Assembly (NCBI GenBank): GCA_014727815.1 | Contig: WJMS01000160.1 | Location: 1-35,760, forward strand | Length of the DNA stretch: 35,760 nt | Direction of reading: 5' to 3' | From: a candidate division GN15 bacterium | GTDB taxonomy: Bacteria > Zixibacteria > MSB-5A5 > GN15 > FEB-12 | In this document: positions 1-35,760 of the stretch, one piece after another | How positions within the stretch are numbered: the first letter of the stretch is position 1 | Layout: every line of letters begins with the position of its first letter | Program-made: the position numbers and the translations under genes | Notes under the pieces: generated by a model | The model's database searches: none | The model's input: only the letters and a program-made list of their open reading frames with translations | What the model was told of the DNA's origin: nothing

Positions 1-449
1 CCGAGAAGCGTGACCGCCCGGACATCGTTCGGATACGCCTCGACCAGTCGCTGATAGTACTGTTCCTGTTTGCGCGAGTCGCCGTTGACGCCGGCCTGGA
101 AGCCGAGTATCCACAGGCGTTCCCCCTTGGAGACATTGTCTATCAGCGTGACGGCGCGGTGGTAGCTCTCGAAAAACTGCTTGGGGGTCTGCTGGGCGCT
201 GGCGAGGTAGAGATGCGCCATGGCGAAACTCGGGTCGGCCTTGACCGCGCGTTCGAAGTGCGGTACCGCCTCCTGCGCCCGAAGTTTCTCCAGCAGTGCG
301 CGGCCCTGCACGAAGTGTTCGCGCGCTTCGGCCGATGATGTCGTCAGGGGCACCTGTCCCTCGTTGCCGACAGAACAGGCCAGCAGGCCGACCACACCGA
401 TCAGCACCACGCTCACTACTACGGATTTGTAGAGCCCGAACAGTTTCAT
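1..449 (-). CDS. TPR lipoprotein, C-terminus cut by window edge
   Basis: This gene runs off the left edge, so the ORF track misses it. Read from the ATG at 449 on the minus strand it gives about 149 residues starting MKLFGLYKSVVVSVVLIG. A hydrophobic segment ends in a lipobox LLAC with Cys25, so the product is probably an outer- or inner-membrane lipoprotein. From about residue 40 there is a tetratricopeptide-like helix pair (EAREHFVQGRALLEKL, then AVPHFERAVKADPSFAMAHL), followed by a second set (QEQYYQRLVEAYPNDVRAV). TPR lipoproteins act as protein-interaction scaffolds in the periplasm; no specific partner can be named. A TGAGGA Shine-Dalgarno sits about 7 nt before the ATG. It is divergent from galT. 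Confidence 0.8.
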   Translation of the reverse strand, partial: MKLFGLYKSVVVSVVLIGVVGLLACSVGNEGQVPLTTSSAEAREHFVQGRALLEKLRAQEAVPHFERAVKADPSFAMAHLYLASAQQTPKQFFESYHRAVTLIDNVSKGERLWILGFQAGVNGDSRKQEQYYQRLVEAYPNDVRAVTLL

Positions 450-653
450 TCGTCAATCCTCACAAATGCCCTCGCGCCTCGCCCCCATTAAACATATATC
501 GGCCGGGAAACGTTCAAGTAAACTCATGACGGACGATCGACCCGACCGACGGGTTCAGCCCGTTCATTCTTGGTACGAGAGTCCACAGCCCGCAGTTGCG
601 GGCGTTTCCCGGACGCTTCGATCAGCCGCCGTGACAGAATCCCGAGACACCGT

Positions 654-682
654 TTGATTCTCCCGCCCGATTGTGCTATTGT
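654..682 (+). promoter_or_regulatory. Predicted sigma70-type promoter of galT
   Basis: TTGATT (654-659) and TATTGT (677-682) are separated by exactly 17 nt and lie 34 nt before the galT start codon. Transcription would begin near 689, giving a leader of roughly 28 nt. Each hexamer matches the consensus at four positions. No Shine-Dalgarno is obvious between the predicted start site and the ATG. Confidence 0.5.
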
Positions 683-716
683 GTAATAAGTCGACTCGTG
701 AAGCAACAATTATCCT

Positions 717-1715
717 ATGCCTGAATTCCGCCAGAACCTCGCCACAAAAGACTGGGTGATTCTCGCCACGGAACGCGGCAAGCGCCCCTCCGATTTCGAG
801 AAAGAACGCAAGCAGCGTGAGCCGGCTCCGGCCTACGATACCAACTGCCCGTTCTGCAAAGGCAACGAAAGCCAGACGCTCGAGCCGACCTACGTCTGGC
901 CCGCTCCCGACGACTGGAAAGTCCGGGTGATCCCCAACAAGTTTGCGGCGCTCGATCCGAACCTGTCGACCACCCGCTCCCATGTCGGCCTGTTCTTGGC
1001 TGCCAAAGGGTTTGGCCTCGCCGAGGTCGTGGTCGAGCATCCCGAGCACAACGTCAATATCGTATCGATGGAGCTCGAGCAGGTGACCCAGATGCTGCGG
1101 GCGTGCCGGGAGCGCCAGGCGGCCATCAGCCAGAATCCCAAAATCAATCTCGTCCAGATTTTTCGCAACTATGGCCAGGGCGCCGGCACCTCGCTGATCC
1201 ATCCTCATTCACAGATCATCGCCACCCCGATCGTCCCCCCGCACGTACGATTCCCGATGGAGCAGGCGGTGCTGTACTATGACAAGTACGGCAGCTGTGT
1301 CTACTGCGACCTGGTTCGCGAGGAACTTCGGCAGGCCGAGCGAGTGATAATCGAGTCGGAGAATTTCGTCGCCTTCTGTCCCTATGCCGCCCGGTCACCA
1401 TATGAATGCCGTATCTATCCCAAGCGGCACGAGCCGAGTTTCGTGCTGGTCGACGATGAAGAGCTGTATGAGCTGGCCTCGGTACTGCGCGATCTGCTCG
1501 GACGCGTCCATACCGGCCTGAACGACCCCGACTACAATTACATCATTCGATCCTCGCCGATAGGCGATGAGAACACGCGGCATTTGCACTGGTACATCGT
1601 AGTAATCCCGAAGATATCGATTCCGGCCGGATTTGAGATCGGCACGGGGATCTATATCAATACGGTCGCGCCAGAGGCGAGCGCCCGGCATCTGCGCGAT
1701 GTGACAGTGGGGTAG
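717..1715 (+). CDS. galT: Galactose-1-phosphate uridylyltransferase (HIT superfamily)
   Basis: The 332-residue protein has the GalT architecture of two HIT-like halves. The nucleophile motif HPHSQ is at about 162-166 in the context GAGTSLIHPHSQIIATP; the central region of GalT forms the uridylyl-His intermediate. Zinc-binding CxxC pairs are visible at 44-47 (CPFC) and 194-197 (CVYC). GalT transfers UMP from UDP-glucose to galactose-1-phosphate in the Leloir pathway. The paired CxxC arrangement and length also fit the related ADP-glucose phosphorylase-like branch, so the exact sugar nucleotide is not certain. No galK or galE is adjacent. The start at 717 is the first ATG and the N-terminus MPEFRQNLATKDWVI is typical of the family. 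Confidence 0.9.
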   Translation: MPEFRQNLATKDWVILATERGKRPSDFEKERKQREPAPAYDTNCPFCKGNESQTLEPTYVWPAPDDWKVRVIPNKFAALDPNLSTTRSHVGLFLAAKGFGLAEVVVEHPEHNVNIVSMELEQVTQMLRACRERQAAISQNPKINLVQIFRNYGQGAGTSLIHPHSQIIATPIVPPHVRFPMEQAVLYYDKYGSCVYCDLVREELRQAERVIIESENFVAFCPYAARSPYECRIYPKRHEPSFVLVDDEELYELASVLRDLLGRVHTGLNDPDYNYIIRSSPIGDENTRHLHWYIVVIPKISIPAGFEIGTGIYINTVAPEASARHLRDVTVG

Positions 1716-1738
1716 GTCGGAACGCCGGCAGTTCCGAC
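1716..1738 (+). terminator. Hairpin directly after the galT stop
   Basis: GTCGGAAC (1716-1723) and GTTCCGAC (1731-1738) form a perfect 8-bp stem with a 7-nt loop, beginning at the base after the galT stop codon. There is no T-run after it (ATTCCTGTG follows), so it may be a 3'-end stabiliser or a REP-like unit rather than a classic intrinsic terminator. Confidence 0.45.
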
Positions 1739-1756
1739 ATTCCTGTGTAGAATGAC

Positions 1757-1804
1757 ACGTCATGCTTCGACAGGCTCGACCCGTTCATAATATCAGCATG
1801 ACGT
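1757..1804. repeat. Perfect 10-bp inverted repeat with 28-nt spacer
   Basis: ACGTCATGCT (1757-1766) is repeated in inverse as AGCATGACGT (1795-1804). It lies between galT and the convergent lipoprotein gene, flanked by two other hairpins (1716-1738, 1901-1923). The arrangement resembles a REP/BIME-like or MITE remnant; no transposase is present. Confidence 0.5.
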
Positions 1805-1900
1805 ACACCGGCTGTTCTGACGCGCCAATCACTCCCACCCGGAGTTTCGTCGGCTTCGCCGGACGCCACTGCAGGTGGGGCACAAGCTGATTGTGAGCAG

Positions 1901-1923
1901 GTCAGGCGGCTTGGCCGCCTGAC
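1901..1923 (-). terminator. Hairpin after the 1927-2547 lipoprotein gene
   Basis: GTCAGGCGGC and GCCGCCTGAC form a perfect 10-bp stem with a 3-nt loop, starting three bases beyond the minus-strand stop codon. It would strongly hinder polymerase or exonuclease, but no U-tract follows on either strand, so termination is only inferred. Confidence 0.45.
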
Positions 1924-1926
1924 AAT

Positions 1927-2547
1927 CTACATCGATGCCTGTTCGATATTGCGCAGCATCCCCTTGAACTGTGGCGCCATATGGGCGGCGGTCCAGGACG
2001 GACCGGTCAGCTTGAAGAAGACATTACCCTGCGGACCTTCGACCACGGCGCCGATAAGCCGGTAGTTTTCGTGCGCCTGGCCGCCATTTTGCGCCATCGG
2101 GCCCATATCACCGGTATACGTTCCCTCGGTTTCGACAATGTGGACGGTCATACCGTTGGCTTCCATCTCGGAGCGCACCGGCTCGATACCGTCGTCAGGC
2201 CGCACCTGACTGACCCATCGCTCAAGATTTGCCTCGATACCTCCGCCCTGGTTGGGACCGAAGTAATACACGGCGACACTGGCGGAATCCTCCTGGCCCT
2301 CCTGCGGCGGCAGGTAGAAGTCGGCCTGGCGCATGCCTGACGGGCCGGCGTTGATCCAGGCCGAATCAGGATAGAAGGTCACCCCGGCGACGGTCACCGG
2401 TTCCACCGCGGGTGTGTAGACGATATCCGAAGGCACTTCGGCCATCTGGTTGTCCGTCTGCACGTCACCGTTACCATCGCCATTTCCCCCACAGCCGAAT
2501 GCAACGAAGAATGCCAGCACGACTGCCATTACACTAAACGTCTTCAT
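1927..2547 (-). CDS. Secreted lipoprotein of unknown function
   Basis: A 206-residue product begins MKTFSVMAVVLAFFVAFGC. The hydrophobic stretch ends in AFGC, a lipobox, followed by a Gly/Asn/Asp-rich linker (GGNGDGNGDV), so this is very probably a lipoprotein. The mature part is compact, has motifs such as ADFYLPP, VAVYYFGP and GTYTGD, and ends with an amphipathic segment (APQFKGMLRNIEQ). I do not recognise the family. Two ATGs stand in tandem (2550 and 2547); AAGGAAGG lies 5 nt before the second and only 2 nt before the first, which favours 2547. It is convergent with galT and divergent from the SDR gene. Confidence 0.75.
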   Translation of the reverse strand: MKTFSVMAVVLAFFVAFGCGGNGDGNGDVQTDNQMAEVPSDIVYTPAVEPVTVAGVTFYPDSAWINAGPSGMRQADFYLPPQEGQEDSASVAVYYFGPNQGGGIEANLERWVSQVRPDDGIEPVRSEMEANGMTVHIVETEGTYTGDMGPMAQNGGQAHENYRLIGAVVEGPQGNVFFKLTGPSWTAAHMAPQFKGMLRNIEQASM

Positions 2548-2739
2548 CATAACCTTCCTTACTCGCTATAGTCCATCATGTACACTCTTTCCCGAAAGGC
2601 CGTAAGATAACCGCATCGATCTTCGACGCAAGTCCTCAGATGAATGTGCCGGGCCCGGTACCTGTTGGAACAACACGTTGTGCCGTTTTGTTTTGCACGC
2701 AACTCAGAACCTTTTGGACATATCCACACGGAGGCACTA

Positions 2740-3612
2740 GTGGCAGATTCAGCGAAGATGACCGATCGCACCGTACTGATAACCGGGGCCAATCGCGGCA
2801 TTGGCCGAGCGACGGCCGAAGGGCTGGCCGCCATGGGGGCGCGAGTTATTATGGCCGGGCGGTCACACGATAAACTGCGCGAGGCTGCCGATGAGATTTC
2901 CCGGAGGACGGGTAACAGAGACCTGTATCCGATGGATGTAGATCTGGCCTCGCAGCAGTCGATTCGCGAGTTCGCCGACCGGGTTCGCGCGGAATTCGGC
3001 GGGCTGCATGTGCTGCTGCATAATGCCGCCGTCATTCCCGATGATTACGAAGAAAGCGCCGATGGAATCGAACTGCAGTTTGCGGTCAATCACCTGGCGC
3101 CCTTCCTGCTCACGCATCAGTTGCTGGAGATGCTGAAGGAATCGGCGCCTTCGCGGATTATTGTCGTCTCATCAAACGCCCATCGCCGGGCCGAGCTTGA
3201 TCTGTCTGATGTTTCGATGACGGGCGGCTACGACAAGACCTCGGCCTACGATCGCTCGAAACTGGCCAATGTCCTCTTTGTACACGAGCTGGCCGATCGC
3301 CTCGAAGGCAGCGGGGTGACCACCAACTGCGTTCACCCGGGCGTGGTGGGCACTGAACTGCTGGCGCAATACACCGGACTGCCGAAGTCGAGAGCCCATG
3401 AGGCGAAGCCGTACAAGTCGACCGAGGAAGGGGCCGAGACGCCGATCTGGGCCGCCTCGGCGCCGGAGCTTGCTGATGTTTCCGGGGAGTACTTTGAGAA
3501 TAGGGAAGCGGTGGAAAGTTCCGAGGCCTCTTATGATCAGGAACTAGGCCGAAAACTGTGGGAGTTGAGCGAAGAGCTGACCCGCGTTTCCTACAGCGAG
3601 GTGACGGCATGA
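2740..3612 (+). CDS. Short-chain dehydrogenase/reductase (retinol-dehydrogenase-like)
   Basis: This is a classical SDR oxidoreductase of about 290 residues. The NAD(P)-binding motif TGANRGIG is at 15-22, NAA at 95-97, the catalytic Ser in IVVSSNAH at 141-147 and the YxxxK motif YDRSK at 170-174. The Arg after TGAN and the overall pattern resemble the retinol dehydrogenase/WW-domain oxidoreductase-like branch, often NADP-dependent; the substrate is unknown. The ORF track start at 2644 is too early: GGAGG at 2730-2734 lies 5 nt before a GTG at 2740, giving VADSAKMTDRTV; an ATG at 2758 is the alternative. The stop overlaps the next start (ATGA), so the two genes are translationally coupled. Confidence 0.88.
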   Translation: MADSAKMTDRTVLITGANRGIGRATAEGLAAMGARVIMAGRSHDKLREAADEISRRTGNRDLYPMDVDLASQQSIREFADRVRAEFGGLHVLLHNAAVIPDDYEESADGIELQFAVNHLAPFLLTHQLLEMLKESAPSRIIVVSSNAHRRAELDLSDVSMTGGYDKTSAYDRSKLANVLFVHELADRLEGSGVTTNCVHPGVVGTELLAQYTGLPKSRAHEAKPYKSTEEGAETPIWAASAPELADVSGEYFENREAVESSEASYDQELGRKLWELSEELTRVSYSEVTA

Positions 3613-3890
3613 AGGCGGTGTGGAACGGGGTGACACTGGCCGAGAGCGACCGGACAATCGAGGTTGAGGGCAATCAGTATTTCCCGCCCGAATCAGTTCG
3701 ACAGGAGCTACTTCAGCAATCATCGACAACATCGATTTGCCCCTGGAAAGGGACTGCTCGCTATTACACGATTGTCGCGGATGGTGCGGAGAACCATGAT
3801 GCGGCCTGGAGCTATCCGGACCCGAAAGAAAAGGCGACTCACTTCAAGGACTACGTAGCTTTCTGGCGAGGTGTCGAGATCCAGCAGTAG
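3609..3890 (+). CDS. DUF427 domain protein
   Basis: The 93-residue protein matches the whole DUF427 domain: MKAVWNGVTLAESD at the start, the EGNQYFPPESV stretch, then CPWKGTARYYTI and AWSYPDPKEKA, ending in the VAFWRGVE segment. DUF427 proteins are small, soluble and conserved, but their biochemical role is not established. The true ATG is at 3609, four bases overlapping the SDR stop (ATGA), not the track start at 3558. The coupling suggests that the SDR and DUF427 proteins are made together, perhaps acting on the same compound; that is inference. Confidence 0.88.
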   Translation: MKAVWNGVTLAESDRTIEVEGNQYFPPESVRQELLQQSSTTSICPWKGTARYYTIVADGAENHDAAWSYPDPKEKATHFKDYVAFWRGVEIQQ

Positions 3891-3925
3891 GTTTTCACGC
3901 GAGTTTTACAGCCTTTTTGATTCGC

Positions 3926-3951
3926 ACGGGCCGTTCAGCGCGGCCCGTTTC
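3926..3951 (+). terminator. Intrinsic terminator after SDR-DUF427
   Basis: ACGGGCCG (3926-3933) pairs with CGGCCCGT (3941-3948) around a 7-nt loop, followed by TTCTATATT. The stem is 8 bp and G+C-rich with a short, imperfect T-tract. It lies 36 nt past the DUF427 stop. Confidence 0.65.
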
Positions 3952-3996
3952 TATATTGCCGGGTTAAACCAGAAGTACCGCACTGAATGGGATTAA

Positions 3997-4090
3997 TAAA
4001 AAACGTCCCGAGCCGGGGGGGAGGGGAACGGCACGGGACGGAAGAGCAGCCAGTTGTCGGATCCCGAAGCAGTGCCGGCTGCTACTTACG
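3997..4090 (-). ncRNA. Candidate small RNA (~94 nt) with C-rich terminator loop
   Basis: On the minus strand a promoter (4097-4125) leads into a short transcript ending at an intrinsic terminator. Hairpin 1 pairs GCAGCCGG (4082-4075) with CTGGCTGC (4053-4046), with one G-U pair, and has an inner TCGG-GAT-CCGA stem (4067-4057). Hairpin 2 is the terminator: CGTCCCG/CGGGACG (4040-4034 with 4010-4004), a T-T mismatch, GCCG/CGGC, and a 13-nt loop TTCCCCTCCCCCC, followed by TTTTTT (4003-3998). C-rich loops in known bacterial regulatory RNAs pair with Shine-Dalgarno sequences; this loop is complementary to GGGGAGGGG-type sites. The overlapping ORF (3964-4287) has no protein-like composition. Promoter, structure and terminator are seen; the regulatory role is inference. 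Confidence 0.65.
3998..4040 (-). terminator. Intrinsic terminator of the small RNA
   Basis: On the minus strand this is a 7-bp stem, a 1x1 mismatch, a 4-bp stem and a 13-nt pyrimidine loop, followed immediately by six T residues and ATTAAT. It is one of the most canonical terminators in the window, and no minus-strand protein gene lies upstream for it to serve. Confidence 0.8.
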
Positions 4091-4096
4091 GTAACC

Positions 4097-4125
4097 ATAA
4101 TAATACCTAATAAGTTTCCTGTCCA
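4097..4125 (-). promoter_or_regulatory. Strong sigma70-type promoter driving the small RNA
   Basis: On the minus strand TGGACA (4125-4120) and TATTAT (4102-4097) are separated by exactly 17 nt. Both hexamers match the consensus at five of six positions. The predicted start is about 4090. The region upstream is A/T-rich with runs of T and A, which could act as an UP element. Confidence 0.65.
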
Positions 4126-4364
4126 TAGCGATTCGCTAACATTTTTCAAAAAATCGAAGCGTCTTTCCCTCCAAGAGCGTAAGTTATCCACGATTAAGGA
4201 GTTGATCGCCCACAACGGTCGGCGAAGGGGTGGCTCCGCCGAAAATGTCGGACTGGCCTTGTCTAACTTTTGCCAGCTTCGGTCCAAGCTGCAGCGGGTG
4301 TCGATCGGATTGGCTGAGGATTTATCGAGGTTTTTCTGAATCGGATTTACTATATTGGGATCAA
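4126..4364. other. Intergenic region between small RNA and sigma factor
   Basis: These 239 bases separate the divergent small-RNA promoter from the sigma factor gene. An A/T-rich patch (ATTTTTCAAAAAAT) lies near 4140-4155. TATATT at 4351-4356 is a plausible -10 element just 8 nt before the sigma ATG, but I cannot find a convincing -35 at normal spacing. No credible coding sequence is seen; the 5' extension of the track ORF (from 4230) is Cys/Ser/Trp-rich and lacks a start context. Confidence 0.5.
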
Positions 4365-4976
4365 ATGAGTGAAGCAGAGATTGTAAAACGGGCGCAAGCC
4401 GGTGATTTCGAGGCCTTTACTGAGTTGGTAAACGCCCATAAGGACAAGCTTTACGCGTTTGTCCGCAAGCTCACCGGCGACCCCGACGACACCAATGATA
4501 TCGTCCAGGACACGTTCCTGAAGGCGATCGACAAGATCGACCAGTTTCGTGGCGAAGCATCGTTTGGTACCTGGCTGACCAGTATTGCGCTCAATCAGGC
4601 GCGGGCCCTTTTTGCCAAGCGCAAGCAGGGCGAGATGAAGCCGATCGAGGCGTACCTGCCGGTTGGGGCGACCAACGGTGAGCATCCGCTCGCCGAGGCA
4701 TCGCTGTTCGACTGGGAAGACCCGCTGGCCAATCTGGAGCGGGCGGAGATCGGGCGCCTGATCGAGGAAGGCCTGGAAACCATACCGTTTGCATACCGAG
4801 AGGCGTTTTTGCTGCGTTATGTCGAGGAGATGTCGGTCAAAGAAGTCGCTGCCACGATCGGGCAGACTGTGGCCGCTACCAAGTCTCGGATCCTGCGGGC
4901 TCGACTGGCACTCAGAGACTTCCTCTCCAAACGGTTCGAGGCAAAGTATGGCGAAAAAGTGCGAAGAATTCATTAG
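4365..4976 (+). CDS. ECF-type RNA polymerase sigma factor
   Basis: The 203-residue protein has sigma region 2 at about 20-88 (DKLYAFVRKLTGDPDDTNDIVQDTFLKA, then FRGEASFGTWLTSIALN) and region 4 at about 130-190 (IPFAYREAFLLRYVEEMSVKEVA with a helix-turn-helix). There is no region 1 or 3, as in ECF/group IV sigma factors, which redirect RNA polymerase in response to envelope or other stress. The ATG at 4365 gives the usual N-terminus (MSEAEIVKRAQAGDFEAF); the track start at 4230 adds 45 implausible residues. Its 3' end overlaps the anti-sigma gene by 29 nt. The following envelope transport operon is a possible target, by position only. Confidence 0.92.
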   Translation: MSEAEIVKRAQAGDFEAFTELVNAHKDKLYAFVRKLTGDPDDTNDIVQDTFLKAIDKIDQFRGEASFGTWLTSIALNQARALFAKRKQGEMKPIEAYLPVGATNGEHPLAEASLFDWEDPLANLERAEIGRLIEEGLETIPFAYREAFLLRYVEEMSVKEVAATIGQTVAATKSRILRARLALRDFLSKRFEAKYGEKVRRIH

Positions 4977-5199
4977 CGGTCTGGCCGACTATATCGATGG
5001 GGAGATCGAGCCGGAGCTGTGCGAAGAGATCGAGAAGCATATCGGCCAGTGTAACAACTGCCGGATCATGGTCGATAGTCTCCGGCAGACGGTTCGTTTG
5101 TGCCGTGAAGGCAAAGAAGAGAAACTGCCTCCGGCGCTGGAGGAGAAGCTTACGGGTATGCTCAAGAAGCGCTGGAAAGAAAAGTTCGGGCAGGCTTGA
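4948..5199 (+). CDS. Zinc-finger anti-sigma factor (zf-HC2 type)
   Basis: The 83-residue product begins MAKKCEEFISGLADYIDGE and carries the HxxxCxxC signature (HIGQCNNC, about 31-38) of zinc-binding anti-sigma domains, preceded by a conserved Cys at position 5. Such proteins bind and silence their cognate sigma factor, often in a redox- or zinc-sensitive way. It has no transmembrane segment, so it is a soluble anti-sigma factor. The C-terminal part is charged and helical (EEKLTGMLKKRWKEKF). The start ATG lies inside the sigma gene, a coupling typical for sigma/anti-sigma pairs. The track ORF start (4789) is a frame extension into the sigma gene. Confidence 0.88.
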   Translation: MAKKCEEFISGLADYIDGEIEPELCEEIEKHIGQCNNCRIMVDSLRQTVRLCREGKEEKLPPALEEKLTGMLKKRWKEKFGQA

Positions 5200-5423
5200 T
5201 CCTTTCATAATAGGGATACGTCCCTGCCCACGGCAGCCGGGTCCATCGACCCCGACTTACCCCCCGCCCCGACCTTACCTGCCGAGTCATCCTCGACATG
5301 TAACTCATGTTTGTGCAAATGGATATACGCCCGCAACGGGAGTGCAATTATCCTGAATCGTTTTGTGCGCCGGCCTATCTAAGCTGGCAAATGAACGAAA
5401 AACGCAGGTGAAAGGTAAAGCGG

Positions 5424-7769
5424 ATGAGAAAAGCGCTGACAGAGTTTTCGATCAAACGGCCCTGGATCGTGATCGGACTGGCCGTCCTCGTGACCGCCTT
5501 CTTTGCGGCCCAGTTTCCGAAGATAACGATCGATACGGACCCCGAGAACATGCTTCCGGCCGACGAGCCGGTGCGGGTCTTTTACCAGAATGTCAAAGCT
5601 GATTTTGCCCTGTATGATTTCATTGCCGTTGGGGTAGTCGCCGAGGACGGCGCATTTACGCCCGATCTGCTCAACCGGCTCTATCGGATAACCGAGCGAA
5701 TCGAGGATATTGATGGCGTGATCACGCGCGATATCATGGCGCCGTCGACGGTCGATGATATCAAGCAGGGCGCCGGCGGTGTGCTGAAGATCGAGCCGTT
5801 GATGGACGAGGAGATCGAGACGCAGGCCGAAGCCGATTACATCTTCTCGCGCATCATGGACAACCCGATCATGCGCGGCAAGCTGGCCTCGGCGGACGGC
5901 AAGGCGATTGCGATCTTCGTGCCGATCGAGTCGAAAGACATCAGCCACCAGGTCGCCACCCAGATGCGTCAGATCACCGATGAGCTCGGTGGCAGCTACA
6001 CCTATCATATAGCGGGACTGCCGGTGGCGCAGGACTCGTTCGGGGCCGAGATGTTCTCGCAGATGGCCTATTCGGCGCCGGCGGCGATGGCGATTATTCT
6101 GCTGCTGCTGTTCGTCTTCTTCCGCAAGTTCAAGATCATTATTGCACCGATGATCGTGGCGATGATGGCGGTGATCTGGGCGATGGGACTGCTGATTTTG
6201 ACCGGCAACACGGTCCATATCATGTCATCGATGATCCCGATCTTCCTGATACCGATATCGGTGCTCAATTCGATACACATCATTTCGGAATTCCACGATC
6301 ACTATAAGCGTTACAAGCACAAGGATGCGACGATTCGGCATGCGATCGGCGAGCTGTTTCTGCCGATGCTGTTTACGTCGATGACCACCGTGGCGGGTTT
6401 CGTTTCGCTGGCCCTGACCCCGATCCCGCCGGTCCAGGTCTTCGGTCTCTTCGTAGCCTTCGGTATCATCGTCGCCTGGTTCCTCTCGCTGACCCTGAAC
6501 CCGGCGATTGCGATGCTTATCTCGACCAAGACGCTTCGGAATTTCGGGGCGGTCGACGATGAGCACGGGGTGCTGACCAGTATCATGCACGGCTTCCGCA
6601 GTTTCGCCAAAAAGAACTACAAGCTGGTGATCGGCGGCGCCGGCGTTGTCGTGGTCCTGGCCGCGATCGGGCTGAACATGATCGTGGTCAACGACAACCC
6701 TGTGAAATGGTTCAAGAAGTCGCACCCGATTCGCCAGGCCGATGTCGCCATGAACAATCACCTGGCCGGTACCTACATGAATTACCTGGTCTTCTCGAGC
6801 GACGAGGATGACCGGATGAAGGATCCGGCGGTCGAGCACTACATTCAGGATCTCCAGCGCGAACTGGAGAAGGAAGAGATTGTGGGCGCCACCACGGCCC
6901 TGCCGGATATTATCAAGAAAGTACGCTACGAGCTGTTCGAGGCTGATTCGTCGAAGCTGGCGCTGCCGGACAACTCGAATGAAATTGCCCAGTTGCTGTT
7001 CCTCTTCGAGATGTCAGGCGGCGATCCGGATGACCTGTTCAAGTTCGTCACGCCGGAATACAGCCAGGCCAACATGTGGGTGCAGATGACCGACGGCGAC
7101 AACCAATCGGTCTCCCGGGTGGTCGCACGGGCGAACGACTATGTGGCGCAGAACCCGCCGCCGCCGGGCGTCGAGGTGGAATGGTCGGGCCTGCCGTATA
7201 TCAACATTTTCTGGCAGCAGAAGATGGTGACCGGCATGCGCTCGTCGCTGCTCAGTTCGTTTGCAGTCGTCTTCATCATGATGGTCTTCCTCTTCCGCTC
7301 GATCAAGTGGGGCTTCATCTCGATGCTGCCGCTGAGCATCACGATCATGGCGATCTACGCCTTCATCGGCTACATCGGCAAGCCGTACGACATGCCGGTG
7401 GCGGTGCTCTCGGCCCTGACGCTGGGGCTGTCGATCGACTTCGCGATCCACTTCATCCAGCGCATGCGCATGATATACAACCGCACCCAGGACTTCAACC
7501 AGGCCTATCACGAGATATTCGAGGGGGCCGGGCGGGCGATCAGCCGCAACGTGCTGGTGATCGCAATCGGTTTCGTGCCGATGCTGTTCTCCAACCTGGT
7601 CCCGTACATCACGGTCGGGTCGTTTTTCCTGGCGATCATGATCGTCTCCGGCCTGGTGACGATGCTGCTGCTGCCGTCGATCACGATGGCCTTCAGCAAC
7701 GGCCTGTTCAAGCCGTCGAAAAAAGCCAATACCGAGGCCCAGGCCGGTTCCTCGGCCCGCGTTAGCTAA
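5424..7769 (+). CDS. RND/MMPL family transporter (predicted lipid exporter)
   Basis: The 781-residue protein has the duplicated RND layout. The first half has one transmembrane helix at 14-29, a periplasmic domain to about 215 and a helix bundle at 218-370. The second half repeats this with a helix at about 400-421, a periplasmic domain to about 605 and helices at 608-760. This is the MMPL/SSD-containing class that moves lipids or hydrophobic molecules across or out of the inner membrane, usually by proton motive force. The second half has the proton-relay-like GLSIDFAIHF (Asp672), while the equivalent place in the first half reads VLNSIHII with Asn282. A LolA-like protein and an outer-membrane barrel follow directly, suggesting a trans-envelope route. 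Confidence 0.9.
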   Translation: MRKALTEFSIKRPWIVIGLAVLVTAFFAAQFPKITIDTDPENMLPADEPVRVFYQNVKADFALYDFIAVGVVAEDGAFTPDLLNRLYRITERIEDIDGVITRDIMAPSTVDDIKQGAGGVLKIEPLMDEEIETQAEADYIFSRIMDNPIMRGKLASADGKAIAIFVPIESKDISHQVATQMRQITDELGGSYTYHIAGLPVAQDSFGAEMFSQMAYSAPAAMAIILLLLFVFFRKFKIIIAPMIVAMMAVIWAMGLLILTGNTVHIMSSMIPIFLIPISVLNSIHIISEFHDHYKRYKHKDATIRHAIGELFLPMLFTSMTTVAGFVSLALTPIPPVQVFGLFVAFGIIVAWFLSLTLNPAIAMLISTKTLRNFGAVDDEHGVLTSIMHGFRSFAKKNYKLVIGGAGVVVVLAAIGLNMIVVNDNPVKWFKKSHPIRQADVAMNNHLAGTYMNYLVFSSDEDDRMKDPAVEHYIQDLQRELEKEEIVGATTALPDIIKKVRYELFEADSSKLALPDNSNEIAQLLFLFEMSGGDPDDLFKFVTPEYSQANMWVQMTDGDNQSVSRVVARANDYVAQNPPPPGVEVEWSGLPYINIFWQQKMVTGMRSSLLSSFAVVFIMMVFLFRSIKWGFISMLPLSITIMAIYAFIGYIGKPYDMPVAVLSALTLGLSIDFAIHFIQRMRMIYNRTQDFNQAYHEIFEGAGRAISRNVLVIAIGFVPMLFSNLVPYITVGSFFLAIMIVSGLVTMLLLPSITMAFSNGLFKPSKKANTEAQAGSSARVS

Positions 7770-7780
7770 GAAGTGAGAAT

Positions 7781-8608
7781 ATGAATAAAAGAAAGGATGC
7801 AATGATGAAAGGCATGACGAAACTACTGGTTTTGTTCGTAATCGGACTCTCTCTGCTGGGGACCAACCTGGTCGCCCAGGAGGACGCCAATGCGATCATG
7901 AAGAAGTCGCACATGACCTACTATTATGCCGGCGATGACGGCGTGGCCGAGGTCAAGATGACCCTGGTCAGCAGCTCCGGCAAGGAACGGGAGCGCGAGT
8001 TCACGATGCTCCGGCTCGACAACGAGGACGGCGGCAACCAGATGTACTACACCTATTTCAAGAAGCCGTCGGACGTCGCCCGAACCTCCTTTATGGTCCA
8101 CAAGACCGACGAAGGCAACGACAAGCGCTGGATCTATGTCCCGGCAATCGACCTGGTTCGGCCGATTTCCGCCGATGACAAAAACTCCAGTTTTGTCGGC
8201 TCCGACTTCTCCTACGAGGACGTCTCCGGCCGTCACTGGACCGAGGACACCCACACGATGACCGGCGAGAGTGAACTCGACGGCAAGGCGGTCTGGGTGA
8301 TCGAATCGGTGCCGAAGGAAGGCGACGACAGCTTCGCCAAGAAGATCTCCTACATCGACCAGGAAACCTACCTGCCGCTGAAGGAAGAGTATTTCAATGA
8401 CAAGGACGAGATGACCCGTCGTTTCAGTGCGGTCGAGATCGAGGAAGTTGATGGTTTCATCACCATGACGACCCGCAAAATGGAAGATCTCGACAAGGGC
8501 AGCCACACGATCGTGGCCTTCTCGAGTATCGACTACAATGTTGGTCTCGACGAAGACATCTTCACCGAGCGGTACCTGAAGAACCCGCCGCGCCAGTACA
8601 CCAACTAG
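7781..8608 (+). CDS. LolA-like outer-membrane lipoprotein-sorting protein
   Basis: This product of up to 275 residues has a signal peptide (KLLVLFVIGLSLLGTNLVAQ) and then the pattern of the LolA-like periplasmic family often found beside RND/MMPL transporters. Examples are ANAIMKKSHMTYYYAGDDGVAEVKMTLV, a FTMLRLDN strand, SFVGSDFSYEDV and a YIDQETYLPLKEEYF segment. The LolA fold is a half-barrel with a lipid-binding cavity, so it could receive lipid from the transporter. Two starts are possible: ATG 7781, and ATG 7802 or 7805 preceded by GAAAGGA at about 5-8 nt; the latter gives a shorter signal-peptide n-region and may be the real one. It is 11 nt after the transporter. Confidence 0.85.
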   Translation: MNKRKDAMMKGMTKLLVLFVIGLSLLGTNLVAQEDANAIMKKSHMTYYYAGDDGVAEVKMTLVSSSGKEREREFTMLRLDNEDGGNQMYYTYFKKPSDVARTSFMVHKTDEGNDKRWIYVPAIDLVRPISADDKNSSFVGSDFSYEDVSGRHWTEDTHTMTGESELDGKAVWVIESVPKEGDDSFAKKISYIDQETYLPLKEEYFNDKDEMTRRFSAVEIEEVDGFITMTTRKMEDLDKGSHTIVAFSSIDYNVGLDEDIFTERYLKNPPRQYTN

Positions 8609-8630
8609 GCAGAAGGGACGGGATGCAGTG

Positions 8631-9929
8631 ATGCGACACGTGACGTTAGTGGTGATGGGGCTGCTGCTGATCGCAGCAGCAGCCATCCCGGCCTCCGCCG
8701 AGGTCTACGTGCATGGGTTCATGCAGGGACTGTGGGGCGGCCGGCTGGACCAGGACAACCCGACCACCACCGAGCAGACCGCTTCGGAAACCCGCATGCA
8801 GCTTCGGGTCGAGCACTTCGGCGACAACGCCGAGGTGTTCGGACGGCTCGACTTCTTCTGGGACGGCGCCGACACCACCCGGTACGTCTGGGAACTGCGC
8901 GAGGGGTATCTCAAGTTCCGGCTGGGCAGTAATATCGATGTCAAGGCGGGACGGCAGGTGCTGACGTGGGGCACCGGCGATCTGATTTTCATCAACGATG
9001 TCTTCGCCAAGGACTACCGGTCGTTTTTCATCGGCCGCGATGACCAGTACCTCAAGGCGCCCCAGAACGCCCTGCGGGTCGAGTGGTACCCGGGTTTCGG
9101 TTCGCTTTCCTTTGTCTGGACCCCGCGGTTCGAGCCGAACCGCCTGCCGACCGGTAACCGGTTGAGCTATTACAACCCGATCGCGGGTGGTATTGTCGGG
9201 ACGGGGATCGACCCGATGTTCTATTTCGATCCGCCGCTGCCTGAGGCGAAGTTCGAGAACGGCGAGTTTGCCGCCCGCTACAAACGCCGGGTGGGACCGT
9301 TTGCCGCCTCGCTCTATTTCTACAAGGGTTTCTACAAGAACCCCCTGGGGATGGAGATGGTCGATTTCGGCGCCGGCCCGCAGCCGGTCCCGGTCTACCC
9401 GAAACTGAACCTCTACGGTGCATCGCTTCGCGGCGCCTACCTCGGTGGTATCCTCTGGCTCGAGGGCGGCTACTATGATTCGCGCGAGGATGCCGAGGGT
9501 GACGATCCGATGATGCCGAATTCATCGATGGTCGGACTGGCCGGTTACGAGCGCCAGGTGGCGACCAACCTGACGATCAATGCCCAGTGGCAGGTCGACT
9601 ACCTGATGGACTACGCCGGGTTCGAGGATGGTTTCCGCGATCCGTCGACCGGCGAGATCCAGGGGTTCGTCCGCGACGAGGTCAGGCACCTGTTGACCAC
9701 CCGGATCCGCCAGCTGTTGAAATCGGAGCTGGTCAAGCTGGAGGCATTCCTGTTCTACTCGCCGACCGACGAGGATGCCTACCTGCGCTTACTGGCGGAG
9801 TACAAGTACACCGACGAAGTCACGCTGGCGGCCGGCGCGAATATCTTTGACGGCAACTATGCCTCGACGGAGTTCGGCCAGTTCCAGCTAAACGACAACA
9901 TCTATATGAAGATAACCTACGGTTTCTAG
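8631..9929 (+). CDS. DUF1302-like outer-membrane beta-barrel protein
   Basis: A 432-residue protein with a signal peptide ending ASA (residue about 24) and then alternating amphipathic strands. Features include VYVHGFMQGLWGGR, WELREGYLKFRLGSNIDVKAGRQVLTWG, a YKRRVGPFAASLYFYKGF segment and a C-terminal strand ending in aromatic Phe (YMKITYGF), the usual sorting signal of outer-membrane barrels. The GRQVLTWG and NPI motifs recall DUF1302-type porin-like proteins, which occur with RND and LolA-like partners in other Gram-negatives. The role is inferred as the outer-membrane end of the transport system. GTG 8628 and ATG 8631 are adjacent possible starts. Confidence 0.8.
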   Translation: MRHVTLVVMGLLLIAAAAIPASAEVYVHGFMQGLWGGRLDQDNPTTTEQTASETRMQLRVEHFGDNAEVFGRLDFFWDGADTTRYVWELREGYLKFRLGSNIDVKAGRQVLTWGTGDLIFINDVFAKDYRSFFIGRDDQYLKAPQNALRVEWYPGFGSLSFVWTPRFEPNRLPTGNRLSYYNPIAGGIVGTGIDPMFYFDPPLPEAKFENGEFAARYKRRVGPFAASLYFYKGFYKNPLGMEMVDFGAGPQPVPVYPKLNLYGASLRGAYLGGILWLEGGYYDSREDAEGDDPMMPNSSMVGLAGYERQVATNLTINAQWQVDYLMDYAGFEDGFRDPSTGEIQGFVRDEVRHLLTTRIRQLLKSELVKLEAFLFYSPTDEDAYLRLLAEYKYTDEVTLAAGANIFDGNYASTEFGQFQLNDNIYMKITYGF

Positions 9930-9957
9930 TGAAGGAAATCGCAGGAGGATTACTGAT

Positions 9958-10188
9958 ATGACACTGGAAAACGCAATCCGGCTCCTGGCAGGGACCATGG
10001 TGCTGTTGTCACTGGCACTGTACTACTTCGTGTCACCATGGTGGCTGCTGTTGACTGCATTCGTGGGGTTCAACCTGGTGCAGTCATCGTTTACCCACAT
10101 CTGTCCGGCCGAGATGATCTTCAAAAAGCTGTTTTACAGCAAGAAGTCAGCATCGGCCGGTCAGTCCAGCCCGGAGCCGAGCCGGTAG
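9958..10188 (+). CDS. DUF2892 / YgaP-like small inner-membrane protein
   Basis: The 76-residue protein has two hydrophobic helices (about 8-24 and 28-44) and the signature of the YgaP-type transmembrane domain: ENAIRLLAG, a TAFVGFNLVQSSFTHICP stretch with a conserved Cys, then EMIFKKLF. Family members are often fused to or encoded beside rhodanese or transport proteins; the role is not settled. A strong Shine-Dalgarno (GGAGG) lies upstream of the ATG. It follows the barrel gene by 28 nt, so it probably belongs to the same operon. Confidence 0.85.
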   Translation: MTLENAIRLLAGTMVLLSLALYYFVSPWWLLLTAFVGFNLVQSSFTHICPAEMIFKKLFYSKKSASAGQSSPEPSR

Positions 10189-10296
10189 GCTCGGCCCCGG
10201 CCTGCCGCCGGCACAATCAGCGCCGATCAGCCGTTTCGGGTATACCGGGTGGTGAAAAGAGTAAATCGAGACTACCCGGCAACCGATAAGAAGGAT

Positions 10297-11094
10297 ATGG
10301 TACAGAGTTCCATTCTGAAACGGCTGGTCGGCGCTTTGTTGTTGCTGACCCTGGCTGTTGTCACCGGCTGCAACAGCCGGGGCACTGACGGCCTTGATAC
10401 GGCGACCTATCGGATCGAGGGCGGCATGGTGGTTGACCTCAATCGCGATTCGACCTATATCGCCACCCGCGTCTTCCGCAACGACAGCACCTTTACCGAT
10501 GCCGTGGTGCAGGTCGACAACCGGGTCATCCCCTACTCCGATCTGAGCCTGGGACTTGATTCGGCCTACACGCTGGTCGACGAGACAGTCGCGACCTACC
10601 TGGCCGAGATCCTGCCGGTAATCCTGCTGGACAACACGGAGTTTGGCGATACCCTGCTGATCCCGGCGGCCGACAGCTTTTCAATCGAGATCACCGATCC
10701 CGCCCTGCGCCTGCTGCAGCCGCTCGGCAACGTGCAGCTCGAGTGGACCGGCGCCACCAACGCCGGCGGGTATGTTTTGGCGGCGGTGCATCGCGATTCA
10801 ACCTACCAGGGCTGGGGCTACAGTTTGACCTCGTTGAATGCGCAGACCAACCTTGGAACGATTCCGCCCGATGCCTTCGTATTGACCGACGGTCTCAATC
10901 CGGACACGGGTTGGTACGATGTTTATGTGTATGCGCTCACCGGCACCCCTGATTCGGCTCTGGTTGACGAACTCCTGCCGGCGCCGATGCCGCAGCAGTT
11001 TACCGACAATATTACCGGTGACGATCTCTCCGGTCGGTTCGGTGTCCTGATCGTCGCCCTGAAAGACAGTGTACGGGTAGCCGTGCAGCCGTAA
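10297..11094 (+). CDS. Lipoprotein with Ig/fibronectin-like region
   Basis: From ATG 10297 the product has 265 residues; AAGAAGGAT precedes this ATG, and the track start at 10249 lacks a ribosome binding site. The signal peptide ends in VVTGC, making Cys25 the lipidated residue. The mature protein is Thr/Asp-rich and beta-strand-rich, with a segment around 150-240 (NVQLEWTGATNAGGYVLAAV, then GWYDVYVYALTG) that looks like an Ig or fibronectin type III fold. I do not recognise a named family. It sits at the end of the transporter operon, 108 nt after the DUF2892 gene, and may be an accessory surface protein. Confidence 0.75.
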   Translation: MVQSSILKRLVGALLLLTLAVVTGCNSRGTDGLDTATYRIEGGMVVDLNRDSTYIATRVFRNDSTFTDAVVQVDNRVIPYSDLSLGLDSAYTLVDETVATYLAEILPVILLDNTEFGDTLLIPAADSFSIEITDPALRLLQPLGNVQLEWTGATNAGGYVLAAVHRDSTYQGWGYSLTSLNAQTNLGTIPPDAFVLTDGLNPDTGWYDVYVYALTGTPDSALVDELLPAPMPQQFTDNITGDDLSGRFGVLIVALKDSVRVAVQP

Positions 11095-11125
11095 GCACGC
11101 CAAAGACGACTGAATCCCTTTTTAT

Positions 11126-11154
11126 TTGCCAAGCCGGGCGGCCGGGTCTAGTTT
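11126..11154 (+). promoter_or_regulatory. Predicted promoter for leaderless murQ mRNA
   Basis: TTGCCA (11126-11131) and TAGTTT (11149-11154) have a 17-nt spacer. The murQ ATG starts only 7 nt past the -10 box, so the transcript would start at or next to the ATG. No Shine-Dalgarno precedes murQ, which fits a leaderless message. The -10 match is modest (three of six). Confidence 0.4.
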
Positions 11155-11161
11155 CGTAGTC

Positions 11162-12076
11162 ATGTCTGACTACGAAGACCTAATCCGGCAGTTGGGCCGC
11201 CTGTCAACCGAGCAGGTCAATCCCAACAGCACCGATATCGACCGTCTCTCGGCGCACGAGATTGTCCGTAAGATCAACGACGAGGACAAGACGGTGGCGA
11301 CCGTCGTCGAGCAGGCGCTGCCATCGATAGCCCGAGCGGCCGAGCAGTTCGCCGAGACCCTGAAAGCCGGCGGCCGGGTGCTCTATATCGGGGCCGGCAC
11401 ATCCGGACGGCTGGGCGTGCTCGATGCGGCCGAGTGTCCGCCGACGTTCGGCACCGATCCCGAACAGATTGTCGGGGTTATCTCCGGCGGCTACGCGACG
11501 CTGGTGCTGTCGATGGAGGGGGTTGAGGACAGACGGGAAAACGCGATCATCGATCTCAAGCAGCTCAATCTGTCATCGAGTGATTTTCTGATCGGCCTGG
11601 CAGCGTCGACTCGCACACCGTACACTATCGCGGGATTGCAGTATGCTCAGGCCACCGGCTGCAAGACTGCGTTTATCATCTGTAACCATGCCGAGGATCT
11701 TGAAGTCTCGCCCGACATACTGATCGAACTACCGGTCGGACCGGAGGTAATCACCGGGTCGACGCGGATGAAATCCGGCACGGCGCAGAAGATGGCGCTC
11801 AATATGATCTCGACCACCGCCATGGTGCTGCTGGGCAAGACGGCGGGCAACCTGATGATCGACCTGCAGGCGCGCTCGGAGAAACTGGCCGCCCGGTCGC
11901 GCAAGATCCTGATGGACTTGTTCGGCCTGACACTCGGCGAAGCCAATGACTTGCTGGTTCAGGCGGCCGGTTCGGTGAAGCTGGCGATCGTCATGCAGCA
12001 GCTTGGCTGCGATCGGACCACGGCCGAGCAGAAGCTGGCCGAGGCCGACGGGTTTATCTGCCGGCTGAAGCGCTGA
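11162..12076 (+). CDS. murQ: N-acetylmuramic acid 6-phosphate etherase
   Basis: The 304-residue protein is full length for MurQ (about 300). It has a SIS sugar-isomerase fold with the family signature GAGTSGRLGVLDAAECPPTF at about 77-96, a second conserved stretch LSMEGVEDRRENA, and VITGSTRMKSGTAQKMALNM near 200. MurQ cleaves the lactyl ether of MurNAc-6-phosphate to GlcNAc-6-phosphate and D-lactate in cell-wall recycling. No PTS transporter, AnmK or NagA gene is next to it, so uptake and phosphorylation must be encoded elsewhere. The ATG at 11162 (MSDYEDLIRQ) is used instead of the track start at 11126. It is convergent with the dockerin gene, 27 nt apart. Confidence 0.93.
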   Translation: MSDYEDLIRQLGRLSTEQVNPNSTDIDRLSAHEIVRKINDEDKTVATVVEQALPSIARAAEQFAETLKAGGRVLYIGAGTSGRLGVLDAAECPPTFGTDPEQIVGVISGGYATLVLSMEGVEDRRENAIIDLKQLNLSSSDFLIGLAASTRTPYTIAGLQYAQATGCKTAFIICNHAEDLEVSPDILIELPVGPEVITGSTRMKSGTAQKMALNMISTTAMVLLGKTAGNLMIDLQARSEKLAARSRKILMDLFGLTLGEANDLLVQAAGSVKLAIVMQQLGCDRTTAEQKLAEADGFICRLKR

Positions 12077-12103
12077 GCCAACGCAATTGTCATACGAGGT
12101 GCT

Positions 12104-13015
12104 CTATTCCGGACAGTCTGGTGACGCGCCGCCCATGAAGAGAGCCGACACCAGGTGGATGACATCGGGAAGGTCGACCTCTCCGCCCGGGGAACCATCG
12201 ACATTCATCATCGGCAGGAAGACCGGTTCGGGGCCACCGAGAAAGAGATACCCGACCAATCCGATCACGTCGGAAAGATCAACATTGTCGTCACCGTTGA
12301 AGTCGCCACAGGTGACATCGTGCACGCGAATCAGGCCGTCGTACACCTTCAGTTGAGTCGTGTCGATCCGAAGCACTTCGGACTGGACGATTTCGATCGA
12401 GTCATACGGCGGAATGCTCACCCGCTCCCAGTCGACACAGACATCGTCGATGTACTGCACACATCGCCAGTAGCTGGTGTCGGGTACAGTGTCAACATAT
12501 GTTCCAAGGTACTCGCCGCCGAGCCCGATTAGCTTGAAGAAGGACGGACTGGAGTCGATCAACTCCAGCCTGAGTGAGTCGACCAGTGTGGTATCCGGCA
12601 ACTCGTAGGCATCAAACTCAAGATAAAAGGCCGGTTGTGGCCAGGTGCCGGGGTGAAACAGGATGCCGATCGGGTTGATCGGGTCGCCCAGATACAGGCG
12701 AACATCGGTACCGTCATCGGCAATCGAATAAATCAGTTGCAGACCGGTCCAGCCATCGAGGCGCGTGCCGGCAGTCTCAATCTCCGTACGAAGCGAGCAC
12801 AAGTCGGGCCTCGAAAGCCGGTACCAGAGTTCGCTGTGGATGATTGGATCATCGTAGTTTTCGATATAGACCGGTAAGAGCGCCTGCTCGGCTCCGGCGC
12901 GAACATTGATAGTATCAAGACGCAGGCGGACAATAGGTTCCTGAGCGAATGCATCGGCGATGGCGCCAAAGGCCAGCAGCGTCAGAACCGCGATAAAAAG
13001 CGTACACGAGCGCAT
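12104..13015 (-). CDS. Secreted dockerin-type EF-hand protein
   Basis: A 303-residue protein with a signal peptide (to about ADAFAQ, residue 25). The N-terminal two thirds is beta-strand-rich, resembling the cohesin/immunoglobulin-like modules seen beside dockerins (for example VRLRLDTINVRAGAEQALLP and WPQPAFYLEFDAYEL). The C-terminus from about 240 holds two calcium-binding repeats, GDFNGDDNVDLSDVIGLVGY and NVDGSPGGEVDLPDVIHLVS, i.e. dockerin type I. Outside cellulosomes such domains probably serve as calcium-dependent surface anchoring or protein-protein modules. GGGGAG lies 7 nt before the ATG; it is complementary to the loop of the small RNA at 3997-4090. Confidence 0.82.
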   Translation of the reverse strand: MRSCTLFIAVLTLLAFGAIADAFAQEPIVRLRLDTINVRAGAEQALLPVYIENYDDPIIHSELWYRLSRPDLCSLRTEIETAGTRLDGWTGLQLIYSIADDGTDVRLYLGDPINPIGILFHPGTWPQPAFYLEFDAYELPDTTLVDSLRLELIDSSPSFFKLIGLGGEYLGTYVDTVPDTSYWRCVQYIDDVCVDWERVSIPPYDSIEIVQSEVLRIDTTQLKVYDGLIRVHDVTCGDFNGDDNVDLSDVIGLVGYLFLGGPEPVFLPMMNVDGSPGGEVDLPDVIHLVSALFMGGASPDCPE

Positions 13016-13393
13016 ACGACTTCTCCCCTGTGTGAGGTTTGGTAAGGCTATTCAGGCTCGTGAACGAAGTGTCTGGCGAAGTAACTCCGTGAAAGGCTCA
13101 GCGAGTCAAGCTAACAGCGAGTAGTGGCCGTCCCCATAGGTGTATGTACAATCTACTCTCTTCTGTGAAAAGGTCAAGGAACAACCTGTACCACCATCTG
13201 AACCGGACCGTCCGGCCTGTACCGTTTCGTACGCCCCCCAAGGGCCTACCCGCCCTATGAGTGCACGTGCAACTAATTGCCGTGCAATCACTTATACGCC
13301 CGAACCGGCTTTGGCACGGCGGTTGTAACAGTTCCGGGCACGAGTCAATCACTAACGAGAACCGAACCTACTGGGAAACTAAGGAGACTGACT
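13016..13393. other. Divergent intergenic region (378 nt)
   Basis: This gap separates the divergent dockerin and repeat-lipoprotein genes. It holds the dockerin promoter (13150-13177) and, on the plus side, small inverted repeats such as TGCACG...CGTGCA (about 13262-13288) and ATTGC-CGT-GCAAT, which could be operator sites. I see no convincing plus-strand promoter. The short ORFs on both strands have no start context, and I do not call a gene here. Confidence 0.5.
13150..13177 (-). promoter_or_regulatory. Predicted promoter of the dockerin gene
   Basis: On the minus strand TTGACC (13177-13172) and TAGATT (13155-13150) have a 16-nt spacer, five and four matches to the consensus. The start would be near 13143, leaving a leader of about 128 nt before the ATG at 13015. 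Confidence 0.5.
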
Positions 13394-14545
13394 ATGACCC
13401 GCAAAATCTTCCTGCCGCTGCTTGCAATGGCCCTGCTGCTCTGGGCTGTCGGCTGTTCCGAGAACAGCGCCGAGAGCCCGCAGCCTGACGAGCTGAGTCT
13501 CGACGAAGACTTCGGCGGCTACCTCGCCACTAATGAATCTCCGGCTTTTGATGATCCCGACTTGATGGCCTCCGAAGAGGACGAGACCGAGTACGATGAT
13601 CCGCTGGCGTTCAGCCCGGAGATCCAGGAACTCGAAAACGACCCGTCGGCCGGCGCCTTCCATCTTCGCGCCGTCTGGGGCAACCTTCGCTTTGACAGCA
13701 CCGACACCGACCTGACCGACTGGACCGGTTCTCTCGAGGTGTCACGCGGTGGTATCGTCATTCGCCGGACAATCCGGTTTGAACTCGGCCAGGACTATAT
13801 CGTACCGCGTGTTCAGCGCGACCTGCTCGAATTCGTCTCGCAGACATCGGTGCATCATGATGGTATCGTCACCGACCTGCTGATTCCGGAACTCGAGCCG
13901 GTTATCGACACCACGGTCAACTACGAGGTCGACAGCCTGGGTGACACGACCGAAGTGATCGTGATCGACACGATCCCGCCGGATCCGGAACCGGTCACGG
14001 TGACATTCCGCACCGGTCCGTACAGCAACACCTTCTCGCTGGGTGACCTGGTCGCCCTGGATACGGTGATTGATCTCGCCGATGGCAACCAGGTGGCCTT
14101 CACTTCCTTCCAGTACAGCCGCTGCCCGAAGGGCGCCCTGGCGGGATTCTGGGGGCATGATGAAAACGGCCGGGGTGTATTCCGCGGTCGCTGGATTTCA
14201 CAGACCGGCCTGGTGGTCGGTTGGGTGCGCGGTCACTACGGTGTGAACTCTGACGGGGACCGGGTTCTCTTCGGCAAGTGGATCAGTCGCAACGGCCAGT
14301 TCGAAGGCTTCCTGTCCGGTACCTATGAACCGCACCCGAGCGAGAATGCCTCCGATGTCGCCCAGGGACGCGCGGGCGGTAAGTTCGAAGCACGGATTTA
14401 CGCCGCCAATCGTACCGAAATCGGCCAGGTGCGGGGTCACTACAAGAGTTCGCATCGCTTCCGCATCGGGTACTTCCAGGGTCGCTGGGCGCTGGATTGC
14501 CCACAGACCGACAACACCGGCGGTGAGGGCTCGATAGTGTTCTAA
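13394..14545 (+). CDS. Lipoprotein with repeated W-x-x-G / RGxY modules
   Basis: The 383-residue product starts at ATG 13394, 8 nt after AAGGAG; the track start at 13277 is upstream noise. The signal peptide ends WAVGC (lipobox). An acidic linker follows (DELSLDEDFGG, EEDETEYDDP). The C-terminal 120 residues contain several degenerate copies of a Gly/Trp/Arg unit: GFWGHDENGRGVFRGRW, LVVGWVRGHYG, RVLFGKWISRNGQFEGFLSGTY, IGQVRGHY and GYFQGRW. This looks like a short beta-strand repeat, perhaps a blade- or solenoid-like surface domain. I do not recognise a named family. A strong terminator follows, and the gene appears monocistronic. Confidence 0.8.
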   Translation: MTRKIFLPLLAMALLLWAVGCSENSAESPQPDELSLDEDFGGYLATNESPAFDDPDLMASEEDETEYDDPLAFSPEIQELENDPSAGAFHLRAVWGNLRFDSTDTDLTDWTGSLEVSRGGIVIRRTIRFELGQDYIVPRVQRDLLEFVSQTSVHHDGIVTDLLIPELEPVIDTTVNYEVDSLGDTTEVIVIDTIPPDPEPVTVTFRTGPYSNTFSLGDLVALDTVIDLADGNQVAFTSFQYSRCPKGALAGFWGHDENGRGVFRGRWISQTGLVVGWVRGHYGVNSDGDRVLFGKWISRNGQFEGFLSGTYEPHPSENASDVAQGRAGGKFEARIYAANRTEIGQVRGHYKSSHRFRIGYFQGRWALDCPQTDNTGGEGSIVF

Positions 14546-14616
14546 GCCTCCCGTGCAATCGCTGACCAACGCTCCGTGTTCGGTCTCCTACCCGCGGCTT
14601 TGACCGGACACACACC

Positions 14617-14652
14617 GGCCGACCATCGAACCGATGGTCGGCCTTACTTATT
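14617..14652 (+). terminator. Strong intrinsic terminator after the repeat lipoprotein
   Basis: GGCCGACCATCG (14617-14628) pairs perfectly with CGATGGTCGGCC (14632-14643), 12 bp with a 3-nt loop, followed by TTACTTATT. A weaker stem (GTGTTCGGTC with GACCGGACAC) lies just upstream. It separates this gene from the convergent TPR lipoprotein. Confidence 0.85.
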
Positions 14653-14683
14653 CAGGTCGGATGTGAGCGATCAGGTGTTATCG

Positions 14684-15541
14684 TCAGCCGCTGAGGGTGT
14701 CGATGCGCTGCTGGATGCGTTCCAGCACCGAGTCCACCGGAAAGTAGCCCTCGACATACGGCTTGATCTCGTTCAGGAGTTCTTTGGCCTCGCGCTGCTT
14801 GTCAAGCTCAGGCTGACCGGTCAGCACATTGGCCAGATTCAGTTTGAGATCAACCAGGCCGGTGTCTTCGGCTATCAATCGACGGAGAATTCTCTCAGCT
14901 CTGCCGTACTCTTGCTGTGAACCGTACAGCACCGCCTTGGCCGCCTGGTAGACGGTCTTGGGACCGAAGCGTTCCATGGCCGAATCGAGATACTCATGGC
15001 CGACTTCGGCCGAGTCCACTGTGATCGAGGCATTGGCAAACTCGACATACCGAGTTGAGTCCTGCGGGTTCGTATCGAGATAGCGTTTAAGGTAGATATA
15101 GTGGTTGATCGGCCAGCCTTCCATCTTCCACAGGTCGGCCAGCATGAGATAGTACTCCTGCGGCGGATCGCCGGTATCGATCAGGGTACGAATGCTGGAG
15201 ATGGCTATGTCGGACTGGTCGAGCGCCAGGGCAACATCGAGTCGCTCCCGGGCAACCTCGGCGTCATCCTTATGGAGAATTGCGGCCCGGTTCAGGTAGA
15301 CCAGGGCGGAATCGTAGCGGGAATCCCGCTTGTAGCTGACGCCCGTGAAATAGAGCAGTTCGCGATCGGAGGGCGCTTTCTGGAGGCCTTTCAGCAGGTA
15401 GTCGCGAGCCGATTCATAGTCTTCGTTGAGAAACGCCTGCACGCCGGCCCGCTTGAGTTCTTCGACCGAGGTCGGTTCGCTGCCGCAGCCGGCCAGCAGG
15501 AGGACCGCCGCGGCACAGGCGGTCAGCAGTATATTCTTCAT
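14684..15541 (-). CDS. TPR lipoprotein
   Basis: The product of about 285 residues starts MKNILLTACAAAVLLLAGC; the lipobox LAGC marks lipidation. From about residue 25 it is a series of TPR units: GVQAFLNEDYESARDYLLKG, LLYFTGVSYKRDSRYDSALV, then further helix pairs (ERILRRLIAEDTGLVDLKLN). Such lipoproteins often serve in envelope assembly complexes or as interaction scaffolds. Tandem ATGs lie at 15544 and 15541; GGAGG is 6 nt before the second and 3 nt before the first. The track ORF start (15583) lies upstream of the ribosome binding site. It is divergent from the dprA operon. Confidence 0.82.
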   Translation of the reverse strand: MKNILLTACAAAVLLLAGCGSEPTSVEELKRAGVQAFLNEDYESARDYLLKGLQKAPSDRELLYFTGVSYKRDSRYDSALVYLNRAAILHKDDAEVARERLDVALALDQSDIAISSIRTLIDTGDPPQEYYLMLADLWKMEGWPINHYIYLKRYLDTNPQDSTRYVEFANASITVDSAEVGHEYLDSAMERFGPKTVYQAAKAVLYGSQQEYGRAERILRRLIAEDTGLVDLKLNLANVLTGQPELDKQREAKELLNEIKPYVEGYFPVDSVLERIQQRIDTLSG

Positions 15542-15631
15542 CATTTGCCTCCAACACAGATGTGACTCGCAGTATAACGCCATTTGCTCGGTATTTCAAG
15601 CAGGCCGCCGGAGCCGCGCAGCCGGGATGAC

Positions 15632-15659
15632 TTGACACCACCCCGCCTGTCGCTACATT
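15632..15659 (+). promoter_or_regulatory. Promoter of the dprA operon, leaderless type
   Basis: A perfect TTGACA (15632-15637), a 16-nt spacer and TACATT (15654-15659). The dprA ATG begins 5 nt after the -10 box, so the expected transcription start (about 15665-15666) coincides with the ATG. There is no Shine-Dalgarno. This is the clearest leaderless arrangement in the window. Confidence 0.6.
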
Positions 15660-15664
15660 GCGGC

Positions 15665-16570
15665 ATGACAAATGTTTCCGACTATCCCCAGCAAACCCAC
15701 CTGGTAGCGCTGTGCACCCTGTCAGGTGTTTCGCCGCGCCTGTTCGACTTGCTGTTTGCGCGTTACGGCGAGACCGAGAAGATTCTCAAGGCCAACAAGG
15801 CATCGCTGCTCAAGATCGACGGCATGAGCTCGGCCCAGGCCGGCCGGATTACCTCCGCAAAGGATCGGCTCGAGGATGCCCGAAGGCTGCTGACCCGGCT
15901 CGAGGAGCGTGATATCACAGTGGTCACGTTTTTTGATAGGAACTACGGTGAGCTGCTCTCGGAGTTGAACGACCCGCCGCCGATCCTGTTTGTGCGCGGC
16001 TCGATGCCCGATCGCAACGAAAAATCGGTGACACTGATCGGCACCGAGTCGGCCACCGCTCCCGGGATCGAACTGACCACCGAGCTGGCCCGTCGGTTCG
16101 GGCAGGCGGGCGTGCAGGTGATCTCGAGTCTTCGCGGCGGAATCGATGCGGCCGCGCATCTCGGCGCCCGCGCCGGTGGGGGAACCTCGTATGCGGTAAT
16201 CGATACCGGCTTCGATCGGCTCAGCGATGAAAAGACGATGCCGCTGGCGATCGATATTGTCGAGCATGGTGGTGTGATCAGTGAGTACGCCCCCGACCAC
16301 AAAGCCACCCAGGATACGCTCGAGCAATCCAACCGGTTGCTGGTTGGCCTGTCGCAGGCGGTGGTGGTAACCGAGGTGTATGGCGATTCCGACAAGACGC
16401 TCGACCTGCTGTCGTTTTGCCGGATGATCGGCAAAATGGCCTTCATGATGGTCGACCCCGATCAGGGGGCGTTCGCCGATGAGAAATCGCTGCAGAAAGC
16501 GCTGGAATACGGGGCGTTGCCGATGAAGGGGCTCGAGCACACTGAAGACATCATCCGATCACTGGTGTGA
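15665..16570 (+). CDS. Divergent DprA/Smf-family DNA-processing protein
   Basis: The 301-residue protein has an N-terminal helix-hairpin-helix-like region (LLKIDGMSSAQAGRI, about 48-62) and a Rossmann-type DprA core: VTLIGTES near 122, ISSLRGGIDAAAHLGARAGGG near 153-173, a VISEYAP stretch and SNRLLVGLSQAVVV at about 222-235. DprA loads RecA on incoming single-stranded DNA in natural transformation. Key positions differ from the classical sequence: GTR is GTE, SGLARGID is SSLRGGID, the FPxRNR loop reads LEQSNR, and the usual SGSLxTA reads SDKTLDL. It may therefore be a diverged paralogue with altered ligand binding. It heads a five-gene operon. Confidence 0.8.
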   Translation: MTNVSDYPQQTHLVALCTLSGVSPRLFDLLFARYGETEKILKANKASLLKIDGMSSAQAGRITSAKDRLEDARRLLTRLEERDITVVTFFDRNYGELLSELNDPPPILFVRGSMPDRNEKSVTLIGTESATAPGIELTTELARRFGQAGVQVISSLRGGIDAAAHLGARAGGGTSYAVIDTGFDRLSDEKTMPLAIDIVEHGGVISEYAPDHKATQDTLEQSNRLLVGLSQAVVVTEVYGDSDKTLDLLSFCRMIGKMAFMMVDPDQGAFADEKSLQKALEYGALPMKGLEHTEDIIRSLV

Positions 16571-16594
16571 CCGGTAGTTCCGCGAGAGTTGCCC

Positions 16595-17221
16595 ATGGAT
16601 GACACCTACCGCACGATCGGCCGAGAGAGCCGGGTGGAGACGAAGGTCAAGGGCTCCCGCTTTATCGCCGAATCACGGCTGGTGGCGACAGTCGATGAGG
16701 CTATGGCGCGGCTGGAAAACATCCGGAAACGTGAGCACGCCGCCACCCACCACTGCTGGGCATACCGGGTCGGCCTGGACAATGAACAGGTCTTCAAGTA
16801 TTCCGACGACGGCGAGCCGACCGGAACGGCCGGGCGACCGATTTTCGATGTGATCGAGGGTGACGATGTAACGCACTGCCTGATCGTGGTCACTCGCTAC
16901 TACGGCGGCACCAAGCTCGGGACCGGGGGGCTGGCGCGCGCCTACGGCGAGGCAGCCCGCGAGGTGATGAATTCATCGCGGGTGACGGTGCGGCATCTGA
17001 CGCAGCGTTTTGAACTTGAACTGGACTTCTCTCACTACAAAGTTGTTGAATTGATGCTGGCCAGGTTGAAAGCGACAGTCCGGGACTCGCAATTCACTGA
17101 CCGGGTGCGGTTGGTCGTCGAGGTGCGGCAGTCCCTGGCCGAGCGACTGGAACGAGAATATGTCGAACTCACGCACGGCAAAGCGAAAATCGAGGCGATT
17201 GACGGCGCCGAGTCGGATTGA
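16595..17221 (+). CDS. yigZ: YigZ/IMPACT (UPF0029) family protein
   Basis: A 208-residue protein typical for the family. It has the N-terminal IMPACT domain with the hallmark motifs KYSDDGEPTGTAGRPI (about 71-86) and VVTRYYGGTKLGTGGLARAYG (about 98-118), then a C-terminal ferredoxin-like domain of the elongation-factor-G type. The family is widely conserved and linked to translation-related or stress functions, with no firm enzyme activity known. ATG 16595 is preferred over the in-frame TTG at 16589. It lies 24 nt after the dprA-like gene and overlaps the kinase gene by up to 62 nt. Confidence 0.9.
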   Translation: MDDTYRTIGRESRVETKVKGSRFIAESRLVATVDEAMARLENIRKREHAATHHCWAYRVGLDNEQVFKYSDDGEPTGTAGRPIFDVIEGDDVTHCLIVVTRYYGGTKLGTGGLARAYGEAAREVMNSSRVTVRHLTQRFELELDFSHYKVVELMLARLKATVRDSQFTDRVRLVVEVRQSLAERLEREYVELTHGKAKIEAIDGAESD

Positions 17222-18116
17222 TTGTCTTGGCCTGGGTATTATTCCGCTGGATATCCTGATGGAGGTGCCGCACTTTCCGCCCGCCGGCGGCAAGCTGAAT
17301 GCCTCCGGGATGATGATCCAGGGCGGCGGTCCGGCGCCAAATGCGATGATCGGGCTGGCTCGCCTGGGCCTGAAGACGGCGGTGGTCGCTGCGGTCGGTA
17401 ATGACCTGACCGCCGAGATGTCTCGTCGGGAACTGACCAAAGAGGGGGTGAGCGACAGGTACCTGATCGAAAAGAAGGCATCATCGGACCTTGCCATCGG
17501 CTATATCGAACGCGACAGCGGCGACCGCACGCTGGTGCTGCACCGGGGTGTGCGACTGAAACCACGGGACATCGTGACCTCGTCGCTGCCGCTGCCACGG
17601 GTGGTGCATCTCGATGGCCGCGACATGCCCGCCTGTATGAAGATGGCCCGGTGGGCCAAACGGGTCGGCGCCAAAGTGTCGTTTGATATCGGCTCGATGC
17701 GCAACGATGTCTCGGAGATCTTCCCGCTGGTGGATCATCTCGTGGTCGCCGATGCCTACGCGTTGCCGTTCACGAAAAGCCGCACCGGGCGCGCGGCGGT
17801 CAAGAAGCTGGCCGAGTTGTGTCCGGGAACGATTGTCGTCACCGAGGGAATCAAGGGACAGGTGGCGCTCGAAGACGGCAGGCTCTATCGGCAGCAGGCG
17901 TTCAGGGTCGATACGGTTGATACGACCGGCGCCGGCGATGCCTTCCATGTCGGTTACCTGTACGGTTTATTGAAACATGAGGACATCCAGGTGCGGATGC
18001 TGCTCGGATCGGCCGCCGCCGCGTTGAACTGCACGCGGCTGGGCGCTCGGGCCGGCCTGCCGAGTCACCGGCAGTTGACGCGCTTTTTGAAGGGATCGCC
18101 CACACGCTATGCTTGA
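17160..18116 (+). CDS. PfkB/ribokinase-family carbohydrate kinase
   Basis: The protein of up to 318 residues has the two PfkB signatures: an N-terminal Gly-rich region (GGGPAPNAMIGLARLG, about 55-70) and the C-terminal ATP-binding/anion-hole motif DTTGAGDAFHVGYLYG (about 258-273) with the catalytic Asp. PfkB enzymes phosphorylate sugars, nucleosides or related alcohols; the substrate cannot be read from sequence. The N-terminus is uncertain: ATG 17160 overlaps yigZ by 62 nt, while a TTG at 17199 with GAGG upstream gives MTAPSRIDCLGLG and a 23-nt overlap. The first 13 residues are Lys/Arg-rich and not family-like, so 17199 may be correct. Its end overlaps the PAP2 gene by 8 nt. Confidence 0.87.
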   Translation: MSNSRTAKRKSRRLTAPSRIDCLGLGIIPLDILMEVPHFPPAGGKLNASGMMIQGGGPAPNAMIGLARLGLKTAVVAAVGNDLTAEMSRRELTKEGVSDRYLIEKKASSDLAIGYIERDSGDRTLVLHRGVRLKPRDIVTSSLPLPRVVHLDGRDMPACMKMARWAKRVGAKVSFDIGSMRNDVSEIFPLVDHLVVADAYALPFTKSRTGRAAVKKLAELCPGTIVVTEGIKGQVALEDGRLYRQQAFRVDTVDTTGAGDAFHVGYLYGLLKHEDIQVRMLLGSAAAALNCTRLGARAGLPSHRQLTRFLKGSPTRYA

Positions 18117-18747
18117 GTGGCTGATTGAAATCGACCGGGCGCTCTTTTTGTTCTTGAACATGACCATCGCCAACCCGGTCACCGATGCCATCATGCCGGT
18201 GGTCACCAGCGATGATCTGCTTCGCGTCATGTACGGGCTGGCTTTGATCCTCTGTTTGTGGAAAGGCGACGCCCGCCTGCGCTGGCTGGTGTTGTTTTCG
18301 GGCATTACCCTGACGCTGACCGACCAGACCGCGGCCAACTTCCTGAAACACGCGATCGAACGACCGCGACCCTGTCACGAGGGGCAGTTCATCGAGCAGA
18401 TCAACCTGCTGGTCGGGTGTGGCGGTGGCTACGCGATGCCATCGGCGCACGCGGCCAATTCGTTCGGGCAGGCGTTGATGTTCGGGATTGCGTATCGCAA
18501 GGTGCGCTGGTACCTGATTGGCTTTGCGGCGCTGGTTTCAATCAGTCGGGTCTTTGTCGGCGTGCATTATCCGTTTGATGTGCTTGGCGGGGCACTGCTG
18601 GGTGGCCTGCTGGGTACGCTGGTCTTTCTGCTGTTCGAGTTTCTCCGCAGGCGATGGCTGCCGCCGAAGAGTCTTCGCGAGAAACCCGCCCTTTCCCTCG
18701 CCGAGCAGGGCGAGCTTCCCCCCAACGCCACCGATGAGAGGAGATAG
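18109..18747 (+). CDS. PAP2-superfamily membrane phosphatase
   Basis: A 212-residue integral membrane protein with several hydrophobic helices and the three-part PAP2 active site: KHAIERPRP (KX6RP), PSAH (about 112-115) and SRVFVGVHYPFDV (SRX5HX3D). The family removes phosphate from lipid phosphates such as phosphatidate, phosphatidylglycerol-phosphate or undecaprenyl diphosphate, the active site facing the periplasm. The exact substrate is open. Because the window also holds a potential sphingolipid cluster, a lipid-phosphate role is conceivable. It overlaps the kinase gene by 8 nt and ends 3 nt before the macro-domain gene, so all are co-transcribed. Confidence 0.9.
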   Translation: MLEWLIEIDRALFLFLNMTIANPVTDAIMPVVTSDDLLRVMYGLALILCLWKGDARLRWLVLFSGITLTLTDQTAANFLKHAIERPRPCHEGQFIEQINLLVGCGGGYAMPSAHAANSFGQALMFGIAYRKVRWYLIGFAALVSISRVFVGVHYPFDVLGGALLGGLLGTLVFLLFEFLRRRWLPPKSLREKPALSLAEQGELPPNATDERR

Positions 18748-18750
18748 CCG

Positions 18751-19251
18751 ATGCCGGTCCAACTGGAAGTTGTCCAGGGTGATATCACGCAGACGAACAC
18801 CGAGGTCATAGTCAACGCCGCCAACAACGAATTCTGGATGGGATCCGGGGTAGCCGGCGCCATCAAACGGGCCGGGGGTGAAGTTATCGAGACTGAGGCG
18901 ATGGCCAAGGGGCCGGTGCTGCCCGGCAATGCCGTCTTCACTACGGCGGGGAAACTTCGTTTCAAGTATGTCATTCACGCCGCCGTGATGGGTCAGAGTC
19001 TGCGCACCTCGGACAAACTGATCCGTCAATCGACTATCGCCGCCCTGCGGTTGACCGACGAACTCACGTGCCGCTCGGTGGCCCTGCCGGCTTTCGGCAC
19101 CGGGGTGGGTGGCTTCCCGATGAAAGCCTGCGCCAATATCATGGTCACCGCCGCTCGCGGCTTCGGCGACATGTCCACACACCTCGAGCGCGTGCAGTTC
19201 TGCCTGTTTGATGATGTCGGGTATAAGCTGTTTAAGGACGCGATCGGCTGA
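18751..19251 (+). CDS. Macro-domain protein (ADP-ribose binding)
   Basis: The 166-residue protein consists of one macro domain. It has the early motif VVQGDITQTNTEVIVNAANN (about 7-26), the Gly-rich GSGVAGAIKRAGG, and the distal loop ALPAFGTGVGGFP (about 110-122) that cradles the distal ribose and phosphates. Macro domains bind ADP-ribose, and many hydrolyse O-acetyl-ADP-ribose or remove ADP-ribose from proteins or nucleic acids. No ADP-ribosyltransferase or sirtuin gene is nearby. It is the last gene of the dprA-like operon and is convergent with the next gene, only 3 nt between stops. Confidence 0.93.
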   Translation: MPVQLEVVQGDITQTNTEVIVNAANNEFWMGSGVAGAIKRAGGEVIETEAMAKGPVLPGNAVFTTAGKLRFKYVIHAAVMGQSLRTSDKLIRQSTIAALRLTDELTCRSVALPAFGTGVGGFPMKACANIMVTAARGFGDMSTHLERVQFCLFDDVGYKLFKDAIG

Positions 19252-19254
19252 GGC

Positions 19255-19806
19255 TTAGTCGATTCTTGCCCGGAAGTTGCCGTCGAACGTGACCTGCTGG
19301 CCCGCCTGACTGGTGAAGACGCCGTCGATACGCGCATAGAGATGTTCACTGACGATTGAGTCGACCACCAGTTTACCGCCCGGATCGGGCAAAAAGACCT
19401 TCTCAACCATCGGCTGCTCATACCGCCCGCGCAGCTGTACGACTGCGTTGCCGGTCAGGTCAATACTATCAGGCGCCGGCACCGGGGGCAGTTGCAGGTA
19501 CAGATCGCTTTGCAGGTTTTCGTCGAACTGAACAAACTCCTGGAGGAATTCGGTATCGACCGTCCGTCCGCGAGTCTGGGTCGACAGCACCAGGCAGCTA
19601 CCGGCGCCGGGGGTGACTTTCCGGTCGGCATACAGATTGGTCAGTCTTACTCCGGGGATATACTCGGTGGTGACAACCGTGACTTTGCGGCGGTCTTCCC
19701 CGGCCGCCATGTACAATTCGCGACGGTAGCGACTGGTGCAGCCAAGCAACCAGCTCAGCGCCAGGGTGACAATGAGCAGCGTGGTGGTAATTGATCTCAT
19801 GGTCAT
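19255..19806 (-). CDS. Small lipoprotein of unknown function
   Basis: From ATG 19806 the product is 183 residues, beginning MTMRSITTTLLIVTLALSWLLGC; LLGC is a lipobox. The mature part is predominantly beta (ELYMAAGEDRRKVTVVTTEY, then SDLYLQLPPVPAPDSI, and a C-terminal VTFDGNFRARID). I do not recognise the family. The track start at 19839 precedes the signal peptide by 11 unlikely residues. It lies 57 nt after the acyltransferase gene in the same direction, so it may be the last gene of the SPT-like operon. Confidence 0.75.
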   Translation of the reverse strand: MTMRSITTTLLIVTLALSWLLGCTSRYRRELYMAAGEDRRKVTVVTTEYIPGVRLTNLYADRKVTPGAGSCLVLSTQTRGRTVDTEFLQEFVQFDENLQSDLYLQLPPVPAPDSIDLTGNAVVQLRGRYEQPMVEKVFLPDPGGKLVVDSIVSEHLYARIDGVFTSQAGQQVTFDGNFRARID

Positions 19807-19863
19807 GATAGATACGTCCCGATCGGCTCGTTCGTGCAACAGTTTCGTGGCGGTGTCGCTGTC

Positions 19864-20991
19864 TCAGATCGGCATTTCCACGATCCGGTAGCGTTTGTAC
19901 TCACGCGCGCCCATCCGGGTCACCGCGCTGAGCACCAACTGGTTGGTCTCCAGCATCCAGGACAGCTCGGCCCAATCGTAGCCCTTTTCGACCCCTTTGC
20001 GAAACATCGCCACATACAACATCGAATCAACCGCCCGCTTCTGGAAATCCGGAACCACCCCCATGGTGATCATCCGCAGGCTGTCGATCTTGCTTTTTAC
20101 CTTGGTGTGCCAGAGCAGCTTGATCAGCCCGAAGGGCAGCAGCTTGCCGTTGAGGTATCGCAGGGCCTGGTTGATATCGGGCAGTGCGAGCAAAAACCCA
20201 ATCGGCTGGTCGTCGGCCTCGGCGATAAACACCAGGTCGGGATCGACAATTTGCCGCAGGTTCTTGGCCATATAGGCGAATTCATCGTCATCCATCGGTA
20301 CAAAGCCCCAGTTGTATTGCCAGGCCTGGTTGTAGATATCCTTCACACGCTGGATTTCCCGGTCGAACTCCTTCATGCGAAGGGATCGCACGGTGATACG
20401 CGAGCGCTTCATCAGCTTCTCGACTGTCGCCAGCACCCGGGGTGAGATATCGGCATCCTTGTCGAGCCGATGCGCCAGCACATCCATCACCTTCTTCATC
20501 CCGAACTGCTCGGCCAGGCGAGGCTGGTGCGGCTGGTTGTACGGCATCATGACCATCGGCGGCTTATCGAAACCATCGACCAGGAAGCCGATCTCATGAT
20601 TGGTGGAGAAGTTCATCGGCCCGCGCATCTTTTCCATGCCGGCTTTCTTGAGTGTGATCATAGCGACTTTAAGCAGGGGGCGGGCGATGTCGTAGTCATC
20701 GGGAGTGTCGAAAAATCCGAAAAAGCCCGTCTTTTCCATGTGGAATTCGTTATGCCGGTAGTTGATACATGTCGCACAGCGGCCGACCACCTCGCCCTCG
20801 CGCACGGCCAGAAACAACTTGGTCGTTGCGGTACGGTAGAACGGGTTTTTGTCTTTGTCGAAGAACTCCAGTCGCTCGGTGATCAGCGGCGCGACATAGT
20901 TTGGCTCATCCGCGTAGAGTCGGTTGGGATAGGTGATGAACTGCTTGAGTTGCGCCCGCGACTCGACCTCGATAACGTCAACCGAAGCCAT
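19864..20991 (-). CDS. GNAT-like acyltransferase paired with SPT
   Basis: The 375-residue protein has an acyl-CoA N-acyltransferase (GNAT-like) shape: an N-terminal segment YPNRLYADEPNYVAPLITER, the strand-helix KLFLAVREGEVVGRCATCINYRHNE with FFGFFDTPDD, then a second half with VFIAEADDQPIGFLLALPDI. This matches YghO-type proteins, which often lie beside serine-palmitoyltransferase-like genes. In Caulobacter a GNAT-like protein near SPT acts as the bacterial ceramide synthase, so N-acylation of a sphingoid base is a reasonable hypothesis, not a demonstrated function. Its start is 3 nt past the SPT-like stop, which implies tight co-expression. Confidence 0.8.
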   Translation of the reverse strand: MASVDVIEVESRAQLKQFITYPNRLYADEPNYVAPLITERLEFFDKDKNPFYRTATTKLFLAVREGEVVGRCATCINYRHNEFHMEKTGFFGFFDTPDDYDIARPLLKVAMITLKKAGMEKMRGPMNFSTNHEIGFLVDGFDKPPMVMMPYNQPHQPRLAEQFGMKKVMDVLAHRLDKDADISPRVLATVEKLMKRSRITVRSLRMKEFDREIQRVKDIYNQAWQYNWGFVPMDDDEFAYMAKNLRQIVDPDLVFIAEADDQPIGFLLALPDINQALRYLNGKLLPFGLIKLLWHTKVKSKIDSLRMITMGVVPDFQKRAVDSMLYVAMFRKGVEKGYDWAELSWMLETNQLVLSAVTRMGAREYKRYRIVEMPI

Positions 20992-20994
20992 GGA

Positions 20995-22221
20995 CTACGA
21001 AATAAGTCCCTTCTGTCGGGCTACCTTGCCGACCACCTCAACCACCCGGTCGAGCTGGTCGTCGGTCATGGTGGCGGTGTACGAGGTGCGAATCATCGCC
21101 CGACCCGGCGACACCGCCGGTGAGATGACCGGATTGGTGAAGACGCCCTCGTCGTAGAGGGCTTTCCAGAAGGCAAAGCACTCGAGGTCTTCGCCAACCA
21201 CGATCGGCACGATCGGCGTTTCGGTGTTGCCGATATCGAGACCGAGATTCCTGAATTCACGCTGCATGCGACGGGCGTTGCGCCAGAGATTGTGCCGTCG
21301 TTCCGGTTCGGCCTCGATGATATCAAGTGCGGCCAGGACCGCCGCGGCCGAGGAGGGCGTGATCGAGGCCGAGAAGATCAGGGAACGGGCGGTATGCTGA
21401 ATGAACTCGATCACATCGGCATCGCCGGCGACGAACCCGCCCAGCGATGCGAATGACTTGGAGAATGTGCCGACAATCAGGTCGGTCTCATCGATCAGGT
21501 TGAAGTGCTCGGCGGTGCCGGCGCCGGTTTCACCCAGCACGCCCACCGCATGCGCATCATCGACCATGATACTGGCGTTGAACTTCTCGGCCAGGCGGGC
21601 GATTTCCGGCAGGTCGCAGATATCACCCTCCATCGAAAAGACGCCGTCGACGACTATCAGCAAGCCCCCGCGCAGGCCGTTGTTGCGTACGTTGGTGAGG
21701 ACACGTTCGAGGTCAGCCATATCGTTATGTGCAAACTTGTGCAGCTTGCCGTGTGACAAGCGGGCGCCATCGACGATACAGGCGTGGTCCTGGCGGTCGA
21801 TAACGATCGCATCGTTTTTGCCGACCAGACAGGAGATGGTGCCCAGATTGGTCTGGAACCCGGTCGAGAAAACGAGGACGCGCTCTTTGCCGATAAACCT
21901 GGCCAGGCGATGCTCCAATTCGAGATGCAAATCGAGGGTGCCGTTGAGGAACCGCGAGCCGGTGCAGCCGGAACCAAAGTCAACTGCTGCTTTGGCAGCC
22001 GCTTCCTTGACTTTGGGGTGATTGACCAGTCCCAGGTAGTTGTTGGAACCGACCATAATACACTCTTTGCCGTCAACAACGACTTCGTCGCCGGGGGCGG
22101 ATTGGATCGGATGGAAATAGGGGTAAATACCCAGTGCCCGGACATCGCGCGGCGCAGTAAATACCCGACATTTTTCCAGCAGGTCGACGTACGTGACCTC
22201 GGCGTTGTCTTTTGCCTGCAA
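20995..22221 (-). CDS. Serine palmitoyltransferase-like alpha-oxoamine synthase
   Basis: This is a PLP-dependent alpha-oxoamine synthase of about 408 residues. Conserved blocks include VGSNNYLGL, GSRFLNGTLDLHLELE, FSTGFQTNLG, DHACIVDGARL, AHNDMADLERVL and VDGVFSMEGD; the PLP Lys is in TFSKSFASLGGF (about 255). The pattern is closest to Bacteroidetes-type serine palmitoyltransferase, which condenses L-serine with an acyl-CoA to 3-oxosphinganine. AONS and KBL cannot be excluded by eye. The start is unusual: AGGAG lies 5 nt before a TTG at 22221 (MQAKDNAEVTYV), better than the GTG at 22236. Serine-synthesis genes lie directly upstream and the acyltransferase directly downstream. Confidence 0.85.
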   Translation of the reverse strand: MQAKDNAEVTYVDLLEKCRVFTAPRDVRALGIYPYFHPIQSAPGDEVVVDGKECIMVGSNNYLGLVNHPKVKEAAAKAAVDFGSGCTGSRFLNGTLDLHLELEHRLARFIGKERVLVFSTGFQTNLGTISCLVGKNDAIVIDRQDHACIVDGARLSHGKLHKFAHNDMADLERVLTNVRNNGLRGGLLIVVDGVFSMEGDICDLPEIARLAEKFNASIMVDDAHAVGVLGETGAGTAEHFNLIDETDLIVGTFSKSFASLGGFVAGDADVIEFIQHTARSLIFSASITPSSAAAVLAALDIIEAEPERRHNLWRNARRMQREFRNLGLDIGNTETPIVPIVVGEDLECFAFWKALYDEGVFTNPVISPAVSPGRAMIRTSYTATMTDDQLDRVVEVVGKVARQKGLIS

Positions 22222-22327
22222 GCTGGCTCCTCTCACACAAGTTGCGCTACTACCAAACTCTCAACGAACACCTTTGGGGGCACGTTGTCAAGAAAATCGC
22301 CGTACCGACGGTGAAAATAATTGTCAC

Positions 22328-22353
22328 CCCGCCGGTTAGCGCAATCCGGCGGG
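22328..22353. repeat. REP-like G+C-rich hairpin
   Basis: CCCGCCGG (22328-22335) pairs with CCGGCGGG (22346-22353) around a 10-nt loop. A second small stem (CCGG-TCGAGG-CCGG) follows, and flanking GTCAC/GTGAC (about 22323 and 22369) make an outer inverted repeat. It lacks a T-run, so it resembles an extragenic palindromic element rather than a terminator. Confidence 0.45.
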
Positions 22354-22489
22354 TCCGGTCGAGGCCGGAGTGACTGACCTGTCGGTCGGCGCGCCGCGCT
22401 GTCGATTTCTGCGGCGACCGAAGATAACAAATTCAGGCCCACGATGCAACAGTTGTGCCGGGTGCGCCGGGCCGTGGAAGTCGCCGCAC

Positions 22490-22524
22490 AAAAAAAGGAC
22501 ATCGCCGGATCGGCGACGTCCTTT
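22490..22524 (-). terminator. Intrinsic terminator after serC
   Basis: On the minus strand AAAGGAC-G-TCGCCG-ATC-CGGCGA-T-GTCCTTT: a 7-bp stem, one mismatch, a 6-bp stem and a 3-nt loop, followed by a T-run of seven. It is about 20 nt past the serC stop. The core TCGCCGATC is shared with the terminator at 28161-28194. Confidence 0.85.
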
Positions 22525-22545
22525 CCCAAACGATTTTGACCGCAA

Positions 22546-23628
22546 TCAGTTCTTCTTCCGGAAATCTTCCATGAAGGCCGCCAGCTTTTCGGCGCCCTCG
22601 AGTGTCATCGCATTGTACAGCGACACCCGGATACCGCCCACGGAGCGGTGTCCTTTGAGCCCGATAAAGCCGGCCGACTTGGCTTCGGTGATAAGCTGCT
22701 TTTCGAGTTCTTCCGAGGGCAGCCGCAGGGTGATATTCATCCAGCTCCGGCTGTCCTTTTCGACCGTGCCGCGGAAGAAGTCCGGGTGCGAGTCGATCAA
22801 CTCGTAGATCCGGTCTTTCTTGGCCGCGTTGATCTTTTCCATGCCGCCCAGGCCGCCGTTGTCGCGAATCCACTCCAGCACGAGTTTCATCAGGTAGACC
22901 CCGAAGGTCGGCGGAGTGTTGTACAGCGACTTCTTCTCGGCGTGAGTCTTGTAGGTCAGCATGGTCGGCAGGCCGTCTTTGCCCTGCTGCAGCAGGTCGT
23001 CCCGCATGATAACCAGTGTCACACCCGACGGTCCCAGGTTCTTCTGGGCGCCGGCGTAAATCATGGAAAACCTGCTGAAATCCATCCGGCGCGAAGCGAT
23101 ATCGGAGGACATATCGGCGATCAACGGCACCTTGCCGGTGTCCGGCAGCGAGTGGAACTGCGTGCCCTTGATCGTATTGTTGGTGGTGATATGCAGGTAA
23201 GCCGAATCGGTACCGAACTTGATATCATCCATTTTAGGGATGTACTTGTAGTCATCCTCTTTCGATGACGCCGCGACCTTGACGTCGCCGAACAGTTTGG
23301 CCTCTTTGATCGCCTTGGTCGACCAGGAGCCGGTATCGACATACGCCGCTTCGCCTTTGGTCAGGAAATTCATCGGGATCATGTAAAACTGGCTCGAGGC
23401 GCCGCCGGTGAGAAACATCACGTGGTAGCTGTCATCGAGTCCGAACAAATCCCGCACGAGGGTCATCGTGCTCTCATTGACTTCATCGTATTCGGCCGAC
23501 CGATGGGAGCTTTCCATGATCGACATGCCGGTACCCCGGTAGTCCAGCAGCTCGCTCTGGGCTTTCTGGAGCACCTCCAGCGGAAGGGTTGAGGGACCGG
23601 GATTGAAATTGTACACTCTGTTCGCCAT
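22546..23628 (-). CDS. serC: Phosphoserine aminotransferase
   Basis: The 360-residue protein is full length for SerC. It starts with the family hallmark YNFNPGPSTLP, has GTGMSIMESSHRS, TGGASSQFYMIPMN and the PLP-lysine block YAGAQKNLGPSG (Lys196), and ends with the substrate region KGHRSVGGIRVSLYNAM. It converts 3-phosphohydroxypyruvate and glutamate to O-phosphoserine and 2-oxoglutarate, the second step of L-serine synthesis. GAGG lies about 8 nt before the ATG. It is the last gene of the DUF1015-serA-serC group, 52 nt after serA, and precedes the SPT-like gene, which would use serine. Confidence 0.96.
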   Translation of the reverse strand: MANRVYNFNPGPSTLPLEVLQKAQSELLDYRGTGMSIMESSHRSAEYDEVNESTMTLVRDLFGLDDSYHVMFLTGGASSQFYMIPMNFLTKGEAAYVDTGSWSTKAIKEAKLFGDVKVAASSKEDDYKYIPKMDDIKFGTDSAYLHITTNNTIKGTQFHSLPDTGKVPLIADMSSDIASRRMDFSRFSMIYAGAQKNLGPSGVTLVIMRDDLLQQGKDGLPTMLTYKTHAEKKSLYNTPPTFGVYLMKLVLEWIRDNGGLGGMEKINAAKKDRIYELIDSHPDFFRGTVEKDSRSWMNITLRLPSEELEKQLITEAKSAGFIGLKGHRSVGGIRVSLYNAMTLEGAEKLAAFMEDFRKKN

Positions 23629-23680
23629 GATACTGCCTCTTTATGCAGAAATCGATGGGTGACCGGGGTCACCCGTCAGC

Positions 23681-24559
23681 TTACTTGTTCTCGACATAGT
23701 CGGCAATCAGTCGTTCGACGATGATGCCGATACGGGACATGTTCTCCTTGGTCGACGCGCCGATGTGCGGCAAAAACAGCGTATTGGGCGCATCGAACAG
23801 GGGTGAATTCTCCGGCGGATCGGAGTACCAGACATCGGTCGCGAAACCGGCCAGTTTGCCGGACTTGAGCGCCTCGACGATATCTTCTTCGACACAGATG
23901 CCGCCACGGGCGGTATTGACCAGGTAGGCCCCATCCTTGAACTGCTTGAGGGTCTCCTTGTTGATCATGCCCTTGGTGTCGGGCACCAGCGGCATGTGCA
24001 ACGAGATGTAGTCGGCGCGATTGAGCACTTCCTCCACCGTCTCGCAGATCTCCGCCCAGTCGGTGAAGTAGACATCGGGGTGCCAGCCCAGCACCTTCAT
24101 GTTGAAGGCCTGGGCGCGAACCGCCAGGGCCAGACCGATCCGGCCCAGTCCGAGAATACCCAGCGTCTTGCCGTGCAGCTCCGTGCGTTTGAGTTCCTTC
24201 TTGAGCCACTTGCCTTCCCGCATGGAAGCGTCACCCTTGGTGATGTGGCAGGTCAGCGAGATCATCATGGCGAAGGCCAGTTCGGCCACCGCGGTGGTCG
24301 AGGCATCGGCGGTGTTGCGCACCATGATCCCTTTTTCCTGGGCATAGATACGATCGATATTGTCGAGCCCGACCCCGCCCCGGATAACCAGTTTCATCTT
24401 CTTGGCGATATCGATGTAGTCCTTATCGACTTTCGTTTTGGACCGCACGATAACCACTTCTGCCTCGGCCAGGCGGTTCTTGTCGTCCGTAACCTCGCCG
24501 TATCTCGACAGCTTCTTCGGCAACTCATCATCAAACGCATCGGAAATCAAAATCAGCAT
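23681..24559 (-). CDS. serA: D-3-phosphoglycerate dehydrogenase, short form
   Basis: A 292-residue D-2-hydroxyacid dehydrogenase from ATG 24559 (the track uses a GTG 15 nt upstream). The NAD-binding motif GLGRIG is at 136-141, the catalytic Arg in VNTARGG at 218 and the catalytic His in LPHIGAS at about 264. The region that normally reads DVFxxEP, containing the catalytic Glu, here reads DVWYSDPP, so Asp247 stands in its place. It has no C-terminal ACT or intervening domain, so no serine feedback domain. It starts 19 nt after DUF1015 and 52 nt before serC, which supports a phosphoglycerate dehydrogenase role; a related hydroxyacid dehydrogenase is the alternative. Confidence 0.88.
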   Translation of the reverse strand: MLILISDAFDDELPKKLSRYGEVTDDKNRLAEAEVVIVRSKTKVDKDYIDIAKKMKLVIRGGVGLDNIDRIYAQEKGIMVRNTADASTTAVAELAFAMMISLTCHITKGDASMREGKWLKKELKRTELHGKTLGILGLGRIGLALAVRAQAFNMKVLGWHPDVYFTDWAEICETVEEVLNRADYISLHMPLVPDTKGMINKETLKQFKDGAYLVNTARGGICVEEDIVEALKSGKLAGFATDVWYSDPPENSPLFDAPNTLFLPHIGASTKENMSRIGIIVERLIADYVENK

Positions 24560-24578
24560 GGTATCTATCTCCACTCGG

Positions 24579-25823
24579 TTACTCAGTTAGCAGATTCACA
24601 ACCATCCCACTTCGCAATTTCGGTTCAAACCAGGTTGATTTCGGCGGCATCACTTCGCCAGCATCAGCGACCGCGAGCAGCTGCTCGACGGTGGTCGGGT
24701 GCAGCGAAAAGGCCAGCGCGTACTTGCCCGAATCGACCAGCTTCACCAGCTCATTGTTACCGCGAATGCCGCCGACGAAATCGATTCGCTTGTCGGTCCT
24801 GGGATCGGTGATCCCCAGAATCGGGTCGAGCAGGTTGTCGGCCAGTATGGCGGCATCGATTGATCTGGTCGGGCTGTCGGCATCGAAACTGCCTCCTTTG
24901 GAGGTCAGCAGATACCATTTCTTGTCGGCATACATGCCGAACTGATGCGGCTCGCGCGGGTTGACCTCGCCGTCCTGCGGCGCAATGTCGAATTTGTCGG
25001 CGGCTTTGTCAAGCAACTGGTCGATCGACAGGTTGCCGGTGTCGGTGACGACCCGGTTGTACGGCAGAATCCGCAGTTGATCGTCCGGAAACAGCACGTT
25101 GAGGAAGAAATTGAACGGCTCCTCGCCGGTGAAGTCGGATTTTTCTTCGCGACGCCGGCGGCAGACCTCGGAGGCAGCGGCCGAGCGATGGTGACCATCG
25201 GCGATATACAGGGCGGGCAGGGCGGCGAAACCGGCAATCAGTTCATCGATCATCGCCTGATCCTCAACGACCCACAGCTCGTGCCGAACACCGTCGACCG
25301 CCGTGAAATCGGTCCGGGCCGGTTCGGCGGTAATCTTCTTCATCGTCGCATCGATCGCATCGGTGGCCCGGAAGGTCGAAAAGACCGGGCCGACTTGCGC
25401 CTCGAGAAACGAGATATGGTTGGCCCGGTCATGCATCTTCTCCGGGCGGATATGCTCGTGCTTTTTGATCAGGCCGCGGTCGTATTCATCGACCGATGTC
25501 AGCGCCACCAGGCCGGTCTGCGAGCGGTTCTGCCAGGTGAGACGGTAGAGATAGAAGCCGGGTTTGTCGTCACGGATCATCACTCCCTGGTCGATCAACT
25601 TGTGCAGATTCTCTTTGCCGCGCTGGTAAACCTCCTCGGTGTACGGATCGGAGTCTTCCGGAAACTCCAGTTCCGCCTTGTTGACGCGGAGGAATGACAG
25701 CGGATTGTCCTGGGCCATAGCCCGGGCTTCCTCGGTACTGAGAACATCGTAGGGCGGTGATGCTACTTCGGCGGCCTTGTCATTGGTGGGCCGCAAGCCA
25801 CGAAACGGTCGAACGATCGCCAC
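24579..25823 (-). CDS. DUF1015 protein in the serine operon
   Basis: The 414-residue soluble protein matches DUF1015: an N-terminal VRPFRGLRPT with SPPYDVLS, the central KKHEHIRPEKMHDRANH, the ALYIADGHHRSAAAS motif and PYNRVVTD. These His/Asp/Arg-rich blocks look like an enzyme active site, but the function of DUF1015 is not established. In several bacterial lineages it occurs beside serA and serC, as here. No serB (phosphoserine phosphatase) is in the operon, so a role in or near the last serine step is an attractive but unproven idea. It starts with GTG at 25823, with GAGAGG upstream, and is the first gene after the promoter at 25876-25903. Confidence 0.88.
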   Translation of the reverse strand: MAIVRPFRGLRPTNDKAAEVASPPYDVLSTEEARAMAQDNPLSFLRVNKAELEFPEDSDPYTEEVYQRGKENLHKLIDQGVMIRDDKPGFYLYRLTWQNRSQTGLVALTSVDEYDRGLIKKHEHIRPEKMHDRANHISFLEAQVGPVFSTFRATDAIDATMKKITAEPARTDFTAVDGVRHELWVVEDQAMIDELIAGFAALPALYIADGHHRSAAASEVCRRRREEKSDFTGEEPFNFFLNVLFPDDQLRILPYNRVVTDTGNLSIDQLLDKAADKFDIAPQDGEVNPREPHQFGMYADKKWYLLTSKGGSFDADSPTRSIDAAILADNLLDPILGITDPRTDKRIDFVGGIRGNNELVKLVDSGKYALAFSLHPTTVEQLLAVADAGEVMPPKSTWFEPKLRSGMVVNLLTE

Positions 25824-25875
25824 GAAAAACCTCTCTTCTCTTTGCCGCTATTGTGAACCATTTCACAGGTCCGCC

Positions 25876-25903
25876 AATATACACAACGCCTTGCAAAACA
25901 CAA
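25876..25903 (-). promoter_or_regulatory. Predicted promoter of DUF1015-serA-serC
   Basis: On the minus strand TTGTGT (25903-25898), a 16-nt spacer and TATATT (25881-25876). The start would be near 25869, giving a leader of about 46 nt. The -10 is good, the -35 modest. Confidence 0.45.
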
Positions 25904-25958
25904 CCGAAAAGGGGGCCGACCGGGTACCGGTAACGAAAACCAAACGTCTGCCGGGCAG

Positions 25959-28082
25959 TTAGTTTGGGGAATCCACCGACAGACCGAGGGCCTTGAACAG
26001 GAAACTCCAGCGGTCGGTCGCTTCGACTATGTACTGGCTGGTTGGCTTGCCGGCGCCGTGGCCGGCTTTGGTCTCAATACGCAGCAGGATCGGTGTTTCA
26101 GCGGCGTTGGCCGCCTGCAGACGGGCCGCGAATTTCCGGGCATGCATCGGATCGACCCGGGTGTCCGACAATGCTGAGGTGATCAGCACCGCCGGGTAGG
26201 CCGTGCTGTCGGTCACGTTGTGGTACGGCGAGTACTCGTAGAGATACGCAAACTGTTCGGGATCTTCGGCCGAACCGTACTCCGGCACCCACAACCTCGC
26301 CACCAGGAATTCATGGTAGCGAACCATATCGAGCAGCGGCACCTGACAGAGGGCGGCCCGGCAGAGATCGGGACGCTGCGTCAGCACGGCGCCAATCAAC
26401 AGACCACCGTTGGAGCCGCCCTGGATGGCCAGCTGCTCGCGACTGGTATATCCCTCGGCAACCAGATAGTCGGCGGCGGCAATGAAATCATCGAAGGTGT
26501 TTTGCTTGTGCTCCAGCATGCCGGCCCGGTGCCAGGCTTCGCCGTATTCCCCGCCGCCGCGCAAATGGGGAACGGCGAACAGACCGCCCTGCTCGAACCA
26601 GAGAGCGAGGGTTTTGGAGAAGTATGGTTTCTGCGAGACATTAAAGCCGCCATAGCCATAGAGCAGGGTCGGCCGTGCCGAATCGCGGGCCGCCCCGGCC
26701 GGGCCAACGAGGAACATCGAAATCGGCGTGCTGTCTCTGGACTTGTACCGGACGAGGTTGACCTCGAAATCGGCAAAGTCGATATCGACATCGAGCTGCC
26801 GCCGGACCTCCAGGGCTTCTTTCTCGAAGTCGTAGCGATAGACCGTAGGCGGATGGTTGAACGACTGAAACAGGAAGAACATCTCGGACCCGTCCGGTTC
26901 ACCGTAGATCGACTTGACCGAGCCAATGGTCGGCAGGTCGATCTGCGTCACCGGCGCCCCGCGTGCGGTGAACAGTTCGAGCCGGCTGGAGACATTCTCC
27001 AGATAGTGACCGATCAGGTGACCGGCGATTGTCCGGATCGACTCCAGGCGGTAGCCGCGCTCATCGATCACCTCCCACCAGTTGGTGATATCGGGTCGGA
27101 CATAGCTGCCGCGATAGACTTTGTAGTTCGGCGCCCGGTGGTTGGTATAGACATAGAAGCGATCATCGAGCGGCTCAACACTGAACAGGGCATCCTGCGG
27201 CCCGGAGATTAATCGGAAGGTATCGGCGACTGCGGTAACATCGAGATAGTACAGTTGTGAACGAGCGCCCCCGATGTAGACGACCACAAACAGGTGGTGG
27301 CCATCAGGCGATATCGTCACCGACGGCCAGTCGGCCTTACCGAGTTCCTCGCCGAAAATCAACGGATCATCTTCCCAGGCGGTGCCCAGCTCGTGATAGT
27401 AGATGCGCCGGTAGTACTGACTTTCGCCCTCGGGGACGCTGCCCGGGGTGGGGAAACGCGAATAGTAGAAGCCGGCATTATCGGGCCGCCAGGCGATCGA
27501 GGCGAACTGGGTGTAGGGAATCGTGTCGGCCAGCGGCTCGCCGGTATCGGTGCGCATGAGATAGAGCGTCGACAGTTCCGAGCCCGATGATGATGTGCCG
27601 TAGACCAGCAGGCTGCCATCGGGCGACAGGTACCACCAGTCGAGCGCGACCGTGCCGTCGTCGGAAAACGTATTCGGATCCAGCAGTACCCGTGGCTCAC
27701 CCGCGAGTCCCCTGCGCGTATACAGGACGGCGTGGTCCTGCCCGGCCTGTCGTTCCTTCCAGAAGTAGTGTCGGCCGCGCACCCGGGGCGCATCGATCGA
27801 CCCCACCGCCATCAGGTCGGTTATCCGTTGGGCGAGTTCATCCCGGCCGGGGCAGGTTTCGACATAGGCGCGGAAATACCGGTACTGGGCCTCGGTCCAT
27901 GCCTGCACGTCGGGATCGGCGCCGTTTTCGAGCCAGCGATAGGGATCGACTACTTCGACTCCGTGGATAGTGTCCACGACCGTGTCGGGCGGCGTGGGCG
28001 GTGGCGCGACCGATTGGGACAGGGCGGGTGATCCGATAGCGATGATCGCCAGCGCGACGGACAGTATGGCGACTCGATTCAT
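25959..28082 (-). CDS. Secreted prolyl oligopeptidase (S9A family)
   Basis: The 707-residue protein has a signal peptide (to about PALSQ, residue 23) and then the S9A layout. An N-terminal stretch begins DTIHGVEVVDPYRWLE, a seven-bladed beta-propeller spans to about 430, and the alpha/beta-hydrolase domain holds the nucleophile in QGGSNGGLLIG, Asp in SDTRVDPMHA and His in KAGHGAGK. It cleaves short peptides after proline. The signal peptide places it in the periplasm or outside, unlike many cytosolic members. It stands alone between the SWIB gene and the serine operon, all on the minus strand; no clear terminator follows it. Confidence 0.93.
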   Translation of the reverse strand: MNRVAILSVALAIIAIGSPALSQSVAPPPTPPDTVVDTIHGVEVVDPYRWLENGADPDVQAWTEAQYRYFRAYVETCPGRDELAQRITDLMAVGSIDAPRVRGRHYFWKERQAGQDHAVLYTRRGLAGEPRVLLDPNTFSDDGTVALDWWYLSPDGSLLVYGTSSSGSELSTLYLMRTDTGEPLADTIPYTQFASIAWRPDNAGFYYSRFPTPGSVPEGESQYYRRIYYHELGTAWEDDPLIFGEELGKADWPSVTISPDGHHLFVVVYIGGARSQLYYLDVTAVADTFRLISGPQDALFSVEPLDDRFYVYTNHRAPNYKVYRGSYVRPDITNWWEVIDERGYRLESIRTIAGHLIGHYLENVSSRLELFTARGAPVTQIDLPTIGSVKSIYGEPDGSEMFFLFQSFNHPPTVYRYDFEKEALEVRRQLDVDIDFADFEVNLVRYKSRDSTPISMFLVGPAGAARDSARPTLLYGYGGFNVSQKPYFSKTLALWFEQGGLFAVPHLRGGGEYGEAWHRAGMLEHKQNTFDDFIAAADYLVAEGYTSREQLAIQGGSNGGLLIGAVLTQRPDLCRAALCQVPLLDMVRYHEFLVARLWVPEYGSAEDPEQFAYLYEYSPYHNVTDSTAYPAVLITSALSDTRVDPMHARKFAARLQAANAAETPILLRIETKAGHGAGKPTSQYIVEATDRWSFLFKALGLSVDSPN

Positions 28083-28160
28083 GGCATCTCCTTCGCGTAC
28101 GGTGAGGCGGGGCGGGTGTCTCAGGGGAATATACGATGCGGGCGCAGGTGTGAAAAGGGC

Positions 28161-28194
28161 AGAGAAAAGCGGGCCGCCGAATCGGCGACCCGCT
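28161..28194 (-). terminator. Intrinsic terminator after the SWIB gene
   Basis: On the minus strand AGCGGG-T-CGCCG-ATT-CGGCG-G-CCCGCT followed by TTTTCTCT: two stems around a 1x1 mismatch and a 3-nt loop. It lies about 26 nt past the stop and shares the TCGCCGATYCGGCG core with the serC terminator. Confidence 0.75.
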
Positions 28195-28220
28195 GGTATT
28201 GTGCGTGAGCAGCCGTCGGG

Positions 28221-28742
28221 CTACTTCATGTGCTTGCTGACCAGCTTGGTCATCTCGAACATGGAGACCTTCCGCTTGCCGCCGAACAGCGCCTTGAGCT
28301 TGTCGTCGGCATTGATCATCCGCTTGTTGACCGAGTCCTGGAGGCCGTGACGCTTGATGTAGGCCCACAGTTTCTTGGTCACTTCCGTACGCGGCATGGC
28401 CTTGCCACCGACCACCTGGCTCAGGGTGTCGGAGAGCTCCATCGGGCGCATGAAGGCCGGGTTCGGTTTACGCTTGGTGGCGCTTTTTTTGCGGGTGGTT
28501 TTCTTGCGGGTGGTCTTGCGCCCGGTCGCCTTGCGGGTTGTCTTGCGCGCGGTCGACTTCTTGGCTGCTTTTTTCCGCGTCGTCTTCTTGGCGGCTTTCT
28601 TCTTTGTCGCCTTCTTCGCGGTTTTCTTCTTCGCCGTCTTCTTCTTGGCGGCCTTCTTCGGCGTCTTCTTCTTCGCGGCCTTCTTGGTTGTCTTCTTCTT
28701 GGCCGCCTTCTTGGTCGTCTTCTTCTTCTTCGCGACTGCCAT
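28221..28742 (-). CDS. Histone H1-like / SWIB domain fusion protein
   Basis: From ATG 28742 (AAAGGAG 6 nt upstream) the product has 173 residues. Residues 1-95 are almost purely Lys/Ala/Thr/Arg in repeating KKAAKKKT-type units, like the histone H1 C-terminal tail and bacterial Hc1/AlgP-like proteins, and would bind DNA without specificity. Residues about 95-173 form a SWIB/MDM2-type domain (PNPAFMRPMELSDTLSQVVG, then KKLWAYIKRHGLQD, and MFEMTKLVSKHMK). SWIB domains with lysine-rich tails are known in Chlamydiae and some other bacteria and are thought to act in nucleoid structure or chromatin-like regulation. The antisense long ORF is a composition artefact. Confidence 0.9.
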   Translation of the reverse strand: MAVAKKKKTTKKAAKKKTTKKAAKKKTPKKAAKKKTAKKKTAKKATKKKAAKKTTRKKAAKKSTARKTTRKATGRKTTRKKTTRKKSATKRKPNPAFMRPMELSDTLSQVVGGKAMPRTEVTKKLWAYIKRHGLQDSVNKRMINADDKLKALFGGKRKVSMFEMTKLVSKHMK

Positions 28743-28907
28743 GTGTTGCTCCTTTAGCATTGAGGGTTGCCTATGAACATTGCGCCTATGATTACCACCC
28801 TTGTTGACGAGGCCCGCGCGGCTGGTTGTCATGCGTCGGTATTCTCGTCCCTGGGGAAAATTACCACCGTGCGTTTTTTTTTAGCAAGGAAAAATATGGT
28901 CTGACGG

Positions 28908-28944
28908 AAAAAAAGTTGACCGTTTTCCCCTATGAAAAACGGTC
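28908..28944 (-). terminator. Intrinsic terminator after the metallophosphoesterase gene
   Basis: GACCGTTTT (28918-28926) and AAAACGGTC (28936-28944) form a 9-bp stem with a 9-nt loop. On the minus strand it is followed by AAC and seven T residues (28914-28908). A second hairpin CACCTG/CAGGTG (28954-28972) lies between it and the stop at 28979, and the GACCG sequence occurs three times there. Confidence 0.75.
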
Positions 28945-28978
28945 GTAAACGGTCACCTGTTTGGGTCAGGTGCGGTCT

Positions 28979-30178
28979 TTATGCGCGACGCAATTCGATC
29001 ACGGGCGCTTCGGGCGGGCAGCCCAGACGGAACGGGAACCAGTGACCCACCCCCGAGGAAGTGTACAACTGCGACCCGTTCTTGCGATATTCCCCCCACA
29101 GGTAGCGGTCGGGCCAGTACGGTTCGAAGACTGAACGGCCGAACCAGCCGAGCTGTCCCCCGTGCGTGTGACCGGCCAGGGTCAGGTCGATACCCCGTTC
29201 GGCGGCGATGTCAAAAGCGTCGGGGCGGTGGCTCATCAGCACCGTAAAGTCGGCCGGTTTACTGTTGGCGAGGGTAGAGTCGATGGTCTGTACGAAGAAA
29301 TCGAGGTTTTTGGGACCCATCCGCCGGGGATCATCGATCGCCGCCACCCGCAGGCGAGCGTTGCCCCGGGTGACCACGTGTGATTCGTTCACCATCAGCG
29401 GCACGGTTGATTTATCGTGTATTCGCCGCACCCGCTGTACGCCCCGAAAATACTCGTGGTTTCCCAGGGACGTGAAGACACCAGAGGTCGCCTTGAGCTG
29501 TGACGCCAGTGACAGCGCCGTCGGCAACTGATCGAGATCATCGGCAATATCACCGGTCATCAGGACCAGATCGGGGTTATACGGTTCCGCCTCGGCCAGC
29601 AACGACTCGATATCGCCAACCGTCACGTACTCGCGCAGGTGGCTGTCGGAGATGTGGAGGATGCGAAAACCGTCAAACTCCGGAGGGAGTGAGGCGAATG
29701 TCATCGGGCGCACATAGACCCGTGCCCCGCCGAAGGACCGGGCCATGCCGGTGACACTCATCATGCCGACAATCACCGGCGCCGCCGCGGCTGCCCGCTT
29801 GATAAACAGTCGCCGGGCCGACACCGGCTGGTCCACCTCGGTCGATGTGCGAGCAGTCGTCAGTCGTCCGATCAGACGGCTCACCAGAAAGACCAGCCCG
29901 GAGACCAACAGCGCGATCACCATCCCCAGTTCGAGGACGAAGACAAACGATGTCCCCAAGGCAAAGAGCAATGACAGGTCAACCAGTCCCAGCCAGTTGG
30001 TAAGCCCCCAGAACAGCATGAAAGTGATACCGACCAGGGGCATAGCCCAGGCGGTCCGCCGGACCCAGCGATGCTTCCACCATTCGCGGTTCATCAGGCG
30101 CAGCAGGAAAACATCCAGCAGCCCGAAGAAACTGATGACGAGGGTGATGAATATGCCGAAAAAGAGAATTCTACTCAT
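28979..30178 (-). CDS. Membrane-anchored metallophosphoesterase (YkuE-like)
   Basis: A product of about 399 residues with an N-terminal membrane part (four hydrophobic helices within the first 105 residues) followed by a calcineurin-like phosphoesterase domain. The metal-binding motifs are all present: ISDSHL, MTGDIADD, LGNHEYFRG, MSHRPDAF and LAGHTHGGQ. Proteins of this type include YkuE, which follows the same layout; lipid-nucleotide or cell-wall phosphoesters are typical substrates, but this one's is unknown. The ATG at 30178 (MSRILFFG) is chosen over the upstream TTG at 30190. A promoter lies at 30217-30222. Confidence 0.9.
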   Translation of the reverse strand: MSRILFFGIFITLVISFFGLLDVFLLRLMNREWWKHRWVRRTAWAMPLVGITFMLFWGLTNWLGLVDLSLLFALGTSFVFVLELGMVIALLVSGLVFLVSRLIGRLTTARTSTEVDQPVSARRLFIKRAAAAAPVIVGMMSVTGMARSFGGARVYVRPMTFASLPPEFDGFRILHISDSHLREYVTVGDIESLLAEAEPYNPDLVLMTGDIADDLDQLPTALSLASQLKATSGVFTSLGNHEYFRGVQRVRRIHDKSTVPLMVNESHVVTRGNARLRVAAIDDPRRMGPKNLDFFVQTIDSTLANSKPADFTVLMSHRPDAFDIAAERGIDLTLAGHTHGGQLGWFGRSVFEPYWPDRYLWGEYRKNGSQLYTSSGVGHWFPFRLGCPPEAPVIELRRA

Positions 30179-30216
30179 GTGCTCCCACAAACCGGTCCAT
30201 AGCCGGGCAGTACGGT

Positions 30217-30222
30217 ATTATA
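30217..30222 (-). promoter_or_regulatory. TATAAT box upstream of the metallophosphoesterase
   Basis: A perfect TATAAT (30222-30217 on the minus strand) 38 nt before the ATG, with a predicted start near 30210. The -35 region at 16-18 nt (GCTCAA) does not match the consensus, so activator help or a weak promoter is possible. Confidence 0.45.
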
Positions 30223-30322
30223 CGCAAAGGGGTCCCGCTTGAGCTAACGGCTGAATCAGAGAATAGTTCCACCGGGAAGCAACTACCTGACCGCAGGGAA
30301 TACCGAATTGTCCGCCAGGGAG

Positions 30323-31921
30323 TTACTTGCGCCAGAAACCGGGGCGGAGAATGACCAGGACGGTGAAGATCTCGAGCCGGCCGAGCAGCATCGAGGCAAC
30401 CAGGATCCACTTGCCGGGCAGGGGAATCCAGCCGTAATTCTCCACCGCGCCGATCCCGGCCAGGCCCGGCCCGATATTGCCGATCGTGGCGATCGAGCAG
30501 GCGACCGCCGTGGTGAGATCGTCCACGAAGAGGGTCATCAACAACCCGGTCGCGACAAACAACCCGATAAACAGGGTGAGAAACGACAGGACGCTCAGCA
30601 CCTGGTTGTCGTCGACCACCTGTCCCCCCACTTTGACCGGTACCACCAATTTGGGTTGGGCCCGTTTGCGGATCGCGTTGACGATGACCTTCACGACGAT
30701 CATGATCCGCACCATCTTGATCCCGCCGCCGGTCGAACCGGCGCAGCCGCCGAGGAACATCAGCAGGACGAGAATGAAACGTACGGCATTCGGCCACATG
30801 TCAAAATCGGCAGTGGCGAAACCGGTGGTGGTGACAATGGCTATCGTCTGGAATGCGGCAATACGGAAGGTCTGGTAGAGGGAACTGAATAGTCCGCTCT
30901 GCTCACGATAATGCTCGGAGAATTCCTCGATCGATTGCTCCCCGTAGCGCCAGGAATCGGCGGCGATATCGAACGACGCCGGCCCGTGGAAATGCAGGAT
31001 GGCCGTGATAACGACAATGGCGATCAGGATAATGCTGTTGTAGAAGATAAACTCACGGTCATAGAACATGCCCCGGATGTTGCCGCGCAGCGCCCGGAAA
31101 TGCAGCAGGAAATTGACACCGGCAAACCACATGAAGATGATGATCACCCAGCGGATGAATTCGGACTGGTATGCGGCGATCGAAGTATTCTCGGTGGAGA
31201 AGCCGCCGGTGGCCATGGTAGCGAAGGCATGGCAGATCGCCTCGAACGGAGTCATGCCGCCGATTATCAGCAGGATCGTCTGGGCGCCGGTGAGCAGCCC
31301 GTAAACGCCCCAGAGAATGGCGGTCGTTTGCGACAGGCGCGGTGAGAGCTTCTCCTTGTGCGGCCCGGGGACCTCGCTTTTGAACATCTGGTACGCGGTG
31401 ATACCCATGCCAGGGAAAACGACAATGGCCAGGGTGATAATACCCATACCGCCGAGCCAGTGGGTGAGCGCGCGCAGGAAGAGGATCGAACGCGGGGCTG
31501 CCTCGATATTGGTGAGAATGGTCGCCCCGGTGGTGGTGAAGCCGGACATGATCTCGAAGTAGGCGTCGGTGAAGGCGCCGAAAACCGAGTACTGGGCTAC
31601 CCCCGGGCCATAGAGCAGCCAGACGAACATGGGCAGACAGCTGAAGAAGGTCAGGGTGACCCAGCCGATAGCGACAATCGCCAGTCCCTCGCGGACACCC
31701 ATCAGGTCGCGGCCGCCGCGAAAAATCCGCACGGCGACACTGCCCAGACCGGAGGTCAACAGGGCGGCAAGTACAAAGCCGTAGACATCGGGATGCCCGA
31801 CCGCGGCCGAAAAGCCCTGGCTCCGGTGGTCGTAAACGCCGATCGCCATCGGGACCAGCAGCAGCAGCCCCATGATCTGCATCAGCTTGCCGACGGAATA
31901 CGCTACTGCGGTTTTGTGCAT
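30323..31921 (-). CDS. trkH: Trk potassium uptake channel subunit
   Basis: The 532-residue protein has the TrkH fold of four M1-P-M2 repeats and about ten transmembrane helices. The selectivity-filter loops are seen in GFTTTGATIL, MATGGFSTEN, TTTGFATADF and GCAGSTGGG. TrkH forms the K+-conducting pore and works with TrkA, a cytosolic gating ring, encoded just upstream. The start ATG 31921 follows the trkA stop by 7 nt, so the two are co-transcribed and likely translationally coupled. Confidence 0.95.
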   Translation of the reverse strand: MHKTAVAYSVGKLMQIMGLLLLVPMAIGVYDHRSQGFSAAVGHPDVYGFVLAALLTSGLGSVAVRIFRGGRDLMGVREGLAIVAIGWVTLTFFSCLPMFVWLLYGPGVAQYSVFGAFTDAYFEIMSGFTTTGATILTNIEAAPRSILFLRALTHWLGGMGIITLAIVVFPGMGITAYQMFKSEVPGPHKEKLSPRLSQTTAILWGVYGLLTGAQTILLIIGGMTPFEAICHAFATMATGGFSTENTSIAAYQSEFIRWVIIIFMWFAGVNFLLHFRALRGNIRGMFYDREFIFYNSIILIAIVVITAILHFHGPASFDIAADSWRYGEQSIEEFSEHYREQSGLFSSLYQTFRIAAFQTIAIVTTTGFATADFDMWPNAVRFILVLLMFLGGCAGSTGGGIKMVRIMIVVKVIVNAIRKRAQPKLVVPVKVGGQVVDDNQVLSVLSFLTLFIGLFVATGLLMTLFVDDLTTAVACSIATIGNIGPGLAGIGAVENYGWIPLPGKWILVASMLLGRLEIFTVLVILRPGFWRK

Positions 31922-31928
31922 GACTGGC

Positions 31929-33296
31929 CTACTTGAAAAAGCCGCGCGGCTTGAACAGCTTGGCTACGGTCGGGAGGTGTTTGTGGTGGGTGATGACGAT
32001 AATATGATCGTCAGCTTCAATCACCGTCTCACCGCCCGGCAGGACAATGCGATCATCACGGACGATAATCCCGATTATCGCGCCCGCCTTGAACTTCTTC
32101 GCAATCCGCTTGACTTTCTGACCGACTATCTCGCTCTCTGCCTCGACAATATACCGGGCGGCCTCGATATCGACATTGGACAGTTCAACCACGGCGCCGA
32201 TATGGCCGCGGGCAATGATGTCCAGGATCGCTCTGGCAGCGGTGAGTCTCGGGTTGATCACGTGGTCGATACCGATCGAATTGAACAGCCGGTCGTGACG
32301 CGTTTCGGTCGAGGTCGCCACCACTTCGTGGGCGCCTTCGGCCTTGGCCAGCAGGGTTGACAGGATGTTGTAGTCTGATGAGTCCGACACCGAGATGAAA
32401 AACGAAGCGCTGTCGACATTGAGTTCGCGCAGCAGGTCGGCATCGGTGCAGTCGCCGTGGATCACATCGATATGGTCGAACTGCCCGGCAATTTCTTCGG
32501 CCCGCTTGTAATCGCGGCTGACGAAGGTCGTATGGTGGTCCGAGTCGTTGAGCATCGTGCCCATCTGGACAAATGAGTAGGAGTCGCCGGTGACGATGAT
32601 CTTGCGGTGCTTTTTGCGCTCGATGCCCACCAGGTCGGAGAAGACATCGAGCGAGTCCCTCGGAAAAAGGCTGTAGACGATATCGCCGGGCTCGAAACGG
32701 GTGTTGCCGGTAGGTATCATGCCCCGGCCACCGCGGTTGATGGCAACAAACAGTACGACCGCATCGCCAATCTCCTGGCGGACCTCCATCGGCGTCTTCC
32801 CGGCCAGTTTCATATTCTCCCGCAGCCGGTAGCCACGCAGGAGCACCCGGCCACCCTCGAAATTGGCCGAGTCGATCGCATGCGGCGTTTCGACAAACTG
32901 CATGACCTGGTCGGCCATGACCTGCTCGGGGTGGATCACCGAGGTGATCCCGAGTCGGTCGAGACTGACCTGGGCGTTTTCGCTGATGAATTCCGAGGAG
33001 CGCAGGCGGGCGATCCGTCGCTTGACCTCATACTGCGCGGCCAGGGCGCAGACCACCAGGTTGACCTCGTCATTGGGAGTCACCGCCAGCACCATGTCGG
33101 CTTTCTCGATGCCGGCCTGACGAAGCATCTCCGGCGAGGAACCGGAGCCGTGAAGGATCTGCACATCGAGCTTCTGGCCGATGCTGTCGCAGAGGTCCTT
33201 GTCCAGCTCGATCAGCGAGAGGGTATGTTTGTCCTGGAGCAGGTGTTCGGCCAGTGAAAACCCGACCACCCCACCACCGACAATTACGATACGCAT
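31929..33296 (-). CDS. trkA: Trk potassium uptake regulatory subunit
   Basis: The 455-residue protein has two tandem RCK units, each an N (Rossmann) and a C domain. The first nucleotide-binding motif is intact (MRIVIVGGGVVGFSLA, GxGxxG). The second begins KIIVTGDSYSFVQMG, where the glycine-rich loop is degraded, so this half may not bind NAD. In TrkA the rings bind ATP, ADP or NADH and gate TrkH. TrkH is encoded 7 nt downstream. The start codon is preceded by AACAACAT with no Shine-Dalgarno; a 7-bp hairpin (CGAGGTG/CACCTCG, 33314-33332) sits just upstream in the presumed leader. Confidence 0.94.
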   Translation of the reverse strand: MRIVIVGGGVVGFSLAEHLLQDKHTLSLIELDKDLCDSIGQKLDVQILHGSGSSPEMLRQAGIEKADMVLAVTPNDEVNLVVCALAAQYEVKRRIARLRSSEFISENAQVSLDRLGITSVIHPEQVMADQVMQFVETPHAIDSANFEGGRVLLRGYRLRENMKLAGKTPMEVRQEIGDAVVLFVAINRGGRGMIPTGNTRFEPGDIVYSLFPRDSLDVFSDLVGIERKKHRKIIVTGDSYSFVQMGTMLNDSDHHTTFVSRDYKRAEEIAGQFDHIDVIHGDCTDADLLRELNVDSASFFISVSDSSDYNILSTLLAKAEGAHEVVATSTETRHDRLFNSIGIDHVINPRLTAARAILDIIARGHIGAVVELSNVDIEAARYIVEAESEIVGQKVKRIAKKFKAGAIIGIIVRDDRIVLPGGETVIEADDHIIVITHHKHLPTVAKLFKPRGFFK

Positions 33297-33515
33297 ATGT
33301 TGTTGCGATCCACGAGGTGACAGGCACCTCGATGACGCCCTTTTTCTTGTCTATCGACTGCTATTCGCGATTAATGTCTGGTCAAACATGGATGCAAGCA
33401 AACAAATATTTTATCGGCTGCCGACCGGGAACACCATAGCATCGAGTGGTTTTCTACCGGTACGGAGAAGCGATACGGGCAGTAGTACGAGCAACGTCAG
33501 CAAAGATCACGGTAT

Positions 33516-33743
33516 ATGACAGCACCAGAGCACTCATCTGCCGACCACGAGTCGGCCGCACCGACCGAATCGGCACCGTCCAAAAAGCGCCGAAGCTGGC
33601 TGAAATTCCCCCGAAGCTGGAAAGAGGTCAAGCAGCTTGGCTGGAAGTTCATTGTCGCGTTTATCCTGTTTTACCTGATCCGCGACTCGATTCTGTATAT
33701 TCTCATTCCCTATCTCGTCTACAAGGGTATCATCAGCTTCTAA
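33516..33743 (+). CDS. Small single-helix membrane protein
   Basis: A 75-residue protein. The N-terminal 25 residues are polar (Ser/Ala/Glu/Pro); then comes a basic segment (KKRRSWLKFPRSWKEVKQ), one transmembrane helix (FIVAFILFYLIRDSILYILIPYLV, about 45-68) and a short tail. I do not recognise a family, and no partner is evident. It is divergent from trkA and ends at a bidirectional terminator. It has good codon structure but no strong Shine-Dalgarno. Confidence 0.65.
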   Translation: MTAPEHSSADHESAAPTESAPSKKRRSWLKFPRSWKEVKQLGWKFIVAFILFYLIRDSILYILIPYLVYKGIISF

Positions 33744-33778
33744 GCCAAATCGGGGCAACCGTACGCCAACAAATGAAA

Positions 33779-33818
33779 ACGAGCCGATCCCCGGCAGGGA
33801 ATCGGCTCGTTCTTGTTT
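33779..33818. terminator. Bidirectional intrinsic terminator
   Basis: ACGAGCCGAT (33779-33788) pairs with ATCGGCTCGT (33801-33810), with three more G-C pairs inside and one bulged A. On the plus strand TCTTGTTT follows; on the minus strand TTTTCATTTG follows. It serves both the small membrane protein and the convergent M32 carboxypeptidase gene. Confidence 0.8.
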
Positions 33819-33844
33819 AAGCTGGTATCGACCGGATTGTACAG

Positions 33845-35359
33845 TTAGATACCGTAGATTTCCCCGTACTTGGCCTTCATGTAGTCCATCAGCGGCTTGT
33901 GCGACAGCGGCTCGCCGGTGACCTTCTCACACAGCACATTGGCGCGGTAGCGCTGGCCATGGTGGTGGATGTTCTTGCGGAGCCAGTCGAGCAGGCGGCT
34001 GAAGTTGCCGTGCTGGAAATCCTCCTGCAGGCCGGGCAGGTCTTTCTTCGCCTGGGCGAAGAACTGGGCGGCGTAGAGGTTACCCAGGGCATAGGTCGGG
34101 AAGTAGCCGATCAGCCCGGATGACCAGTGGACATCCTGCAGGACACCGTTGGCGTCCTTGTCGACCTCGATTCCGAGATACTCCTTGAAGCGCTTATTCC
34201 ACTCGCCGGCCATGTCTTTCGGCTTGATCTCTTTTTTCGTCATGGCCCGCTCGAGTTCGAAGCGGAGCATGATATGCAGGTTGTAGGTCGCTTCGTCGGC
34301 CTCGACCCGGATGTACGAGGGCTTCACAGTGTTGATGGCGCCGTAGAAATCGTCGAGGGAAACATCGCCAAGCGACTCCCGGAAGATCCGCTGCGCCTGC
34401 GGCAGGAAGTAGACCCAGAAGTCTTTCGAGCGGCCGACCTGGTTTTCCCACATGCGCGACTGTGACTCGTGAATCCCCAGCGAGACCGACTCACCCATCG
34501 GCGTCCCGAAATGCTTCTCCTTCTCGAGCCCCATCTCATAGAGAGCGTGGCCGGCTTCGTGCATCGTGCCGAAGAGGGCGTCGTTGAGACGGTTCGGGTT
34601 GTACCGGGTCAGAATCCGCGTGTCGCCGGGGCCGATGCCGGTGCAGAAGGGATGGGTGGTGATATCGAGCCGGCCGGCGTTGAAATCATAGCCCATCGCG
34701 GCGGCCACCGACTCACCAAAGATCTTCTGCTTGTCGACATCAAATGAGCGCGTGACGATTGACTCATCCGGACGCTTCCTGGCATCGGCAATCGCCTGCA
34801 CCAGCGGCACCAGCTCCTTGCGCAGGCCGTCGAACGCAGTCTCGACCTGTTCGACGGTCGCGCCCGGCTCGTAGATATCAAGCAGGGCGTTGTACGGTTC
34901 GCCCTCGTAGCCGAACGCCTCGGCCTTCTGCAGGGTCAAATCGAGCACCTTTTCGAACCACGGGAGAAACTCGGAAAAATCGGACTTCTTGCGGGCTTCG
35001 GCCCAGGCCGGGGTCGCCTGCGCGGTGGTCTTTGCCAGCGCCTCAACCAGGTCTTTCGGCAGCTTGGTTTCCTTGTCGTACGCGTGGCGGATCTCGCGCA
35101 GGTTGGCGGCCGCCTCGGACTCGGGGTCTTTCGTGAGATCGGAATCCTCCGCGGCCGAAATCAACTCACCGATTTTCGGATCGACAAACTGTTCGTGGCA
35201 CATCCGGGCGATCAGGCCGATCTGCTCCGAGCGATGGCCGACGCCGTTCTTCGGCATGTAGGTTTCCTGGTCCCAGTGAAGAATCGAGGCTGCGGAACCA
35301 AGGACGGATATCTCCTTGCATTTCTTGATAAGCTCGTCATAAGCGGCTTGCGGCGTCAT
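33845..35359 (-). CDS. M32 family metallocarboxypeptidase
   Basis: The 504-residue protein is the normal length for thermostable carboxypeptidase 1 (M32). It has the zinc site HEAGH (about 267-271, in GTMHEAGHALYEMG), the downstream HESQSR at about 297-302 containing the third-ligand helix, and conserved early motifs LHWDQETYMP and GPGDTRI. It removes C-terminal amino acids from peptides, excluding proline-containing ends, and is usually cytosolic; no signal peptide is seen. GAAGGAG lies 7 nt before the ATG. A close paralogue follows upstream at the window edge. Confidence 0.95.
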   Translation of the reverse strand: MTPQAAYDELIKKCKEISVLGSAASILHWDQETYMPKNGVGHRSEQIGLIARMCHEQFVDPKIGELISAAEDSDLTKDPESEAAANLREIRHAYDKETKLPKDLVEALAKTTAQATPAWAEARKKSDFSEFLPWFEKVLDLTLQKAEAFGYEGEPYNALLDIYEPGATVEQVETAFDGLRKELVPLVQAIADARKRPDESIVTRSFDVDKQKIFGESVAAAMGYDFNAGRLDITTHPFCTGIGPGDTRILTRYNPNRLNDALFGTMHEAGHALYEMGLEKEKHFGTPMGESVSLGIHESQSRMWENQVGRSKDFWVYFLPQAQRIFRESLGDVSLDDFYGAINTVKPSYIRVEADEATYNLHIMLRFELERAMTKKEIKPKDMAGEWNKRFKEYLGIEVDKDANGVLQDVHWSSGLIGYFPTYALGNLYAAQFFAQAKKDLPGLQEDFQHGNFSRLLDWLRKNIHHHGQRYRANVLCEKVTGEPLSHKPLMDYMKAKYGEIYGI

Positions 35360-35588
35360 GAGACAACTCCTTCGCCCGGAGGCGATATCGGAAGGTTTAC
35401 AGCATCAGATGTAATCGGCCAAGGTACGAAAAATCGCCCGAAATCGCCAGTGATTTGGGGAAGTCAGGTAGGCTGGGACGGTTGGCGCACGGAGACGTGC
35501 GCCAACGACGTACTTGCATACCAGTTTCAGCCGGGATCGGTTCGTGCCTGGTGTACGTCCCCGTGCATCGGGTCACAGCACGGATCGC
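35360..35588. other. Spacer between the two M32 genes with REP-like element
   Basis: These 229 bases hold the ribosome binding site of the first M32 gene and a composite palindromic element (35481-35559). No coding sequence or clear promoter is seen. Confidence 0.5.
35481..35559. repeat. Composite palindromic element between M32 genes
   Basis: GTTGGCGCAC (35481-35490) and GTGCGCCAAC (35497-35506) form a perfect 10-bp stem with a 6-nt loop. Immediately after it, GACGTAC (35507-35513) and ACCAG (35520-35524) pair with the contiguous CTGGTGTACGTC (35548-35559), leaving TTGCAT bulged. There is no U-tract. Two adjacent, well-defined palindromes without a gene suggest a REP/BIME-like or MITE remnant. 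Confidence 0.5.
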
Positions 35589-35760
35589 TCAGCGCTCGAT
35601 GCCGTAGATCTCCTCGTATTTGGCGTACAGGTAGTCAATCAACGGACGGTGTGACAGCTCCTGTCCGGTCACTTCCTTGACGAGATCGACCGCCCGGTAC
35701 CGACGGCCCTGGCGGTGGATCTTCTCGCGAAGCCAACCCAGCAGGCGGGTGAATTCACCC
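35589..35760 (-). CDS. Second M32 carboxypeptidase, only C-terminus in window
   Basis: Read on the minus strand from the window edge, 56 codons end at a TGA (35591-35589): FTRLLGWLREKIHRQGRRYR, then KEVTGQELSHRPLIDYLYAKY and YGIER. The corresponding end of the first M32 protein reads FSRLLDWLRKNIHHHGQRYR, SHKPLMDYMKAKYGEIYGI. The two are clearly paralogous and tandem. The gene continues beyond the window. Confidence 0.85.
   Translation of the reverse strand, partial: GEFTRLLGWLREKIHRQGRRYRAVDLVKEVTGQELSHRPLIDYLYAKYEEIYGIER

Follow-up and report, generated by a model that had tools for sequence, protein, structure and literature searches.

A short intergenic interval in the genome of a candidate division GN15 bacterium (Zixibacteria) raises the question of whether it encodes a regulatory RNA and, if so, which factor might drive such an RNA and which messages it might control. 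By the window we mean the whole stretch of DNA that was analysed, 35,760 nt of contig WJMS01000160.1 (assembly GCA_014727815.1). An initial annotation, made from the letters alone, had proposed a putative small RNA (sRNA) on the minus strand, led by a sigma-70 promoter and bearing a C-rich loop able to pair with ribosome binding sites (RBSs). Comparison with related genomes confirms that a gene for a small regulatory RNA lies in the window, much as that annotation had suggested: it stands free, both of its hairpins covary, and its C-rich terminator loop is conserved. Gene architecture, structure, loop conservation, promoter type and distribution are all established by this comparison, and we detail them in turn before considering what the RNA may do.

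Architecture and fold of the RNA gene

The two hairpins and the canonical terminator with six T residues that had been read from this interval are all present on the minus strand (4095-3997; Table 1). Folding of the 95-nt strand returns two hairpins at -40.4 kcal/mol (z = -4.3), a stability equalled by none of the shuffled sequences, and leaves the terminator loop unpaired. The predicted RNA is about 88 nt long, with a start near 4086 that is deduced from the usual promoter spacing. A coding gene was considered and rejected: no frame is conserved, the longest ATG open reading frame (ORF) that closes within the RNA spans at most 13 codons in 58 of the 60 copies described below, and copy lengths range from 78 to 107 nt. 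The conserved coding frame that the initial annotation had named among the threats to its proposal is thus not found.

Table 1. Features of the RNA locus and of other genes discussed in the text (window coordinates).
Feature	Position	Strand	Remarks
DUF427 gene	ends 3890	+	flanks the RNA element on one side
Conserved sRNA part	3997..4083	-	model R1, 80.4 bits
5' hairpin P1	4045..4083	-	from the fold; AGCAGCCGG (4083-4075) pairs with CTGGCTGCT (4053-4045)
Terminator hairpin	4005..4039	-	GTCCCGTGCCG (4039-4029) pairs with CGGCTCGGGAC (4015-4005)
C-rich terminator loop UUCCCCUCCCCCC	4016..4028	-	proposed antisense seed; complement GGGGGGAGGGGAA
U6 tail, intrinsic terminator	3998..4003	-	follows the stem
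-35 element GGAAAC, conserved ECF-type promoter	4114..4119	-	motif shared by relatives
-10 core GTT, ECF-type promoter	4093..4095	-	N18 from GGAAAC
Sigma-70-like hexamers TGGACA (4125-4120)-N17-TATTAT (4102-4097)	4097..4125	-	10/12 matches
ECF sigma gene, family F2	4365..4976	+	conserved divergent neighbour; SigW and RpoE-type sigma factors nearest among solved structures
zf-HC2 anti-sigma-like gene	4948..5199	+	same operon as the adjacent ECF sigma gene
Secreted dockerin-like protein	12104-13015	-	signal-peptide-like start; RBS GGGGAG, six bases match the loop
Leader of OMP-like candidate gene			sequence GGAGGGAGGGTGTCATG

Conservation, covariation and distribution

A DNA search of 40 relatives recovered the whole RNA in two congeners, where identity is 93-94%; its matches in further genera cover chiefly the terminator hairpin and its loop. 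Inspection of the matched places in those genera revealed complete homologues, including three in tandem in one genome (G011) and three in another (G017). Fifteen copies were aligned with MAFFT, unfitted to any structure model, and a covariance model was built from the result. In this alignment 97.1% of cells are paired, 9 of 17 pairs have changed on both sides, and 27 compensatory cells are seen vs 7.9 in shuffles; the covariation score is 0.452 vs 0.23 and was reached by none of 500 shuffles. Searching 133 genomes of the phylum with the covariance model, a check that the initial annotation had called for, returned about 60 copies. They lie in 42 of the 55 genomes that share a GTDB family with the window's genome, whereas the 78 genomes from the rest of the phylum, among them 26 from the order's other families, have none. 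Across the 60 copies, double changes occur in 16 of 17 pairs (all six modelled pairs of P1, where 97% of cells are paired, and 10 of 11 in the terminator hairpin), with 118 compensatory cells against 26.5 expected. The 15-copy test is nonetheless the cleaner one, because the 60-copy alignment was fitted to the model.

Stems and loop are both conserved in relatives, where their absence had been offered as grounds for abandoning the proposal, and they are conserved differently. The loop of P1 differs between groups and the stem bases vary with compensation, while the CCUCCCC core of the terminator loop is kept in 56 of 60 copies. The terminator loop varies less than its own stem does, which suggests that the loop is where the molecule acts.

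With respect to known families, the window is without a match to the Rfam covariance models at their gathering scores, the best sub-threshold hits on the RNA's strand reaching 15.9 bits (Lambda_thermo) and 13.2 bits (sX5), and an Rfam scan of five relatives' loci returned a tRNA and nothing else. The RNA is thus, by sequence, a member of no curated family. Most of the named records in which the motif occurs are Candidatus Zixiibacteriota or metagenome-assembled genomes. Pattern matches in Phenylobacterium, Nonomuraea, Sphingobium, Salinispora, Arthrobacter and Gemmatimonadota were discarded as chance, because the model either missed them or matched them in part, with no more than 14.3 bits. 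By these searches, the RNA is the founder of a previously undescribed family, spread across one family of the little-studied Zixibacteria.

The loci also bear on two explanations that would dispense with an independent RNA. The gene that often converges on the RNA, on the side opposite its divergent neighbour, looks like an asparaginyl-tRNA synthetase gene, and adjacency to a convergent gene in many loci is what a strong terminator between convergent genes, with no sRNA at all, would predict. We regard that explanation as extremely unlikely, as the U-tract lies on the minus strand only (a bidirectional terminator was rejected for want of a U-tract on the other strand), the plus-strand gene has a terminator-like site of its own (3926-3948), and the promoter motif and the covarying second hairpin are co-conserved, each tandem copy having both hairpins. 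A cis element, be it an attenuator, a riboswitch or the 5' leader of a downstream gene, would account for the small two-hairpin unit with its terminator, which is the shape of many riboswitch expression platforms. It is nevertheless very improbable, and largely refuted by orientation, the next gene lying on the opposite strand and converging in most loci; the lack of an Rfam match also speaks against it. An independent RNA gene remains our reading in what follows.

An ECF-type promoter

The hexamers of the sigma-70 promoter first proposed for the RNA do exist, in a scanned region of 900 nt where 0.7 promoter-like sites of any kind are expected, yet what relatives conserve is an overlapping promoter of the extracytoplasmic function (ECF) sigma type instead. 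TATTAT reads TATCTT in both congeners and the hexamer pair is unkept in other relatives; the sigma-70 reading is probably wrong. Upstream of the copies, GAA(A)C-N17/18-GTT occurs in 28 of 60 cases against a null of 0.86 +/- 0.99 (maximum 5), a count made in the same sequences from which the motif was derived, and in several further copies GTA replaces GTT. The upstream regions share little beyond this motif, and its distance to P1 varies between groups, which fits a promoter rather than a part of the RNA. The window itself has GGAAAC-N18-GTT, the core GAAAC being one base off GGAAC. We conclude that the predicted promoter of the RNA is ECF-type and of the stress kind.

Corynebacterial SigH recognises GGAAT/C-N18-19-GTT (PMC10012870), and the promoters of the RNA copies agree with what is expected of a SigH/SigR (ECF12-type) regulon. 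The window's own genome encodes 17 genes with sigma region 2, and the SigH/SigR-like one among them, at 309-902 of contig C181, has GGAAC-N18-GTT before its start. The solved structure nearest to its product is that of M. tuberculosis SigH (5zx2, E 7.5e-44), its top NCBIfam match is SigH_actino (192 bits, below the cut-off of 251.55), and the product of the following gene resembles the anti-sigma factor RsrA (50 bits, below the cut-off of 62.5). In 29 of 30 genomes the SigH/SigR-like gene carries GGGAAC-N18-GTT before itself at a near-fixed distance, and as these orthologues carry the same promoter they lend the RNA's motif the support of an independent set. A SigH/SigR-like gene is found in 37 of the 42 RNA-bearing genomes. 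The assignment is insecure, because the other five, one of them near-complete, have no match at E 1e-40, and because another ECF gene (L210) also carries a promoter of this type (GGAAC-N17-GTT). On balance a SigH/SigR-like factor is likely, if not proven, to drive the RNA.

Genomic neighbourhood

A second candidate driver is the ECF sigma gene next to the RNA, which heads a cluster in the order sigma, zf-HC2, MMPL transporter, LolA-like, outer-membrane protein, F3 and murQ. The RNA is divergent from this gene in about 17-19 loci, and in about 14 others a gene of family F3 is the adjacent divergent one. Presence of the adjacent sigma gene is weakly associated with presence of the RNA (31/42 vs 5/13, p = 0.04), which together with the divergent arrangement would suit a variant of our reading in which this factor, in place of the SigH/SigR-like one, drives the RNA. 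We hold that variant to be somewhat unlikely. Orthologues of the adjacent gene occur in 36 of 55 genomes, and the RNA is still present in 11 of the remaining 19, four of these 11 (G016, G057, G059 and G065) showing a GAA(A)C-N18/19-GTT/GTA promoter; moreover, the gene's own upstream region is without the strict motif. The adjacent sigma factor is thus a neighbour and perhaps not the driver, and a SigH/SigR-like factor remains the preferred candidate.

Several further observations concern the surroundings of the RNA copies. In the window (4340-4365) and in L055, L058, L060, L067, L070, L078 and L097, the adjacent ECF sigma gene lacks a Shine-Dalgarno sequence, and a TATAAT/TATACT-like box stands about 10 nt ahead of its ATG. 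A box so close to the ATG, with no Shine-Dalgarno sequence, suggests leaderless mRNAs, which an RBS-blocking RNA could not touch. A second line of RNA paralogues, seen at L075, L089, L092, L093, L094, L095 and L101, mostly adjoins a gene for a PAS-domain/LuxR-type regulator (F10). Of the nine copies in this line, seven carry paired TACGTA/TACGCA boxes, spaced 11-12 nt apart and located 58-136 nt ahead of the RNA, two such boxes being found in none of the 51 other copies; the line looks rewired to the PAS-LuxR regulator in place of the ECF promoter. Elsewhere in the window, a minus-strand gene (28221-28832) encodes a protein with a lysine/alanine-rich repetitive N-terminus and a C-terminus that we take to be of the SWIB/MDM2 type.

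Candidate targets

Hfq (PF17209) was found in none of the 55 genomes of the GTDB family, in a search whose control was positive in 5 of 14 reference genomes. The loop could block the RBSs of mRNAs, perhaps above all where these encode secreted or outer-membrane proteins. In three genomes of the genus, GGGAGGG stands 2-9 nt before an ATG 47, 68 and 68 times, vs 22, 30 and 30 for the reversed pattern. Among the 46 such genes that passed one ORF filter, 28 start in a signal-peptide-like manner vs 44 of 154 controls, which are further genes of these genomes (odds 3.9, p = 8e-5 by a simple hydropathy and cleavage-motif rule made for this analysis). Predicted duplexes between the loop and the RBSs of candidates range from -15.6 to -28.8 kcal/mol vs -9.5 for a generic AAGGAGG site. 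An OMP_b-brl-like gene keeps GGAGGGAGGG before its ATG in all three congeners, and a GGGAGGG site is kept in two congeners before an amidohydrolase gene, a lipoprotein-like gene, a gene for a weakly lectin-like secreted protein, an ABC-2 permease gene and others.

The excess of GGGAGGG over its reversed control is no greater in the genus than in order members without the RNA, and since it is equally large there the sites are not present on the RNA's account. In those RNA-less genomes, too few to serve as a firm control, a signal-peptide-like start is seen in 5 of 14 GGGAGGG genes, a share statistically indistinguishable from that in the genus (p = 0.14). For both reasons, the secreted and envelope class of targets is best treated as a lead.

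Other candidates fared less well. The dockerin gene that the initial annotation had singled out has the RBS described (GGGGAG-AAGTCGT-ATG, ATG at 13015, minus strand), yet its standing as a target falls, as it offers six complementary bases and its motif is not enriched, occurring once in the window vs 3.4 times expected by chance. The exact 9-mer GGGGAGGGG yielded about 30 sites per genome, mostly away from starts and unconcentrated at RBSs, with no conserved target; as the pattern reads the same when reversed, the reversed control says nothing about it. The outer-membrane protein of the ECF operon (F4) was rejected as a conserved target, having a G-rich RBS in about half of the loci yet AAGTGAG in genus g4.

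The constancy of the loop could also reflect a protein-binding site, the RNA being a sponge or a protein cofactor rather than an antisense regulator, and the multi-copy arrays would fit a sponge as well. This is improbable in our estimation, as the loop is complementary to GGGAGGG RBSs, the similar C-rich loops of sX13, RepG and LhrC base-pair, and CsrA, the best known regulator that is sponged by RNA, binds GGA rather than C-runs.

A proposed mechanism

Taken as a whole, the RNA is probably a trans-acting, Hfq-independent, stress-induced antisense sRNA whose loop would block G-rich RBSs, and this is the best explanation overall; transcription, the sigma factor, pairing, repression and the envelope targets are what we infer. 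Under thiol or envelope stress the RNA would be made by RNA polymerase carrying an ECF sigma factor, of which the SigH/SigR-like one is the most likely. Its stable terminator hairpin would present the C-rich loop as a single strand, which may pair through at least 7 bp with G-rich RBSs (GGGAGGG), block ribosome entry and lower translation of the mRNA without Hfq. Because the genus's candidate targets lean towards secreted proteins, lipoproteins and outer-membrane proteins, stress would be expected to bring a reduced flow of envelope proteins. In the genomes where copies stand in tandem, they may provide a higher dose or diversified targets. In a wider and doubtful form of the proposal, which we offer tentatively, the RNA would have evolved separately into an Hfq-free equivalent of the sigma-E sRNAs of enterobacteria: made with an ECF factor of the SigH/SigR kind, it would reduce the translation of secreted and outer-membrane proteins as one class through their GGGAGGG RBSs, and the second paralogue line would have been rewired to PAS-LuxR control through the paired TACGTA boxes.

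Comparison with known systems

A brief literature search yielded no relevant account of small RNAs in Zixibacteria, and this may thus be the phylum's first regulatory RNA family with covariation support. C-rich terminator loops are known from Helicobacter, Xanthomonas, Listeria and Staphylococcus. The present data suggest that such a loop has been fixed throughout a bacterial family with no detected Hfq and that it is tied to an ECF stress promoter, and the covariance model, the candidate sigma factor and the list of candidate targets make Hfq-less sRNA action testable in a new lineage.

Among sRNAs under ECF control, the enterobacterial MicA and RybB are sigma-E dependent and act on the mRNAs of outer-membrane proteins with the help of Hfq, through a seed at the 5' end and with no C-rich terminator loop. 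The Zixibacteria RNA shares with them an ECF-sigma promoter and, as proposed here only, action on outer-membrane mRNAs; it differs in their Hfq dependence, in the place of their seed and in its loop.

Closer parallels lie elsewhere. In Xanthomonas, sX13 has stable stems and apical C-rich loops and, independently of Hfq, represses mRNAs with G-rich motifs near their start sites (PMC3771888). Like the Zixibacteria RNA it is short and intergenic, one of its loops containing UCCCCCU, whereas it has three C-rich loops in place of one, and the part of its description consulted here notes no ECF-type promoter (PMC3771888); the Rfam search indicates no homology between the two. RepG of Helicobacter pylori pairs through a C/U-rich terminator loop with G-repeats in an mRNA leader (PMC8295292). 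Its terminator loop is likewise the pairing site, a role proposed for the Zixibacteria RNA, yet its known target is a length-variable homopolymeric G-repeat of one operon, in an unrelated phylum (PMC8295292). Listeria LhrC1-5 are multicopy, partly clustered and stress-induced, and bind Shine-Dalgarno regions through UCCC motifs, with a cell-wall adhesin among their targets (PMC4132741). The Zixibacteria RNAs resemble them in copy number, partial clustering and C-rich motifs that would face Shine-Dalgarno regions, and differ in that LhrC is under LisRK two-component control with three pairing motifs per RNA (PMC4132741). What the Zixibacteria RNA has in common with all three is, by sequence, a free-standing gene with an intrinsic terminator and a conserved single-stranded C-rich loop (56/60 copies). 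The best reading of this anatomy is that it works as sX13, RepG and LhrC do, and represents a new family of a known mechanistic kind.
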